Part shown: one piece after another, positions 1-64,000 of the stretch | Layout of the letters: the number at the start of each line of letters is the position of its first letter | Numbering within the stretch: position 1 is the first letter of the stretch | Source of the DNA: Bacillus sp. 103mf | GTDB taxonomy: Bacteria; Bacillota; Bacilli; Bacillales; Bacillaceae_G | Assembly (NCBI RefSeq): GCF_900116295.1 | Contig: NZ_FPAF01000001.1 | Coordinates: forward strand, 186,001 to 250,000 | DNA: 64,000 nucleotides | Direction of reading: 5' to 3' | Translations under genes and position numbers: made by a program | Notes under the pieces: generated by a model | Told to the model about the DNA's origin: nothing | Database searches by the model: none | The model's input: the letters and a program-made list of their open reading frames with translations, nothing else

Positions 1-489
1 ATAAAACACTTCTCCTTCTCCTAATAAAGCAAGCGCAAGATGCGAAAGCGGTGCTAAATCTCCGCTCGCTCCAAGTGAACCTTGCTGCGGAACAACGGGA
101 TGAATTTGACGATTTACTAGTTCAAGAAGCATATTTACAACAAGTGGTCTAACACCAGAAACTCCCTTCAGCATTGTGTTCGCACGCAACACAAGCATAG
201 CGCGTGACACTTCTTCAGAGAAAGGTTCACCAACACCACATGCATGAGATAGAATTAAGTTATGTTGAAGTGCTTTTACATCTTCTTTTTGAATAAGGAC
301 ATCGCTAAATTTTCCAAAACCTGTTGTAATGCCATAAACGACTTTACCTTCTTCAACAATTTGTTCTACTGCTTGCCTGCATTCTGTAACTTTTTGCATA
401 CTATTTGGACAAGCAGTTACCTGCTCTCCTTCAAACAGTATTCGTTTCATTTCTTGTAGTGTTAATGAATGTCCAGTTAATGTAATCAT
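1..489 (-). CDS. hutH: Histidine ammonia-lyase, N-terminal part (gene runs off the left edge)
   Basis: Catalyses the first step of histidine breakdown, deamination of L-histidine to urocanate, in the cytosol. Reading the minus strand from the ATG at 489 gives 163 residues open to the window edge, starting [16 protein letters not shown]. The segment [10 protein letters not shown] and the Ala-Ser-Gly triplet within [16 protein letters not shown], which forms the MIO electrophile of this enzyme family, are both present. A good ribosome binding site (AAAGGAGGAAA) precedes the ATG. It follows hutP with a terminator-like element between, as in the B. subtilis hut operon. The C-terminal two thirds lie outside the window, so integrity cannot be judged. 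Confidence 0.95.
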
Positions 490-512
490 GATTTTCCTCC
501 TTTAAACAGCAC

Positions 513-571
513 AAGGGGACCTTACCTTTTTAAGACAGACTAATGTCCTAAAAAGTTGTAAGGCCCCCTTT
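513..571 (-). promoter_or_regulatory. HutP-controlled terminator in the hutP-hutH intergenic RNA
   Basis: On the minus strand AAGGGGGCCTTAC (to 571) pairs with GTAAGGTCCCCTT (from 513) with a single G-U, making a strong hairpin just after hutP and before hutH. The loop contains two UAG triplets (TTTAG and ATTAG), the type of triplet HutP binds in B. subtilis to block termination when histidine is present. The position and triplets are seen; the mechanism is carried over from B. subtilis. Confidence 0.75.
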
Positions 572-596
572 TAACTAATTAACTATGGGCAGTTTT

Positions 597-1037
597 TTAT
601 ATGTGATTAATACCTAATCCAATCGCCTCATGCTCTGATCCCTTCACAGGCGCACCTATCGTACCATATAGTGCAACAGCAATCCATTCGCCTTCTTTCT
701 CACCGTCGTATGGCGTGCCGCGCACAATCGCAAATCGAAGCCCTACTGTACGAAGAACGTCTGCTAACTGAATTTGTCCTCTCGTTACTCCGTACAACGC
801 TTCCATAATTGCATGATAAAGCGCATGTGTTTCTCTGTAAACGTCTGTTTCAATAACATGGTTACTACGTGCAGCTGTTTCCATTGCAGCAACAACTTTT
901 TGCGAATTCATTGAACCGACTTTGCCCGTACAATATTTCCAGCCCTTAGGAAGAGATAAAACCGGACTCTCGTGTTCCTCCGCAAGTGCAAGCAGCATCG
1001 CCATGCGACCAATTCGTTGTGTTCCATGAAGAAGCAT
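597..1037 (-). CDS. hutP: Hut operon antiterminator HutP
   Basis: RNA-binding regulator that, with histidine and Mg2+, prevents transcription termination ahead of hutH. The 146-residue length matches the B. subtilis protein, and the conserved start [17 protein letters not shown] and the C-terminal [22 protein letters not shown] region (broken here by the family's variable positions) fit HutP throughout. His and Glu residues near the C terminus ([12 protein letters not shown]) are those of the metal and histidine site in the family. The ATG at 1037 has an AAGAGAGAG-type ribosome binding site. First gene of the hut operon, transcribed leftward from the promoter at 1084-1112. Confidence 0.95.
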
Positions 1038-1083
1038 GTGACTCTCTCTTTTCTTTTGAATTGTTTAAATATTTCTTAATTTA

Positions 1084-1112
1084 AGAATATATGAAAACGC
1101 TTAAATCGTCAA
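1084..1112 (-). promoter_or_regulatory. hut operon promoter with an embedded candidate cre (CcpA) site
   Basis: On the minus strand TTGACG (1112-1107), a 17-bp spacer and TATTCT (1089-1084) form a good SigA-type promoter about 50 bp before hutP. The spacer holds TGAAAACGCTTAAA (1092-1105 on the plus strand), which fits the cre consensus TGWAANCGNTNWCA except at one position. Catabolite repression of hut through CcpA is established in B. subtilis. A 15-bp palindrome TTCTTAA-T-TTAAGAA (1073-1087) overlaps the -10 and may be a further operator. Confidence 0.7.
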
Positions 1113-1130
1113 TGGTTAATTATAATGTTT

Positions 1131-1453
1131 TATATAAATCAAAATTAAAAAACGACATAAAAACCTCTTTCTTTTTAGGGGGGGACGAGAGCATCTGGCC
1201 GTGCATAGAAGCGGTCAGGGCCCTTTCCTGCCACATGCAATGTTTTAAAACAAAGGGAGCAAACGAGTACAGGTCGTTTTGCAGTCTGCATAACAGCAAC
1301 TTATATGTCGGAAAATTAAAATTGATTTATATATAAATCAAAATTTAAAAAATAATATAAAACCATTCTTTTTCGGTGGGCGAGAGCATCTGGCCATGCA
1401 TAGAAGCGGTCAGGGCCTTTTTCTGCTACGGGCGAAGTTCAAACAAAGGGAGA
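1131..1453 (-). repeat. Dispersed B. cereus-group repeat, one full copy plus a truncated tandem copy
   Basis: A full copy (about 1131-1335) is followed by a second copy from about 1330 to 1453 that lacks its far end; both share the core GAGAGCATCTGGCC...GCATAGAAGCGGTCAGG. The full copy starts with TATATAAATC and ends with GATTTATATATA, so the ends are inverted repeats. The two copies meet at a shared TATATAAAT. This fills the gap between hutP and the racemase gene; no gene is seen in it. It resembles the published bcr repeats, but the subtype is not assigned here. Confidence 0.8.
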
Positions 1454-1487
1454 ACCCTTCCCCTCCTTTCATATGAGTCGAATGCAC

Positions 1488-2180
1488 TCAACCTTCTAAA
1501 GATTTATTAACAGCTTCAACAGCATGGATGAAAGTCGTATCAAATAATGGAACGCTAGAATCCTCTTGTTTAACTAATAACCCGATTTCTGTGCAGCCTA
1601 ATATAATTCCTTCAGCTCCGTTATAAACTAAACGCTCAATTACTTTTTTGTAGTAATCTCTTGATTTTTGAGACACTTTTCCTAAACATAATTCCTCATA
1701 AATCACTTTATTTACAATTTCTCTATCATTTTCATTTGGAACAATCACGTTTATACCATTTGATTCTAATCTGGATTTATAAAATTCCTGCTCCATCGTA
1801 TATTTTGTTCCAAGTAAACCTACCGTGCTAATTCCTTCCTTTTTTACTTGATTAGCTGTAGCATCGGCAATATGTAAAATAGGGATATTGATTTTTTCTT
1901 TTATGTCATCTACAACCTTGTGCATCGTATTTGTGCATATGACAATAAAATCAGCTCCACCTTTTTCTAATGAAAATGCAGCTTCACCCAATACTTCACC
2001 AGCTTGTTTCCAGTTACCCTTTGATTGATAACGTTCAATTTCTTCAAAGTCAACGCTATATAAAAGGCATTTCGCTGAATGCAATCCTCCTAATTTTCTT
2101 TTTACTTCTTCGTTAATAACCCGATAATACTCTACAGTTGATTCCCAACTCATCCCACCAATAAGGCCGATATTTTTCAT
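1488..2180 (-). CDS. Aspartate/glutamate racemase family protein
   Basis: Member of the Asp/Glu/hydantoin racemase superfamily, PLP-independent enzymes that use two cysteines to invert an amino acid. The N-terminal GLIGGMSWESTVEYY is typical of the YgeA/RacX branch. The two catalytic cysteines are visible as VICTNTMHK (about residue 79) and ILGCTEIGLL (about residue 192). The chosen ATG at 2180 gives 230 residues and has AAGGAGG seven bases upstream; an upstream in-frame start at 2198 lacks a site. Broad-specificity amino-acid racemase is likely; the substrate cannot be told. Stands alone between repeats and an oppositely oriented block. Confidence 0.85.
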   Translation of the reverse strand: MKNIGLIGGMSWESTVEYYRVINEEVKRKLGGLHSAKCLLYSVDFEEIERYQSKGNWKQAGEVLGEAAFSLEKGGADFIVICTNTMHKVVDDIKEKINIPILHIADATANQVKKEGISTVGLLGTKYTMEQEFYKSRLESNGINVIVPNENDREIVNKVIYEELCLGKVSQKSRDYYKKVIERLVYNGAEGIILGCTEIGLLVKQEDSSVPLFDTTFIHAVEAVNKSLEG

Positions 2181-2323
2181 AATTTTCCTCCTTGTCAAAA
2201 ATCTCCCTTGTTAATTATATATAATTTTCGAAATTATAAGCAATATACTTATCACCTTGTTTCCTTTTTCTATCTGTCTTATAATAAAAAACAGAGATTA
2301 AATTGAACGTATTTTTCCACTAT

Positions 2324-2357
2324 GTAAGCTTGGAAGTCCAAGCTTACATTATTTTTT
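2324..2357 (+). terminator. Strong hairpin followed by a T-rich run on the plus strand
   Basis: GTAAGCTTGGA, a 2-base loop and TCCAAGCTTAC (2324-2347) form a perfect 11-bp stem followed by ATTATTTTTT. It lies 80 bp before the small gene at 2438 with no plus-strand gene before it, so it insulates or attenuates transcription entering that gene. Confidence 0.55.
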
Positions 2358-2394
2358 GCTTTTCCTTTTCTTTTAAAAGGAGTATACTGAAAAG

Positions 2395-2406
2395 GAACAT
2401 ATGTTC
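2395..2406. promoter_or_regulatory. Candidate LexA (SOS) box
   Basis: GAACATATGTTC is a perfect 12-bp palindrome matching the core of the Bacillus LexA site (CGAAC-N4-GTTCG); only the outermost C and G differ. It begins 6 bp after a possible -10 TATACT (2383-2388), so bound LexA would cover the start of transcription of the gene at 2438. LexA itself is encoded in this window at 29272. Confidence 0.55.
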
Positions 2407-2437
2407 TTTTTACTACATACAGTAAGGAGTTTGAACA

Positions 2438-2737
2438 ATGGTATACGACACAAAAGTACAATCATGGAACTACACATTAAAACAATTACAAAAGCATTAT
2501 ACTGGAGCAGCAGTTGAAAATCGCAAGCAGTTTGAAGACATGGAACTAATGACTTTCTTTCAAGACAACGAATATATTGCCCTTCCTACACATATTAGCG
2601 GCTTATCAGCAGCACGCTTTACTTCTTACTCTATTTTCACTAACGATGACAAAGATCGCAAAGTTGGCACGCTTATCATTGAATATTTAGAAGATGATAA
2701 TGACATATTATGTGTTGAACAATTATATTTCGTTTAA
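2438..2737 (+). CDS. Conserved small protein of unknown function, possibly LexA-controlled
   Basis: I do not recognise this 99-residue protein. It has no signal peptide or membrane segment and is acidic at the C terminus (EYLEDDNDILCVEQLYFV), with a likely alpha/beta fold. The ATG has a clear TAAGGAG site. The only hint of function is the palindromic LexA-type box 32 bp upstream of the start. It lies upstream of yneK on the same strand but with a 100-bp gap and its own 3' inverted repeat (CGCTTGGTCA...TGACCAAGCG, 2744-2766), so it is probably monocistronic. Confidence 0.75.
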   Translation: MVYDTKVQSWNYTLKQLQKHYTGAAVENRKQFEDMELMTFFQDNEYIALPTHISGLSAARFTSYSIFTNDDKDRKVGTLIIEYLEDDNDILCVEQLYFV

Positions 2738-2840
2738 CTCACCACGCTTGGTCACAATGACCAAGCGTTCTTGATTTCTATCAATCTCACTGCTTATAAT
2801 ACTAGTAAAGGAAAACTGCTATCATAAAGGAGGGTTCTAT

Positions 2841-3272
2841 TTGCTCGAAGGGTGGTTCAGTTGGTTTATTGTCATATGGACGGTTATTTTACTAGGACTT
2901 ATGTCCATTGGTGGATATTTTATGTTCCGAAAATTCTTAAAACGATTACCAAAAGAAGATGGCATGTCTATTTTAGATTGGGAAGATCATTACATTAATC
3001 AAACACGGCACTTATGGGATGAAGAGCAAAAACAATTATTAGAGGAACTTGTAAGTCCAGTTCCTGAACTTTTCCGCGATGTTGCAAAATCTAAAATTGC
3101 CGGTAAAATCGGAGAGTTAGCTTTAGAAGAGAAAGCATCAAAAATAACTGAAGATTTAATTATTAAAGGATATATTATAGCAACTCCAAAGCGAGATCAT
3201 AAATTTTTAATTAAAAAATTAAAGGAAAAGCAAATTGATTACAAACGTTATCAATCGTTATTAGCAAAATAA
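2841..3272 (+). CDS. yneK: YneK-like membrane protein (DUF2621)
   Basis: A 143-residue protein with one N-terminal membrane segment (about residues 8-30, WFIVIWTVILLGLMSIGGYF) and a charged cytosolic region of about 110 residues. It matches B. subtilis YneK in type, length and place, next to the ccd genes. The start is TTG at 2841 with a strong AAAGGAGGG seven bases before; no ATG fits. It converges on ccdC and shares a bidirectional terminator with it. Function unknown. Confidence 0.8.
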   Translation: MLEGWFSWFIVIWTVILLGLMSIGGYFMFRKFLKRLPKEDGMSILDWEDHYINQTRHLWDEEQKQLLEELVSPVPELFRDVAKSKIAGKIGELALEEKASKITEDLIIKGYIIATPKRDHKFLIKKLKEKQIDYKRYQSLLAK

Positions 3273-3299
3273 AAAACCTCAAAAATTTTGAGGTTTTTT
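3271..3299. terminator. Bidirectional terminator between yneK and ccdC
   Basis: AAAAAACCTCAAAA, a 3-base loop, and TTGAGGTTTTTT form a symmetric stem with A and T runs on either side. It ends both yneK (plus) and ccdC (minus) and overlaps their last codons. Confidence 0.85.
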
Positions 3300-3804
3300 A
3301 TGTTAACTTCATATCTTTTTCATTATAAAAATCTTCTTGTTTTTTCATTTCCTTTTGCAATTTCGTAAAGGAACGATACATTGCAATACGCCAAGATATA
3401 ATCATGGCAAACGCAAGTAGAAAGAACATGCCACTCAGTTGTCCTATATCAAGTGACTGACTTAAATATGATTTAAATACAATACGAACAACAAGTAAAC
3501 CGATTAAAATAAAGACAAACGCTTTAGAGCGTTTTAAATAAATCTCTTGTCCACGTATTTCAAATTTTGACGTTTTAATAAGAAAAATTGAGAAAATTAA
3601 TCCTACAGCAACTGCTTCTAATATTTCTGATGTTGTTAAGCGAAATTCAGGAAACAGATACATACAAGCTCCTGTACTCATAAAGATTGGTGGAAGCACA
3701 ATTTTTTTCAAAGTTGCTGGTTTTTTTGCTGCCTTCAAACGAATAAACATGACTCCAACAGCCATACAAACTGCAAGAATACTTGATAAGAGAGCTAAAT
3801 TCAT
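3298..3804 (-). CDS. ccdC: Cytochrome c biogenesis-associated protein CcdC (YneJ family, DUF1453)
   Basis: Integral membrane protein with four or five hydrophobic segments in 168 residues, followed by a charged tail. The family member in B. subtilis sits with ccdA but is dispensable for cytochrome c maturation. The ATG at 3804 is preferred (AAAGGGTG seven bases upstream); a GTG two codons earlier is too close to that site. Located directly downstream of ccdA. B. subtilis also has a CheY-like yneI between the two, which is missing here. Confidence 0.85.
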   Translation of the reverse strand: MNLALLSSILAVCMAVGVMFIRLKAAKKPATLKKIVLPPIFMSTGACMYLFPEFRLTTSEILEAVAVGLIFSIFLIKTSKFEIRGQEIYLKRSKAFVFILIGLLVVRIVFKSYLSQSLDIGQLSGMFFLLAFAMIISWRIAMYRSFTKLQKEMKKQEDFYNEKDMKLT

Positions 3805-3893
3805 TCGCACTCACCCTTTGTTTTGGAAATATCAAAAATATAGTATCATTATATGTATTTTTGATAGTATTTCCAACTTTTCAACAAAAAAAA

Positions 3894-4601
3894 CTAAAAC
3901 CCTTTAAATCCACCAAATAAATCTGAAAAGAATATTGTAATTTTTGTAAGACCATTAAAATACAGTAATACACCCATTGCAATCATAATATAACCACCAA
4001 TTGTAACGAACGATGCACTATGTTTTTTAATCCACGTCATCTTTGTGATAAAGAATGATAAAATAAAGAATGGAATTGCAAAACCGAGTATGTAGGTAAT
4101 CATATATAACATCGCCGATTGTGGTTTTGTTGCAGCAAGCGCAATAACCGATACTAAAATTGGACCTGTACAAGGCGTCCACCCGGCAGCAAATGCAATT
4201 CCAATTAAAGTAGAGCCAAAATAACCACTCGGTCTACTTTTAAATGTAATTTTCCGATCTTGCATTAAAAATGTTGGTTTTAACACCCCTGTTATAACGA
4301 GACCGAAAGCAACGATAAAAATTGCTCCTAATTGACGAATTAAATTTTGATAATCTACAAAAAACTTCCCTAGAAAGCTTGTTCCAAAACCGATTGCAAT
4401 GAAAATAATCGAGAATCCAATTAAGAAAAATGCAGTATGCAACATACTCCGTTTACGAAGCATTGCATTCTCTTCCTTCAAATCAGAAATAGACATCCCT
4501 GTTATGTATGATAAAAATGCTGGATAGAGCGGTAAACAACATGGAGAAATAAACGATAAAAAACCTGCTCCAAATGCTAAAAAGATATTAATGTCTTGCA
4601 T
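3894..4601 (-). CDS. ccdA: Cytochrome c-type biogenesis protein CcdA
   Basis: Membrane thiol-disulfide transporter that passes electrons from cytoplasmic thioredoxin to extracytoplasmic redox proteins for haem c attachment and, in Bacillus, for spore cortex synthesis. The 235 residues contain six membrane segments. The two redox cysteines are visible as [12 protein letters not shown] (about residue 21) and [10 protein letters not shown]. The ATG at 4601 has AAAGGAGGCATA upstream. Leads a two-gene unit with ccdC. Confidence 0.95.
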
Positions 4602-4715
4602 ATTATGCCTCCTTTCTTCTCAATTTATTGTAGCAAAATTCACAGCAAATACCATGAAAAATTCGTGAACATACTATTATCACTATGAAAATATTAAATT
4701 CTTATTCTTCGTGTT

Positions 4716-4918
4716 TACATATAAGTCCTTTTTGATGTTCAAACATATAAACTGCTGTCATTCAGAACAAAACACTACAGCTACTGGCTTTCTCCCTTTG
4801 TTTTAGCTTTGCACGTGGCAAAAAAGGGCACTGACCGCTTCTATGCATGGCCAGATGCTCTCGCCCACCCTAAAAAAAGAGGTTTTTTTGTCGTTTCTTC
4901 AATTTGTATTTATATAGT
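4716..4918 (+). repeat. Dispersed repeat copy
   Basis: Contains the shared core CTGACCGCTTCTATGCATGG and GCCAGATGCTCTCGCCCACC, and ends with CAATTTGTATTTATATAG. The left half is divergent (ACATATAAACTGCTGTCATT). It occupies the gap between ccdA and the EamA gene together with a second copy; the 240 bp between the copies is AT-rich and shows no gene. Confidence 0.75.
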
Positions 4919-5154
4919 TACTTTATTTATATTTCACTTCATTTACTATTGGAAAATATTTTTTTACAATGAAAGTTATATTCATATTCACCTTATATTC
5001 TTATGGAATTCGTTCTCTTTTTTCATCATTATGCATAAATATCATACTTTTATTATTATTCTATAAAATTTCACACTTTTCTTTCAGTTGACCCTCCATT
5101 TTTAATTTTGTATACTTCCATCTAGCTAAGTTTGTTCGTTTTTGAACAGGATTA

Positions 5155-5356
5155 CCATATATATAAATCCAACTCGACTTTCTAATACACAAGTCGCGCC
5201 ATACTGAACAAAAAGTAACCTAATACTTTCTTCTCTTTGTTTGAACATCGCATGTGGCAGAAAAAGGCACTGACCGCTTCTACACATAGCCAGATGCTCT
5301 CGACCATCTAAAAAGAAAAGGGGGTTATGTCAAGTTTTTAATTTGGATTTATATAG
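5155..5356 (+). repeat. Dispersed repeat copy
   Basis: Same orientation and core as the copy at 4716, with CTACACATAGCCAGATGCTC in the middle and a TTTGGATTTATATAG end that reaches to within 20 bp of the EamA start codon, so the promoter of that gene lies inside or overlaps the repeat. Confidence 0.7.
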
Positions 5357-5376
5357 ATAAGATCGGAGGGATATAG

Positions 5377-6285
5377 ATGCTTCGTTATTCATTACTCGTT
5401 TTATTAGGAGCATGTAGTTACGGTATTTTAGCAATCTTTGTTAAATTTGCATACAGCGAAGGATTTACGCTTGGAGAAGTAATTGGAAGTCAATATTTGT
5501 TCGGATGGCTCATTTTACTTGCGATTACATTATTATTTTCGAGACATCGTGTACCATTTAAACAAATGATTATTTTATTTATTGCAGGAACATCAGCTAG
5601 TTTAACAGGTATTTTTTATTACGGCGCATTACAAACGGTACCTGCTTCAATCGGTATTGTTTTGCTATTTCAATTCGTTTGGATCGGAATTATCATTGAA
5701 GCAGTTGCAACGAAAACGTTACCTTCTAGAGAAAAATTGATTTCTGTACTTTTCTTACTTGTTGGAACGTTTCTTTCAAGTGGTTTACTTGAACAATCAG
5801 CAGGAGCAATTGACATGAAAGGAATTTTCTTTGGATTATTATCAGCGGTAGCATTTGCTTTTTATATTTTCGTGAGCGGAAGAGTAGCAGTAGAAGTTCC
5901 CTCATTGCCCCGTGGTGTAACGCTTATGGCCGGTGCGTTAACATTAGTAATGATTGTTTTCCCACCAACATTTATATATAACGGCACACTTGCAAATGGA
6001 CTATGGAAATACGGATTAGCACTAGGCACTTTTAGTATTGTCATTCCAACTATTGCATTTACAATTGGAATTCCTAAGATCGGTTCTGGTTTAGCAACAA
6101 TTTTAGGTGCTGCCGAACTTCCAGTTACAACAATCATGTCAGTGCTTCTTTTAAAAGAAGCCGTACTGACTTCACAATGGCTTGGAGTTGCTCTTATCCT
6201 TATCGGCATTACAATTCCTCAAATTGCCTATAAAATGCGCGGACGATACACAAGGCAGCATACACATAAAAAAGTGGCAGCATAA
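5377..6285 (+). CDS. EamA/DMT-family transporter
   Basis: Ten-segment membrane carrier of the drug/metabolite superfamily, 302 residues, made of two EamA repeats (about residues 5-140 and 150-290); each starts with a short re-entrant Gly/Ala-rich helix (LVLLGACSYGILAIFVKFAY; GIFFGLLSAVAFAFYIFVSG). Such proteins export or take up amino acids, purines or other metabolites; the substrate cannot be read. The ATG at 5377 follows a CGGAGGG site. Its promoter overlaps a repeat copy and a strong terminator follows, so it is a single-gene unit. Confidence 0.85.
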   Translation: MLRYSLLVLLGACSYGILAIFVKFAYSEGFTLGEVIGSQYLFGWLILLAITLLFSRHRVPFKQMIILFIAGTSASLTGIFYYGALQTVPASIGIVLLFQFVWIGIIIEAVATKTLPSREKLISVLFLLVGTFLSSGLLEQSAGAIDMKGIFFGLLSAVAFAFYIFVSGRVAVEVPSLPRGVTLMAGALTLVMIVFPPTFIYNGTLANGLWKYGLALGTFSIVIPTIAFTIGIPKIGSGLATILGAAELPVTTIMSVLLLKEAVLTSQWLGVALILIGITIPQIAYKMRGRYTRQHTHKKVAA

Positions 6286-6318
6286 AAAACCGGACTTCTA
6301 TAAGAAGCCTGGTTTTTT
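6284..6318 (+). terminator. Terminator of the EamA gene
   Basis: AAAAAACCGGACTTCT pairs with AGAAGCCTGGTTTTTT around a 3-base loop, starting at the stop codon. Confidence 0.85.
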
Positions 6319-6361
6319 ATTTATCCCGCTATTCGTGAGCAATAAGACTCCCAATTTCCCT

Positions 6362-6937
6362 TTATACTTTCTCTTTCATGTTATATAAATCTATAACAGT
6401 CAACTGATACGTGCATCGATAACATTGTCCCATTGTCAGTGAAATCATAATAAGAAATAAAATAGCTGTATACAAAAGACCATATATTGTAATCGGTGCA
6501 CTACTTATTCCATGACAACCCGTTACTCTCAAAATAACAATAGTAAATAACTTTAAAAATAACATACCATGAAGAAGCCCTACTGTAAGCGCTCCTCCCC
6601 CTATCATAAGTTGCTCATAGCATAATATAAGCCCTATTTGCTTTCGTTTCATGCCAGTTAATCGATATGATTGTAATTCTTTTTGACGCTTTTTCATAAA
6701 ATGAGTATGTACATACAGTATGAAAAGACATGAAAAACTGAATGTTATTGTTGATCCATAACATAAAAAATTCATTAATAACGATTTATCCTTCATTGTC
6801 CCTACAACAGCTTCATTATATTGAATGGATACTAAAAGAAAGTATACACTCACACTACAAGAAATAAAAACAAAATGTTGTAAGCGTTCTGCCGCATGTT
6901 GCTGTATATTTTTTCTTACTAATTGAAATAACGACAT
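6362..6937 (-). CDS. Half-size FtsX/BceB-like permease (N-terminal domain only)
   Basis: A 191-residue protein with four membrane segments that lines up with the first 190 residues of the complete BceB-like permease encoded upstream at 7189-9078. Both open with a LFQLVRKNI / FSQLAFKNV type N terminus and carry the K-R-KEL-x5-G / R-KEFGIFVIHG loop. Family members are usually about 620-650 residues, so this is a remnant or a stand-alone domain. The start at 6937 has GGAGGAG upstream; an in-frame ATG six codons earlier precedes that site. No ATPase gene lies nearby. Whether it is functional is unclear. Confidence 0.6.
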   Translation of the reverse strand: MSLFQLVRKNIQQHAAERLQHFVFISCSVSVYFLLVSIQYNEAVVGTMKDKSLLMNFLCYGSTITFSFSCLFILYVHTHFMKKRQKELQSYRLTGMKRKQIGLILCYEQLMIGGGALTVGLLHGMLFLKLFTIVILRVTGCHGISSAPITIYGLLYTAILFLIMISLTMGQCYRCTYQLTVIDLYNMKEKV

Positions 6938-7153
6938 AACAACTCCTCCGTACAACTTCCTATCCCAACATTAGTGTATAACATAACACATGTTTTCACA
7001 TGGAACTCTAATAGGAATTGTTTCTAAGACTTAAGTCTTAGAAACGTACATATATGAATTCGCTGTATGTATTAATAAGAAAATTATTCTTGTTGCACGA
7101 ATTTTTAGCACAAACAAAATAGCAGTGTCTTATACACATATTATATTGAAGTT

Positions 7154-7190
7154 AAAAACAGCGATGTTACTCAGTAACATCGCCGTTTTT
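7154..7190 (-). terminator. Terminator of the BceB-like permease gene
   Basis: Read on the minus strand, AAAACGGCGATGTTAC and GTAACATCGCTGTTTTT form a 16-bp stem closing right after the stop codon, followed by a T run. Confidence 0.8.
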
Positions 7191-9078
7191 ATCGCATAAT
7201 TTGCTTTTTCAATTGTTTAAAATAGCGTCTTCTTAATAATAAAAAGTAACATATATGAACGAGTAAAAATAGCCCGATAACGATCAGTGAAGAGCGAAGA
7301 ATCGGTGTTGTAAATAATGTTTGCAATGTTGTAAAAGCAACACTCGTATGCAAAACAGCTATAACAATCGGGATAAAGAATAACGCGCCCATTTGCACCG
7401 TTATAATTTGTTTCATTTCCTCTTCATCCATGCCGAGTTTCAATAGTGATTGATAATATTGTTTATCTGTTTCTAAATCGGTAAACAAGCGAAAATATAA
7501 AAAGCTTACAGCAGATAAATAAAAAATAGCTCCGACAAACAATCCGATAAATAAAATAATGCTTGTCAATTCTTTAATCTTATTATAAGTGATCACACGT
7601 GATGAAAATTCATACTGCCCTTTTTGATTCAGTCGTTTTTCTAATTCTGCTGCTACTTGCGTTGTTCCTTCCCAACTCTTTACTGTATATCCTGTATAAC
7701 TCACGGTTTTCTCTACTGCTGTCATTTGTTTTTCCATTTCATTGGAAACAACAAAAATCCCTCCAGGAAATACACCGCCTGAAAAAATATTTTGTTTCAA
7801 CATAGAAGAAACATGAATTTGTTTCCCACCTTCTTTCAAAGTTACATCTGGTTCTTTAGAATGATCAATAATATTACCTTCTATTCCAAAAGAAGGAACG
7901 CGAACCGCTTCATTTCCCGTTAATGTCACAGTTTCATATCCGAGCCGCTTTGCAAACTTATTATAATCATCCTGACTCATAATTACAGCTGGTTGCAAAT
8001 GGTTAGGAATAGATTGAAACTTCAACTGTGCACTTACTTTTTGGAATATGATATTTTCCTTTTGAAAAGTATCTTCAATCTCCTTTTCATATTGCCCTTT
8101 CTGTCCTTGATGTTCATTATATGTAATCAAACTAAATGCAAATGGGATGTTCTTTATCGACTCGCCCTTTTGCGCTTCTATAAAAGCAGCAAACGTTCCA
8201 ATGGCACAAAAAGCAACTGTCGAGACAATCGTGACCATAAAAAACATACGTGCATTATCTTTCATGCGGTATGCCAACATAGAAAATGATAATAAATTCG
8301 TTTTCTTCCAATAGAAAGGCTTCCATTTCTTTAAAAACTTTATGATAAATACACTAAGCTGCGAATATAAAAAATACGTGCCAATAATTACAATGGTTGC
8401 AACGGGAAGTAACAAAAACTGGACACTGCCGGGATTTGCTGTTATAGATAACATATATCCAATAGCTATTAAAGTCGCTGCTACTATAGATAATATAATT
8501 GAAGCTTTCGGTTCAGGTTTTGGCTTCTTATTCCCTTTTAATAACGCGATTACTTTTTTACTTTTCACAAAGAAACTTGTCGTAAAAGCAACAATGAAAA
8601 ACAATGCTGAAAACACAACAGCTGTTAATTTCATTGCTTTCCATGGCATATAAAGCGGCAAACTTTTTAATCCCATTACTGTACTTGCTGACAGAAAAAA
8701 TAACTTTCCAAATAAAAATCCACAAGCAATACCGCTAATAAGAGCACTTATGCCAACGATCATATTTTCAAAGAAAATCATCCGTATTAATTGCCAATTT
8801 GTAATACCATGAATCACAAAAATCCCAAACTCTTTATTCCTTATTTTTAAAAATGAACTAACAGAGTAGAAAATAAAGAAAAACGAAAAGAAATAAATAA
8901 TGTACTCCGCAACAAGCATTCCTTGCCGAATAGCACCTTGTCCATCTATATCAGGATGATAAATAAATAAAGCATATAAAAAGAAAATCATAACTGAAAA
9001 TGCACTGCTTAAAAAATAAGCGGCATATGCACGTATGTTTCGACTTACGTTTTTAAACGCGAGTTGAGAAAACGTCAT
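7189..9078 (-). CDS. BceB-type ABC transporter permease without a linked ATPase
   Basis: Membrane subunit of the peptide-antibiotic resistance/sensing ABC family (BceB, YxdM, VraG), 629 residues. It shows the family layout: four N-terminal segments, two or more in the middle, a large extracellular domain (about residues 310-500, where bacitracin-type peptides are sensed in known members) and a final FtsX domain. In the family the permease normally follows its ATPase gene and a two-component system. Here neither is adjacent: upstream is only a LysR gene. It either borrows an ATPase from another system or is a leftover. The ATG has AGGGGAAGGAAG upstream. Confidence 0.85.
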   Translation of the reverse strand: MTFSQLAFKNVSRNIRAYAAYFLSSAFSVMIFFLYALFIYHPDIDGQGAIRQGMLVAEYIIYFFSFFFIFYSVSSFLKIRNKEFGIFVIHGITNWQLIRMIFFENMIVGISALISGIACGFLFGKLFFLSASTVMGLKSLPLYMPWKAMKLTAVVFSALFFIVAFTTSFFVKSKKVIALLKGNKKPKPEPKASIILSIVAATLIAIGYMLSITANPGSVQFLLLPVATIVIIGTYFLYSQLSVFIIKFLKKWKPFYWKKTNLLSFSMLAYRMKDNARMFFMVTIVSTVAFCAIGTFAAFIEAQKGESIKNIPFAFSLITYNEHQGQKGQYEKEIEDTFQKENIIFQKVSAQLKFQSIPNHLQPAVIMSQDDYNKFAKRLGYETVTLTGNEAVRVPSFGIEGNIIDHSKEPDVTLKEGGKQIHVSSMLKQNIFSGGVFPGGIFVVSNEMEKQMTAVEKTVSYTGYTVKSWEGTTQVAAELEKRLNQKGQYEFSSRVITYNKIKELTSIILFIGLFVGAIFYLSAVSFLYFRLFTDLETDKQYYQSLLKLGMDEEEMKQIITVQMGALFFIPIVIAVLHTSVAFTTLQTLFTTPILRSSLIVIGLFLLVHICYFLLLRRRYFKQLKKQIMR

Positions 9079-9247
9079 CTTCCTTCCCCTCCCACGTTTT
9101 TTGTACTTTCATAAAAATAGGTATTATCACGAGTATAACATCTCCTTCTTCTTTCTTCTTTTTTCACTATAATAAAAAAAGAAAAAGGAAAACATCGAAC
9201 TTTCTTACATACAAGAGTACATTCTTACAGTTTTGTCATTTTTCTCG

Positions 9248-10144
9248 TCATTTTATAAGTTTGTTCATTGTCTTGTCTTTCGCTATTTTCAAAAACTCTT
9301 GTAATTCTGGATTTATATTTGCTTTTCGATATGCAACAGCTAGTTCTGCAACAATTTTAGAATCATGTATTTCTTTGTAGACAACTTCTGATTGATATAA
9401 TTTATTTGCAGACACTGGTATTACTGTTATCCCAATCCCAGCAGCCACAAGCCCTATAACTGTTTGATATTCTGTCGCCTCTTGTACAATTTGCGGACTA
9501 AACCCCGCAGCACGGCATAATGAAAGAATATTATCATATAAAGTCGGCCAAACATTTCGAGTAATGAAAACAAAAGATTCTTTTTGCAAGTCTTCAATAT
9601 ATATTGTTTGCTTATTCGCAAGTGGGTGTGCTTTCGGTAAGCAAAGTGTACAAGAAATGTGTTGAACTGTTTCTAGCTGTAATAACTGACTTGTAATAGG
9701 TGGACGCAACATCCCAACATCAATTCGATTATCATGAAGTGCATCTACTTGTTCTGGGGTAGACAATTCATGTAGTACAACAGATACATTTGGAAATTTC
9801 TTTCGATATTCCTGAACAATAGGCGGCAAAATATCGTACATCGCTGAACCAACAAACCCAATAGACAGCTCTCCGATTTCTCCCCTTTGCGCTCTCTGGG
9901 CAACTTCGACTGCCTTATCAATTTGTATAAAAGCTTTTTTCACTTCTTTTAAAAACAAATCCCCTGCTTCTGTTAATTCTACTCTTCGTTTCGTTCTTGA
10001 AAATAATGTTACTCCCATCTCTTGCTCTAATTGTTGAATCTGTTGACTTAGCGGCGGCTGTGTCATCTGCAAGCGAGCAGCTGCCCTACCAAAGTGAAGC
10101 TCTTCTGCTACAACAATAAAATATTGTAAATGCCGTAATTCCAT
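9248..10144 (-). CDS. LysR-family transcriptional regulator
   Basis: The N terminus MELRHLQYFIVVAEELHFGR with AAARLQMTQPPLSQQIQQLE is a classic LysR winged helix-turn-helix (residues 1-60), close to the AlsR/BenM/CatM branch. Residues 90-295 form the periplasmic-binding-like effector domain (IGFVGSAMYDILPPIV). The start chosen at 10144 (298 residues) has AAAGGGTG upstream and begins with the conserved MELRHLQYF. LysR regulators usually control a divergent neighbour, but the divergent side here has only a small toxin-like gene 320 bp away, so its target is unknown. Confidence 0.9.
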   Translation of the reverse strand: MELRHLQYFIVVAEELHFGRAAARLQMTQPPLSQQIQQLEQEMGVTLFSRTKRRVELTEAGDLFLKEVKKAFIQIDKAVEVAQRAQRGEIGELSIGFVGSAMYDILPPIVQEYRKKFPNVSVVLHELSTPEQVDALHDNRIDVGMLRPPITSQLLQLETVQHISCTLCLPKAHPLANKQTIYIEDLQKESFVFITRNVWPTLYDNILSLCRAAGFSPQIVQEATEYQTVIGLVAAGIGITVIPVSANKLYQSEVVYKEIHDSKIVAELAVAYRKANINPELQEFLKIAKDKTMNKLIK

Positions 10145-10449
10145 ATAGAACACCCTTTTTTATTAATATATATAATAAATTAATAACATAAGAATTATAT
10201 ATTAGACAAATATTTTTAAAGAAATCATACGGGAAAATACCATTAGAGGCACATTGAAATATTTAAGCTAATGTGGAGCCTTAGTTTAAGGAGAAATAAG
10301 AGGTAAGTACATGGGGTCACGTCACCTAAAGTAAAAAATTATACAGTGTACTTTTTATCCTTTTATTGGAATCTATTCTTTTGGAAATATGTTAAATAAA
10401 AATAATTACTTTTGTATAGGACAATCTTGAATCGGGGAAGGCTGAATGT
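10145..10449. other. Non-coding stretch between the LysR gene and the toxin-like gene
   Basis: AT-rich, with one inverted repeat GGCACATT...AATGTGGAGCC (about 10248-10278). It must carry the LysR promoter and the toxin mRNA leader. I see no gene in it. Confidence 0.5.
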
Positions 10450-10466
10450 AAGGAGGCGATCTATGA

Positions 10467-10559
10467 ATGAGTACCTATGAGGCTTTATCTCTGATGCTTA
10501 GTTTTGGTATGCTTGTAATCGCTATTCTGAAATTTAAAGATAACGACAAGAATACTTGA
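10467..10559 (+). CDS. Holin-like toxin peptide (candidate type I toxin)
   Basis: A 30-residue peptide, MSTYEALSLMLSF followed by GMLVIAILKFKDNDKNT. The pattern M-S-x-Y/F-E-x-L-x-L-M-x-S-F-G-M is that of the small 'putative holin-like toxin' family of Firmicutes, which overlaps the TxpA/BsrG type I toxins. It has one membrane helix and a charged tail. A strong AAGGAGG (10450-10456) lies 10 bases upstream. That site is better spaced for an ATG at 10463, which encodes only MNEYL and overlaps the real start, perhaps damping translation. A terminator follows at once. A weak leftward promoter downstream could make an antisense RNA. Confidence 0.7.
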   Translation: MSTYEALSLMLSFGMLVIAILKFKDNDKNT

Positions 10560-10584
10560 ACACGCTGAATATGCGTGTTTTTTT
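10559..10584 (+). terminator. Terminator of the toxin-like gene
   Basis: AACACGC-TGAATAT-GCGTGTT followed by TTTTT, beginning at the toxin stop codon. Confidence 0.85.
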
Positions 10585-10863
10585 GATGACTAATATTATC
10601 TTATCTATATACTATAAGGGCTATAGACCCATTGCCATCAAGCTAACAAGAACGAGTTATCCCAAGAGCAAAATGCACAAATTTTTCGTTCATACAAATT
10701 GCAGCTGCTCCAATCCACCGTTCCACACTTATCCCTCCCTTGCATATTATTCTGTATTCTACTTATTTTCCCCTCGAAAAAAGAGGAAAAAACTTATAAT
10801 CTATCGAATATTTCCAACAACTTCATTGACAGCGCATTCCAAAAAACAGAAAGGAATGATTCT

Positions 10864-11070
10864 GTGAAAATTTCTAAGTATGTTGTGGATTGTGTATTTT
10901 GTGAGAAAAATCGAAGAACAAGACAAGCAACTGTGACTGTTTCTGCCTCTTCTAACCTATTAGCAATTCAAAAAATAACAGAAGAATGTCAGCGACGTTT
11001 CGGGAAAACATTATTATTAAAAGCGGAAATTATAAAAGAAGAATTCATTGCAGAAACAACGAAAAGCTGA
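10864..11070 (+). CDS. Small conserved protein with a CxxC pair, unknown function
   Basis: A 68-residue protein from GTG at 10864, with AAAGGA 8 bases upstream; the in-frame region before the GTG has no comparable site. It opens with a Cys-Val-Phe-Cys pair in a basic context (DCVFCEKNRRTRQATV), which could bind metal, and then a helix-rich part. There is no signal peptide or membrane segment. The stop codon overlaps the stem of a terminator. I do not recognise a family. Confidence 0.6.
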   Translation: MKISKYVVDCVFCEKNRRTRQATVTVSASSNLLAIQKITEECQRRFGKTLLLKAEIIKEEFIAETTKS

Positions 11071-11087
11071 CCAAAATGGTCAGCTTT
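11063..11087 (+). terminator. Hairpin terminator of the small CxxC gene
   Basis: AAAGCTGACCA-AAA-TGGTCAGCTTT, an 11-bp perfect stem with a short T-rich tail. Confidence 0.7.
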
Positions 11088-11419
11088 CTATTTCCGATCG
11101 TACACAGGGAAAACATTTGCGTTTTCTTTCCGTACATATTATCACATGAAGATTAGGGGCATCCTCTATGAAATCGGAATTTTTCCATTATGTGCGTTCC
11201 ATAATGGATATCGAACAATATTTTCTGTATAATCTACAACAAATTATCCAGAAAAAAGGGAAGATTAGTTCGCATTTTTAAAAAAGGGATAGGGATATTA
11301 CCGGTAATACTTCAAACATTCGAACGTTACATCTATTATAATATAGTAATCTTCTTCATATCGGAAATATGTATTACATATATAATTAATATGTAATACA
11401 TATTAATCTCTTATTCCTA

Positions 11420-11600
11420 GGATTAATAAACCCCTCTCTTTTTAAGGGGGGCGAGAGCATCTGGCCGTGCATAGAGGCGGTCAGGACCTTTTTCTGCCAC
11501 AGGCGAGGTTTAAAACAAAAAAAGAAAGCAAGTAGCGGTCATTGTGTATTCTGCATAGCAGTGACTTATATGTCTAAAAAATAAAATGAATATATATAAT
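11420..11600 (-). repeat. Dispersed repeat copy
   Basis: Core GGCGAGAGCATCTGGCCGTG and CATAGAGGCGGTCAGGACC in inverse orientation, followed by TTCTGCATAGCAGTGACTTATATG. The 11088-11419 stretch before it shows no gene, only an AT-rich run with repeated ATGTATTACATAT-like palindromes. Confidence 0.75.
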
Positions 11601-11648
11601 CAAGTTATTTATACTATTTTTAAGAAAAAAGCCTTCCAAGCTTTATTC

Positions 11649-13415
11649 TCACAATGCTTTCTGAAGACTTCCTTTATTCTGCAACAAATACATATTGTAA
11701 TATAACCCTTGTTGCGTCAGCAATTCCTGATGTGTTCCTTTTTCCGCAATTTGGCCGTCATGCATCACAAAAATTTGGTCTGCATCTTGAATTGTAGATA
11801 AGCGATGTGCAATTGCGATAGTTGTTCTCCCTTTTCGCATATGCTGCAGTGCTGTTTGAATAGCTTCTTCTGTTTCTGTATCAATATTTGCCGTTGCTTC
11901 ATCTAACACTAATACTTTTGGATTTGTTGCAACAGTTCTCGCAAATGCTACAAGTTGTCTTTGACCACTTGAAAACGCCGCCCCTCTCTCAACTACTTCT
12001 GTATCATATTGATTTGGTAGCTGTTCAATAAATGTATTTGCCTGCACAAATTTTGCAGCCGTTTCGACTTCTTCATCTGTAATATTTTCATCGTACATAC
12101 GAATGTTTTGCTTCACTGTTCCAGCAAATAAGAAAGCATCTTGCAATACAAGACCAATGCGTTTCCTTATCTCCTTTTCTTGAAAGTTCTCTAGTCGAAC
12201 TCCATCAACTACAATTTCCCCTTCATTAACATGATAAAAACGCATCAATAAGTTCATAATTGTACTTTTTCCACTACCTGTATGCCCAACAAATGCAACG
12301 GTTTGCCCAGGTTTCACATGAAAAGACACATTTTTCAGCACATCGCGTTTTCCATCATAAGAGAAAGTAACATTTTTAAACTCAATTTCCCCTTCCGTCA
12401 TGAAAGGAGTTCCATTCCCTTGTTGGACTGGTGCTAAATCTTTTTCATCCATTAAAAGAAACACACGTGATGATGATACAACCGCTTGCTGAAAGAAAGA
12501 CAATTTCATCATCATTTCATTTACTGGATCAAAGAAACGATGAATGTAGTTCACAAAGGCATATAATACACCTACTTCAACAGGGCTATGCATTGCATCA
12601 ATCCCAAACAACGTGAGCACCAATACGATTGCCAAAATATGAACAAGATCGGTTGCTGGGCGTAAAAAGAGTGCATCTAACTTCAAATTACGGCGCCCTG
12701 CTCCGTAATGTTTTTCATTCACTTCTTCAAATTCTTTACGCATTCGTTTTTCTTGGCGGAATACTTGAATAATGTTCATGCCTTGAATCGATTCATTCAA
12801 TTTTGCATTTAAAACACTTAATTGATTGCGGAGTTCTAAATAAAAAACTGAACTTTTCCGACGATAAAGAGCCATAATCGTAATCATTATTGGGATAAGA
12901 AGTAACGAAAACAGTGCAAGTTTCACATTCAATAAAAACATAGATATTAAAATACCGATTAAAAATACAATATTTTTTACGAAGGTGGATAATACACTCA
13001 CAAAGAAATCTTTAATTGCTTCTGTATCGTTTGTTATTCGCGAAACGAGCGTTCCAATCGGTGTACGATCAAAGAAGCTAAGCGATAAACTTTGTACATG
13101 CTCATACACTTCCACACGCATATCTTGCACAATTTTGAAGGCAATATTTTGGAAATACAATAAGTTCAAATACGTAAAGAGGACTTTTAATAAATGAAAT
13201 ACGATGTAAACAATAAATAACGTTACTAATACATTTTGCTCAAAATTCTTCGGAACTAAATGCTCATCAATAAATTTCTTAATTAAAAAAGGACCCATCA
13301 TTTCCGCTATAGTTGCACCCACTAAAAATAGAAACGCGAATGTCAGCAGTTTTTTATATGGCTTCATATATGATAATAGACGCCATAGATCACTTCGTTT
13401 TTCCCCCTGCATCAT
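11649..13415 (-). CDS. Heterodimeric ABC exporter, subunit 2 (catalytic Glu, degenerate signature)
   Basis: Half-transporter of 588 residues: six membrane segments (about 20-310) fused to a nucleotide-binding domain (about 340-588). Walker A is GHTGSGKST and Walker B VLVLDEATANID with the catalytic glutamate intact, while the signature is FSSGQ instead of LSGGQ. This complements subunit 1, which has the opposite defects, so the pair should form one working and one degenerate ATP site as in BmrC/BmrD-type multidrug exporters. The start overlaps the stop of subunit 1 (ATGA). A second ATG one codon later is equally possible. Confidence 0.9.
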   Translation of the reverse strand: MMQGEKRSDLWRLLSYMKPYKKLLTFAFLFLVGATIAEMMGPFLIKKFIDEHLVPKNFEQNVLVTLFIVYIVFHLLKVLFTYLNLLYFQNIAFKIVQDMRVEVYEHVQSLSLSFFDRTPIGTLVSRITNDTEAIKDFFVSVLSTFVKNIVFLIGILISMFLLNVKLALFSLLLIPIMITIMALYRRKSSVFYLELRNQLSVLNAKLNESIQGMNIIQVFRQEKRMRKEFEEVNEKHYGAGRRNLKLDALFLRPATDLVHILAIVLVLTLFGIDAMHSPVEVGVLYAFVNYIHRFFDPVNEMMMKLSFFQQAVVSSSRVFLLMDEKDLAPVQQGNGTPFMTEGEIEFKNVTFSYDGKRDVLKNVSFHVKPGQTVAFVGHTGSGKSTIMNLLMRFYHVNEGEIVVDGVRLENFQEKEIRKRIGLVLQDAFLFAGTVKQNIRMYDENITDEEVETAAKFVQANTFIEQLPNQYDTEVVERGAAFSSGQRQLVAFARTVATNPKVLVLDEATANIDTETEEAIQTALQHMRKGRTTIAIAHRLSTIQDADQIFVMHDGQIAEKGTHQELLTQQGLYYNMYLLQNKGSLQKAL

Positions 13416-15163
13416 ACTCCTCCCTTCTCAACTAACGATTCTAATTGCTGACTTTCATACATGTCTTTATACCAGCCATCTTGTTGCATTAAACTTTCAT
13501 GCGTACCACGCTGTACAATCTTTCCATCATCAATAACAAGAATTAAATTTGCATGTTGAATCGCACTTAAACGGTGCGCTGTAATAATAGTCGTTTTATT
13601 TTGTCGTTCACGTTTTAATGACGCCAAAATCGTTTCTTCTGTCTTTGCATCTACTGCTGATAAACAGTCATCTAAAATTAAAATTTCAGCATTGGTTAAT
13701 AATGCACGTGCAATCGAAATACGTTGCTTTTGACCACCTGATAAAGAAACACCTCGTTCACCAACTACAGTTTCATATCCTTCTGGAAATTTTGTAATAT
13801 CCTCATGAATACATGCTATAGTAGCAGCATGTGCAATATCTTTATATGTAGCACTAGGTTTTCCAAATGCGATATTTTCTCCTATACTCGCAGAAAATAA
13901 AAAATGATCCTGTGGTACATATGAAATTGCGGAACGAATAGCATGTAGTGTCATATCTCGAATATCAGTTTCTCCAATTCGCACGCCCCCATCAAAATGA
14001 TCATATTCTCGAATTAAACATTTTAATAATGTCGTTTTCCCTGCTCCAGTACGACCTACAATCCCTAAAGTTTCCCCTTTTTGTAAAGAAAAATGAATGT
14101 CTTGTAAATTTGTTACTTCATTTTTCTTATACGAGAATGTGTCAATATCAAAATTGATATCACCACTTGCTATTTCTTCACTTGCTCCTTCTCTATTTAC
14201 CACATCAGACACTTGCATAAATAAATTTTGAATACGATCATAAGAAGCACGGCCGCGCTCCATAATATTAAATAACCAACCGAATGCTAACATAGGCCAT
14301 ACGAGTGTCCCTAAGTAAGCAGTAAATGTAATAAGTTCCCCAATCGTAATCTCCCCACGAACAACCAATACAGAGCCATAACACACTGCAATTAAAAAAG
14401 AAAAACCTACAATTAAAGTAATTGTCGGATCAAATAATGAATCAATGCGAGCAACGAGAATATTTTTCTGTACCACCTCTTCTGATTTATTACGAAATGA
14501 TTGTAAATCTTCTTTTTCTTGACCAAGTGAACGAATTACCTTCATTCCACTCATACTTTCCTGAACTTTATCATTGATTTCTGAAAAAGCCTGTTGCGCT
14601 TTATGAAAACGACGATGTAACAAAGTTCCGTAGTAGTTCGTTGCAATCGCTACGATTGGCATTGGAATTAAACTGAGTAATGTTAATTTCCAGCTAATTG
14701 TAAACCCCATCGCAACGAGAACACACCCGCCTACTGCTAATGAATCTACAAACGTTAATACTCCGGAACCTGCTGTTTGCTGGACTGCTTGAATATCATT
14801 CGTTGCGTGTGCCATTAAATCACCGGTACGATGTTTTTGGTAAAATGATGGACTCATATTCGTAAAATGTTCATACAGCTCTCGGCGTAATTGACGGGCT
14901 AACTTTAAAGAAGAACCAAAAATCATCATGCGCCACAAATAACGCAAAATATACATCATCACCCCAGCACCAACTAAAATTCCTGCCCATTGTAATAACT
15001 TCTGAGTCGTTAATGAATGATTGTTAATTTCATCAACAATGATACCAATTATTTTTGGTGGTACGAGCTCAAGAAGAGCAACGCCAAACAATAAAAAAAT
15101 ACCAATTATGTATGCTCGCTTCTCTTGTTTAAAAAACCATGCCAAGTCTAAAAAAACCTTCAT
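13412..15163 (-). CDS. Heterodimeric ABC exporter, subunit 1 (Asp in place of catalytic Glu)
   Basis: Half-transporter of 583 residues, six membrane segments then a nucleotide-binding domain. Walker A GRTGAGKTT and signature LSGGQ are canonical, but Walker B reads ILILDDCLSAVD, with aspartate where the catalytic glutamate belongs. In heterodimeric exporters this marks the degenerate subunit. The start MKVFLDLAWFF at 15163 has ATAGGAGG upstream; in-frame codons before it lack a site. It is translationally coupled to subunit 2. Likely export of drugs or lipophilic compounds; the substrate is unknown. Confidence 0.9.
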   Translation of the reverse strand: MKVFLDLAWFFKQEKRAYIIGIFLLFGVALLELVPPKIIGIIVDEINNHSLTTQKLLQWAGILVGAGVMMYILRYLWRMMIFGSSLKLARQLRRELYEHFTNMSPSFYQKHRTGDLMAHATNDIQAVQQTAGSGVLTFVDSLAVGGCVLVAMGFTISWKLTLLSLIPMPIVAIATNYYGTLLHRRFHKAQQAFSEINDKVQESMSGMKVIRSLGQEKEDLQSFRNKSEEVVQKNILVARIDSLFDPTITLIVGFSFLIAVCYGSVLVVRGEITIGELITFTAYLGTLVWPMLAFGWLFNIMERGRASYDRIQNLFMQVSDVVNREGASEEIASGDINFDIDTFSYKKNEVTNLQDIHFSLQKGETLGIVGRTGAGKTTLLKCLIREYDHFDGGVRIGETDIRDMTLHAIRSAISYVPQDHFLFSASIGENIAFGKPSATYKDIAHAATIACIHEDITKFPEGYETVVGERGVSLSGGQKQRISIARALLTNAEILILDDCLSAVDAKTEETILASLKRERQNKTTIITAHRLSAIQHANLILVIDDGKIVQRGTHESLMQQDGWYKDMYESQQLESLVEKGGV

Positions 15164-15253
15164 TATATACCTCCTATCCCAAATGAGCGATGTTTTTAGT
15201 TTATCAAAAATACTGAATTTTTTAAAGTTTAAAACATTTTTAGAAGACAAAAT

Positions 15254-15284
15254 AAAAGGGCACTCCTCTTCGAGTGCCCTTTTT
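15254..15284. terminator. Terminator downstream of yneF
   Basis: AAAAGGGCACTC, a 7-base loop, GAGTGCCCTTTT. On the minus strand it ends the tkt-sirA-yneF side and separates it from the ABC exporter pair. Confidence 0.85.
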
Positions 15285-15289
15285 AGCGC

Positions 15290-15514
15290 TTATTTCAGTT
15301 GTTGCTTGTTCATTGCGCTCATCATTTGATTGATTTTCTTTTGGGATGGTTTTTGTCCCATTTGCATCATCATCATTTTTAACATTTGTTCATTAATTGG
15401 TGGATTTTTTTGTAAATAGTTCATCATATATTTGCGTGCGATAAAAAATCCTAACGCTACGCCTGCAGCTAGTCCTGCTAATACGCTCAATAGAACAATT
15501 ACCCAAGTTGACAT
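15290..15514 (-). CDS. yneF: YneF family membrane protein (UPF0154)
   Basis: A 74-residue protein with one N-terminal membrane segment ([20 protein letters not shown]) and a Met/Gln/Lys-rich cytosolic tail, matching B. subtilis YneF in length, sequence character and place after sirA. ATG with AAGGAGGAAAATAT upstream. Function unknown. Confidence 0.9.
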
Positions 15515-15592
15515 ATATTTTCCTCCTTCATGTTGTCTACCTTACAGTGTACTAAAACCTTTTCAATAAGACAAGATTGTATTCGACATTTT

Positions 15593-16033
15593 TTATATAT
15601 AAGTACGTACTTGTTTGAGAGGATTTAACCATCCATACTGTTTACTCTCATAATCCATCGCAAGAAATGTCATTTCACATTTTCTAAGCACTTCAAAAAT
15701 AGCTGTTTCTAACTCAACATTTCTAGAAGTGTACATTCGGATATACTGCGATTTAATACTCACTTCACCGTATACATTTTCATTAGACACTATATGCATA
15801 TAATCATTTCTTTCATATTTCTCATATGTCCGCAGTGCTTGTTCCATTTTATGATGTAATTTCATTACTTGTAAAGGCAACGTTATATACTTCATTTGTT
15901 TATACAACACTTTCTTTTCTGAAAGGGAACGAGACTGTGCAAAACGAGTAAACAAATCAAACAATAAAAATTCACGACCGAAATACGTCTTCGTAATATC
16001 TTCTTGAATTAAGTATAATTCATACGTTCTCAT
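15593..16033 (-). CDS. sirA: Sporulation inhibitor of DNA replication SirA
   Basis: A 146-residue protein recognised by its Y-LIQEDITKTYFGREFLLFDLF N-terminal region (here starting MRTYELYLIQEDI), its length and its place between yneF and tkt, as in B. subtilis (yneE). In B. subtilis SirA binds domain I of the initiator DnaA at the onset of sporulation and blocks new rounds of replication; it is made under Spo0A control. The ATG has GGGAGGGAAAGT upstream. Confidence 0.85.
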   Translation of the reverse strand: MRTYELYLIQEDITKTYFGREFLLFDLFTRFAQSRSLSEKKVLYKQMKYITLPLQVMKLHHKMEQALRTYEKYERNDYMHIVSNENVYGEVSIKSQYIRMYTSRNVELETAIFEVLRKCEMTFLAMDYESKQYGWLNPLKQVRTYI

Positions 16034-16200
16034 ACTTTCCCTCCCGCATTGGACAACTTATTCCCTTCATTATATAGAAGTAAATATGCAATGATTGTCT
16101 GACTGCGGAGAAAGAAAAAACTTTTTCTGTCGAATAAAGCAAAACTTCCATCAGTAGGTTTTACTGCAAAAAAACAACGAAATAACTTCTTTTACATAGA

Positions 16201-16228
16201 AAAATCCCTCCATGCTGGAGAGATTTTT
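16201..16228. terminator. Terminator downstream of tkt
   Basis: AAAATCCCTCCA-TGC-TGGAGAGATTTTT. It separates tkt from sirA. Confidence 0.8.
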
Positions 16229-16237
16229 CTAAAATCA

Positions 16238-18238
16238 TTATAGCATTTCTTTTACTTTGCGAACAACGTTTTCTACAGTGAATCCGTATTCTTCCATAAT
16301 CTTTTCACCAGGAGCAGAAGCACCGAATGTATCGATTCCTAATACGTCTCCATCAAGGCCAACGTAACGATGCCATCCGAAAGTAGCACCCATTTCAATC
16401 GCGAAACGTTTCGTTACTGCTTTTGGTAATACAGATTCTTTATATTCAGCTGATTGCGCTTCATAGCGATCCATAGATGGCATGCTAACAACAGCTGCAT
16501 CGATACCGTCTTTTGCTAATGCTGTTTGCGCTTCAATTGCTAAGCTTACTTCAGATCCAGCTGCAAGTAAGATTGCATCAGCAGTTTCTTTCTTGCTTGG
16601 AGAAATTACATATGCACCTTTTGCAACTTTTTCATACGTATCGTCTTTTGCACCTTCTAATGTTGGAAGATCTTGACGAGTTAAGATTAATGCAGTTGGT
16701 GTTTTTGTAGATTCTAACGCTAGTTTCCAAGCTGCAACAGATTCGTTACCGTCAGCAGGACGAATAACATCTACATTTGGCATTGCACGAAGAGCTGCAA
16801 GCTGTTCGATTGGCTCATGCGTTGGTCCGTCTTCTCCAACTGCGATACTATCATGCGTGAACACATATGTTACTGGCAGTTGCATTAATGCAGCAAGACG
16901 AATTGCTGGACGTAAGTAGTCAGAGAATACGAAGAACGTACCACCGTAAGTTTTTAAACCGCCGTGAAGTGCGATACCGTTCATTGCTGCACCCATTGCG
17001 AACTCACGTACACCGTACCAAATGTTTTTGCCGCTATAATCTTCTCTTGTGAAGTCTTTTTCTTTGTTCATGTACGTTTTGTTAGAACCAGCAAGGTCTG
17101 CAGATCCACCAAAGAATGACGGTACAGATTCAGCAATTGCATTAATAATTTGTCCAGAAGATGAACGAGTTGCTGTTTTTGAACCGATTTCGTATGTTGG
17201 TAAGTTCTTATCCCAACCTTCTGGAAGAAGACCTTTCACTGCTGCTTGCAGTTCAGCTGCTAATTCTGGGTATGCTTTCGCATAATCATCAAGCATTTTA
17301 TTCCACTCAGCTTGTGCTGATTCACCAGCATCTTGTACTGTTTTACGGAAGTTCTCATACACTTCTTCTGGTACATGGAAGTCTTGCTCAAATGCCCAAG
17401 CATATGTTTCTTTTGTTAACTTCGTTTCTTCTACGCCAAGCGGAGAACCATGTGAAGCTGATTTTCCAGATTTGTTTGGTGAACCAAATCCGATTGTTGT
17501 TCTTACTTCGATTAATGTTGGACGTTTTTCGTCAGCTTTTGCTTCTTCAAGCGCTTTCGCAATTGCCTCGATATCGTTTCCATCTTCAACACGGATTACT
17601 TGCCAGCCGTATGCTTTATAACGATCTTCTACACTTTCAGAGAAAGAACGATTTAAATCGCCATCTAATGAAATATCATTAGAATCATATAGTACAACTA
17701 GACGACCTAATCCTAAATGAGCTGCTAATGAAGATGCTTCAGCAGAAACGCCTTCCATTAAGTCTCCGTCACCGCAAATTGCATATGTATTGTGATCAAC
17801 AAGATTATACTCATCACGATTGTATTTCGCTGCTAAATGTCTTTCAGCCATCGCCATACCTACAGCTGTTGCAATACCTTGTCCAAGTGGACCTGTTGTT
17901 GCGTCTACACCTGGTGTGTGACCGAACTCAGGGTGACCTGGTGTTTTACTTCCCCATTGACGGAAATTCTTTAAATCATCCATTGTTACATCATAACCAG
18001 CTAAATGCAGTAAGCTATATAGTAACATTGAACCATGACCTGCAGATAATACGAAACGATCACGGTTAAACCACGTTGGGTTTTTTGGATTATGTTTCAT
18101 AAATTTCGTCCATAATGTATACGCCATTGGAGCTGCACCCATTGGCATTCCTGGATGACCAGAGTTTGATTTTTCAATCGCATCAATGGATAATGTGCGA
18201 ATCGTGTTGATAGAAAGTTGTTCGATTGAATGTGTCAT
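16238..18238 (-). CDS. tkt: Transketolase
   Basis: Thiamine-diphosphate enzyme of the pentose phosphate pathway, moving two-carbon units between ketose and aldose phosphates. The 666 residues show the complete three-domain layout: [17 protein letters not shown] at the N terminus, the ThDP motif [13 protein letters not shown] about residue 154, and the pyrimidine-domain stretch [20 protein letters not shown] about residue 460. The ATG has an AAGGGAAG site. The tkt-sirA-yneF order matches B. subtilis, but the expected neighbour ynzC lies 10 kb away behind the accessory stretch 18.2-28.1 kb. Confidence 0.97.
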
Positions 18239-18498
18239 GCTATTCTTCCCTTCGCTTATATTAAAGTAAACGTTTTACACATTTATATGATATCTTTCCT
18301 TGCAAGATTATACAACATGTATCGACAAATATGTTGATGTTTTTTCGTATTTGTTCAAAAAAACGTACTATTTTCCACAATGTATAGGGTTCCAATCTGC
18401 TATACTTTTTTAGGTTTTCACACTTTTTAAAAAGAATGTGGTCAAAAATGTGGTCAAATTACAATATGTCCTGCATAACAAAAACTCTAACAAACAAA
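18239..18498. other. tkt upstream region and accessory-island edge
   Basis: Contains the tkt promoter region and then a direct repeat AATGTGGTCAAA (18437 and 18449 region). The latter is the left edge of the disturbed stretch between tkt and ynzC. No gene seen. Confidence 0.4.
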
Positions 18499-18790
18499 TC
18501 ATGTTTTACTGCAAATAATCCTTACATGTAAGCCATTATTATCTTTAAACATTACACCTGGAATAATACAAATATTTTTTCCATCACAACGAAATTCTAT
18601 AGGCCTTTCAATATACCCAATATCTGGACAATTACAATACAACCGTTACATCTACGTATCGTTCTAATTCTTTTAGTATTCGATTTGCATTTCTATTGCC
18701 ACACATATCATATACAAGCATTAAGTGCCTTCGCGTCGCAAACTTTAACTTACAAATTGTAGATAAAATTTCATTCCCTACTAGACTTTA
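18499..18790 (-). pseudogene. Frameshifted remnant of a small unrecognised gene
   Basis: On the minus strand an open frame reads ILSTICKLKFATRRHLMLVY, then DMCGNRNANRILKELERYVD, and hits a stop. The next frame continues without a break in sense as CPDIGYIERPIEFRCDGKN and ICIIPGVMFKDNNGLHVRII to a stop at 18499. One frameshift near 18640 therefore splits what was a protein of 95 residues or more; no start codon with a ribosome site remains. The N-terminal part looks like a helix-turn-helix region. The family was not identified. Confidence 0.5.
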
Positions 18791-19178
18791 TCCTATGCTA
18801 TTTTGTTTTCTTCTATTAATAAGTATATATGTGTATAAAAAAGTAGGAGTAGCTTTTTATCGCCATCTCCTACATCAAGTCGAAAAATATGCAATTTGAG
18901 TATATGACGTGAGATAAATTGGCGCAAATAGATAAAAACGCATTTCCCTATGCGAAAATGATATTTTTTAGAAGGGGTCACCTTACATTGCCATCAACTT
19001 AAGAATTTAGAATTACCCTAAAACAATTTTTTGTAAATTACTCAATTTTATCGTTTTGGGGCAGTATACTTTTGTTAACCTGATAACGATGTTTTGAAAA
19101 AAGTTATACAGTTTAGTTTCTTTTTCATTAAAGAATTCTTTATGAGTTTTAATCAAAATTTTTTATAAATATAAAAGA
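18791..19178. other. Intergenic stretch without a recognisable gene
   Basis: AT-rich, with an inverted repeat AAGTAGGAGTAGC...ATCTCCTAC and a GGTGACC element near 18975 next to CATTGCCATCAA. It looks like decayed mobile or accessory DNA. Nothing codes convincingly. Confidence 0.35.
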
Positions 19179-19607
19179 TTAAATAGACCAAGTATATGTG
19201 AAATAATAATTTTCCCAAGCATCCGTAATTTGTACGTTATAATACGCGCCTCTCATACCAGTAAATCTTGCATTTCCATTATAATATGGCCAACTATAAG
19301 TCTCAGTGAATGGTTTCCAACTAGTACAGCTATTTGTACCAGCAGTGCATAATCTTACTTGTATTGCTCCTACATTCGCTGGTTTTATAGGTCCAGTTCC
19401 ATCTTTATAATATCTATTAACACCATTAATCCAAATTGTTTTGTCCCCTGATGCCCAAACAGTACCAATTGTTTTTGTTCCCCACTGTGTAGTAAATCTC
19501 CCCATGTCCGCTGCTGATGCGTTTTGTAGTGGTGAAATAAACAAAAAACCTAATACCATCATTCCTATAATTCCCACAATTGATATCATTTTTTTGATTT
19601 TCCCCAC
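19179..19607 (-). CDS. Small secreted protein, unknown function
   Basis: A 142-residue protein with a clear Sec signal peptide (KIKKMISIVGIIGMMVLGFL) and a likely cut after NASA (residue 32-33), leaving a mature domain of about 110 residues rich in Trp, Tyr and Gly. Two cysteines (RLCTAGTNSCTSW) may form a disulfide. The start is GTG with AAAGGAGGAG 6 bases upstream. It stands alone beside two broken genes. A secreted beta-rich domain, bacteriocin-like or host-directed, is possible, but I do not recognise it. Confidence 0.7.
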   Translation of the reverse strand: MGKIKKMISIVGIIGMMVLGFLFISPLQNASAADMGRFTTQWGTKTIGTVWASGDKTIWINGVNRYYKDGTGPIKPANVGAIQVRLCTAGTNSCTSWKPFTETYSWPYYNGNARFTGMRGAYYNVQITDAWENYYFTYTWSI

Positions 19608-19881
19608 GTAATTCTCCTCCTTTTAAACATAGTTCATGCGAACTAATTCGTATGTCACAATGATAATTATATATCGGGAATTTGTAATTATTACCAAAAC
19701 TAATTGTTTTATTTTAAAAACGTTTTAGACTATAAAAAAGTATTAGGCTGTTAAAAAATAGTTAAAGACGGCACTAAATCCTAAAAAAAGAAAATAACTC
19801 CCTACTATATATAAAGCTTTCAAAAGAGAAAAAGTCGTAATCCTTGATAAATTTACAATGGGATTAGCCTCTTTGTTTACT

Positions 19882-19924
19882 ACGAATAATTATTTATGTT
19901 AACCTCACATAAATAATTATTCGT
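19882..19924. terminator. Perfect 18-bp inverted repeat, AT-rich
   Basis: ACGAATAATTATTTATGT, a 7-base loop, ACATAAATAATTATTCGT, immediately after the stop codon of the broken spore-protein-like gene. Placed like a terminator, but with only two G-C pairs near each end and no T run. Confidence 0.5.
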
Positions 19925-19925
19925 T

Positions 19926-20686
19926 TTAGACTGGAGCAGGCGGAAGAAAAATAGCCAATCCAGTAGGAGCATGTAAAACGTCTGCACCAAATTCTCCTAT
20001 ACGTACAGGAACCGGAGGAGTAAAAACATCAAAAATTGATACCGTGTTAGCCAGTTGATTTGCGATATAGAGAGTATTACCTGTAATCGCCAATCCGGCA
20101 GAGCCAGTTAACTCTCCTGCACCACCAAACTTCTTTACAAATTGCATAGGAGTCGGAGGAACGAAAATATCATAAATGGATATCGTATTATCGAATTGAT
20201 TTGAGACATAAAGCGTGTTACCGGTAATCGCCAATTCGGTAGGACCATTTAACTCCTCTGCATTACCAAACACCTCTACAAGTACAGGACTTAAAGGATT
20301 GGAGATATCAAAAATGGATATCGTGTTATTGTCACGATTCGATACAAAAAGAAACAAAGGAGGAAGAGTAGCTAATAGATCCAGAACATTTTCAAACTTG
20401 AATTCTAAGAGCATTTCCTTTTTGATGACATCACGAAGAGTCTTTTGCACACTGGATTCAATAGCAAGAAGATTGGATATTGTAACTACCGGAGGGGAAA
20501 GTGTCGTACTTCCCGGCGGTAATGTTCCTAAAACAAATTGAAGCTTTTCAGCCTCAGCATTGACAATATGAGCCAGAGCTAATTCTTCTAAGGCAATGAG
20601 CTTAAAAGCAATGGAATGGTCTGTGCAGTAGTAATAGAAATAGTAGGTGTTATATTGGGGATGTTAGGAAAAGACAATATATTCAT
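19926..20686 (-). pseudogene. Spore-surface-type beta-propeller repeat protein, broken by a frameshift
   Basis: The minus strand from ATG 20686 reads MNILSFPNIPNITPTISITT and then TAQTIPLLLSSLP before a stop. Shifting one base at about 20597 restores IALEELALAHIVNAEAEKLQ, then FVLGTLPPGS, and runs on to KTLRDVIKKEMLLEFKFENV and three propeller-type repeats (TISIFDISNP, TISIYDIFVP, TVSIFDVFTP, each with GLAITGNTLY). The SSIALEEL-LAHI-NAE-EK-Q-VLGT segment is common at the head of B. cereus-group spore/exosporium surface proteins. The repeats resemble LVIVD/YncE-type blades. A one-base deletion is the simplest explanation. A 174-residue piece could still be made from 20450. Confidence 0.7.
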
Positions 20687-20955
20687 CCTTTCTAAGAAAC
20701 CTTCAAATCATCTGATTCTATGCATAGATAGGTCTCCTATTTTTGTGATTTAAACGTTCATAAATCTGCAAGTTCATGAACAAAGAATGTATGAGTTATT
20801 CTCTTCATTTTATGTAACAAGCGTTTGGATGACTGAGTACTTGTCTTGCTGTAGAAGTACATTCTTTGTTGGAAAAGCCCTTTTTATTTTATCTATGGAA
20901 CACTTGCGGTATGAGTAGAAACGCAGATTATCAATCCAATAGACTTCTTCTCAAA
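20687..20955. other. Intergenic stretch between two broken genes
   Basis: Contains imperfect direct repeats around GAACAAAGAATGTA and GTACATTCTTTGTTGGAA (inverse). No gene or clear promoter seen. Confidence 0.3.
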
Positions 20956-21393
20956 CTATTTATAAAAAGCACTTCTGATCATACTGATTATGTGAACGGA
21001 AAGCCCTTCTCGCATGAGAGGACTTTTTACTTTATCCATTAAGTCTCGTGAAAAAGTATCTTCTAAGTATCTAAATGCAACAGCCTCTTCTTTTGTCATT
21101 TCTCTTACATAAATTGATTCCTCACGTGTCAATGGTTCTAATAATACCAATCCTGACATATTTCTATATACTCTTCTAAAGTTCACTTTATCTTCCTCGC
21201 TCAGAAGTTTACTAAGAAATAGTTCAACAGGAACAGGTGTTAAAAAGTTATTATTTTCATCAATAAAATTAATATCTATGTTGTCATCGATTTCCCGAAT
21301 ATGAAACAAGAAATTTTTATCTTACTGCGATACTTGCACTAAGTACGCTGTTACCTTTTGTTCATCGATTACTGTCAATTCCACTAAAATCAT
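20956..21393 (-). pseudogene. Unrecognised gene interrupted by an in-frame stop
   Basis: From the ATG at 21393 (behind AAGGGG) the frame reads MILVELTVIDEQKVTAYLVQ, then VSQ, a TAA at 21324-21322, and continues in the same frame with DKNFLFHIREIDDNID to a stop at 20956. A CAA-to-TAA change would explain it; the intact protein would have 145 residues. The downstream 117 residues could be translated from a TTG at 21309 but lack a ribosome site. The protein is acidic, soluble and of unknown family. It could be an immunity- or regulator-type small protein. Confidence 0.6.
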
Positions 21394-21492
21394 CCCCTTA
21401 ATTGTTATTTCATGTAAAATTTTAATAGTTAAATATTAAGTAGATATAAAATTATGGTTAATTTATCTATAAAACCTGTTCTTAAAAAAGAA

Positions 21493-21531
21493 AAAAGAGA
21501 TGATTCATTTTATACGTGAATCATCTCTTTT
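21493..21531. terminator. Terminator downstream of the NlpC/P60 gene
   Basis: AAAAGAGATGATTCA, a 9-base loop, TGAATCATCTCTTTT; symmetric, so it can work both ways. Confidence 0.8.
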
Positions 21532-21615
21532 AAGACAATATAATTATTAATTTATAACCTTATTTTAAATAATATTTATACATAGTTTGTTATGTATAAC
21601 CTTAAATATTATCTA

Positions 21616-22413
21616 TTAAAAGTTTGTTATTCTTCCAAAGCCCACTAATTTATCTTTATACCAATTAGTAGATAGTTTAGAATATTTAACCTTACCCGCT
21701 CCGCTACTAGCTTCAATAATGTCATCTCCACCAACATAGATAGCTACATGAGTAACGGCGCTTGTACTATATGTTTCACTAAAAAATACTAAATCTCCTG
21801 GTTCAGCGTTTGCTCTACTAATTCTTTGGGAACTATTATATAATCCTTGAGAAGTCTCATATCCTCTTGAATACCCCGCTTGATTCCAAGAATAATAAAC
21901 AAATCCCGAACAATCAAGACCACTTGAGTTTTTACCTCCCCATACATAAGGAACACCCAAATAATTTTGAGCAACATCAAGAACCTTTACCCAATGACCA
22001 CTAGAAGTGAAATAGTTCCATCTCCCATCAATTTGTAATTGTCCAGTTGCCATAGCACCACCATTATTTGCATCTAAGTAGTACCACACACCTCCATCTT
22101 GGATCCAGCCAATCTTCATGGCACCATATTCACTTGGAACGCTAGTACTTTCATTTAAATAGTACCATTTGCCGTTATCTTGAACCCAGCCAGTCTTCAT
22201 GGCACCACCATTTGGATCTAGGTAGTACCATTTGCCATTATCTTGAATCCAACCTGTTTTCATAGTTCCATTTTCATAATAGTACCAATTTGAATTAGAT
22301 TGTACCCAACCATTTTGAGTTACTTCGGCATGTACACCTTCTGAAGGCACTACTAATGAATAAGCAAACATAGACGTAACACCAAGACCTACACTCAACA
22401 CTAATTTTTTCAT
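21616..22413 (-). CDS. Secreted cell-wall hydrolase: GW/choline-binding-type repeats plus NlpC/P60
   Basis: Predicted peptidoglycan endopeptidase, 265 residues. A Sec signal peptide (KKLVLSVGLGVTSMFAYSLV, likely cut after VHA) is followed by about five NGWVQ...WYYL cell-wall-binding repeats (residues 31-140), then an NlpC/P60 domain. The domain carries catalytic Cys in LDCSGFVYYSW and His in THVAIYVGG; the usual third residue (often His in M-I-H-A) reads DDIIEASS. The start MKKLVLS at 22413 has a GGGGAGA site; a longer in-frame start exists. The repeats share 157 identical DNA bases with the divergent gene at 22632. Confidence 0.9.
   Translation of the reverse strand: MKKLVLSVGLGVTSMFAYSLVVPSEGVHAEVTQNGWVQSNSNWYYYENGTMKTGWIQDNGKWYYLDPNGGAMKTGWVQDNGKWYYLNESTSVPSEYGAMKIGWIQDGGVWYYLDANNGGAMATGQLQIDGRWNYFTSSGHWVKVLDVAQNYLGVPYVWGGKNSSGLDCSGFVYYSWNQAGYSRGYETSQGLYNSSQRISRANAEPGDLVFFSETYSTSAVTHVAIYVGGDDIIEASSGAGKVKYSKLSTNWYKDKLVGFGRITNF
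22113..22269 (-). repeat. 157-bp perfect inverted repeat, left arm
   Basis: Compared base by base, the reverse complement of this segment equals 22788-22944. It codes for part of the wall-binding repeats of the NlpC/P60 gene. Weaker identity extends about 50 bp further toward the intergenic region. Confidence 0.95.
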
Positions 22414-22631
22414 TCTTTTCTCCCCCGTATATTTATTTAAACACTTCCTCATAAAATAAGACTCTAAAATTCAGGAATTTAATACAACCTAATTTTTGTC
22501 AAATAAAAAAAGAAGTCTTCAAACAAAATATTACAAAATTATCAGTAAAATTACAATATTTTATTTTTTTAGATAATTATGGTATGTTTTATTGTGAGAT
22601 TTGTAGTTTACCATAAAAAATGGGGGTATTT

Positions 22632-23429
22632 ATGAAAAAATTAATTTCAATTATTATTTTAGGAGTAACTTTTATATCAGTTCTACCTGTACCTAGTTTG
22701 GCTGACTCTCCATCATCAAATATACAGACGAATTCTGTACAAAATGGTTGGGTGCAATCTGATTCAAAATGGTACTATTATCAAAACGGAACTATGAAAA
22801 CAGGTTGGATTCAAGATAATGGCAAATGGTACTACCTAGATCCAAATGGTGGTGCCATGAAGACTGGCTGGGTTCAAGATAACGGCAAATGGTACTATTT
22901 AAATGAAAGTACTAGCGTTCCAAGTGAATATGGTGCCATGAAGACTGATTGGCAACTTATTAATGGACATTGGTATAATTTAGATTCGAATACAGGAAGC
23001 CTCATTCAATTGGAAGGCTGGAGTACAGTTAACGGTAAGTGGGTCTATTACATACCTGGAGATTACGGATTGGCAACAAATGAAACTCGACTTATTTATG
23101 TAAATGGACATCCTATAAATTGCCATTTTGATTCGAATGGCTACTGGACTGCATTCGATGCAGAGGTAACCGCTTATAGCGCCGAGGAAAATACTGGAGA
23201 CGCACGTGATGGAACTCCGATTACCGGTGATCCAAATCAGAAAATGATTGCAGTTGATCCTTCACTAATTCCACTTGGAACAACACTGTATATTCCTGGT
23301 TATGGAACAGCAGTAGCTCGTGATACTGGAAAATCTATTAAAGGTAATCGTCTTGATGTCCTTTTTGCCAAAACAGCACAAGCTAACTACTGGGGACGTA
23401 AGTATTTATCAGTTGAAATAAAATATTAA
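22632..23429 (+). CDS. Secreted cell-wall enzyme: wall-binding repeats plus 3D (lytic transglycosylase-like) domain
   Basis: A 265-residue protein with a Sec signal peptide ([20 protein letters not shown], cut near SLA), four or five WYYL-type wall-binding repeats (residues 35-160), and a C-terminal 3D domain. That domain shows the Asp residues that name the family: [18 protein letters not shown] and NRLDVLF. 3D domains occur in RpfB/YabE-type and MltA-like muralytic enzymes. The ATG at 22632 follows GGGGG. It is divergent from the NlpC/P60 gene, and the two together could cut glycan and peptide parts of the wall. Confidence 0.85.
22788..22944 (+). repeat. 157-bp perfect inverted repeat, right arm
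   Basis: Identical to the reverse complement of 22113-22269. The two arms enclose 518 bp holding both promoters, both signal peptides and the first wall-binding repeat of each gene. Confidence 0.95.
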
Positions 23430-23580
23430 AATAGTAATCTTAAAGTTAGAATTTTCTCTTTCAGGGTCGTCAAACTTAAAAATGAGCGTTTGCAATTTAC
23501 TGGTGAAATATATCCAAGATATAGATTTCGTCTACTGATGAGCTTTGTTTGCGGAAAACTAACAAGTATGGAAATATGAA

Positions 23581-23620
23581 AAAGAAAGCCAACTCAACAT
23601 TATATGAGTCGGCTTTCTTT
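23581..23620 (+). terminator. Terminator after the 3D-domain gene
   Basis: AAAGAAAGCCAACTCA, an 8-base loop, TGAGTCGGCTTTCTTT with one mismatch. Confidence 0.8.
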
Positions 23621-24094
23621 ATTATCTAAGCCAACTTACATAAGACTCATCAAGTTTACACCAACATGGTAATAACAAAGATATTTGTTTTTTTAATTTC
23701 TACTATTATATACAGACAGGATAGAGAATTAAACTGATTTAACTCCCTATGATATACACATAAATCTTTTTACATACGAAAATATCTAAAGGTAAGTTTG
23801 TATATTTTAACGGTATTGTAAATAACTTAATGGACAAGTATTACTTTGATGGGGATTTTATTGGGAGCATAAAAAAGCCCCCAAACGCTAAACGTTAGAG
23901 GTCGAATAAGGGTAAATTGGGAAGTAAAGCATGCAGAGGGGGGATTTCCTACAATCGTAATACATGTTATCATATTATTAAAATTCCTAATATTTACTTT
24001 AATGACAAAAAATGATTTTATATTTGTTTATTTATTTTATGTTACAGTTCCATATGTTAGTCAATTACAACACTGTTAAGAAGGAGTATACATA
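23621..24094. other. Intergenic stretch with a possible gene scrap
   Basis: On the plus strand 23788-23895 reads KGKFVYFNGIVNNLMDKYYF and on to a stop, without a start codon or ribosome site; the KGKFVYFNG motif faintly recalls the NGKWVYY repeats of the gene before it. The remainder is AT-rich and carries the promoter for the lipoprotein genes. Confidence 0.35.
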
Positions 24095-24649
24095 ATGAAA
24101 GCAACGAAACTCGTATCATTAGCAATACCTGTTCTATTATTAGTAGGTTGTGGGGTAGGAGATAAAGATTCTATCCCTAAGACTGAGGAAACTAGTAAAG
24201 CAATGTCGAAAACAGTAATATCTGAAAAACAGTATCCGTATTATATTTGTGAGCAACTGGTAGAGTTTCAATTCAAGAAGGATGAAATATTGTTAAAACT
24301 AGGAGAAGCTTCAAAAGATAATAAGAAATATAAAGATGTATTTAAAACAGCAAACGATATGGATGAAGCCTTAGACCGTATGGAGAACATAATAGTACCT
24401 GATAAATACAAGGGCATTCATAAACTCGTACAAGAAGGGATAACAGATGCAAGAAAAGGAACAAAGTTAATAAAAGACGCTGATAAAGACGATGGACTGA
24501 AGATTCAAGAATCTGTATTAAAAAGTTCTCCACATATGTCAGGTGTAGATGGAGAACAGTGGAGAGAAGCAATTTATAAGTTAAATCAGGAAACCAAAGA
24601 TGCCTACGCCAAAGCACTTGATAAGAAAATGGAAGAACGTACAAAGTAA
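24095..24649 (+). CDS. Putative lipoprotein, unknown function
   Basis: A 184-residue protein with a lipoprotein signal (TKLVSLAIPVLLLVGC; lipobox LVGC at residues 16-19). The mature part is highly charged and helical, rich in Lys and Glu, and contains VEFQFKKDEILLKLGEASKD. It should be anchored to the outer face of the membrane. The ATG has AAGAAGGAG upstream. The next gene starts with nearly the same lipoprotein signal, so the two are duplicates. No family recognised. Confidence 0.75.
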   Translation: MKATKLVSLAIPVLLLVGCGVGDKDSIPKTEETSKAMSKTVISEKQYPYYICEQLVEFQFKKDEILLKLGEASKDNKKYKDVFKTANDMDEALDRMENIIVPDKYKGIHKLVQEGITDARKGTKLIKDADKDDGLKIQESVLKSSPHMSGVDGEQWREAIYKLNQETKDAYAKALDKKMEERTK

Positions 24650-24705
24650 TAGAGTAACTTGTAATTATACATACAATTATTCAACTAATAAGGGGTAATA
24701 GAAAT

Positions 24706-24915
24706 ATGAAAGCAAAGAAACTTGTAACGTTAGCACTTCCAATCATGTTATTAGCAGGGGTAGGTTGTAGTAACGACAAAGCAGAAGAAAAGAAGACTGA
24801 TAGTTTACAAGTAGCAGTAGATTATAAAACTTCTATACTTGACTTAAGTAAAGCGTTAGAAAGCAAATTATCTACAGAAGAATTAAAAGAATTACTTATG
24901 AATGCTAAAGTTTAA
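24706..24915 (+). CDS. Short lipoprotein, probably a truncated paralogue of the preceding gene
   Basis: A 69-residue protein with signal KAKKLVTLALPIMLLAG and lipobox AGVGC or VGC at about residue 21. The signal matches that of the gene at 24095 at most positions, while the mature part stops after about 48 residues (SLQVAVDYKTSILDLSKALE and a short rest). The ATG follows AAGGGG. The shortness relative to its neighbour suggests 3' truncation; a natural small lipoprotein is possible. Confidence 0.6.
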   Translation: MKAKKLVTLALPIMLLAGVGCSNDKAEEKKTDSLQVAVDYKTSILDLSKALESKLSTEELKELLMNAKV

Positions 24916-24988
24916 TACATAGTAAAAAAGCTGACTCAATATTATCTTTAAACAATTTATCTGAAATGATACAAATATTTTTCCAAAA

Positions 24989-25465
24989 TTAAATTCCAAA
25001 ATGTAAAATGTATCCTTCTTCACATTTCACTTTATAACATAACTTAACCAAAGATTGTAATTCTGCACACAGAGTATCTCGATTGAAAAATAGCTTTTCA
25101 TATTCGCCATCATCACCATCAGTCCATTGAAATGATCCTGTAAGTTCCATTGTTTCGGGTGCTAATGAAAACAAATTAATTAGTGAACGAAATAAATTTA
25201 CTGCTATATTTGCTCCTTCTTTCTCAATTTTAGTGATGCCATGATAATGAAGACCAAATCCATTCTCTCTTCTAGAAGGGTTATAAGTTGGAATCCAACG
25301 CAAGAAATCTAGTATATATAAAATAAACTCATCACTTAAAATGACGTATTCTTCAACAGCTGTACCGTCTTTATAAGAAAACTCCATGTCATTCCAAGAA
25401 AAATCTTCAGAACTTAACTCCCCTTTTTCAGGTGAAACAAATACAAATTCATGTTGTAGCGCCAT
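24989..25465 (-). CDS. Unrecognised cytosolic protein
   Basis: A 158-residue protein from the ATG at 25465 (AAAGGGGG 6 bases upstream; earlier in-frame ATG lacks a site). No signal peptide or membrane helix. It is acidic, with many aromatic residues (FSWNDMEFSY, LRWIPTYNPS, GFGLHYHGIT). Its size and composition recall immunity proteins of secreted toxins, but there is no toxin gene beside it and I cannot place it in a family. Single gene in a region of variable genes. Confidence 0.65.
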   Translation of the reverse strand: MALQHEFVFVSPEKGELSSEDFSWNDMEFSYKDGTAVEEYVILSDEFILYILDFLRWIPTYNPSRRENGFGLHYHGITKIEKEGANIAVNLFRSLINLFSLAPETMELTGSFQWTDGDDGEYEKLFFNRDTLCAELQSLVKLCYKVKCEEGYILHFGI

Positions 25466-25589
25466 AATAATCCCCCTTTCTCTTCTTATTTTATTATACT
25501 CTCTTTCTTCGCTCATGGTTTAGAACACAATATTTATGTAATAATTAACAGCCTCACAACTACACACTCCACCTTTTTCGTGAAATACG

Positions 25590-25628
25590 AAAAAGGCCCT
25601 ATTCTCCAAATGAAGAATAGAGCCTTTT
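25590..25628 (-). terminator. Terminator of the MerR gene
   Basis: Minus strand AAAAGGCTCTATTCT and AGAATAGGGCCTTTTT pair around a short loop, just after the MerR stop. Confidence 0.8.
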
Positions 25629-25646
25629 AAATTACAAGCGTTCATT

Positions 25647-26381
25647 TTACTTCTTATTACGATCAGCATACACAGCCATTGCAACCTGCATAAACTTCGC
25701 TAATCCTTCACCGAATTGATCAATATTTTTTGTAAATCGTTCATCATCGACATACATTTGTCCTAAACCTTTAAACGCATCCAATGAGTAATGACCAAAA
25801 TTCTGCAAATAGTTATACCATTCTTGAATTGCTTCTTGAGCCTGTTCTGATTCAGGTGAATCATTACGAAGCGTTGCAAGCTTCCTATAAATCGCATTAT
25901 ATTCTTCTTGCTTCTCTTTCGTCATACTGCTCGCTGCTTTATTAGCCTTATCAACCGCTTCATTTCCCCATCTTTCACGTGCTTCTTGCTCATATGGATT
26001 TTGACTAAAATCAAAGCCCTCAAATTTTTCTTTGTTTGTCATTTGAATTTCTCCTTTCGAGTGTTGAATCGTCTTATCAACCGTCGAAATCACTTTGTCT
26101 AATCTAGAGCGCTTCTCAAGCAACATTTTACGATGCAAAACAAGTGCCTCTTGTCGATCAAATGAAGGATTATCGATAATTTCTTTAATTTTCTTTAAAG
26201 GGAAGCCAAGTTCTTTAAAAAATAGAATTTGTTGCAATGTCTCCAGATTATCATCGGAATAAAGGCGATAACCAGATTCGGTCGTCTCCTCTGGGGTTAA
26301 TAACCCAATTTCATCATAATGATGCAGTGTGCGCACACTAATACCAACTAAATCTGCTACTTCTTTCACTTTCATTGTCAT
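25647..26381 (-). CDS. MerR-family regulator with TipAS drug-recognition domain (Mta/TipAL type)
   Basis: A 244-residue regulator. Residues 1-72 are a MerR winged helix ([20 protein letters not shown], then [16 protein letters not shown]), followed by a long coiled coil and a C-terminal TipAS domain (about 125-244) of the type that binds thiopeptides and other antibiotics in TipAL. B. subtilis Mta, of the same build, activates multidrug exporter genes. The start at 26381 has GGGAGGG 6 bases upstream. It is divergent from the 5'-nucleotidase gene; whether it controls that gene or a distant exporter cannot be told. Confidence 0.9.
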
Positions 26382-26560
26382 TGTTTTGCCCTCCCTTAGT
26401 ACATACAATAAAGTATAACGTAACGTGAGAGTCAACACGAAAGGATAAAAATTTCTAAAGTCGCAGTTGCATATATGTTTACTTCAAATGTAGATAATAC
26501 ATATGAAAACTAACTGTGATATTCCCTGTAGAAGGATTATATAAAAGAAGGTTGATAACA

Positions 26561-28144
26561 TTGAATCAAAACAACATTGTAAATGTGAATATTTTATTAA
26601 CGAGTGATATTCATGGTACGGTTTACCCGATACACTATCAAAATAACGAAAATGCAGAACTAGGACTAGCAAAGATTGCAACGCGCATTGCACAGGAACG
26701 CACCCAGAATGATCATGTTCTCGTAATTGATAACGGTGATTTCATACAAGGAACTCCGTTTACTTATTACTACACCAAATATATGCAGAATGAAGAAAAT
26801 CCAATGTCGATTATCGCCAATCATATCGGTTATGATGCAGCGATTATTGGAAATCATGAATTTAACTACGGAATGGACGTATTAAACAAAGCTGTTGCTC
26901 ATGCAAATATGCCTTATTTAGCCGCTAATATTATGAATAAACAAACAAGGAAACCTTATTTTGGAAAGCCATATATAATTAAACATATACATCCAGATAT
27001 AAAAATTGCTGTTTTAGGAGTAACAACGCATTACATTCCAAATTGGGAACAGCCTCATCATATTGAAGATGTAATATTCGAAAACGCACTCGAAACAACA
27101 AAGCAGTGGGTTTCCTATATTAAAGAGCATGAGCAACCACATTTATTCATTGTTGCCTACCACGGCGGTTTTGAACGTGACTTACAAACCGGAGAACCAA
27201 CAGAGATTTTAACAGGGGAAAATCAAGGATATGAAATGTGTCAAGAAATTGAAGGTATTGATATTTTATTAACGGGGCATCAACATCGCTATATTGCTCA
27301 TACAAAAGTAAATGGTGTAACTGTTCTACAAACTGGATCCAATGGCCGTTCATTAGGGAAAATCCATGTCACTTTAACAAGGAATCAAAATCAGTGGATG
27401 ATTGAAGAATGTCATTCTGAATTATTACCTATTGAAGGTATTCCAGCAGATGAGAAGGTGCTTTCACTTATATCGACATATGAAGAGCGAACGCAAGAAT
27501 GGTTAGACCAACCTATTGGCTCCATTATTGGTGATATGTTGATTCACGATGCGATGCAAACTCGCTTACAAGATTGCGCCTTTATCGAATTCATAAATAA
27601 AGTACAGATGGATGTATCCGGAGTAGATATTTCATGTACCAGTCTGTTTCATAACGAATCTTCCGGCTTTCCAAACCAGATTACAATGAGAGATATTGTT
27701 TCGAATTATATTTATCCAAATACATTAAAAGTTGTTCGCGTTACAGGAAAAGATATAAAAGAGGCACTTGAGTTAACTGCTGAATATTTCTCGTTAGATA
27801 CAGATAGAAATATCATTGTAAACCCTGCATATATAGAACCAAAACCGCAACATTATAATTACGATATGTGGGAAGGCATTTCATACATATTAAACATTTC
27901 AAAACCAGTAGGGGAAAGAGTCGTTTCCCTACAATATAAAGGCGCTCCTATTCACTTTCATCAAGAGTATGACGTTGTCATGAACAATTACCGTGCAAGC
28001 GGTGGCGGAAATTATGCTATGTATCAAAATAAGCCCATTATAAAAGATATACCAATTGATATGTCTGAGCTCATTGCAAATTACATATTAGAACGAAAAA
28101 CAATCGAAGCGACAACGAATCATAATTGGAAAGTTGTTACATAA
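26561..28144 (+). CDS. 5'-nucleotidase / cyclic-nucleotide phosphodiesterase family metallophosphoesterase
   Basis: Two-domain enzyme of the UshA/YunD type, 527 residues. The N-terminal metallophosphoesterase domain shows the metal ligands in LLTSDIHGTVYP (Asp, His), DNGDFIQG, GNHEFNYGMD and HQHRYIAH. The C-terminal domain shows the nucleotide-binding NYRASGGGNYAMY. No signal peptide is visible, so it is likely cytosolic, unlike periplasmic UshA. The start is taken as TTG 26561 with AAGAAGG 10 bases upstream; a GTG at 26516 is in frame but has no site. Likely hydrolyses nucleotides or nucleotide sugars. Confidence 0.85.
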   Translation: MNQNNIVNVNILLTSDIHGTVYPIHYQNNENAELGLAKIATRIAQERTQNDHVLVIDNGDFIQGTPFTYYYTKYMQNEENPMSIIANHIGYDAAIIGNHEFNYGMDVLNKAVAHANMPYLAANIMNKQTRKPYFGKPYIIKHIHPDIKIAVLGVTTHYIPNWEQPHHIEDVIFENALETTKQWVSYIKEHEQPHLFIVAYHGGFERDLQTGEPTEILTGENQGYEMCQEIEGIDILLTGHQHRYIAHTKVNGVTVLQTGSNGRSLGKIHVTLTRNQNQWMIEECHSELLPIEGIPADEKVLSLISTYEERTQEWLDQPIGSIIGDMLIHDAMQTRLQDCAFIEFINKVQMDVSGVDISCTSLFHNESSGFPNQITMRDIVSNYIYPNTLKVVRVTGKDIKEALELTAEYFSLDTDRNIIVNPAYIEPKPQHYNYDMWEGISYILNISKPVGERVVSLQYKGAPIHFHQEYDVVMNNYRASGGGNYAMYQNKPIIKDIPIDMSELIANYILERKTIEATTNHNWKVVT

Positions 28145-28166
28145 CGAATTTTCCTATCAAACTAAA

Positions 28167-28191
28167 AAAAGATGGGCTGCGCCCATCTTTT
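28167..28191. terminator. Bidirectional terminator between the nucleotidase gene and ynzC
   Basis: AAAAGATGGGC-TGC-GCCCATCTTTT, perfect 11-bp stem with A and T runs on both sides. Confidence 0.9.
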
Positions 28192-28429
28192 AATTTAACT
28201 TTGCTTTATCTTGTTTTTTTAATTCTTTTAACTTCTTCGGCGTAACGTCTTTACCTTCTTCATTAACGACTTTGATTGATTTCAATTCGTTTAACATATT
28301 TTTACGAAAGCCTTTTAAATATTGTTCACGGAGCGATTGACGCTCACGTTGCTCTTCTTCCGTTAAACCTTCTGCTTTAGCTTTTTTCGCTAAGAAGTTA
28401 ATGCGTTCAATGAGTTCGTGACTTAGCAT
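28190..28429 (-). CDS. ynzC: YnzC family protein (DUF896)
   Basis: A 79-residue helical protein, [20 protein letters not shown] with a [13 protein letters not shown] motif, typical of the DUF896 family, whose B. subtilis member YnzC is part of the yneA-yneB-ynzC SOS operon. The start at 28429 follows AAAGGGGATTCGAG; the longer in-frame start overlaps that site. It lies 45 bp after yneB, so it is co-transcribed and probably DNA-damage induced. Molecular role unknown. Confidence 0.9.
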
Positions 28430-28474
28430 CTCGAATCCCCTTTCTACTACAAACTGATTATTATCATACAATAG

Positions 28475-29146
<672 letters not shown>

Positions 29147-29193
29147 CTATCTCGCCTTTTACATCATATTTTACCATAAATGCAGCTTTTATT

Positions 29194-29233
29194 CGAACTT
29201 ACGTTTGTAGAATGTTTTCTTGCATGTTATAAT
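29194..29233 (+). promoter_or_regulatory. LexA box and lexA promoter
   Basis: CGAACTTACGTTTG (29194-29207) fits the Bacillus SOS box CGAAC-N4-GTTYG exactly. It overlaps a -35 TTGTAG (29205-29210), which with a 17-bp spacer and -10 TATAAT (29228-29233) makes the lexA promoter. The same box lies 63 bp before yneB on the other side, so it can control both directions. Confidence 0.9.
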
Positions 29234-29271
29234 ACAAATAAGAAAATTTATAGAAAACGAGGTGTGAAAAT

Positions 29272-29892
29272 ATGGAGAAGTTAACGAAACGGCAACAAGA
29301 CATTCTTGACTTCATTAAACAAAAAGTTCAAGAAAAAGGTTATCCACCTTCCGTACGTGAAATCGGTCAGGCAGTCGGCCTTGCTTCTAGCTCTACTGTG
29401 CACGGACATTTATCTCGCTTAGAGGAAAAAGGATACATTCGCCGCGATCCAACAAAACCGAGAGCGATTGAAATTTTAGGAAACGACAATATCCAAGCAG
29501 ATACGCAATCAGTCGTTCACGTACCAATTGTCGGAAAAGTTACAGCCGGCTTACCAATTACAGCAGTTGAAAGTGTAGAAGAACATTTTCCACTTCCAGC
29601 GAATCTCGTTTCAGGCTCAGATCAAGTATTTATGTTACGAATTTCTGGAGATAGTATGATTGAAGCAGGGATTTTTGACGGAGACTTAGTTGTTGTTCGC
29701 CAGCAGCAATCTGCATACAATGGTGAAATCGTTGTCGCTTTAACAGAAGACAACGAAGCTACGGTAAAACGTTTTTACAAAGAAAAAGATCATTTCCGCT
29801 TACAGCCAGAGAACTCTTCTTTAGAACCTATTATTTTAGATAACGTTTCTGTTATTGGAAAAGTAATTGGTGTCTATCGTCATTTACATTAA
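29272..29892 (+). CDS. lexA: SOS response repressor LexA
   Basis: Represses DNA-damage genes and is inactivated by RecA-stimulated self-cleavage. The 206 residues show the N-terminal winged helix ([18 protein letters not shown], then [20 protein letters not shown]), the cleavage Ala-Gly in KVTAGLPI (about residue 92), the catalytic Ser in [11 protein letters not shown] and Lys in [10 protein letters not shown]. Autoregulated through the box at 29194. ATG with GAGGTGTGAAAAT upstream; ends in a strong terminator. Confidence 0.98.
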
Positions 29893-29918
29893 AAACAGAC
29901 CAAATTTGGTCTGTTTTT
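29891..29918. terminator. Bidirectional terminator between lexA and the DUF4097 gene
   Basis: AAAAACAGACCAAATTTGGTCTGTTTTT, a perfect palindrome of 28 bp. Confidence 0.9.
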
Positions 29919-30735
29919 AATTCGCTTCGATTGTCACAGAGCCGGCTGCTGTTTTCCCCCTAATCTGTACCTTTCCATTGCCTAAAGTAATTTCTTTATT
30001 TTCTTTCCCGAAAATCTGAACATCTCCTGCATGAGAAGTTCCTTTCACAACAGCATCTTTCGGCATTTCCTGCAGCTGAATACTGACATCTCCTGCTGCC
30101 GAATCCGCCTCAACACTATACTCTGGATTATGCTGCGTTATCTCTACACTTCCTGCCGCTGCCTCTGCATGCACTTTCCCTTCCACTTCATGAAGAACAA
30201 CCTCGCCCGCACTAGATGACACTTTTACATTTTGCGCTTTCATTTCCTTCATTTTCACATCGCCCGCTGCTGAATGCACAGATATATCTTCGCTTTGAAT
30301 ATCTTGCACATGAATCGTTCCCGCTGCTGTCTTTGCTTCAATTTTATTATATACACGTTCAGGCACAATAACTGTAAGGCCTTCATCTTCCCAATCAAAT
30401 GAAAAAAAAGAAAAATCGAATATATGTTTCCTTTTCGTTTTCACTTCCACTTGTAACATTTCACCGTTCTCATTTACGTCTAACTTTCGCTTTTCCTGAT
30501 CGCCGTTAAACCGAACTTCAAATAAGTCAGTCTTGCCTTTTTCAATCACAACATCTCCAACATCTGTGTCAACATGAATGTTTTTAATTTGCTCATTTTT
30601 AAATTGTTTCTGTTCCAATTTCTTTGCTTCTGCGGATCCATTCAGCGATTTCATAAAAAAGGCTGACCCCGTAAAAAATAACCCAATTCCCCCGATTACA
30701 ATACAAATAATTGCGATGAATACAATTTTCCTCAT
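29917..30735 (-). CDS. DUF4097-type membrane-anchored beta-repeat protein
   Basis: A 272-residue protein with one N-terminal membrane helix (IVFIAIICIVIGGIGLFFTG) and a long extracellular domain of repeated short strands (SAAGDVKMKEM, SSAGEVVLHEV, EAAAGSVEITQ, DSAAGDVSIQL, TAAGSVTIEA), the parallel beta-fold of DUF4097/LiaG-like proteins. Third gene of a padR-DUF1700-DUF4097 unit; the stop of the DUF1700 gene lies just before it. Such operons respond to membrane or envelope stress in several Bacilli. The start at 30735 follows AAAGGGGAG. Confidence 0.85.
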   Translation of the reverse strand: MRKIVFIAIICIVIGGIGLFFTGSAFFMKSLNGSAEAKKLEQKQFKNEQIKNIHVDTDVGDVVIEKGKTDLFEVRFNGDQEKRKLDVNENGEMLQVEVKTKRKHIFDFSFFSFDWEDEGLTVIVPERVYNKIEAKTAAGTIHVQDIQSEDISVHSAAGDVKMKEMKAQNVKVSSSAGEVVLHEVEGKVHAEAAAGSVEITQHNPEYSVEADSAAGDVSIQLQEMPKDAVVKGTSHAGDVQIFGKENKEITLGNGKVQIRGKTAAGSVTIEAN

Positions 30736-30740
30736 CTCAT

Positions 30741-31286
30741 CTACTCCCCTTTGATCACCTTTAAATTCCAATTAGCGTATTTGACAAAAAACTTTGTAAA
30801 CCAAATCGTACAATAATACGCAGCAATCCCTAAAAGTAAACCAACACCGAAGAGTATAAAAGAGACAAATACATCAGATAAAATAAAAATTTGAGCGAAA
30901 ACAATTTTTGTTAACAGAAGTATTGGCGAGAAAACACATACAGCACTAACTATCCAAAGTGATAAAATAAGACTCCCAATTGCTATGAGCGGTCCTAACA
31001 CAACAACCAAGTTAAAAAAACTAAGTCCAATAATTGCTACAATTGCTCTTGCTACGTTAGAAAAAGTTGGATTATGCTTCACCTGCTCCAAACGATGAGA
31101 CGCTAATGTTTCCTTAGCAATTGCTTTAGGTGAACCAAGCGCTTTTATAATTTCTTCCTCCGTTTTCCCCTCTTCTATTCCGAATTGAAAATGTTCCTCG
31201 TAATCATACAAAATATCGTTCCGTTCTTCTTCTGGTAGCTTTCTAAGGTGTCCTGATAATTCTTGAAGAAATTTCTCTTTAGTCAT
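30741..31286 (-). CDS. DUF1700 family membrane protein
   Basis: A 181-residue protein. The N-terminal 60 residues hold the family motif KEKFLQELSGHLRKLPEEER followed by DILYDYEEHF, and then there are about four membrane segments. It lies between a PadR regulator and a DUF4097 gene with 3- and 5-bp spacings, the standard arrangement, in which the three products form an envelope-related module. Precise role unknown. Confidence 0.9.
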   Translation of the reverse strand: MTKEKFLQELSGHLRKLPEEERNDILYDYEEHFQFGIEEGKTEEEIIKALGSPKAIAKETLASHRLEQVKHNPTFSNVARAIVAIIGLSFFNLVVVLGPLIAIGSLILSLWIVSAVCVFSPILLLTKIVFAQIFILSDVFVSFILFGVGLLLGIAAYYCTIWFTKFFVKYANWNLKVIKGE

Positions 31287-31289
31287 TCC

Positions 31290-31601
31290 CTACACCTCCT
31301 CAATAATTTCTTGTACTCCCTTTGCAAAATCATGCCACTCTGTCACAAGTGTATAGAGCTGCTTTGCGCCTTGATTTGTTAACTGATAATATTTCCGCGG
31401 AGGCCCTTCCGATGATTCTTTTAAATATGTCTGAAAGTACCCTTCTTTTGTTAAACGACGCAGCAAAGGATACACGGATCCTTCTGATATTAAAAATTTA
31501 TTTGAAATTTGCTGAACTAATTCATAGCCATAGCAATCTCGTTTCTTGACAAGTGCAAGAACACAAAGCTCCAATACCCCTTTTTTAAATTGAACATTCA
31601 A
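31290..31601 (-). CDS. PadR-family transcriptional regulator
   Basis: A 103-residue repressor: winged helix [27 protein letters not shown], then [17 protein letters not shown] and the wing. It is the first gene of the operon with DUF1700 and DUF4097 genes and probably represses it. The start is taken as TTG 31601, because GAGAGGA lies 9 bases before it and the protein then begins at the conserved [11 protein letters not shown]; an ATG 11 codons earlier has no site. Confidence 0.9.
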
Positions 31602-31821
31602 AGGTAATTCTCCTCTCGATCCAGTACTATTCAATGCAAGATACCTTATTAATTATAATATATCATTCAGTATTGAACATTACAAGGTACTATTCCGTTT
31701 TTTTACAAAACAGAGAAAATCTCTCTCATTGAGGAATTCTTCATTCTCTCCTAACCAAACTACAATTATTGACATATAAAAGTTTTAAAGAGATTGTTAT
31801 CTTTTCTAAGGAGGTATTTTA

Positions 31822-32652
31822 ATGATGTACGATTTTTATCCAAACCAAATAGTAGTTCCCTTTCAATATGTTCCTTATTATAATATTCCACGTGACACTT
31901 CCTCTGTAGAAATTCCTTACCCACTCGTTCAAAATACATTTTATCCTTTAAATTATGTGGAGAACGTTCCTATCTCACAAAAGAGTCCGACAGTTAGAGG
32001 CTCATGGACTCCTTTTTCATGGGTAGAAAAATATGCATATGCGTTTGCAGGACCTTATAACAAGGCTGAAGTTGCTCTCACATTCGATGATGGTCCAGAT
32101 ACTCTTTACACTCCTCAAGTATTAGATAAATTGAAAAAACATGGTGTAAAAGCGACATTTTTTCTATTAGGTGAAAATGCTGAAAGATATCCTAAAGTTG
32201 TAGAACGGATTGTTAACGAAGGGCATATCGTGGGAAATCATACTTATAATCATCCTAATTTAATAAAAGTAGATGATAAACAATATCATGAACAGGTTTT
32301 AAATACAGAAAAAATATTACAAAAGCTAACTGGATACTCCCCCAAATTCTTCCGGCCTCCTTATGGGATTATAAATGAAAATCAAGTGAAGTGGGCTACC
32401 GAACAAAACTTTATAATTATTCAATGGAGTGTAGATACATTAGATTGGAAAGGCTTAACTGCCAAAGAAGTTACTAACAAAGTATTAGGGAATGCTTTTC
32501 CTGGAAGTATCCTCTTGCAGCACACTGCGCCAGGGGAGAATTTACAGGGGTCCGTAGACGCTCTCGACCGATTTATTCCTGACCTTACATCTAACGGAGC
32601 ACGGTTCGTGACTCTCCCCAAAATGTTTAATACTTCAAAGCAAAGAGAATAA
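31822..32652 (+). CDS. Polysaccharide deacetylase (NodB domain)
   Basis: Carbohydrate esterase family 4 enzyme, 276 residues, that removes acetyl groups from peptidoglycan or other GlcNAc polymers. The motifs are present: ALTFDDGPDT (Asp-Asp), HTYNHPNL (metal His pair), FRPPYG and WSVDTLDW. The fifth motif reads ILLQHT instead of the common ILLHD-type. An unusual Tyr/Pro-rich N-terminal 70 residues (PNQIVVPFQYVPYYNIP) and the absence of a signal peptide suggest a spore-located or otherwise non-exported enzyme. ATG with AAGGAGG 7 bases upstream. Confidence 0.85.
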   Translation: MMYDFYPNQIVVPFQYVPYYNIPRDTSSVEIPYPLVQNTFYPLNYVENVPISQKSPTVRGSWTPFSWVEKYAYAFAGPYNKAEVALTFDDGPDTLYTPQVLDKLKKHGVKATFFLLGENAERYPKVVERIVNEGHIVGNHTYNHPNLIKVDDKQYHEQVLNTEKILQKLTGYSPKFFRPPYGIINENQVKWATEQNFIIIQWSVDTLDWKGLTAKEVTNKVLGNAFPGSILLQHTAPGENLQGSVDALDRFIPDLTSNGARFVTLPKMFNTSKQRE

Positions 32653-32653
32653 A

Positions 32654-32705
32654 GTGAAACTTTCATCAGTGGGGGTTTTTCATCTCCCACTGATGGAAAT
32701 TTCAC
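32654..32705 (+). terminator. Long hairpin after the deacetylase gene
   Basis: GTGAAACTTTCATCAGTGGG pairs with CCCACTGATGGAAATTTCAC around a 12-base T-rich loop. It lacks a final T run, so it may act more as mRNA 3' protection. Confidence 0.6.
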
Positions 32706-33198
32706 CAAATCGGGTGCATGCCTGCAATTTTATCCCTCACTTCTCTCACAATCTTGAGGTGAGGAGCTAACTTCTCATTAATGTGGAATAAAAAGTCATA
32801 TACTGACGGCGTCCTTATTGATGAACTTGTATACAGAACATTTTACTTTACGGTAAAGCAGACTTTTCCTTATTGCAGAAACGTGTCCTATATCAACTCT
32901 AACATCCTATTGAAAAAACGATAACTACATTTGTAAAGTGCTGTACAAACTTTCCTCAAATTAGTGTAAGAACCAATTCTACTTGACGGTTACACCGCAC
33001 TAGAAAGCGGCACACGAGCCCTCCCATTAAACTAAAAAATTCCCTTTCACGTCTTGCTCCTTTATCTCGTTGACTCTTTCCCATTATTAATTGTTCATTT
33101 CTATAAAAAAGTATTTAACTAAAAAATTTATAATATATGTCCAAGCCACTTAATTACTAATTTCATATTGTATTATGTACAAACAGGAGGTGAATTAT
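32706..33198. other. Intergenic stretch before the ExsC-like gene
   Basis: No gene seen. Contains CCTCAC...GTGAGG (about 32733-32763) as an inverted repeat. The part just upstream of 33199 must hold the promoter, presumably a late sporulation one, but I cannot place a clear SigK or SigE site. Confidence 0.4.
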
Positions 33199-33630
33199 AT
33201 GACTCATATTATTGATTTTCAAGCTATCCAACCGATTAGTAAAGTCAATGAAGTTACTTTTGAAATCCCACACTCTCCTCAAAAATTAAAGCTAGCTTCC
33301 ATTAAATTACGAATTTCGAAAAGTGATTCACATGAAAATAAAGTAGAATTAATCGGCACAGTCGGTGTTAAAGGTATAACTGGCATTGCACAAATTCTGT
33401 TTAAAATTTTTCGTGATGACAAAGAGATTTTTAACGCACAAGCTGGAATTGAATCCGCTGACTCTGAACAATTTTACATTGAAACATTTCAAGCCATCGA
33501 TAAGAATTTACATTCTGGATCTCACGTTTATACTTTAACGGTCGAAAACCTTACTAATAATACACGTGCAGACGTTGTTGGACCTATTTCTTTTAGCGGC
33601 TTAGCTATTAGCCAAAATCATGATTGTTAA
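33199..33630 (+). CDS. exsC: ExsC-like exosporium protein
   Basis: A 143-residue protein, MTHIIDFQAIQPISKVNEVT, which I recognise as the ExsC type of B. cereus-group exosporium protein (about 14-15 kDa). It is soluble, beta-rich and without a signal peptide (VELIGTVGVKGITGIAQILF, then YTLTVENLTNNTRADVVGP). The ATG follows AGGAGG. Stands alone between two terminators. The assignment rests on memory of the family N terminus, so it is moderately sure. Confidence 0.65.
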   Translation: MTHIIDFQAIQPISKVNEVTFEIPHSPQKLKLASIKLRISKSDSHENKVELIGTVGVKGITGIAQILFKIFRDDKEIFNAQAGIESADSEQFYIETFQAIDKNLHSGSHVYTLTVENLTNNTRADVVGPISFSGLAISQNHDC

Positions 33631-33746
33631 TCAAAAAGACGAACTTGTTTGTATAGCACATTTGAAAAAGAAAAACATAAATTATATTAAGCTTAGACTA
33701 TACGCATCGCTTTTCACACCTTATTTTTTCTCATAGCACCTTCCCT

Positions 33747-33778
33747 AAAAAGAGCACTTATAAAACGGTGCTCTTTTT
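33747..33778 (+). terminator. Terminator downstream of the ExsC-like gene
   Basis: AAAAAGAGCAC, a 10-base loop, GTGCTCTTTTT. Confidence 0.8.
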
Positions 33779-33911
33779 AATACAAGCCTATAATCCAATT
33801 ATGTTTTTCTAATTCACTTGTTCGATTAATTGTAAAATCCATCTATAAAAATTCAATGAAATACATGTTAAATTTTTTTATGAAAAGCGCATAGTCTATT
33901 CAAAATGTACC

Positions 33912-33953
33912 CTCATAAAAGCCTTAGCTATATTAAAGCTAGGGCTTTTATGA
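33912..33953 (+). terminator. Hairpin before the integrase remnant
   Basis: CTCATAAAAGCCTTAGCT pairs with AGCTAGGGCTTTTATGAG with one mismatch. It sits exactly at the boundary where the integrase remnant begins. Confidence 0.6.
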
Positions 33954-33963
33954 GCGTAATATT

Positions 33964-34290
33964 GAGAAACATTTAATTCCATATTTTAAGAATATCAATT
34001 TAAAAGAGATTAAACCTATGATGTACCAAAATTTTATCAATTACTTAACTGATAAAGGGTATAGTAAACGTACAGTAGAAATTATCCACGGTACAATGCA
34101 TAATGCAATGCAGCAAGCTGTTCCCTTAAAGAAAATCGGGAGTAACCCATGCGAAAGCGCAGTTATTTCAAACAAAAATATAAAAAAGAGGAAGGTCTTA
34201 AGTATATGCGAACTGAAGACATCCCTCTTTTCCTAAAAACCGCTTATCAATATAACTATATTCGCTTTTTCATACTCTTCTGGAATCATC
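33964..34290 (+). pseudogene. Tyrosine recombinase (phage integrase) remnant
   Basis: The plus strand reads EKHLIPYFKNINLKEIKPMM, then YQNFINYLTDKGYSKRTVEI and NPCESAVISNKN. This is the SAM-like core-binding domain of a phage-type integrase. The sense then moves to another frame near 34195 (KKEEGLKYMRTEDIPLFLKT, AYQYNYIRFFILF) and ends. The N terminus and the whole catalytic domain are missing, so it is a dead fragment. It marks a past insertion between the ExsC-like gene and the lasso operon. Confidence 0.85.
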
Positions 34291-34312
34291 ACATAAATAT
34301 TACAATCTACCG

Positions 34313-34512
34313 CTATATAAATTCATTTTAATTTTTTAACATATAAGTCTCTGCTATGCAGAACAAAGCATAACCTGCACTTTCTTTACCTTTTTCTTTT
34401 ACCTTGCATGTGGCAGGAATAGGCCCTGGCCGCTTCTATGCATGACCAGATGCTCTCGACTGCCTAAAAAGAGAAAATTTTCATGTCGTTTTTTCAATTT
34501 GTATTTATTTAG
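34313..34512 (+). repeat. Dispersed repeat copy
   Basis: Full-length copy from TATATAAATTCATTTTAATT through CTGGCCGCTTCTATGCATGA to CAATTTGTATTTATTTAG. Lies just after the end of the lasso operon and just before it on the map comes the integrase scrap. Confidence 0.8.
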
Positions 34513-34546
34513 TTCTGTCAAGACGTGCTACTAATACCTACTATCT

Positions 34547-36349
34547 CTAGACGCTAACTTCTACCTGATTTCCTAACAGCTTACTAAACATACCTTTTTT
34601 TTCTTTTGCCAATTGGATAAAGGCTCCTTTTTGAACGATTTCTCCCTTGTCTAATACAAGCACTTGATCAGCATTACGTATCGTTGATAAACGGTGGGCA
34701 ATAACGATAATAGTCATCTTTCCTTTTAATCTTTCTAGAGCAGTTTGAATTTTCGCTTCATTTTCCGTATCTAACGCACTTGTCGCTTCATCTAGCACTA
34801 GAATCGAAGGTTTTCTTAAAATAGCTCGTGCTAGTACAAGTCGCTGTCGTTCGCCTCCAGAAAGCCTCACTCCGCGATCTCCAATGAATGTATCCAGTCC
34901 TTGCGGAAGTCTTCGTACAAATTCAGCAGCTGCCGAAAATTCCAACGCTTCCCAAATTTGTTCTTCACTTGCATTTGGTTCAATCATCAACAAATTTTCT
35001 CTTATGCTTGCATTGAATAAAAATGGATCCTGCGGAACATAACTAATAGATTTTCTTAATGACAATAAATTATCACTTGTGAGCGGAGTACCATCTATTA
35101 ATATTTGTCCTTTTTCTGGCTGCATGAGTCCCATTAAAATATCAATTAAGGTACTTTTTCCAGCTCCCGAAGGACCGACAATAGCCGTCATGCAGTTGGA
35201 AGGTATCTCGAAATTGATATTTCGAAGAGCATATAAGGATTCCTGCGAGTTGTAGCGGAAATACATATTCCGGCATTCAATTCCTTGTTCTATAGACATC
35301 GGTTTTACATCTTTGTATTGTCGTTCTATATCCTGCAGTTCCGCGGCTTTGTTGCATTCTTCCTGCAATTCGATTAAAGACTTAAAAGCAGGAACACTTG
35401 CAGCAAGTTGTTCCAGGTTAGACTGAATAGTTGTAAATCGCGGCCATAATCTAGAAAAAATAAGGATAATTAATATTAATTGCGCTGGCTGAGCTTGGAA
35501 TAGTTTTACAGATGCAAAAACAAGAAATGCAATTAGAATAGACGATGTAACTTTATAAAAAAGTTGTGAGCTATTTTTCAATTTAATAAATGCCAGTTGC
35601 TCTTGCTCTATCTTTTGGCACCAAGTATGCAACCATGTATATCTAGACTCTTCCAACATATTACTTTTAATATCTTTAACTCCATTAAAATAGTCTGTTA
35701 TACCCCCAAGATAACTTCTGGCTATCTCAGATGTTCGATTTCCTAGCGCTCTTGACTTTTTTATAAAATGTCTAGAAAAATAGGCAAGTACTAAACCAGC
35801 GAATAGTACAAAAATTGTTATCTTTACAGATAACCATAAGGCGATTCCAAACTGTATTAGTGTAAAAATAAGAGCAGTTAACATCTGAAAAAATAAATTT
35901 GTTCCATTTACAACGCGTCCTAATTCATCGGTCATTGCACTGATAAGATCAGACTTCCTCTTTTTCACAAAGAAAGTCCAATTAGCCTGTAATAAAGCAC
36001 GATAAATTTCCAATCTTATATGATTTGTAAAATTTATAAGAATTTTTGTATTGCGAAGGGTAAGATTTTGCTGTAAGAGGGACTGAGCTATTACCAAAAA
36101 GATATAAATGCCTAAAATAAGCAACAAACTTATTGTTTCAGGAATATTGTGCAGAAATTTAAACATCTCTGGAACTGGAGTTGAACCATTATTTACTTTT
36201 ACAACTCCACTGATACTTATCATAGGAATTAATAAAAGAATTCCTATTCCCTCCAAAAGACTGACTAAAGCCATCCCTAATAAATTTATATACAATATTT
36301 TCCCAGAAAAAGAATGTAACTTCTTTGCAAAATATAAGAGATGTTCCAC
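34547..36349 (-). CDS. Lasso peptide ABC exporter (D protein)
   Basis: A 600-residue ABC half-transporter, six membrane segments (about 15-315) and a nucleotide-binding domain with Walker A GPSGAGKST, signature LSGGERQR and Walker B ILVLDEATSALD, so a homodimer with two working sites is expected. There is no N-terminal C39 peptidase, in line with leader removal by the separate B proteins. The start is GTG with GAGGAGG upstream. Last gene of the lasso operon; it presumably exports the mature peptide and gives self-protection. Confidence 0.88.
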   Translation of the reverse strand: MEHLLYFAKKLHSFSGKILYINLLGMALVSLLEGIGILLLIPMISISGVVKVNNGSTPVPEMFKFLHNIPETISLLLILGIYIFLVIAQSLLQQNLTLRNTKILINFTNHIRLEIYRALLQANWTFFVKKRKSDLISAMTDELGRVVNGTNLFFQMLTALIFTLIQFGIALWLSVKITIFVLFAGLVLAYFSRHFIKKSRALGNRTSEIARSYLGGITDYFNGVKDIKSNMLEESRYTWLHTWCQKIEQEQLAFIKLKNSSQLFYKVTSSILIAFLVFASVKLFQAQPAQLILIILIFSRLWPRFTTIQSNLEQLAASVPAFKSLIELQEECNKAAELQDIERQYKDVKPMSIEQGIECRNMYFRYNSQESLYALRNINFEIPSNCMTAIVGPSGAGKSTLIDILMGLMQPEKGQILIDGTPLTSDNLLSLRKSISYVPQDPFLFNASIRENLLMIEPNASEEQIWEALEFSAAAEFVRRLPQGLDTFIGDRGVRLSGGERQRLVLARAILRKPSILVLDEATSALDTENEAKIQTALERLKGKMTIIVIAHRLSTIRNADQVLVLDKGEIVQKGAFIQLAKEKKGMFSKLLGNQVEVSV

Positions 36350-36362
36350 TATTTTGTCCTCC

Positions 36363-37550
36363 TCATGATAATTCGTGCTTTCTTACTCTTCTCCAGATGC
36401 ATAAAATAGGACGTAAAGGAAAGTACAACATATGAAGTTGCTTAGGTAACGGCAATGTTTCAGCATCAATTGGATAGGGATAAAGGCAACTCATAGTATA
36501 TAAAAACTTTTGCTGATAAGACATTAATGAAAATAAGTGACGACTATGGTACATTGCTACATCATCTGGAACTGGATCTGTATGTAAGTTCACCATTCTT
36601 TCCAAATAAAATACTGCTTCCTGCGCTAACGTCTTCGGACGGTTTCCAGATAACAATGGTTCCACTTCTTCAATTAATGGAGTTTTTAGTAACTGCGAAG
36701 TTAAAAACAATGCTTGACCACCTATATGGAAGTAATAATTTTTCTTCAATAACTTAATAGTTTTTTCCCAATCAAGTTGTTGCTTTACAATTTGATTAAT
36801 GTCTACTAACCAACGCAGCCTTGACCAGCCATGACGTGCACCATGAGAAACTAGAAATAAAAATAGATCCTCTCTACCTAAAATGTAAACAGGGGTACTA
36901 GTAAGAGAACTTATTCTCTTTCGATTCCATAGTTCCTCAAAATGTGGTTCCTTTCCTGGACCAGGATTTAATCTCCAATGAATTTCGATCTTAATGTTCT
37001 TCTGAGGATGAACATATGTTACATGATGATGTCTCCATTTCCAGTCGTTTAAAACGCTCTCAATATAATCATCTTTAACATAGCCAAGGTTTAATAAAAG
37101 TTCTTCCGCTCTATCAAGATTATGTAAAGGAATGAGAACATCCAAATCACTCGAGGTACGTAGAGAAATATCACCATAAAGATCATCAGCAAGTACAGGA
37201 CCTTTTAAAACAAGGAGACGAATTTCGTTTTGAGCAAACAATTTACTCACTTGTTCCATTTCTGCACTTAAATAAAGCATTTGAAATGTATTCATCTTAA
37301 AATATTGATGTAAAGTTTGCATGACATGTACAGGAATCAACTTTTCATCCAGCTCTTTCATCTTTGGATAAATGAACGAATAAACACGGTGATGCATTGT
37401 TAATTCGAGAAATTTATCCCAATCAATGTTTGCAAACCAAGCCTTATCGATTTCTTGTAGCTCCGCAGCAGTTTCTCTTTTCATGATTTCAAGCTGCAAT
37501 TTGAGCTCCTTAGCCACACATCTTAAATCAAGCCCACAACTATTATGCAT
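36363..37550 (-). CDS. Nucleotidyltransferase family tailoring enzyme of the lasso operon
   Basis: A 395-residue protein of the nucleotidyltransferase family (PF14907 type). The region LLVLKGPVLADDLYGDISLR and TSSDLDVLIP has the G-x-x-L...DxD pattern that binds metal and nucleotide. Homologues occur in Firmicutes lasso clusters together with an HprK-like kinase, where, as far as I recall, they further modify the phosphate placed on the peptide C terminus. The ATG at 37550 has AAGGAG upstream. It lies 13 bp before the exporter gene. Confidence 0.85.
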   Translation of the reverse strand: MHNSCGLDLRCVAKELKLQLEIMKRETAAELQEIDKAWFANIDWDKFLELTMHHRVYSFIYPKMKELDEKLIPVHVMQTLHQYFKMNTFQMLYLSAEMEQVSKLFAQNEIRLLVLKGPVLADDLYGDISLRTSSDLDVLIPLHNLDRAEELLLNLGYVKDDYIESVLNDWKWRHHHVTYVHPQKNIKIEIHWRLNPGPGKEPHFEELWNRKRISSLTSTPVYILGREDLFLFLVSHGARHGWSRLRWLVDINQIVKQQLDWEKTIKLLKKNYYFHIGGQALFLTSQLLKTPLIEEVEPLLSGNRPKTLAQEAVFYLERMVNLHTDPVPDDVAMYHSRHLFSLMSYQQKFLYTMSCLYPYPIDAETLPLPKQLHMLYFPLRPILCIWRRVRKHELS

Positions 37551-37571
37551 GATATTCTCCTTCAAGATTTT

Positions 37572-38024
37572 TTAACCAATTTTTCTAGCAAATTTACTAA
37601 CTACAGTGAACCTCTTCATTTCTTCTGCTCCAGTAATATAAAAAGGACCGCTACGCAACCATGCATGAGCAATCATATTTCCGTTTTCATCCTTCGCAGT
37701 TCCTAAATATAGTGTACTCTCCATTTGTCGTCTCTCTAGCATTTTCATACCAGCTATTGCCCTTACAAGACACTTACTTTCCCAAAAGGTATGACGGCTC
37801 ATAATATGTATTGCTTCGGAAATATCTCTCAATACGAATTTATTAGACTCATTATAACTTAAAGATGTTTCATTCATAGGAACACCTAGTGTAGGAGCAA
37901 TCTTAGAGAATGGCCTACCTTTAAGAATACGAGCCCATCCCAAATAAATATAAGCCTCTATAAATAAAAACATTGTTTTCATATCTAATGAAAGAAACGT
38001 TCGTATCTTTTTTATTATATTCAT
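37572..38024 (-). CDS. Lasso peptide leader peptidase (B2, transglutaminase-like)
   Basis: A 150-residue protein of the Transglut_core3/B2 family, a cysteine protease that removes the leader of the precursor. The catalytic Cys lies in FWESKCLVRAIAG and the His in MIAHAWLRSGP, with the family's usual spacing of about 35-40 residues. It works together with the RRE protein (B1) encoded just upstream. The start at 38024 (MNIIKKIRTFL) follows a weak GGGAAG site. Confidence 0.88.
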   Translation of the reverse strand: MNIIKKIRTFLSLDMKTMFLFIEAYIYLGWARILKGRPFSKIAPTLGVPMNETSLSYNESNKFVLRDISEAIHIMSRHTFWESKCLVRAIAGMKMLERRQMESTLYLGTAKDENGNMIAHAWLRSGPFYITGAEEMKRFTVVSKFARKIG

Positions 38025-38063
38025 ACACACTTCCCTACTTCTTATCTAGGATAAAATACTAGA

Positions 38064-38369
38064 CTACTCGGCTGCCTCTTCTACGATTTCAATCAAAGCT
38101 TCATCTAACAAGAGCTCTAAAAAAGAAATAACTTGCTTTTCACATGTAGATTGATCTATCTCATACTCTTGCATTAATTCAGTAATCACTTTAGTAACCG
38201 ATATTGGTTTCTCTATAAGCCCCCATATAGTTCCACCTACTTCACCTAAATTGTAGTATTTCCCATTAGAAATACTTAACATCACTTTTTCTCCATCCAT
38301 ATCACTTACTATATTCCCTGGGACTTGTGTAATAAATTGATTTAATAAAATATCCTGTTTTTTCGACAT
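38064..38369 (-). CDS. Lasso peptide RRE protein (B1, PqqD-like)
   Basis: A 101-residue PqqD-fold protein, the precursor-recognition element of split-B lasso systems. Typical features are the N-terminal strand region (FITQVPGNIVSDMDGEKVML), then YYNLGEVGGTIWGLIEKPIS and the helical VITELMQEYEIDQSTCEKQV. It should bind the leader of the 51-residue precursor and deliver it to B2. The ATG at 38369 follows AAGGAGAA and overlaps the kinase gene end. Confidence 0.9.
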   Translation of the reverse strand: MSKKQDILLNQFITQVPGNIVSDMDGEKVMLSISNGKYYNLGEVGGTIWGLIEKPISVTKVITELMQEYEIDQSTCEKQVISFLELLLDEALIEIVEEAAE

Positions 38370-38372
38370 CAC

Positions 38373-39299
38373 TTATTCTCCTTTATTTACAGTGTTTATT
38401 ACTAGGTCAACTAGTTGCGGAGCACTAAATCCAGACAACGGTCGACATAATCGATAAACAGCCAGCTTATTTACAATATTTGTAGAGATGTGAAAGTGCC
38501 AATCCATTAATCCTAAACGTGGAATAATAAAATTACGATAAGTTTGACGGAAAATGGTATGTAAACGTTCAAGTTTTTCAACTTGTTGTATCTCAACTAT
38601 TTCGTTCTCTGTCTTCACTAGTTCAAATACACCCGCAAGTGGTACTGGGGTAGAAAAGTAATGAGAAGAAACTGGGACACTATATTTATTTTCTCTACCA
38701 TATATTGATTTATATTGACTTTTATCCATACCAAAATTATCAAGACTCTCTTGCCACAACTTTTGCTGTGGATAAGATGGTGTGACAAAAGGAACATTCT
38801 CATGAGAAAGAGATACAGCGATTACATCATCACTTAGAAGTTTATATCCTCTCTTTAAAAAAGCTGAAGCCAACGTCGACTTTCCAGCCCCTGACTCACC
38901 TACAAAAGCATATGCTTTCCCATCAATTACTACAGCACTGCCATGCAGAGGAAGTATTTTGTTTTGCATCAATATTACACCCATACACGTTCCAAGAATA
39001 TAGAGACGGACCAAACTATCATCAGCACCATCGAGTGGGCAAACTGTTATCCTTTTTCCCTCTTGAGCGGAAAAAAAACCTACATCAGGAACATAAAACA
39101 TCACTTGATCATCTTTAACAACATGTTTAAATGGTGTATCTACTAATTCAGAGGGAAAACTCGATATATTATCAATTAGAATTTCAATGTCTATTGAAAC
39201 CTCTTGTTCATTTATTTGATGTAATTCCGGCAAAGGAATATCACTTGAAATTTTGAAATCAAAGGCTTTATACATAACCTTTTTTCCAGTTTCTAGCAT
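38373..39299 (-). CDS. HprK-like lasso peptide serine kinase
   Basis: A 308-residue protein resembling HPr kinase. The P-loop GESGAGKSTLASAF follows the AYAFV strand, and KLLSDDVIAVS provides the acidic pair. In Firmicutes lasso clusters such kinases phosphorylate the C-terminal serine of the precursor; the precursor here indeed ends in Ser. Start taken at 39299 (TTGGAGTG upstream); an in-frame start at 39347 lies inside the hairpin between the precursor and this gene and is unlikely. Confidence 0.88.
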   Translation of the reverse strand: MLETGKKVMYKAFDFKISSDIPLPELHQINEQEVSIDIEILIDNISSFPSELVDTPFKHVVKDDQVMFYVPDVGFFSAQEGKRITVCPLDGADDSLVRLYILGTCMGVILMQNKILPLHGSAVVIDGKAYAFVGESGAGKSTLASAFLKRGYKLLSDDVIAVSLSHENVPFVTPSYPQQKLWQESLDNFGMDKSQYKSIYGRENKYSVPVSSHYFSTPVPLAGVFELVKTENEIVEIQQVEKLERLHTIFRQTYRNFIIPRLGLMDWHFHISTNIVNKLAVYRLCRPLSGFSAPQLVDLVINTVNKGE

Positions 39300-39331
39300 T
39301 ATTTTCACTCCAATATATCCATGGTTAAATG

Positions 39332-39370
39332 AAAGACCTTTATACAATAAAAAAGTATAAAGGTCTTTTT
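39332..39370 (-). terminator. Hairpin between precursor and kinase genes (attenuator)
   Basis: AAAGACCTTTATAC, a 9-base loop, GTATAAAGGTCTTT. In the operon direction it is followed by CATTT, a poor T run, so it would end only part of the transcripts. This raises precursor mRNA over downstream enzyme mRNA, a common RiPP arrangement. Confidence 0.65.
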
Positions 39371-39457
39371 AGCATATACGAACTTAAAAATAAGAACATT
39401 TTACATAGTTTCATAGATATACATTCAGTAAGATAAATTGTATATGCTACTCCTTAC

Positions 39458-39613
39458 TCAGCTAGTAAAGCGGTTCCAAGTATTAGGATCTTTTGGATCA
39501 ACAGGGTGACCAGGGTTATATGCTTCATCAGTATATGGACCATAAACTGTTGAAGCCATTGTCATGTTAACATCAAGTACTTCTAATACAGGTTGTTGCC
39601 ATTCCTTTTTCAT
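39458..39613 (-). CDS. Lasso peptide precursor
   Basis: A 51-residue peptide found by translating the gap between cyclase and kinase genes. The leader MKKEWQQPVLEVLDVNMTM carries the pattern W5-x2-P8-x-L10-x3-D14-x3-T18, the same spacing as in Firmicutes class II lasso leaders; Thr18 would be the penultimate leader residue. The predicted core then begins ASTVYGPYTDE and ends PKDPNTWNRFTS, with C-terminal Ser51 as kinase target. The first acidic core residues are positions 10 and 11 (D29, E30) under this cut, or position 9 if the cut falls after Ala20. A strong AAAGGAGGTGAG precedes the ATG. Confidence 0.88.
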   Translation of the reverse strand: MKKEWQQPVLEVLDVNMTMASTVYGPYTDEAYNPGHPVDPKDPNTWNRFTS

Positions 39614-39627
39614 ATTCTCACCTCCTT

Positions 39628-41526
39628 TCAAGTAAATTGTTGAATAAATCGATAAACAATTAAGCTACGCATTAAAATCTTATAATCAGGATCGATTGCA
39701 CGTTCTAAAAGAGGCCCCTCTTGAGCTTTTAATAGCGCTTTCTTTATTGCTTGACCATCTAAAAATTCTAAAGCTTTTTGGTCTGGACTCATTCGATGAA
39801 CCCAATCTGCTCCTTGTACACCTCGAATGTGTTGATTTAATCGTACTTTATCAGGCAAATACTTTTCGGTAGATCTACGAATCAACGCACGATCCAATCC
39901 ATTTTGTACATATTGTTCTTCTGGTACAGATAAACAATAACGAATCACACGTATGTCATTACTTGGATCGCGTTTCCACAATGAGTAGTGCAATGACAAT
40001 TTTGTTGCCACTGTATTACTTGCATTCCAGTGAAACAACTCTTCAAAGTGACTTTTTCTTTGTTCATATATGTTCGCTGCAGAAAACCATCCCGTTTCAT
40101 CAATTCCATATTCCCTAAGTTTATTAAACACATCCATCTTTTTTGCAAAATCCGGATTAATTACCATCGGAAATATATACGGCGTATCTGATGAGAATAG
40201 TCGATCAATAGACGGAAATGCCAACCTCGCAATGAATGGTAACCTCCGCAATCGAGCTCCACCTACATTTTTACTATATTGATGCAATTCTTGGGCTAGG
40301 CGAATCCACTTTAGCCTTTTTAAAAGAAGAGCATAATAATCCAGAGCTGATCCCCATGATATAGATAGATTTCCTCTTCCACCATTTAAAAGGACTCCAA
40401 CGTCTTCCTTGTACCCTTCCTCAAACATTCCTTTCATCCAAAAAGAATTCTCAAAGAATTTATATGGCATCTCCATTATTCCGAGGAAATCCGTTATTTC
40501 AGAAAATGGATCCCTTCCCTTAAAATCTAAATAATTGTCTTCTATACCTCCTACATATCGTACCGTTTCTTTAATAAGCGGTCGCTCATCCGGCATTAGA
40601 TGTTTAGGTGTAAAATCCTCAAAATCATTTGATGGTATGTAGCTAAATGTATGTAATGGTTTGTTTTCTTCACGTAAAACTTTGGCAGCAAAGCTCGCAA
40701 TAGAACCCGAATCCAATCCTCCGCTTAACTGTGCTCCAACTTGTCGGTGAGTTCGTACTCGAGATGTAACAGCCTCTTGAAAAACTTCTTGAAATGCTTC
40801 TACATACTCTTCATTTGACTTTAAGCGAAGCTTTCTTTCTGGAACTAGCGTACAATATCTCGAAAGCGTTACTTTATTCCCAACTACTATAATGCTATGA
40901 GATGGTGGTACTTGTTCTATATTTTTATAAGGCGTTATAGTGGTATCGGCTACATCAACCATTCCACATATAGCCAAATATTCAGCAAGCCACTGTTCAT
41001 TTAATTGCTTTTGAACATAAGGTAAAGACAGCAATGGCTGTATTGTCGTACAAAAAGCAAATTGTTGTTGATTGGAGCAATAATACAGAGTTCGGCTCCC
41101 AGAAAAGTCTCTTGCTCCAAACATTTTTCGATTTCGCTCATCCCAAATCATAAAAGCAAAATCGCCTACCAAATACTTAGGAGCTTCTTCCCCCCACTTT
41201 TGATAGGAAAGCAAAATTAACTGACTATCTGTTATCTTTTTTCTATCAGCATAATCCACTTGTAACCTCTCGAATAACTCCTCACGATTATCGATTATAG
41301 CATCTGCTGTAATCGCCAATTTCCTTTGGTAATCATAAAAAGGCAATTGTTCACCAATAGACTCCGGTGTGATCCATTGTGCGTGACAGCCAAGGAAAAC
41401 GCTTTCTTTGTGCCATATTTGAACATCATCAGCGGGATATTTTTGTAAATCCCTCATTAATCTAATGCCGTATTCAATCGGTATAGACTCGTTGTTAAAA
41501 TGTAAAATTCCAGTTATAGCACTCAT
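39628..41526 (-). CDS. Lasso cyclase (asparagine synthetase-like C protein)
   Basis: A 632-residue protein of the asparagine synthetase B fold that activates the side chain of an Asp or Glu by adenylation and joins it to the core N terminus. The ATP-pyrophosphatase motif is AQLSGGLDSGSIASF. The N-terminal glutaminase-like domain begins MSAITGILHFNN and so lacks the Cys2 nucleophile of true AsnB, as expected for lasso cyclases. Start at 41526 chosen for AGGAGGAAAAA; an in-frame ATG at 41610 has no site. First gene of the operon, with the precursor 14 bp downstream. Confidence 0.92.
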   Translation of the reverse strand: MSAITGILHFNNESIPIEYGIRLMRDLQKYPADDVQIWHKESVFLGCHAQWITPESIGEQLPFYDYQRKLAITADAIIDNREELFERLQVDYADRKKITDSQLILLSYQKWGEEAPKYLVGDFAFMIWDERNRKMFGARDFSGSRTLYYCSNQQQFAFCTTIQPLLSLPYVQKQLNEQWLAEYLAICGMVDVADTTITPYKNIEQVPPSHSIIVVGNKVTLSRYCTLVPERKLRLKSNEEYVEAFQEVFQEAVTSRVRTHRQVGAQLSGGLDSGSIASFAAKVLREENKPLHTFSYIPSNDFEDFTPKHLMPDERPLIKETVRYVGGIEDNYLDFKGRDPFSEITDFLGIMEMPYKFFENSFWMKGMFEEGYKEDVGVLLNGGRGNLSISWGSALDYYALLLKRLKWIRLAQELHQYSKNVGGARLRRLPFIARLAFPSIDRLFSSDTPYIFPMVINPDFAKKMDVFNKLREYGIDETGWFSAANIYEQRKSHFEELFHWNASNTVATKLSLHYSLWKRDPSNDIRVIRYCLSVPEEQYVQNGLDRALIRRSTEKYLPDKVRLNQHIRGVQGADWVHRMSPDQKALEFLDGQAIKKALLKAQEGPLLERAIDPDYKILMRSLIVYRFIQQFT

Positions 41527-41714
41527 TTTTTCCTCCTGTTTTGCAGCAAATAAGTAAAATCCAATCGGATAATGTGAGACGTCTATCAATGAGGTTTTCT
41601 TCATCTCCACCTATTTTCTATGGATTCCTCAGAATCTGAAGGTAAGGATTACTGACACGGGATAAATAATCGCTAATATGTAATTAATCCTCTATATTAT
41701 TATTGCTTATATTC

Positions 41715-41730
41715 GTTCTATTTAAAGAAC
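41715..41730. promoter_or_regulatory. SinR-type operator palindrome, site 1
   Basis: GTTCTATTTAAAGAAC: arms GTTCT and AGAAC with 6 bases between, the same 16-bp layout as the SinR site of the B. subtilis eps promoter. A further half site TGTTC follows at about 41740. Confidence 0.65.
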
Positions 41731-41813
41731 AATTCTGTTTTGTTCAATAAATATCACAAATAAAATCTACGAACTGATTCTATGCATATAATTTTTATTA
41801 TATTACTATTTTT

Positions 41814-41829
41814 GTTCTGTAAAAAGAAC
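41814..41829. promoter_or_regulatory. SinR-type operator palindrome, site 2
   Basis: GTTCTGTAAAAAGAAC, perfect GTTCT/AGAAC arms and the same 6-base spacing as site 1, 99 bp away. Confidence 0.65.
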
Positions 41830-42053
41830 GATTACAAGATATAAACTATCATTTCCTTTTTGTTATGTCAATTCATATCCCATATTTTCAGCAAAAAAGT
41901 TTTTATCGCTGAAGTTCATTATAGAGAATTTTCGTCTCAAAAGTATATTTTATCCATTTCTTCAACCCTTTGGATACAGACTGGGTTAAGAATGTACATT
42001 CTCTTGTTTAAACGAATATATTTTCCTGAAGGTAAACATTTTGGTTTATCTTC

Positions 42054-42069
42054 GTTCTGTATAACGAAC
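42054..42069. promoter_or_regulatory. SinR-type operator palindrome, site 3
   Basis: GTTCTGTATAACGAAC, one arm base changed (CGAAC), same 16-bp layout. Confidence 0.55.
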
Positions 42070-42628
42070 TTGTTTTCATTTTATATAATGATATTCTATT
42101 TGTAAATATTTTTTTTATATAATTCAAAATAAATATAACTACAGAACTATTCATCCCCCCTTCCTTTTTGCAATTTAAATACTAACAAAATTATTCGAAT
42201 ATTCTGCATTCTTTTTATTCCCTTTATTTTACAGGAGTAAATTATAAAAATAAACTAAAATTTCCATCAACGGGAGCTCAATCACATCTAAGTAGATATT
42301 TACCAGTAGTTTATCTCCCGCATAACTTCTTTATTTTCTTTCGAACTTTGAGATGGGGTAATACTGTTATGTTTCGTAAAAACGCTTACAATCTTAGGTG
42401 AAAAAATAATTAGAATGTTACTGTCAACATAATAAACAAGCTGTACAGAACATGTATATACGAATAAAAAATTCGTGTCATCATAAGAGGAATTAGTCTT
42501 CGTTGTTCTACTAAGTGATAATATTAGAGAATGAAAGGAAATCAATCTTTTTATGTGCAATTTTTAAATATAGATAAGCTACTTAACACATTTCGTACCA
42601 GAATAATAAAAAAGAATAAACCATTTTT

Positions 42629-42973
42629 TCACTTATCTATCGCTGAATTCTGCCACTTAATAAAATCAATTAATATTTTATAATCCCCGAGCTTTTCTTT
42701 ATTAATCCCTGCCTTTTTTAATTCATACACAAAATCAACCCACTCTTCTTCAATCTGCTGTTTTGTTTCCGTATTTGTTTTCGTTTCGAGTAATGTATTG
42801 AGATCTGCTTCTAATACCAACGCTATCTTTTCCATCACTTGGATAGACGGGTTCTGGTTTATACTTCTTTCAATATTACTTAAATAGGATTTTGAAATTC
42901 CAGCCCTTTCTGCTAATTCGGATAAAGTAAGTCCCCTTTTCTTTCGAAATTGATAAATATTTCTCCCAATCAT
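42629..42973 (-). CDS. SinR-like transcriptional repressor
   Basis: A 114-residue protein with the SinR plan: an XRE helix-turn-helix (residues 1-61, MIGRNIYQFRKKRGLTLSEL, then AERAGISKSYLSNIER and NPSIQVMEKIA) and a C-terminal SinI/SinR interaction region (about 76-110, EWVDFVYELKKAGINKEKLG, then FIKWQ). SinR represses biofilm and exopolysaccharide genes by binding GTTCTYT motifs. This copy has no SinI gene beside it and is probably a paralogue of the main SinR. The GTTCT palindromes between it and the lasso operon make that operon, and possibly its own expression, the likely target. ATG with AGGGAGGA 10 bases upstream. Confidence 0.88.
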   Translation of the reverse strand: MIGRNIYQFRKKRGLTLSELAERAGISKSYLSNIERSINQNPSIQVMEKIALVLEADLNTLLETKTNTETKQQIEEEWVDFVYELKKAGINKEKLGDYKILIDFIKWQNSAIDK

Positions 42974-43042
42974 CCGTTTATAGTCCTCCCTCTATAAATG
43001 CTCCTTAGTCCTATTTTTCTATATCCTATAATGTAAGGGAAA

Positions 43043-43215
43043 CTATATAAATCCATTTTGATTTTTCGACATATAGATTGCTGCTATGCAGAAAAAAGAG
43101 GCACCTGCATATGTGACAGAAACAGCACCTGACCGCTTCTGTACATGTTCAGATGCTTTCTCCCACCTAAATAAGAAAAGTTTTATGTCGATTTTTCAAT
43201 TTGCACTTATATATT
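43043..43215 (+). repeat. Dispersed repeat copy
   Basis: From TATATAAATCCATTTTGATT and TTTCGACATATAGATTGCTG to TTTTCAATTTGCACTTATAT, with a shorter middle. Lies 70 bp upstream of the SinR-like gene, so it overlaps its promoter region. The rest of 42974-43527 is AT-rich with no gene seen. Confidence 0.8.
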
Positions 43216-43527
43216 TCGTAAAAAACGTAAACTTATTAAGAAGTAGTAACGTAAAATAGATCATAAGTTGCACACCATTGAATATACACTTCCTTGTACT
43301 TATACAATTTAGCCAGGAGATTCAGTTCAGCATTATGTTTTCACTTTTAATATTTGCATACAAAAAGACAAAAAGCAATCAATATAATATTCATATATAC
43401 TTATAATCATATTTTATACAGGGATTTCCTTTACATTCAATTAAAAGAAAAATTAACCAAAAGGAAGGCCTTCATGAAAAGAAGATAGATCCCTCTGCTT
43501 TTTCTCGTATTTAACCCCCTTTCGGGT

Positions 43528-43574
43528 AAAAAGAACCTTCTGAATTTACACACCTCATTCAGAAGGTTCTTTTA
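43528..43574 (-). terminator. Terminator of the EpsL/M/N-like unit
   Basis: Minus strand AAAAGAACCTTCTGAAT and ATTCAGAAGGTTCTTTTT pair around a 12-base loop directly after the aminotransferase stop. Confidence 0.9.
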
Positions 43575-43576
43575 TT

Positions 43577-44728
43577 TTATAAAAGATTTTTAATACATTG
43601 AATAACCCTTTGTTGCTCTATCTCTGTCATGTTGGAACTAGAAGGAAGACAAATACCTGTTTTAAATAATTGTTCAGCCACATGGTCATTTTCGCTATGA
43701 GAATAATATTTCATCCCTTCAAAAAGCGGTTGCATGTGAAGCGGCTTCCACACAGGACGAGCTTCAATATTCTCTTCAGCTAAAGCCTCCAATAATGATT
43801 GAATAGATATACCCGTTTCTTTTTCATTGATTGTTAAAGCTGTGAGCCAACGATTCGACTGAGTATTTTCTAATTCAGGCATAAAGTAAAATCCAGGTAT
43901 ACTAGATAATTCCTGGTAATATCGTGCAAATATTAATCTTCTAGCCTTCACTCTATCTTCTAACACCTCTAATTGAGCTCTTCCAATACCAGCTAATATA
44001 TTACTCATTCGATAGTTATATCCCATCTCGCTATGCTGGTAATGCGGTGCTACATCCCTTGCTTGGGTTGCAAAAAAACGCGCTTTCTTTAATGCCTCAA
44101 CATCATCAGAAACAAGCATTCCTCCACCAGAAGTTGTAATAATTTTGTTGCCATTAAAAGAATAAATACCAAATTTCCCAAATGTACCACTGGCTTTTCC
44201 TTTATATGTAGAACCTAAAGATTCCGCTGCATCCTCAATAATAGGAACATTATATTTATTACATAAAGAACAAATCTCATCCATTTTTGCGCTCTGCCCA
44301 TATAAGTTAACAGTGATAATAGCTTTTGGCAATTTACCTTCTTTATGAGCATCAGAAAGCGCACGTTCTAAAGCTTGCGGCGACATGTTCCATGTTTCTG
44401 GCTCTGAATCGATAAATACTGGTTCAGCCCCTAAATACATAATTGGATTGGCACTCGCTATAAAAGTAAGACTTGAACAAAACACTTTATCCCCTTTTTG
44501 AACATCTAATAACCGCAGAGCTAAATGGATAGCGGCAGTACCTGAACTAACCGCTGCAGCATCTCTAGTTCCAACAAAAGATGCGAGTTCTTCTTCAAAA
44601 GCATCCACATTTGGCCCAAGAGGAGCAATCCAGTTTGTATCAAAGGCATCTTGAATATATTTTTGTTCATTGCCGCTCATATGCGGAGTAGAGAGAAAGA
44701 TTCGGTTTTTTTGTTGTGTTATTACCAT
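43577..44728 (-). CDS. DegT/DnrJ/EryC1 sugar aminotransferase (EpsN/PglE-like)
   Basis: PLP-dependent enzyme that adds an amino group to a UDP-4-keto sugar. The 383 residues show the family signatures VSSGTAAIHLAL, DAAESLGSTYKGK and the PLP lysine in YSFNGNKIITTSGGGML. Together with the acetyltransferase (44740) and sugar-phosphate transferase (45396) it forms the same trio as EpsL-EpsM-EpsN of the B. subtilis eps operon and PglC-PglD-PglE, which make and attach UDP-diacetylbacillosamine. The 4,6-dehydratase is not in the window. Start at 44728 has GGAGTG; a GTG three codons earlier overlaps it. Confidence 0.9.
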   Translation of the reverse strand: MVITQQKNRIFLSTPHMSGNEQKYIQDAFDTNWIAPLGPNVDAFEEELASFVGTRDAAAVSSGTAAIHLALRLLDVQKGDKVFCSSLTFIASANPIMYLGAEPVFIDSEPETWNMSPQALERALSDAHKEGKLPKAIITVNLYGQSAKMDEICSLCNKYNVPIIEDAAESLGSTYKGKASGTFGKFGIYSFNGNKIITTSGGGMLVSDDVEALKKARFFATQARDVAPHYQHSEMGYNYRMSNILAGIGRAQLEVLEDRVKARRLIFARYYQELSSIPGFYFMPELENTQSNRWLTALTINEKETGISIQSLLEALAEENIEARPVWKPLHMQPLFEGMKYYSHSENDHVAEQLFKTGICLPSSSNMTEIEQQRVIQCIKNLL

Positions 44729-44739
44729 TTTTATCACTC

Positions 44740-45375
44740 CTAGTAACTCAATTCATTAATAACTTTGGCAGGGATACCAACGGCTGTACAATTAGGGGGA
44801 ATGTCATTTATCACAACAGCTCCTGCTCCAATAACAGACCATTCTCCGATTTTAACACTTGGAATAAGAGTAGCCGCTGCCCCTATATGTGTCCCTTCTT
44901 CGATGATGATAGAACCTGTAAGTGTAGCATGAGGAGAAATATGCACAAAATCCCCTAATATATTGTCATGTTCAACAATAGAACCCGTATTTATAATAGA
45001 GTGATTGCCAATTCGAGTATCAGCATTAATCACCGCATGCGGCATAACAACTGTACCGTTTCCTATCTTAGCATTCGGACTTATAACGGCTGTTTTATGT
45101 ATTAACGTGGCATAAAAATTGTCAGACAGACTCAATTTTTCGGCAATTTTTTTTCTAACTTTATTATTCCCTATTGCAATAACAAATTTTATTTGATTAA
45201 CATCGTTAATCATTTCATAGGCAGTTGAAATCGGGCCGAAATAAATATTATCTACTCTAGTTATATCTTCATATCGATCATCTAAATATCCAACAATTTC
45301 ATATTCCTTGTTTGATAAAATAATATCCTGTATAACTTTACTGTGACCACCTTGTCCAATCATTACAATTTTCAT
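44740..45375 (-). CDS. UDP-amino-sugar N-acetyltransferase (EpsM/PglD-like)
   Basis: A 211-residue acetyltransferase. It has an N-terminal Rossmann-like part with GQGGHSKVIQDII and a C-terminal left-handed beta-helix of hexapeptide repeats (NGTVVMPHAVINADTRIGNH, EGTHIGAAATLIPSVKIG). The catalytic His of PglD-like enzymes is seen in TGSIVEHDNILGDFVHI. It should acetylate the amine added by the product of the next gene. Sits between the transferase and aminotransferase genes with short spacings. Confidence 0.9.
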   Translation of the reverse strand: MKIVMIGQGGHSKVIQDIILSNKEYEIVGYLDDRYEDITRVDNIYFGPISTAYEMINDVNQIKFVIAIGNNKVRKKIAEKLSLSDNFYATLIHKTAVISPNAKIGNGTVVMPHAVINADTRIGNHSIINTGSIVEHDNILGDFVHISPHATLTGSIIIEEGTHIGAAATLIPSVKIGEWSVIGAGAVVINDIPPNCTAVGIPAKVINELSY

Positions 45376-45395
45376 TCACTACCTTCTCTCACAGT

Positions 45396-45986
45396 CTATT
45401 TGATACCCGTAAAACGTTCCATTGTTACATGACCATCTTGATTTACTCCTTCTGATTTAAACACTTTTATTAGTGTAAGAAATAATATCTTCATATCGAT
45501 TAAAAAAGATTGATTATTTACATACCATACATCTAGTTTGAATTTTTCTTCCCAAGTAATTGCATTTCTTCCATTCACTTGTGCCCACCCAGTAATCCCA
45601 GGCTTTACATCATGTCTTTTAGCTTGTTCACTAGAATATAAAGGTAAGTATTCCATTAATAATGGTCGCGGTCCTACTAAACTTATGTCACCTTTCACAA
45701 CATTTATAAGTTGCGGCAATTCATCTAAACTACATTTCCTAAGAAACTTACCAAATGTGGTTAATCTCACTTGATCCGGCAAGGACTTACCCTGATTATC
45801 TCTTTCATCAGTCATTGTGCGAAATTTGTAAAGATAGAACGGTTTTCCATGTAGTCCTGGACGTTGTTGTTTAAATATTATAGGTGATCCTAATTTTAAT
45901 CTAACCAAAACGGCTACTACAACGATAACAGAAGATAAACACAATAATAAAAACAAAGAAATCAGTAAATCAAAAATTCGCTTCAT
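45396..45986 (-). CDS. Initiating sugar-phosphate transferase (EpsL/PglC-like)
   Basis: Membrane enzyme of the bacterial sugar transferase family (PF02397), 196 residues, that transfers the first sugar phosphate to undecaprenyl phosphate. It shows the single N-terminal re-entrant helix ([20 protein letters not shown]), the [14 protein letters not shown] segment and the signature [20 protein letters not shown]. Small monotopic type (PglC-like) without the extra membrane domain of WbaP. First gene of the EpsL/M/N-like trio. Confidence 0.92.
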
Positions 45987-46057
45987 TAATAATCATACTC
46001 CTATCCAAGATTCTTGCAAGCGCCTTTTCACAGATCAATAGTATGAAAGGCTTTCGT

Positions 46058-46253
46058 TATATATACATCCATTTTCATTTTTCAACATATAAGTCGCTGC
46101 TATGCAGAAAAAGGAGCCTGCACTTGCTTTCTCTCTTGTTTCACTTCGCACATGGCAGAAAAAGGCCCTGATCGCTTGTATGCATGATCAGACGCTCTCT
46201 CTCATCTAAAATGAACGATTTTATGTCGATCTTTTCAATTGGTGTTTATATAC
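46058..46253 (+). repeat. Dispersed repeat copy
   Basis: TATATACATCCATTTTCATT through CTGATCGCTTGTATGCATGA to CAATTGGTGTTTATATAC, full length with both ends. Confidence 0.8.
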
Positions 46254-46301
46254 ATATCATTTCACAATAAATCTTAGAACCAATTTTTTAAGATTTATAA
46301 A

Positions 46302-46454
46302 TTATTTTGATGTATACATAATCGAAATGAGGTATTGTTTAATTTCTTCGATTAAACGTTTTACTTCTACATTTTTTGATTCTTGACCTCTTTTGTATAT
46401 ATACATGAGTATCTCTTTAAATTCCTGCTGAGTTAATCTCTCAGAAATGTTCAT
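46302..46454 (-). CDS. Small helical protein of 50 residues between two repeat copies
   Basis: MNISERLTQQEFKEILMYIY, then KRGQESKNVEVKRLIEEIKQ and a short YLISIMYTSK tail. It has a good GAGGGG site 7 bases before the ATG. It is predicted almost fully helical, amphipathic and charged. Placed in the gap between galE and the EpsL-like gene, in operon direction. The EF-x3-L...G...V-x2-LI-x2-I pattern faintly resembles SinI/SlrA-type antirepressor helices, but the similarity is too weak to assign. It is also too short for many automatic gene callers. Confidence 0.6.
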   Translation of the reverse strand: MNISERLTQQEFKEILMYIYKRGQESKNVEVKRLIEEIKQYLISIMYTSK

Positions 46455-46569
46455 GTTTAATCCCCTCTTTCGAAAAATCTGTTTACATATACAAATTCTA
46501 GCTATTTCAAGTGGGATTTGTATTTATTTTCTCCTCTATTACTAACAATTTTTTACTCTCTAACATCCC

Positions 46570-46775
46570 TTATATATAGCCATTTTCATTTTTCGACATA
46601 TAAGTCGCTGCTATGCAGAATACAACATGATCGCTACTTGCTTCCTCCTTTTGTTTTAAATATTGCATGTGGTAGGAAAAGGCTCTGACCGTTTCTATGT
46701 GCGGCCAGATGCTCTCGTCCCCCCTAAAAAAGAAAGGAGGTTTTTATGTCGTCTTGTTAACTTGTATATATATCA
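46570..46775 (+). repeat. Dispersed repeat copy
   Basis: TATATATAGCCATTTTCATT, TTTCGACATATAAGTCGCTG, core CTGACCGTTTCTATGTGCGG, end GTATATATATCAT eight bases before the galE stop. Confidence 0.8.
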
Positions 46776-46782
46776 TATAATT

Positions 46783-47796
46783 TTATTTGGCATAACCATT
46801 TGGATTATTAAACTGCCATCTCCATGAATCTTCGCACATCTCTTCGACTCCTTTTTGAGCAACCCATCCCAACTCTAGTTTAGCCTTTGATGCATTCGCA
46901 TAACAAATAGCTACATCACCTGGACGACGATTTACAATTCTATATGGAACTTTCTTACCTGATGCTTTTTCAAAGGCAGTAGCCATTTCCAATACACTAT
47001 AACCACATCCGGTTCCTAAATTATACGCTTCTACTCCTTGAGATCTCGATATCTTTTCGAGCGCTTTCAAATGTCCCATTGCAAGATCTACAACATGTAT
47101 ATAATCTCTTACAGCTGTACCATCTTGCGTTGGATAGTCATTCCCAAAAACGCTTAATTCATTTAGCTTTCCAACAGCTACTTGTGTAATGTACGGGATA
47201 AGATTATTTGGAATACCTTTTGGATCTTCCCCAATTCGCCCGCTTTTATGTGCTCCAATTGGATTAAAGTAACGTAAAAGAGCAATACTCCACTCATGGT
47301 CAGACACATACAGATCACGTAATATTTCTTCAATTATCTGTTTTGTGCGCCCATAAGGATTCGTCGCTCCAAGTGAAAAATTTTCGGAAATCGGTACTTG
47401 TTCTGCCATTCCATATACTGTTGCTGAGGAACTGAAGACCATTTTCTTTACACCATGCTTTTTCATGACTTCACATAATACAAGAGTACCTGTAATGTTA
47501 TTATGATAATACCAAAGTGGTAACGTAACCGACTCTCCTACCGCCTTCAATCCTGCAAAATGGATAACGGCATCAATCTGATTTTCACCAAAAATAGTAT
47601 CTAGCATCTCTTTATCTAATATATCTGCCTGATAAAATGTAAAATCTTTTCCTGTAATTTCACGAACACGTTTTAAAGCTTCTGGTTTACTGTTTGAAAA
47701 ATTGTCAACTACGATTATCTCATATCCGGCATTTAATAGTTCTACGCATGTATGAGTTCCGATGTATCCTGCTCCGCCTGTAACTAGAATTTTCAT
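46783..47796 (-). CDS. galE: UDP-glucose 4-epimerase
   Basis: Extended short-chain dehydrogenase, 337 residues, interconverting UDP-glucose and UDP-galactose (or the GlcNAc forms). NAD site [15 protein letters not shown] at the N terminus, catalytic SSSATVYG with the Y-x3-K pair in [12 protein letters not shown], and [20 protein letters not shown] for substrate binding. The ATG has GAGGAGGAAAAAAC upstream. Supplies galactose-type precursors to the surrounding polysaccharide genes. Confidence 0.95.
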
Positions 47797-47876
47797 ATGT
47801 TTTTTCCTCCTCGTTATTCATATCCTTATTCATACATTTTTTTATTGAAACGTGGTTAACTTTTACATTAGGTATT

Positions 47877-47926
47877 AAAAAACATCCCGGTTCGTTGTTG
47901 TAAAATAACGAATTGAGATGCTTTTT
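47877..47926 (-). terminator. Terminator between the beta-helix gene and galE
   Basis: Minus strand AAAAAGCATCTCAATTCGTT and AACGAACCGGGATGTTTTTT pair with a few mismatches around a short loop. Confidence 0.75.
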
Positions 47927-47944
47927 ATGACTTTGTGCCTTACT

Positions 47945-47970
47945 GTATAAACCCATTTTAATTTTTCGAC
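47945..47970 (+). repeat. Fragment of the dispersed repeat (left end only)
   Basis: TATAAACCCATTTTAATTTT then TCGACATC matches the left end of the other copies and then diverges. Confidence 0.55.
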
Positions 47971-48005
47971 ATCTTTGTCTAGCTCTGGCTCATATGAATC
48001 TCCAC

Positions 48006-50429
48006 TTAATTAATAACAGTATTATCTATCAACCTAGTACTTGCGTTTATATCAGTAGACACATTATTAAATATACACCGTGCTATCGTCACCGCTTTTT
48101 CCTTCGTTAACCACCGTAAGCTGACCACAGTATTTTCCAAATAACTATGTGCAATGATGGAAACGGTAGAACTATCTGTTTTCTTGATAATAGAGTTTAA
48201 AAATGTACTGCGATTATTCACAACGTTTCCTTCAAAATTTATGCCTACGTTTTGAAATAAGCAGTTGTCTGTATTTATCTTCCTCGTATATTGAGCATTA
48301 TTAGAACCTAGCGATAGATCTCCACCCATTCGACTAGTTTTTGCTCTTAAGAACTTACCGTTACTTAAATTACAACATTCCAAATCTGCAGCGCCTTCAA
48401 TCAAGGTTAATCCTTCTACTGTGATAGGTCGTCCAGCATAATTAGCAGGTGGCTTGATGCTAATGTCATAGTTCTTGACATTAATGTTCTTAAGAACCCC
48501 TCCTGTCATAATTACTGAAAGGTTTTGTGCTACAGCATTATCGCTTCTCCACTCTCTTTCAATAGTAATATCTGAGATGTAGCATCTCCCATAATCACAT
48601 CTGCTTATATTGAATCCTGCTGTTCCTGCATCCGTTATGACTACCGGCGGCCCATTTAATGTTTCAGCCACTTGGAAACTTGTTGGTGTTACATTTACTG
48701 TATAATACAGTTTATCTACACTAATTCCAGCAGGAACTTTTCCAATCCATTGTTCGAAACATATCTTTGCGCCATTTCCCATTCCATGCGGTGAGCTATA
48801 AGTAAATGTCCTAGTAGTGACATTTACAGCAGGAGTTCCAAAGTAACCATAAGTACTCGAAACGGAAAATGAGCCATTCTTTATTTGACAATTTGTAACG
48901 ACTGCTCCTCTAATATCTTGTAACTTTATATTCCCGTTATTACATACTGCTCCATTGACAAAGTTATCTCCTTTAACAGTGAGTTCACATCCAATAAAAG
49001 TATTATTTAGATATTTAATATACCAGTTATTCTGATAAGAACTAACTCCTCCAACATTAAAACCTTCAAATATGTTATTTTCTAAAACTACATGAATACC
49101 ATCAACGTTTACAAAATGCCCACGTGCATTGCTATAAATGTAATTATTATAAATATAAATTCTAGTGTTCAATTCAAGCCCGGATTGATTTAGTTCAGGC
49201 CGCCATGTTGGTATATTACTTTGAGACCACATAGACTCAATATCTATTCCAAACATAGGAGCAGTTCCATCCACTGTAATGCCATCATCAGCCTTACCAA
49301 TAAAGTAGATTTTGTTATCAAAGATGTAGGTATCGTTTGCACTACCAAGAGTAATACCTTGTCTTCTGCAGTTGTGAATATCGCAGTTATGGATGTAAAT
49401 ATGTGATCCCATCTGTTCTTGCGTATAGTCAGCTGGATTCAATTTATATTCTAACCAGCCCGTGGAAACAGCATCGCCAGTACAATCACTTATTTCTACA
49501 TGATCTATTTCAACATAATTTGAACCGCTTATTTCTATCCCTTGTCCCCATTCGTGTGTATAGTTCTGAGCGTCGACTTTCGCATTAATTTTTGCAATTT
49601 GATCATCACTCAAAGGTGAAGACGTAATATCAATAACAAATATCATCTTATTAGCCTTGTCTATTGGAGCAACCCAATTTCTTCCTGACGGAGATGTTGG
49701 GGCAAACTGTCCATCGGTTTTAAATCCAACTAACGTACTAGAAGAAACCGTGCCATTATATTGATAAAAACTATATCTCGTAGCAGTTACTCCTGAAATA
49801 GACCATAGTCTAAAAGATTTTAGTAGTCCAGGATTTCCATACCTATCTACTACCTCACTACGGATAAAATTCGGATTACTATTTAATGACCCGTCAGGAT
49901 TTACACCTCCCCTAACAAACTTTACACCTATTTCATATATATGCCCCTTTTTGTCTCCGACTATTTTCCCACCAGAAACCCTAACATTTCTAACTCCTTT
50001 AACCTCAAATATTCTATACCAAGGTGATGAATTGGCTTCTAACTGTAATACGCATCCATCAGCCATTTCAAAATGTATATTGCTTGGCATAACAATACAT
50101 GAAAATGATGTACTGTCAATCTTTAACTTATATGTCCCTCCTGGCAATATAACATGATTATACCCTTGAGATTTTGCCCAAATTAATGCTTGATTTATAC
50201 CTAGTGTAGTAGCAGCAGCATTCGTCCCATCATTTTTAATATTCCATCTATCTGGTTCTATTACATATACAACACTTGAGGCATTTTCTGTACTTGAAAT
50301 TGAAAGCTTTTTAGGAATCCACTTTGATTTAACATCATCATAAGTTAATACATCACCATGGGCAGGAGACATATTTGTTAAATCAACATCACTCATATCT
50401 CCAAGATTAGCGTTTAAATAACTTGTCAT
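48006..50429 (-). CDS. Right-handed beta-helix (pectate-lyase-fold) protein of the polysaccharide locus
   Basis: An 807-residue protein. A short N-terminal module (SDVDLTNMSPAHGDVLTYDD, then SKWIPKK) resembles the phage tail-fibre 'DVLTYD...W' repeat. It is followed by a pectate-lyase-superfamily segment (AAATTLGINQALIWAKSQGY, HVILPGGTYKL) and a long parallel beta-helix with Asn ladders (NYVEIDHVEISDCTGDAVST). No signal peptide is seen. Such proteins in exopolysaccharide loci are thought to bind or trim the polymer. It is transcribed between flanking terminators, so separately regulated. ATG with AAAGGGTG. Confidence 0.8.
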   Translation of the reverse strand: MTSYLNANLGDMSDVDLTNMSPAHGDVLTYDDVKSKWIPKKLSISSTENASSVVYVIEPDRWNIKNDGTNAAATTLGINQALIWAKSQGYNHVILPGGTYKLKIDSTSFSCIVMPSNIHFEMADGCVLQLEANSSPWYRIFEVKGVRNVRVSGGKIVGDKKGHIYEIGVKFVRGGVNPDGSLNSNPNFIRSEVVDRYGNPGLLKSFRLWSISGVTATRYSFYQYNGTVSSSTLVGFKTDGQFAPTSPSGRNWVAPIDKANKMIFVIDITSSPLSDDQIAKINAKVDAQNYTHEWGQGIEISGSNYVEIDHVEISDCTGDAVSTGWLEYKLNPADYTQEQMGSHIYIHNCDIHNCRRQGITLGSANDTYIFDNKIYFIGKADDGITVDGTAPMFGIDIESMWSQSNIPTWRPELNQSGLELNTRIYIYNNYIYSNARGHFVNVDGIHVVLENNIFEGFNVGGVSSYQNNWYIKYLNNTFIGCELTVKGDNFVNGAVCNNGNIKLQDIRGAVVTNCQIKNGSFSVSSTYGYFGTPAVNVTTRTFTYSSPHGMGNGAKICFEQWIGKVPAGISVDKLYYTVNVTPTSFQVAETLNGPPVVITDAGTAGFNISRCDYGRCYISDITIEREWRSDNAVAQNLSVIMTGGVLKNINVKNYDISIKPPANYAGRPITVEGLTLIEGAADLECCNLSNGKFLRAKTSRMGGDLSLGSNNAQYTRKINTDNCLFQNVGINFEGNVVNNRSTFLNSIIKKTDSSTVSIIAHSYLENTVVSLRWLTKEKAVTIARCIFNNVSTDINASTRLIDNTVIN

Positions 50430-50510
50430 ATGTTTACACCCTTTTTCTTTTTTATATATTATGCTTCTATAGATTAAATAGATTGGGTGTATGAGTTAGG
50501 ATGAAAAAAA

Positions 50511-50539
50511 GAAAAAACTATTCTATGAATAGTTTTTTC
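50511..50539. terminator. Terminator after the flippase gene
   Basis: GAAAAAACTATTC-TAT-GAATAGTTTTTTC, perfect 13-bp stem with T run both ways. The rest of 50430-50742 holds the beta-helix gene promoter; no gene seen. Confidence 0.85.
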
Positions 50540-50742
50540 TTTCCTCTTTTCAACAAATTTATTATAAACTAAGAAATCTCACTACATATGTTCATCATTT
50601 TAACTTGTGATTGTTTGAATTGCGAAAACACGGTAGTCTAGCTACCTTTTGTATATATCTGAAATTTCTAATTTCAGAACACTTTATTTTTTAACTCCGC
50701 TTCATGATGGTAATGTTTAAAATATATACCAGCTGACTGAAG

Positions 50743-52290
50743 TTAATATGAAATTCCTTTTCCTAATTTAAAACGCTTCAATAACTTGCCCGCAATTCTT
50801 TTAAAAACACCAAATAAATACTTAAACTCATCTGTTTTACGAAAAATGAATACATAAATTATATTTGGCACTATTAGACAAACGGTGCCTTTTAATATTA
50901 AACCTAACCAACCATCTAACAATATAAAGTTACTTATCACTTTTGTTATTAGATATGTTCCTATACATATAACTACATAATACATGTATGTTCTATAATA
51001 ATGAATAATAGGTTTTTCGAACACCTTCTTATACACTAGATAAGGCGTAACCCAGAATGGAACAGTTAATACACTTATAAATGTTCCAATAAAAACACCT
51101 ACTATACCTATATACTGAACTAAAATAATAGATACAATAAGGTTTACAGCAGCTTGAAACAAAGGAGCGTATTTATCCTCTTGAAAAATTCCTGCTGTAG
51201 TCTTCACAGTTGTTATCGCATTTCTCATTCCTCTTTCATAGAAGATAGCCATTAATACAAATAATATCCCTTCACTCATTAAGAATTTCGGGCCTATCCA
51301 TAAAGTAATAAAGGGCTCTATAGTAATACATAACAGTATACTAAAAAATGAATATAACCAAAAATTGAGGAGTGTATAGATTTTATATATACTGTAAATT
51401 TTTTCTGCACTCTCTTTTGCTACTAAATTTCCTACACTATGATAAATATTATTAAACACTTGATAAGTAAAAGTTCTACAAATATCAATTAACATATTGT
51501 AATTGGAGTACAATCCAACTGCTGCTACACTCACAAATGATGAAATAATAATATTATCTGTACCTAAAACTAGGTAGTTTCCTATATTTTGTAGAACAAT
51601 CGCTTTTACATTTTTTATAATGCTATTTTTCGTTTCGCTATCTAATTTACTAGATACTTTATCTTTTAAAAATGGATACAATTTACTCACTATAACTGCT
51701 AAAAGGATACTTGTAGTTATGGTAATAACACTATCTATAATTAGATATAAAATATAATTTTTTGTATAGTGCAATACTCCTATCTTAAGACAAGTGGATA
51801 TAATGGAAGATATAGAATATACCCCTGTTACAACATAACCTTTCTGACAAACATTTAAAAACGAACTTCTATGTGAGTACAAATACGGTGCAACTGTGTT
51901 CAGTAAAAATATGGCATAAATGAGATGGACATTTTCAACATTTGAATCTTTAACAAAATAACCTAGAAAAGGCATTAATGCGAGCCCTAGTAACAATACT
52001 ACTAAGGCGATTACCATGTATGCATTTCGATACAAGCGCATAAGCACTTTTATTTTCTGCTGATCATTCTCGGCTACCGGTTTGTAAAGACTGTACATTA
52101 TACTAGAACCTATTCCTGCTTCTGCTAAAGACAGCATAGACAGTATGTTGGTAAGTAATCCGTTTATTCCTAGGTACTCAACGCCTAAGCTATTAATGAA
52201 TACAGTTCTTGAAATAAAACTTAATGACGTAATAATAATTTGATTACCAAGACCAGCGGATATATTAATTATCGAATTTTTTACTCTCAT
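50743..52290 (-). CDS. Polysaccharide flippase (Wzx, MOP superfamily)
   Basis: A 515-residue membrane protein with 12-14 segments and the family N terminus SIINISAGLGNQIIITSLSF. It should flip undecaprenyl-linked repeat units across the membrane in a Wzx/Wzy-type pathway, like B. subtilis EpsK. Last gene of the right-hand operon, 9 bp after a glycosyltransferase. The ribosome site is weak (GTAGG), suggesting coupling to the gene before. Confidence 0.85.
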   Translation of the reverse strand: MRVKNSIINISAGLGNQIIITSLSFISRTVFINSLGVEYLGINGLLTNILSMLSLAEAGIGSSIMYSLYKPVAENDQQKIKVLMRLYRNAYMVIALVVLLLGLALMPFLGYFVKDSNVENVHLIYAIFLLNTVAPYLYSHRSSFLNVCQKGYVVTGVYSISSIISTCLKIGVLHYTKNYILYLIIDSVITITTSILLAVIVSKLYPFLKDKVSSKLDSETKNSIIKNVKAIVLQNIGNYLVLGTDNIIISSFVSVAAVGLYSNYNMLIDICRTFTYQVFNNIYHSVGNLVAKESAEKIYSIYKIYTLLNFWLYSFFSILLCITIEPFITLWIGPKFLMSEGILFVLMAIFYERGMRNAITTVKTTAGIFQEDKYAPLFQAAVNLIVSIILVQYIGIVGVFIGTFISVLTVPFWVTPYLVYKKVFEKPIIHYYRTYMYYVVICIGTYLITKVISNFILLDGWLGLILKGTVCLIVPNIIYVFIFRKTDEFKYLFGVFKRIAGKLLKRFKLGKGISY

Positions 52291-52299
52291 ATTTAAAAC

Positions 52300-53175
52300 C
52301 TACTTCATCATGATTTTCTTACATTTAACTAAAAATATAGAAAAGATTAAAGTAACAGGTTGAATTTCCAAATATTTTGCAGCCTGTCCTAATTTTAAAT
52401 TAGACTTTACAAAATCATAGTATAAATTATAATAAGACAATCTGCCTTTTACATTACATTTATAAAACTTAATTTGCTGTTTTATATAATACGCTGTACC
52501 TTTAGGACTTTTAGCAAATATCTCTTTCATATTTTTCGTTAAGCCATCCTCAAGATAATCGCATATATAAGTGGTTTTATTAAACCACCTTATTTTATAG
52601 CCATCATGGGCCATTTTCTCCCACACTGTAGCCTCTGTTATAAATTTCTCTCCTTCAAATTCACAAAACTTATATTTTCTAAGGATGTTCGTATAAAAGA
52701 CTTCTGCTTTATCACCGGTTATATTATATTTTGTACGTTCAAGTGAAGTTGCGTCTACATATTCCCCTTCAAATGTTGTTCCTAAAAAGTCATTAACCTG
52801 TCTTCCTCTATTACCGGAAACACCACAAAATAATTCTTTATTTTCCAAGTTTCGTTCCCAATTTTCTATGTTTTCTAATGCATCTTTCGTCAGATAATCA
52901 TCAGAATCGACAATGAAGAACAATTCCCCTTCTGCTAAGTCAGTAGCTTTATTAATTGCTCTATGTTTCCCACCATTTTCAACTTTATAATACCTTATGG
53001 GGAATGGATTTTTTTCTACTGTCCATAATCTAAATAACTCTTCTGTGTTATCGCTTGAACCATCATCAATAACTAACCATTCAAAATCTGTATATGTTTG
53101 CTCTTGTAATGATCTGTACAGTTTTTCTATAATATAGCCTCTGTTGTATGTTGGAGTGAATACTGTTATTCTCAT
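52300..53175 (-). CDS. Glycosyltransferase family 2
   Basis: A 291-residue GT-A fold enzyme. The N terminus TVFTPTYNRGYIIEKLYRSL is standard, with the nucleotide-sugar motifs DDGSSDNTEEL and the DxD in FFIVDSDDYL. The C-terminal part resembles EpsH/CpsI-type transferases of exopolysaccharide loci. ATG with GGAGGATTAA. Adds one sugar of the repeat unit; which one is unknown. Confidence 0.9.
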   Translation of the reverse strand: MRITVFTPTYNRGYIIEKLYRSLQEQTYTDFEWLVIDDGSSDNTEELFRLWTVEKNPFPIRYYKVENGGKHRAINKATDLAEGELFFIVDSDDYLTKDALENIENWERNLENKELFCGVSGNRGRQVNDFLGTTFEGEYVDATSLERTKYNITGDKAEVFYTNILRKYKFCEFEGEKFITEATVWEKMAHDGYKIRWFNKTTYICDYLEDGLTKNMKEIFAKSPKGTAYYIKQQIKFYKCNVKGRLSYYNLYYDFVKSNLKLGQAAKYLEIQPVTLIFSIFLVKCKKIMMK

Positions 53176-53248
53176 TTAATCCTCCCATTGTTACTGACCA
53201 TAATTTTTTCTTTTCATCTATTTACAGTAATTATTTAAAAATAAGCCC

Positions 53249-54337
53249 TTATTTAAGGATTTCTTTTGATAAAGGTACTTGCATTTTATGCGTTTGTTTT
53301 CGAAAACCAAAACGAATTTTCTTACGTAATGGCTCTTCGTAAAATTGATAAATGATTGAACTGAATAATAAAGAAATTACTAAACAAATCAAAAAGCGAT
53401 ACGTATTCGCTAAATGAAGAAAATCTAAGTATCGAATCACCAATTGATGGATCATATAGAATGAGAAACTAATTTCACCCAAATAAACAAAAAACCTTTG
53501 TGATAATATTTTTGAAATCATACCACCTTGAAATGCAAAGGTGAAAATTAACAAACACCATAGTGGAACAAAATACACACCGCGAACGATTCCTACATCT
53601 AAGTTTACCGAATACAATAATAAGACAATGAATAACAATAAACTTAGTAGTTCTAAAACAGTAAATATAGCCTTGTTTAAATTTTCTTTATTGGATTTTT
53701 CAATATAAATCAATCCTAAAAGCATCCCTGTTGAAAATTCAAACAATCTAACTCCTGGGAAGATATGTAGTAACCAAATATAAAATGGATTATCTCCATC
53801 CAAATTTTTATTTAATAGAAATAAAACGCCCCACACTATCCAAAATATCAATACAGATTTAACTATATTTTTGTTAACTTTAAGTTTTATAAATATCCAT
53901 AGCAGAAAAGGAAACATAAAATAAAAGAACGTTTCAACTGATAACGTCCATGAAACACCATTAAAATTAAAATAAGTTCCTTGACTCGGAAAAAAACTTT
54001 GTAACAATAGCAAATTGATCATTGACATAAAAGTAAGTTTTACAAAATATAAACTATTGGGGTGAAAGTACAAAATAACCAATGGTACAGAGAGCAAAAA
54101 AGTTAATACATGAACCGGATATATTCTTGAAAATCTTGCTTTATAAAATTTTTTGATATTGTTTTTATTGATTTCTATAAACTTAGAATGATAGTTATAG
54201 GCTAATATAAAACCAGATAAAACAAAGAAAAACTGAACGCCCGCTGAACCTAATTGATATTGACTGAACACCCGCATATGGAATAAAAACACCATTAATG
54301 CAGCAATAAACCTAAATGACGTTAAAGAATTTAGCAA
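53249..54337 (-). CDS. Acyltransferase 3 family membrane protein
   Basis: A 362-residue protein with ten or so membrane segments and the family N terminus LTSFRFIAALMVFLFHMRVF with its catalytic His, then GVQFFFVLSGFILAY. Members O-acetylate or succinylate sugars of surface polymers. The start is taken as TTG 54337, with AAAGGAGG 7 bases before; 30 further in-frame codons upstream have no site and do not fit the family. Confidence 0.88.
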   Translation of the reverse strand: MLNSLTSFRFIAALMVFLFHMRVFSQYQLGSAGVQFFFVLSGFILAYNYHSKFIEINKNNIKKFYKARFSRIYPVHVLTFLLSVPLVILYFHPNSLYFVKLTFMSMINLLLLQSFFPSQGTYFNFNGVSWTLSVETFFYFMFPFLLWIFIKLKVNKNIVKSVLIFWIVWGVLFLLNKNLDGDNPFYIWLLHIFPGVRLFEFSTGMLLGLIYIEKSNKENLNKAIFTVLELLSLLLFIVLLLYSVNLDVGIVRGVYFVPLWCLLIFTFAFQGGMISKILSQRFFVYLGEISFSFYMIHQLVIRYLDFLHLANTYRFLICLVISLLFSSIIYQFYEEPLRKKIRFGFRKQTHKMQVPLSKEILK

Positions 54338-54441
54338 ATAAATTCCTCCTTTTTCACTTCTCCAAAAACAATTTATTTGAATTCTCAAACTAGCTATTAC
54401 CTTTGTTAATGGATATTCCTTATACAAATATAAGCAAAAGT

Positions 54442-55623
54442 TTATCTCTTACTTACATATAAATTGATTAATCTCATACAAAATCCTTGCGTAAACGGCA
54501 ATATATTGAACAACGTCGAATATACTCCTATGTCTTTTGTATCTCCTTGTGAAAAGTCAACTGCTCCATTTTTCCTCGTAACCTTCATCAAATAACTTAT
54601 AGCTTTATCTGTACTATTTAAACATTCTTTAGAAATCACATCTATTTTTGATGCGTTTAACAGAAACCAGCCTAATGTAGCTGTAGCAGAAGAATCCGGC
54701 CTACATTCACTTCTAGTTACCGTCCAGTTCCAGCTTCCATTATCTTGTTGAAAGTTCATAGCAGCTTTTGCAAATCTCTTTACACATTCTTCTAAAACAA
54801 GTTTATATTGATTGTCTTGTGGTAATTCACTCCATGCATCTATAAGGCCTATAGCAAACCAACCAAGACCTCTTCCCCATCCATATAATCCAAGGGGTAC
54901 TTTATTTTCTAACTTGTATACATGACTTGGAATATAATGTTCGTCTAACATTCCATACTGCTCATACTCTTTAATTTGCTTCACTGCTAAATCTACACAC
55001 TCGTCTTTGTTATATTTCGTACCGTAAGCTACTAAAAATGGACATATAAAGCCTATAGTATCTACATATCTATAACTTTTCATATACTTTCTATACTCTA
55101 CTGATCCATCTTCACCTAGATGCTCTTTTATCATTTCCCAAGTATAGTCCAATGCTTTCCTATACTTATCTGTCTCTATAAAATCTATCTTCATAATAGA
55201 ATATGCTAGTATAGCTCCATCTACATACTTTGGTTTTTCTCTCCATTGACCATTACTATCAAATTTCGCATCCAAAAATTTTACAACTGCTTTTTTTACT
55301 TCCTGATCATCATTATATTTTAAGTACTCAGATAACCCTAAAACTAAAGATGCTTCTTGCCAATGTTGTATAGTACTTTTTGTATAATTTTTCTTCAGCA
55401 TATCTATTACGACTAATCTTGTATTATCTGTTACCTTTATTTTTGGTACATTCAATAAAAATTTAGATCCTTTATTAGTAATAGCTTTATTCCATAACGA
55501 TTTATCATCGTATCTTCCCATATGAATTCTTAGTATCCAGTCTTTTATTAAAGGTACTACGTCTATTGCTATCGTTATTAAAAGAATAATAATTATCGTA
55601 CAACTCAAAATTTGAAATATCAT
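54442..55623 (-). CDS. Membrane-anchored GH88/GH105-like glycoside hydrolase
   Basis: A 393-residue protein with an N-terminal membrane anchor (FQILSCTIIIILLITIAIDV) and an (alpha/alpha)6-barrel domain. The motifs RYVDTIGFICPFLVAYG, with the Asp that is catalytic in YteR, and LYGWGRGLGWFAIGLIDAW match unsaturated rhamnogalacturonyl hydrolases (GH105). In an export locus it may trim or release polymer containing uronic or unsaturated sugars at the outer membrane face. The catalytic assignment is by motif only. Confidence 0.75.
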   Translation of the reverse strand: MIFQILSCTIIIILLITIAIDVVPLIKDWILRIHMGRYDDKSLWNKAITNKGSKFLLNVPKIKVTDNTRLVVIDMLKKNYTKSTIQHWQEASLVLGLSEYLKYNDDQEVKKAVVKFLDAKFDSNGQWREKPKYVDGAILAYSIMKIDFIETDKYRKALDYTWEMIKEHLGEDGSVEYRKYMKSYRYVDTIGFICPFLVAYGTKYNKDECVDLAVKQIKEYEQYGMLDEHYIPSHVYKLENKVPLGLYGWGRGLGWFAIGLIDAWSELPQDNQYKLVLEECVKRFAKAAMNFQQDNGSWNWTVTRSECRPDSSATATLGWFLLNASKIDVISKECLNSTDKAISYLMKVTRKNGAVDFSQGDTKDIGVYSTLFNILPFTQGFCMRLINLYVSKR

Positions 55624-55659
55624 CTCTATAAAGCCCTTTCGATATAGAAATAGTTTAGT

Positions 55660-56220
55660 TTACTTAACATATCCTACAGTATTCTCCAACTCTTCGGCCA
55701 TCTTATTACACATGTCTAGCGTTATATTCCCGCCTATTGTCCAATCTTTATCATAAACATGAGCAGTTTCCATATTTAATCTATGCTTGTTAATATAATC
55801 CTCAGTTTTCCCGATTATTCTTGCTGGGTTACCGCCAACTATAGACCCTTCAGGTACCGATTTAGTTACGATACTTCCTGCAGCTACAATAGCATTCTTC
55901 CCTATTGTAACCCCAGGCATAATTAAGGCCCTTGCTCCTATAAATGAATTGTCTTCTATTTTTATTTTTGCTATTTTTGTATAATCTAAATATCGTTTCG
56001 TACTAGCGTCATGTGCAAGAAGATACACTTGGGGCGCAAACGTAACATTATCACCAATTTCTATTAACCAGCAATGTGCATAATCAATTGTACTCCCAGC
56101 TAACCCGGAACAATTTTTCCCTACCTTCATACCTCGTTGCAAACACGCTTCTACTGTTAACTCTTCACGGGATAGCATTCCTAATCTTATCATTAACGAC
56201 TTTTTTATGCGATTAAACAT
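55660..56220 (-). CDS. Hexapeptide-repeat acetyltransferase
   Basis: A 186-residue left-handed beta-helix acetyltransferase of the maltose/galactoside O-acetyltransferase type: FIGARALIMPGVTIGKNAIV, AAGSIVTKSVPEGSIVGGNP and the catalytic-type His in YLLAHDASTKR. It probably O-acetylates a sugar of the polysaccharide. It sits between the GH105-like gene and a glycosyltransferase in the same operon. ATG with GGGGGTAAC upstream. Confidence 0.88.
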   Translation of the reverse strand: MFNRIKKSLMIRLGMLSREELTVEACLQRGMKVGKNCSGLAGSTIDYAHCWLIEIGDNVTFAPQVYLLAHDASTKRYLDYTKIAKIKIEDNSFIGARALIMPGVTIGKNAIVAAGSIVTKSVPEGSIVGGNPARIIGKTEDYINKHRLNMETAHVYDKDWTIGGNITLDMCNKMAEELENTVGYVK

Positions 56221-56246
56221 TGTTACCCCCCATAATTTTTTTCATA

Positions 56247-57446
56247 TTATATTTTACTGTTTATTAATTTATATAAATTATCGATTTCATCTTCTGTTCC
56301 CAATTCTTCTTCTGCAAGATTATTAATAAACTTCGCTCTTAACATTTCATCACTTATTAATATCTCAAGATTATCAGCTACTGAGATGGAATCCATTTCT
56401 GCAATCAACCCATCGATATTATTTTTTATATGATTATCAGCTGTTTCGAAATTAGTAATTACTATTGGTTTTGCCAATATTTTTGCTTCATCTATAGAAA
56501 TTGATTTTCCTTCATATCTCGAAGTTTGTATGTATATATCTGATTGCCTTATATACGGGTATGGATTTTCTTTTAAACCTAATAGTATTATTCTTTCTTC
56601 TAAATTTCTTTCTTTTATACTTCTTTGTAATTCTTTTCTTACATTACCTTCTCCAATGATATACCACTTAATGTCATACCCTTTTTTAACAAGCCTATCG
56701 ACTGCTTCTAAGGAAATATCTAATCCCTTTTCTTTAGCCAATCTACCTACAGAAATTAACGATATGCTTTTGGCACCTTCTGTTTTAAATTCTACCTTCT
56801 CTAATGACATTTTCCTTATCATTTTTGGAGAAACGATATTGTGTATACATACAAATTTTTTTTCATATTCAGGAAAGTTCTTTTTTAGAATATTAACTAA
56901 TTCTTCTGATACAGTAACTACGTAATCTAGTTTACCAAAATAAACGTTCTCTTTTTTATAATCAATCCCTAACTTATTATAATCTGTATGTATCCATCCA
57001 ATTTTTCTTTTTGCTTTTACCTTATCTACACAAAAATATATAGGGTTTTTTTCTTGGAACCCTATAGCTGCATCATACTCTTTATTGATTTCACTTATTG
57101 AATTCGACATATATTTCCATAATTTTTGTTCAATAATAGCGCCATTATCTTCTGTCTTAGCTAAATATCCTAATACAATCCTATTAAAAGATGTTTTAAA
57201 ATCTCTTTTTTTAATTAACTCTATTAATGATTTCTTTATAGGCATATCAAAATATTTATAATTCATAGGCTCAGGTAGTAAATGAACTTCTTTTGGTAGC
57301 TTATTTATAAATATCCCTTCATGCTTGAATAAAAACAAATCTACACTGTACAAAGAATAATCTATCGTTTCCAATAAAGATATTAGCGATTTCTCAGCCC
57401 CGCCACAAGTTAGATTATTCATTACAAATAATAATTTTTTTTTCAT
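56247..57446 (-). CDS. Glycosyltransferase family 4, paralogue 1
   Basis: A 399-residue GT-B fold enzyme. The N terminus KKLLFVMNNLTCGGAEKSLI is followed by a C-terminal nucleotide-sugar site (LISVGRLAKEKGLDISLEA, then GLKENPYPYIRQSDIYIQTS and RYEGKSISIDEAK with the E-x7-E pattern). It shares over half of its positions by eye with the next gene, and clearly less with the gene at 61281. Start at 57446 (MKKKLLF). Adds one sugar to the lipid-linked unit. Confidence 0.9.
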   Translation of the reverse strand: MKKKLLFVMNNLTCGGAEKSLISLLETIDYSLYSVDLFLFKHEGIFINKLPKEVHLLPEPMNYKYFDMPIKKSLIELIKKRDFKTSFNRIVLGYLAKTEDNGAIIEQKLWKYMSNSISEINKEYDAAIGFQEKNPIYFCVDKVKAKRKIGWIHTDYNKLGIDYKKENVYFGKLDYVVTVSEELVNILKKNFPEYEKKFVCIHNIVSPKMIRKMSLEKVEFKTEGAKSISLISVGRLAKEKGLDISLEAVDRLVKKGYDIKWYIIGEGNVRKELQRSIKERNLEERIILLGLKENPYPYIRQSDIYIQTSRYEGKSISIDEAKILAKPIVITNFETADNHIKNNIDGLIAEMDSISVADNLEILISDEMLRAKFINNLAEEELGTEDEIDNLYKLINSKI

Positions 57447-57458
57447 GAGTCCCACCCA

Positions 57459-58649
57459 CTAAAAAGTCTCATACAGCTTATTTATTTCTCCTTCTGTCCC
57501 TAATTTCAATTGGGATAAATTATATGCTAAACGTTCTCTTAAACTTATATCTTTTACAAGCTTTTCAACCCCATTTGCAACAGCATCTGCATCCATATCT
57601 ACAATTAGGCCATCTATGCCATCATTTATCTGATCTTTTGCTGTACTGAAATTAGTTACAATTATAGGTTTGTTTAATATTTTTGCTTCATCTATAGCTA
57701 TAGACTTTCCTTCAAATCTAGATGTCTGTATATATATATCGGCTTGCTTTATATATGGATATGGATTGGACTTTAAGCCCAATAAACGAAACGTTCCTTC
57801 TAATTTATTTTCTTTAATTAAATTCGTTAATTTCTCTCTCTCTTCCCCTTCGCCAATAATATTCCACTTTATGTTATATCCTCTATCAATTAGTTTCTTA
57901 CAAGATTCTATAGCCAATTCAAAAGCCTTCTGATAATGTAATCTCCCAATAGAAAGTAGTACAATTTCATTACCCTTTCTATCATACACATCGGCATTAT
58001 TTTGATTGGCCATTTTATTTATCATTGTCGGTGAAACGATATTATATATAACTCTTACTTTATTCTTTTGGCTCGGAAATCTATTTTTTAGTTTATTTGC
58101 GCATTCTTCCGAAACAGTAACGATATGGTCTAACTCTTTAAAGTAATCAATATCAAAATTTGGATCCATACCTAATTTGTCATAATCAATATGAACCCAT
58201 CCTATTTTTTTAAAAGCATTTACTTTGTCTACACAAAAATATGTAGATGTTTTTTCTAAAAATCCTATAGCTACATCATATTTTTGAGGTAATTTGTCCA
58301 AAGATTTGGAGACATATTTCCAGTTATATTGTTCCCTTATTGATATATTTCTAGCATTTCTATTTCTTATAGCAAACATCACTCGATTATATGCTAGTGT
58401 CATTTCACGCTTTAATATGAGCTGCTTAATAGATTTAAATAGTGGTAAAGCAAATAAGTGGTAAGTTTCTGGAAGTGATAGAATTTGTACCTCTTTTGGT
58501 ACAAATTCCATAAACATTCCATCATGTTTTAACAAAAACAAATCTACATTATATAAGTTGTAGTCTATTTGAGATAATAAATTTACTAAACTCTTTTCTC
58601 CACCAGCAGCTGTTAAACTAGGTATAACAAATAATAAATTCTTTTTCAT
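57459..58649 (-). CDS. Glycosyltransferase family 4, paralogue 2
   Basis: A 396-residue GT4 enzyme nearly co-linear with the preceding one in protein layout: NLLFVIPSLTAAGGEKSLVN, VHIDYDKLGMDP, LLSIGRLHYQKAFELAIES and RFEGKSIAIDEAKIL. The N-terminal motif reads AAGGEKS where the paralogues have GGAE. The distance to the downstream paralogue is 12 bp, so the two most likely arose by tandem duplication and then diverged in acceptor or donor use. Confidence 0.9.
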   Translation of the reverse strand: MKKNLLFVIPSLTAAGGEKSLVNLLSQIDYNLYNVDLFLLKHDGMFMEFVPKEVQILSLPETYHLFALPLFKSIKQLILKREMTLAYNRVMFAIRNRNARNISIREQYNWKYVSKSLDKLPQKYDVAIGFLEKTSTYFCVDKVNAFKKIGWVHIDYDKLGMDPNFDIDYFKELDHIVTVSEECANKLKNRFPSQKNKVRVIYNIVSPTMINKMANQNNADVYDRKGNEIVLLSIGRLHYQKAFELAIESCKKLIDRGYNIKWNIIGEGEEREKLTNLIKENKLEGTFRLLGLKSNPYPYIKQADIYIQTSRFEGKSIAIDEAKILNKPIIVTNFSTAKDQINDGIDGLIVDMDADAVANGVEKLVKDISLRERLAYNLSQLKLGTEGEINKLYETF

Positions 58650-58658
58650 TGATACACC

Positions 58659-59819
58659 TCACTTAACTAGTTCAGCTAAATATTCTACCGCTTTATACGA
58701 CATTTTCTTTATATTAGGGATAGATTTCTGTAATGTTTGTCTCAATTCTGTTTCTTCGCTTACCATCTCATCAAATTTAGCCTTTAGCTTCTCACTGCTT
58801 GATATCTCTTCTAACCCTAAAACTAATTTTTCTTCTCCGAATATATCTTTCGATATTCCTTTTGACTTTATGCTATACCCTAATACCATAGTTGGAACAC
58901 AATTCGAATAAGCTGCTATAGTCGCATGTGTTCTAGCTCCTATGAAAAATCTCATTCTAGCAATATACCCCTTATATTGTATTGCATTTAAATCATTTGG
59001 CAGTATGATTACTCTCCCAGTATTTTTAAATTCCTCATAATATTTATATAAAACTTCATAATCGTTATTTCCATCCATTATTACATGAGGTGTGAGAGCA
59101 ATTGTTAAATCTGTAGTATTTAATATATGATTTATTAATTCTCTTACTGCCGCTTGGGAGTCTTTATTTCTCTCCCAGACAAGTGGGCTAAAGTTTAATC
59201 CAACTGTATTTCCTTCTTGCCATCCCTTAGGCAATTCCAACTCTTCTTTTTCCATAGTAAATGCTGGATCAGCACATAATTTAACATTATTGAGCCCCTT
59301 ACTTTTTAACATATTATAAGTAAGGCTTTCACGAGCTAGTATTGCATCAAACAACTTTAAGTCTTCTAATTTTTTCTCAGACATGTCCTCGTCACCGATA
59401 GAACATCCCCATAAAACCAATTTTTTCCCTTGTGCCTTTACTCTTCTATCTATCTCATACAATGCAGGCTGCTCTCCATAGCAATAGTTATCTCCGCCTA
59501 TAGATAAGCATACATCTACATCTTTTATACGTTTAATGATGTTATTTTCCATTTTAGCTAATGCATAAGATTCATCATTAAAAAACTTTACCTTAAGTAA
59601 AGCAATCCACCAATCATATGAATACTTCTTTATACTACTGCTAGAACCCTCATATATTTCATCCAACTGAGGAATTATCTTGTCCGTTTCTGGTTTACTT
59701 GATACTAAGTACACCTTTGTGTCATCTGTTTTTTCTTTGATAATATTCGTAGAAGAACGAACTATTGCTTCGCATCCTCTATTTAAACTGCCTCCATGGG
59801 CAAACATCATAATTTTCAT
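58659..59819 (-). CDS. Polysaccharide pyruvyl transferase family protein
   Basis: A 386-residue CsaB/WcaK-type protein that adds ketal-linked pyruvate to a sugar of a surface polymer. It shows KIMMFAHGGSLNRGCEAIVR, the GGDNYCYGE loop and the C-terminal GARTHATIAAYSNCVPTMVL motif with the conserved H. Start at 59819 (GGGAGAGG upstream). Pyruvylated secondary wall polymers anchor SLH proteins in B. anthracis, but this protein lies with other polysaccharide genes, so its target is more likely the exopolymer. Confidence 0.9.
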   Translation of the reverse strand: MKIMMFAHGGSLNRGCEAIVRSSTNIIKEKTDDTKVYLVSSKPETDKIIPQLDEIYEGSSSSIKKYSYDWWIALLKVKFFNDESYALAKMENNIIKRIKDVDVCLSIGGDNYCYGEQPALYEIDRRVKAQGKKLVLWGCSIGDEDMSEKKLEDLKLFDAILARESLTYNMLKSKGLNNVKLCADPAFTMEKEELELPKGWQEGNTVGLNFSPLVWERNKDSQAAVRELINHILNTTDLTIALTPHVIMDGNNDYEVLYKYYEEFKNTGRVIILPNDLNAIQYKGYIARMRFFIGARTHATIAAYSNCVPTMVLGYSIKSKGISKDIFGEEKLVLGLEEISSSEKLKAKFDEMVSEETELRQTLQKSIPNIKKMSYKAVEYLAELVK

Positions 59820-59837
59820 ATTAGCCTCTCCCAATAA

Positions 59838-60869
59838 CTATTTACTTCGAAATCTACTGTAAGCAACAGCACAATATAGTCCAATTGCCGACTTTTTCCT
59901 TATCATGTCTATCACAGCTTTCTCATATCTTCCTAATTTACTGTGATTTTCACTGCAATAAACAGGTAACGCTTCTCTAACATATTTATTTCGAATCATA
60001 TTTTTTACATATCTATACCTCGTACTAAAACTTACATCTTTAGATGGGGTAAAATAAATATATATATAAGACATTACACTATTTATAAATTTTATTGATT
60101 TTAACTGGTGCGCCTTTACTTTGTCGACCTTATCAGTATATATTTGTGGCAATTCCATGTTATACACTTCTACGGCTCTCTTAAAATAATCTTTTTCTAC
60201 TATATTTCTAGTAGCACTGCCAGTTACCTCTCTATAGTGGTATCCAGCATAATTTATATATTTCATACTAGTTGCATTACTAAAGAATTCGATGTTAAAC
60301 ATTCCGTCTTCTCCTAATGCAACTTTTTCTGGAAATTTCACATCATTTTCATTTATTATATTATTTTTATAAATTTTATTCACAGCAGTATTTAAATGAT
60401 CTGTCTTAAGAAAATAAGGCAATAGTTCTTGATCTATATATTCTTTTTTAAGAACAGTATCTACTGGAAATGGATACCTTATTGCTACCTTATGTCCTTC
60501 CATTTCACCGTTAATATTTGATATAACTACATCACAATCATCTTGCTTTGCAGAGTTATATAATACTTCATACATTGCTCTCTCTATGTAATCATCAGCA
60601 TCAACAAATCCAACATATTCCCCAGTCGCTAAACATAACCCTTTGTTCCTGGCAATGCTTACGCCCTGATTTTCTTGATTTATAAGTATTATCCTATTAT
60701 CTAATTCTTTATAACGCTCAATAACTTCTCTACTATTGTCCGTCGAACCATCATTAATAAATATAAATTCACATTGTTGAAGTGTTTGATTTAAAAGTGA
60801 TTCTACACACTGTGTAATATATTTTCCTGCATTATAAACCGGTATTATTACACTTACTTTTATGCTCAT
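59838..60869 (-). CDS. Glycosyltransferase family 2 (EpsJ-like)
   Basis: A 343-residue GT2 enzyme: SVIIPVYNAGKYITQCVESL, FINDGSTDNSREVI, NQENQGVSIARNKGL and the DxD in YVGFVDADDYIER. The C-terminal 120 residues, rich in Lys and Tyr, are typical of EpsJ/WfgS-type transferases. First gene of its transcript section; a 410-bp gap with a repeat copy separates it from the gene at 61281. Start ATG at 60869 with AGAGGCGGG. Confidence 0.9.
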   Translation of the reverse strand: MSIKVSVIIPVYNAGKYITQCVESLLNQTLQQCEFIFINDGSTDNSREVIERYKELDNRIILINQENQGVSIARNKGLCLATGEYVGFVDADDYIERAMYEVLYNSAKQDDCDVVISNINGEMEGHKVAIRYPFPVDTVLKKEYIDQELLPYFLKTDHLNTAVNKIYKNNIINENDVKFPEKVALGEDGMFNIEFFSNATSMKYINYAGYHYREVTGSATRNIVEKDYFKRAVEVYNMELPQIYTDKVDKVKAHQLKSIKFINSVMSYIYIYFTPSKDVSFSTRYRYVKNMIRNKYVREALPVYCSENHSKLGRYEKAVIDMIRKKSAIGLYCAVAYSRFRSK

Positions 60870-61097
60870 GCCTAAATCCCGCCTCTACCAGGAAACCCTG
60901 CATTATAATAATCCATACATTTTTATTATGATCGGTTCATCACCAAAAGACGGGGGTAACATATAGATAGATGTACACTCCACTCCGAGTGGACGCTTTC
61001 CGTTCCGTGTATGAAAAATGTTTCATTTTCGAAAAATCAACCCCATGTTACGGTGAAGAACCTTAGCCAACAGGCCTAAACAGTCGGCTCCGCTTTT
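60870..61097. other. Unexplained GC-richer stretch upstream of the GT2 gene
   Basis: Distinctly less AT-rich than its surroundings, with CACTCC-ACTCCGAGTGGA (self-complementary CACTC...GAGTG) and GAAAAATGTTTCATTTTCG, then GTTCTTCACCGTAACATGGG on the minus strand. It is not coding in any frame. It looks like a structured RNA leader or another repeat family, which I cannot name. Confidence 0.35.
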
Positions 61098-61273
61098 CTT
61101 TATAAGTCGCTGCTATGTAGAATACAACATAACCGCTACTTGCTTGCTCCTTTTGTTTTAAATCTTGCATGTGGTAGGAAAATGCCCTGACCGCTTCTAT
61201 GCATGGCCAGATGCTCTCGCCCGCCTAAAAAGAAAAAGGATTTTTATGTCGATTTTTAATTTAAATTTATATA
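61098..61273 (+). repeat. Dispersed repeat copy, left end missing
   Basis: Begins at ATAAGTCGCTGCTATGTAGA and runs through CTGACCGCTTCTATGCATGG to AATTTAAATTTATATAA, ending a few bases from the stop of the GT4 gene at 61281. The left inverted end is replaced by the GC-richer stretch. Confidence 0.8.
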
Positions 61274-61280
61274 ATTTGTT

Positions 61281-62483
61281 TTAGGTTTCAATAATTTTAT
61301 ATAACTTATCTAACTCATAACTATTACTATAGTCCCTACTTTTCAGATGATGAATCAATGTATTTCTGAGCTTATCATCTTTATATAGAGTTTCAATCCC
61401 TTTAACTAACCCCTCAATACTTGAATCGCATATTATACCTTCAAATCCATCTTCCAACTGACTAGCTGCAGTAGGATAATTCGTAATCAATATAGGTCTC
61501 TCAAGTATTTTAGCCTCTGTCACTGTAACTGCTTTTCCTTCATATCTAGACGGCTGCACGTATAAATCGCATGCTTTCATATATGGATATGGATTGGTTT
61601 GTTTGCCTAATAATATAAAACTATTTTCTAAATTGTTCTCTGCTATTAGTTCTCTAAGAATAGATTCATCTGAGCCATATCCTATCACATACCACTTTAT
61701 ATTATTAAATCCTTTGTCGTGCAACATTCTAAGTGCTTTTATAGCACGATCAAACCCTTTGGCATACGACAATCTTCCAACCGATACGATATTAAAAGTA
61801 CCATTATCTTGCTTATTAAAATCTACAACATTAGCAGCCATTTTCCGAATAAACTCTGGTGAAGTAATATTCTCTATAAGCAAGATTTTCTCTTTCAATG
61901 ATGGATATACAGTCAAGAACGCTTTTGTGCATTCATCTGATATAGATGCAATATAATCAAACTTATTCCACATAGTAAGATCTATTTCATTATCAATTTC
62001 TAACGTACTGTAATCTGTATGGATCCAAGCTATTTTTTTATCAGCATTTACATTATCAGCTAAAATATCGTGTGGCCATGCATAACTAATTGCAAAGTCA
62101 TACTTTTTTTTCTGTTTAGGCAAGAAGTATGATACATATTTTGAAACAAGTTGCATCTGAATATATCCTGATCCTTCTTTTAATTGCCGTTGTTTTGATT
62201 TTCTACCTGCGATATACTTGCTTACTATTCTTATAATTGATGCTAAAAAATAGCCTTCCCGTATGCATTGCCTAATGGATTTTCTAAATACGGTGTATTT
62301 ACCTATTTGAGGTAACACATTAACTTTATCAGGGATTAAATGCATGAAATCTCCTGTGTGATTTAATATTAGTAAATCTACGTTATATGTGTTGTAGTCA
62401 AAGGTTTCTAGCATATTAATTAAGCTTCTTTCCGCACCACCAATTTCCATATCATACATAGAAATTAAAATATTTTTCTTCAT
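61281..62483 (-). CDS. Glycosyltransferase family 4, paralogue 3
   Basis: A 400-residue GT4 enzyme with NILISMYDMEIGGAERSLIN, IVSVGRLSYAKGFDRAIKAL, GKQTNPYPYMKACDLYVQPS and RYEGKAVTVTEAKILERPI. It has the same domain plan as the two tandem GT4 genes at 56247 and 57459 but is more diverged and separated from them by two genes and a repeat. Start at 62483 with GCGGGGAATT. Confidence 0.9.
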   Translation of the reverse strand: MKKNILISMYDMEIGGAERSLINMLETFDYNTYNVDLLILNHTGDFMHLIPDKVNVLPQIGKYTVFRKSIRQCIREGYFLASIIRIVSKYIAGRKSKQRQLKEGSGYIQMQLVSKYVSYFLPKQKKKYDFAISYAWPHDILADNVNADKKIAWIHTDYSTLEIDNEIDLTMWNKFDYIASISDECTKAFLTVYPSLKEKILLIENITSPEFIRKMAANVVDFNKQDNGTFNIVSVGRLSYAKGFDRAIKALRMLHDKGFNNIKWYVIGYGSDESILRELIAENNLENSFILLGKQTNPYPYMKACDLYVQPSRYEGKAVTVTEAKILERPILITNYPTAASQLEDGFEGIICDSSIEGLVKGIETLYKDDKLRNTLIHHLKSRDYSNSYELDKLYKIIET

Positions 62484-62574
62484 GTAATTCCCCGCGTTCA
62501 TATTTTGTTCTTGATATGAGTGAAATCATTATACATTATGAAATTATATAGACGACACTTTCACATGAACCGCT

Positions 62575-63183
62575 TCAACTCGTGCGATTGATACATACGT
62601 TTTCTCGTTTATTTACAAACAGTGTATTTGAAGGAATATGTCCTTTTACAACACTTCCAGCAGCTATCACAGTATTATCACCTATAAACGTATCCCTCAA
62701 TATAACTACATTAGAACCAATCCAAACATTCTCTCCTATCTTTACTTCACCCTTTATTAAGTGCTCATCTTCAATGTTCTTATAATTATGGTCATGATCG
62801 TTAATACTTACATTAGGAGCTATCTTTGTGTTTTTTCCAATTGATATTTTATTTATACAGTTAATGTTACAGTTATCATTAATGAACACTTTCTCACCTA
62901 TATCTAGTACCCCATTAAAATCAATTCGAATACTCGTATTTCTTCTGACAAACACAAATTTTCCAATATTGATTTTTGAATGCTTATTAAAAACCTCTAT
63001 CCTACTTTTTGTTTGGAGTGCAAAAATTGAGCAATTTATATTACGGAAGTATATTAACTTATAGAAAACACCTCTTAATACACCGATTAAGTGTGAAAGA
63101 TTCATCAACACTGCAAAATATAACCCTCTGTTACGACTTTCTGTAACTAGCGTTTGGAATATTTTTTTTAATATATTAATCAT
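62575..63183 (-). CDS. Hexapeptide-repeat acyltransferase
   Basis: A 202-residue protein, a left-handed beta-helix transferase of the CysE/WbbJ type: YLKHSKINIGKF-like N-terminal turns (NKHSKINIGKFVFVRRNTSI), then NDHDHNYKN with the catalytic-type His, and VKIGENVWIGSNVVILRDTF followed by IAAGSVVKGHIP. It presumably acetylates a sugar. The start at 63183 (MINILKKIF) has AAGGAGAAAATGC; it overlaps the end of the GT32 gene by 8 bp, so translation is coupled. Confidence 0.88.
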   Translation of the reverse strand: MINILKKIFQTLVTESRNRGLYFAVLMNLSHLIGVLRGVFYKLIYFRNINCSIFALQTKSRIEVFNKHSKINIGKFVFVRRNTSIRIDFNGVLDIGEKVFINDNCNINCINKISIGKNTKIAPNVSINDHDHNYKNIEDEHLIKGEVKIGENVWIGSNVVILRDTFIGDNTVIAAGSVVKGHIPSNTLFVNKRENVCINRTS

Positions 63184-63943
63184 GCATTTTCTCCTTAAAA
63201 GCTTCTTTTCGCCCCGCATGTTGTCTCAACTTAGCGATATTATCTCCACCTATGATTTTGGCTAAAATTAATTTTATTTTACCCTTTATCCGCGCTTTAG
63301 GTGGTAACCAACTCTTATAAAAATGATGCATAGCATGTGTATTTTCTGTTATAAATTTTCTGCAATTAATATAGTCATATGGTGAGAAATATGTTTGGGG
63401 ATAGAAAGTTCCTATCCCCTCTATTTCCTGATACTCTCCGTTTGTTTTTAATCCTATATTTTTTAATATCTCTGTCACAATAGCTACATTCGTCAAATCA
63501 TCATAGCTTCCATCCTCTTTAATGAAACCCTTCTCTTCATATGAATCTAAAAATGTTTTTATAAGCTTATTTTCTTTAGCCGCTCCTATTGTGCTTGTAG
63601 CTATGTAATTTTCTTGTTCAAATCCCCAAAATGAATCATGATGCAATAGATTATTAAAAGATTTAAATACCTCCACATCAGTATCCAAATAAATACCGCC
63701 ATAATAATATAAAGCATGTACCCTAACATAATCACTTACAAATGCAAATTTGCCAGCTTTGTATGCCTCTTTTACATATGAATTACAGTTTATATCAAAA
63801 TTATCTTCATTCCATTCTAGTATTTCATATTCTGGTAGATTCTTTTTCCAACTCTCTATGCATTTTTTGACAATGTCAGGTTTGTCTTTTCCTCCAAACC
63901 AGCAGTAATGTATAGTCCTGGGTATTTTTTCGAGTTTTTTCAC
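63176..63943 (-). CDS. Glycosyltransferase family 32 (DxD sugar transferase)
   Basis: A 255-residue enzyme of the capsular polysaccharide GT32/Och1-like group: IPRTIHYCWFGGKDKPDIVK, YEILEWNEDNFDINCNSYVK, then VSDYVRVHALYYYGGIYLDT followed by DVEVF, which holds the DxD metal site. It starts at GTG 63943 with AGAGGAGG upstream. No complete gene is visible in the last 57 bp of the window; the locus clearly continues beyond it. Confidence 0.92.
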   Translation of the reverse strand: MKKLEKIPRTIHYCWFGGKDKPDIVKKCIESWKKNLPEYEILEWNEDNFDINCNSYVKEAYKAGKFAFVSDYVRVHALYYYGGIYLDTDVEVFKSFNNLLHHDSFWGFEQENYIATSTIGAAKENKLIKTFLDSYEEKGFIKEDGSYDDLTNVAIVTEILKNIGLKTNGEYQEIEGIGTFYPQTYFSPYDYINCRKFITENTHAMHHFYKSWLPPKARIKGKIKLILAKIIGGDNIAKLRQHAGRKEAFKEKMHD

Positions 63944-64000
63944 TTTAAAGCCTCCTCTTTAAAGTAGGAAGTCCTCTTTTTTATGCTCTATTCGTTATAC

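Follow-up and report, generated by a model that had tools for sequence, protein, structure and literature searches.

The window considered in this work, i.e., the whole stretch of 64,000 nucleotides of Bacillus sp. 103mf (RefSeq assembly GCF_900116295.1, contig NZ_FPAF01000001.1, forward-strand positions 186,001 to 250,000), harbors a paeninodin-type gene cluster lying on the minus strand, from 41610 to 34547, in the order C-A-K-B1-B2-N-D. The gene C (39628..41610, with a likely start MSAI at 41526) codes for a lasso cyclase similar to asparagine synthetases, scoring 396.8 bits against NF033535, below the cut-off of 525, and 81 bits against PF00733 (cut-off 21); its AlphaFold2 model (mean pLDDT 89.0) predicts a structure whose Foldseek matches are Asn-synthetase-fold enzymes, the best of them being 7ylz. 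The precursor gene A (39458..39613) is followed by an HPr-kinase-like gene K (38373..39347), which stays under the cut-off with both PF07475 (30.9 bits, cut-off 33.3) and HprK_rel_A (34.6 bits, cut-off 200) and which, by likeness to PadeK, is expected to phosphorylate a C-terminal Ser. The remaining genes code, respectively, for a PqqD-like leader-binding protein (B1, 38064..38372; NF033536, 138.4 bits, cut-off 80), a leader peptidase (B2, 37572..38030; NF033537, 105.2 bits, cut-off 33), a nucleotidyltransferase-like protein (N, 36363..37565; PF14907, 194.3 bits, cut-off 31.2) and an ABC exporter (D, 34547..36349; PF00005 and PF00664, above cut-off). Hence, a cyclase, a kinase, a split B1/B2 pair and a transporter are all present, the first two with scores below the curated cut-offs. 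Linear polyphosphorylated peptides (LPPs) are instead recognized by the lack of a cyclase and by a YxxP leader, whereas this cluster has a cyclase, a canonical B2 and a WxxP leader. Beside the cluster, between 43577 and 63943, lie ORFs judged by eye to be of the polysaccharide type (glycosyltransferases, a flippase, acetyltransferases, an aminotransferase, and an epimerase); the co-location of paeninodin clusters with genes of this type has been remarked upon (PMC13381572). As regards the host, LexA shows 82-84% identity in five out of 19 genomes belonging to the family of the Ectobacillus antri genome.

The precursor ORF (39613-39458, minus strand) codes for 51 amino acids plus a stop codon and is preceded by a ribosome-binding site, AGGAGGT (39620..39626), six bases before the ATG. 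It reads MKKEWQQPVLEVLDVNMTM followed by ASTVYGPYTDEAYNPGHPVDPKDPNTWNRFTS, the latter being the core under the canonical cut (A20-S51). The leader, M1-M19 (39557..39613), carries the W5xxP8xL10 motif, which has a role in B1 binding (PMC13381572), and Trp5 lies 13 residues from Thr18, the -2 position of the canonical cut. The sequence matches NF033524, the profile of the paeninodin-family lasso precursors, with 58.3 bits (cut-off 27), and it has the WxxPxL leader, the Thr at -2 and the C-terminal Ser that this family expects. We consider it a real gene because of this match, of its position between the cyclase and the kinase genes, and of the existence of 20 distinct AST...TDEAY cores, the window included, among the 97 precursors described below (best 80 of 212 loci); the same 20 cores led us to discard a chance oddity of a single gene. 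With a cut after Met19, the first acidic residues fall at core positions 10 (D29) and 11 (E30), so that the predicted ring Ala1-Asp10 (A20-D29, ASTVYGPYTD, 39527..39556) would have ten residues. By the sequence tests applied, the precursor thus belongs to the paeninodin family, and one described lasso feature, an acid at core positions 7-9, is missing from it under the canonical cut. The initial annotation had placed Thr18 at the expected penultimate position, the core start at Ala20 and the first acids at positions 10 and 11, all of which the ORF bears out; it had also called the DP-rich tail unusual, while several relatives share VPG..VDPNNP.TW.RFTS, a tail that is ordinary within this group.

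The window cyclase was scanned against one genome per species, and the best 80 of 212 loci were retained. They contain 99 related cyclases, the window counted, 97 of which have a precursor within 450 bases recognized by a fixed-length WxxP...T leader pattern; the leader length is therefore built into the search, and one fixed-length pattern fits both classes described here. The cyclases L044_C2 and L078_C1 are outside the counts, their precursors having failed the distance or leader filters: the second A gene of L044 has acids at core positions 8 and 9, and the A gene of L078 has Asp at 9. In the 97 precursors (best 80 of 212 loci), an acid stands at core position 9 in 59, six of which have a further one at 10 and were assigned to 9 by homology, at position 10 but not 9 in 38, and at neither in none, the 38/97 share being inflated because the set started from the window cyclase and only the best 80 of 212 loci were kept. 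Within this Asp10 class (best 80 of 212 loci), position 10 is Asp in 38 out of 38 sequences and an acid at 9 occurs in 0/38; acids are found at 8 in two, at 7 in four and at 11 in 23, and 32/38 have no acid at all at positions 7-9. Since membership of the class already requires an acid at 10 and none at 9, the informative facts are the acid at 9 or 10 in 97/97 and the absence of any acid at 7-9 in 32/38. By sequence comparison, the Asp10 spacing is a class and not a quirk of one gene; it occurs in Cytobacillus, Neobacillus, Paenibacillus, Alkalihalobacillus, Litchfieldia, Evansella, Ectobacillus and other genera. A comparison of the Thr-Asp distance among homologues had been proposed with the initial annotation, and homologues with the same core type as the window do have Asp at 10; the opposite case envisaged there, in which every close homologue would have Asp at 9, was not encountered.

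In another, evenly drawn sample of 398 Bacilli genomes, 40 matched the precursor family, with 68 sites listed. The Asp10 spacing appears in two of these 40 genomes, i.e., the centre genome of the draw (G001; locus L084) and G351 (locus L023); judging from this draw, and because of the 2/40 figure, it is a minority form. Some of the 68 sites have neither Asp9 nor Asp10. Three loci from the draw (L127, L133, and L134) all have Asp at 9, and in the L127 leader, WQAPKLEVLDVRQQTM, the Trp-Thr gap is one residue longer than usual, with Asp still at core position 9 as counted from its Thr. Peptides with a paeninodin leader and cores like NGGQGIWQYVWDGEFWKLELMVS were observed in nine Bacilli genomes (L139-L145, L147, and L148), and two further ones have NGGEGIWQYVWGGEFW cores (L136 and L137); all lack an acid at core positions 5-11. 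No homologues of the window lasso enzymes were found in the 13 kb retrieved around such peptides at two sites (L153 and L155); at L153, the next gene codes for a CarboxypepD_reg-domain protein. Moreover, Lys-initial cores stand behind the same leader at L130, L132, L135, and L151 (KGWHHGGKPGKEE.., KFFEHPKKEK.., KGFGPPKKDWDD.., and KGWKPPEQEK.., respectively), and the 12 kb surrounding the L132 core (L154) contained no lasso enzyme homologue.

Eighteen tandem C1-A1-C2-A2 clusters were recognized among the best 80 of 212 loci (L003, L008, L013, L017, L018, L020, L022, L023, L024, L026, L032, L037, L041, L044, L050, L054, L071, and L075). In ten of the 18, organized as C1-A1-C2-A2-K-B1-B2-N (best 80 of 212 loci), A1 is an Asp10 precursor and A2 an Asp9 precursor, the two carrying the same kind of leader. 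A search of the ten whole genomes for the B2 family gave a single match in each, as counted in draft assemblies where a copy may be missed; the single B2 lies inside the fetched cluster, both strands considered, in seven of them (L003, L008, L017, L020, L023, L032, and L071), and in L024, its start coincides with a border of the retrieved sequence. The coexistence of nine- and ten-spaced precursors within a single cluster, in genomes where only one leader peptidase gene was matched, offers a clean natural test. In the paeninodin system, PadeB1 and PadeB2 cut the leader without the cyclase (PMC5067487). In the tandem clusters, the second core frequently reads NGPGNANADCFDVS..ASC and contains Asn at position 1 and two Cys residues.

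The distribution of the 9/10 label on the cyclase tree (97 labelled out of 99 rows; best 80 of 212 loci) requires two changes, versus a mean of 30.1 after shuffling, and three on a rebuilt 97-row tree; a tree in which the 38 Asp10 rows are held together as a single clade has a higher likelihood and is not rejected (p-AU 0.649). The label changes counted in successive 160-column blocks of the cyclase, from the N- to the C-terminus, are 23, 14, 5, 6, 2, 2, and 4, and since they fall toward the C-terminus, the spacing signal sits in the synthetase half of the enzyme. The spacing label follows one history in columns 1-240 and another in columns 321-640, as would be seen if the two halves recombined or the N-terminal half were poor in signal. 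The starred branches of a tree built from B2, N, and D of 43 loci force at least seven changes, versus two when the cyclases of these loci are used; by this count, leader peptidase and tailoring genes have switched partners at least seven times. Single-gene trees require 8 changes for K (71 rows), 14 for B1 (70), 8 for N (49), and 8 for D (52), versus two for the cyclase on the same loci each time. The B2 tree labelled by the first precursor requires 11 (71 rows) or 13 changes (70 rows), with the starred branches forcing only one for the Asp10 label; being poorly resolved, this tree was set aside as a proof of discordance and the B2+N+D tree was used instead. As a control for length, 3 to 7 changes were counted with 159 cyclase columns taken at random and 2 to 16 with contiguous blocks, and the N-terminus of the cyclase is discordant to the same degree as B2.

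The window itself is an example of such an arrangement. Among the 43 loci, its cyclase is nearest to that of L001, an Asp10 locus (71.0% identical), with the Asp9 locus L002 at 70.3%; its B2, N, and D are nearest to those of L027 (77.0, 67.6, and 78.9%, respectively), an Asp9 cluster of Paenibacillus whose precursor, with a leader ending in ...EETM and the core ASGNWGAYDEGYNA, has the same TM/AS junction as the window. As far as sequence relatedness goes, the window cluster is therefore a mosaic, because its B2, N, and D (34547-38030) are far closer to the Asp9 cluster L027 than its cyclase is. Cores with an HHES tail have Asp9 where the cyclase falls outside the Asp10 group (L053, L056, and L062), whereas L057, whose cyclase is inside the group, has Asp10, together with acids at positions 5, 6, and 8. 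The history that the spacing shares with the 3' half of the cyclase gene may be plain linkage, because the precursor gene directly follows the cyclase gene, mostly at a few tens of bases.

We also searched for cyclase positions associated with the spacing. Residues 411, 415, and 527 separate most Asp10 from Asp9 enzymes, and His527 is present in 35/38 Asp10 and 3/59 Asp9 cyclases (best 80 of 212 loci). As ring-size determinants, these three residues were rejected: L053, L056, and L062, which have Asp9 and are near in core sequence, carry the window letters at all three, and for this reason no residue is named here as setting the ring size.

The position of the extra residue was evaluated by deleting one ring residue at a time from the Asp10 cores to match their Asp9 relatives and scoring the mean BLOSUM62 value (20 AST cores versus six AS/AA cores). 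For the AST cores, the deletion scores best at core position 9 (10.71) or 7 (9.21) and worst at position 1 (-4.78). For the LTxS group, the best position is 3 (6.59), with positions 2 to 5 within about 1.5 of this value, position 1 at 1.99, and positions 6 to 9 lower; the Asp9 set used for this scoring was chosen by its TF tail, which would be circular for a comparison of the plugs, and the plug count given below was chosen otherwise. Ala1-Ser2 is retained in most of the nearest Asp9 relatives, so that the N-termini match and the extra residue fits inside the ring near the Asp. Core position 2 is Gly in 45/59 Asp9 and in 0/38 Asp10 cores (best 80 of 212 loci), where it is Ser in 21, Asp in 8, Asn in 7, and Ala in 2, a contrast that could hint at a different N-terminus in the Asp10 class. 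Among the matches to the tail pattern [LI]T-x (best 80 of 212 loci), 16/17 of the Asp10 class have Trp or Tyr as x, the seventeenth (L014) ending in YIWS, and 14/17 of the Asp9 class have Phe, the others having Ser, Leu, or the unrelated L068 tail. The tails of the LTFS and LTWS groups are mostly equal in length. The contrast between LTFS (Asp9) and LTWS/LTYS (Asp10) is a weak hint at a bigger plug for a bigger ring, because the Asp9 LG group forms a single clade (support 99) and, hence, represents one evolutionary event.

These data can be read in more than one way. If the leader were cut one residue later, after Ala20 and with Thr at -3, the extra residue would belong to the leader and a Ser1-Asp9 ring would stay within the known 7-9 range. 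The small or polar residues at core position 2 of the Asp10 class suit such a cut, the LTxS group places the extra residue nearly as well at any of positions 2 to 5, and the core itself could dictate the shift. Nevertheless, this reading appears rather unlikely, since a single B2 gene was found in 10/10 genomes with Asp9 and Asp10 precursors in one cluster, the closest relative of the window B2 (77.0%) comes from L027, an Asp9 cluster that shares the TM/AS junction, and the extra residue aligns inside the ring: position 1 is the worst place for it in the AST group and scores below positions 2-5 in the LTxS group. A later cut would also need an N-terminal Asp in 8/38 precursors, while an acid at position 1 occurs in 0/59 Asp9 cores (best 80 of 212 loci). 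Moving the penultimate leader residue to Thr22, which would yield a seven-residue Tyr1-Glu7 ring, accounts for the Thr at core position 3 and the acid at position 11 of the AST...TDEAY cores, and we regard it as highly improbable: an acid at 11 occurs in 23/38 Asp10 cores and Asp10 in all of them (best 80 of 212 loci), L014, which has AST and Asp10, lacks an acid at 11, and in most LD-type cores position 3 is not Thr. The acid at 11 being absent in 15/38 Asp10 cores, Thr22 was rejected in this role.

A different outcome, with the normal cut retained, would be an unthreaded product, either a branched cyclic or a linear phosphorylated peptide. Linear relatives that share tailoring genes do exist (LPPs; PMC13381572), a ten-residue ring would be looser and may fail to hold the tail, and paeninodin-leader peptides exist without an acid at 7-9 and without a window-like lasso enzyme nearby. 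On the other hand, all 97 counted precursors (best 80 of 212 loci) have a cyclase gene ahead of them, and the 62 cyclases that were aligned share an invariant SGGLDS loop; the Trp/Tyr (Asp10) versus Phe (Asp9) plug contrast also speaks, weakly and as one evolutionary event, for a held tail, and we judge an unthreaded product improbable. The initial annotation had left the choice among a later cut, a larger ring, and a product that is not a simple lasso; the comparative data favor the larger ring and disfavor the later cut.

The reading that we consider likely is, therefore, a normal cut after Met19, with Thr at -2, and a natural ten-residue Ala1-Asp10 macrolactam threaded by the tail. This ring-size reading is favored because of the tandem genomes with one B2, the cyclase tree, the mosaic structure of the window cluster, the deletion scores, and the HHES cores. 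According to the proposed scheme, whose order follows that of the paeninodin and pseudomycoidin systems by analogy (PMC8498205, PMC9266682), K would phosphorylate the precursor at its C-terminal Ser, B1 would bind the WxxPxL leader and present the precursor, and B2 would remove the leader after Met19; the cyclase would then activate Asp10, the Ala1 amine closing the ring round the folded tail, N would add a sugar to the phosphate on the C-terminal Ser, and D would export the product. On a wider scale, and with somewhat more reserve, we think it probable that a clade of Bacillales cyclases closes ten-residue rings in nature on three or more core types (AST..RFTS, xx..LD..LTWS, and AAS..HHES), which would derive from nine-residue ancestors by one in-ring insertion, the leader peptidases being shared freely with nine-residue precursors.

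The size of the ring limits which tails can thread and hold. Lasso rings that have been structurally characterized have 7, 8, or 9 residues, as stated in a review of June 2026 (PMC13352647), and no natural ten-residue lasso ring was found in the article passages searched; Asp10 precursors may be listed in supplementary files. A natural ten-residue class, if true, would widen the described 7-9 range, and the nine- and ten-type cyclases would represent a matched set for finding what sets the ring size. Current mining tools apply acid-at-7-9 rules, and tools with this expectation would miss Asp10 precursors or split them wrongly.

Paeninodin has an Ala1-Asp9 ring, and the AGPG..D cores among the precursors read have Asp at 9, whereas the window has it at 10. 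In the other respects, the system of Paenibacillus dendritiformis C454 resembles that of the window, with the same leader type, Thr at -2, cyclase, kinase, split B1/B2, transporter, and C-terminal Ser (PMC5067487, PMC9266682). Pseudomycoidin, from Bacillus pseudomycoides DSM 12442, shares with it a kinase and a nucleotidyltransferase in a lasso cluster of Bacillota (PMC8498205, PMC9266682). PbaA of Paenibacillus alginolyticus DSM 5050 (L005; LDPKNGNHLDHAY..) belongs to the Asp10 class like the window; it was used in leader-binding work of 2026, where the leader is numbered K-18, W-15, P-12, and L-10, which implies a cut after Met19 (PMC13381572). Lastly, the fusilassin ring tolerates 7-10 residues (PMC13352647, PMC8498205), and an analogue with a ten-residue ring is mentioned in a review of 2021 (PMC8498205), i.e., a ten-residue macrolactam formed by lasso enzymes, as proposed here for the window (PMC8498205, PMC13352647). 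In that case, the ring is an altered form of the natural nine-residue ring of Thermobifida fusca, whereas the spacing found in the window is natural and conserved.
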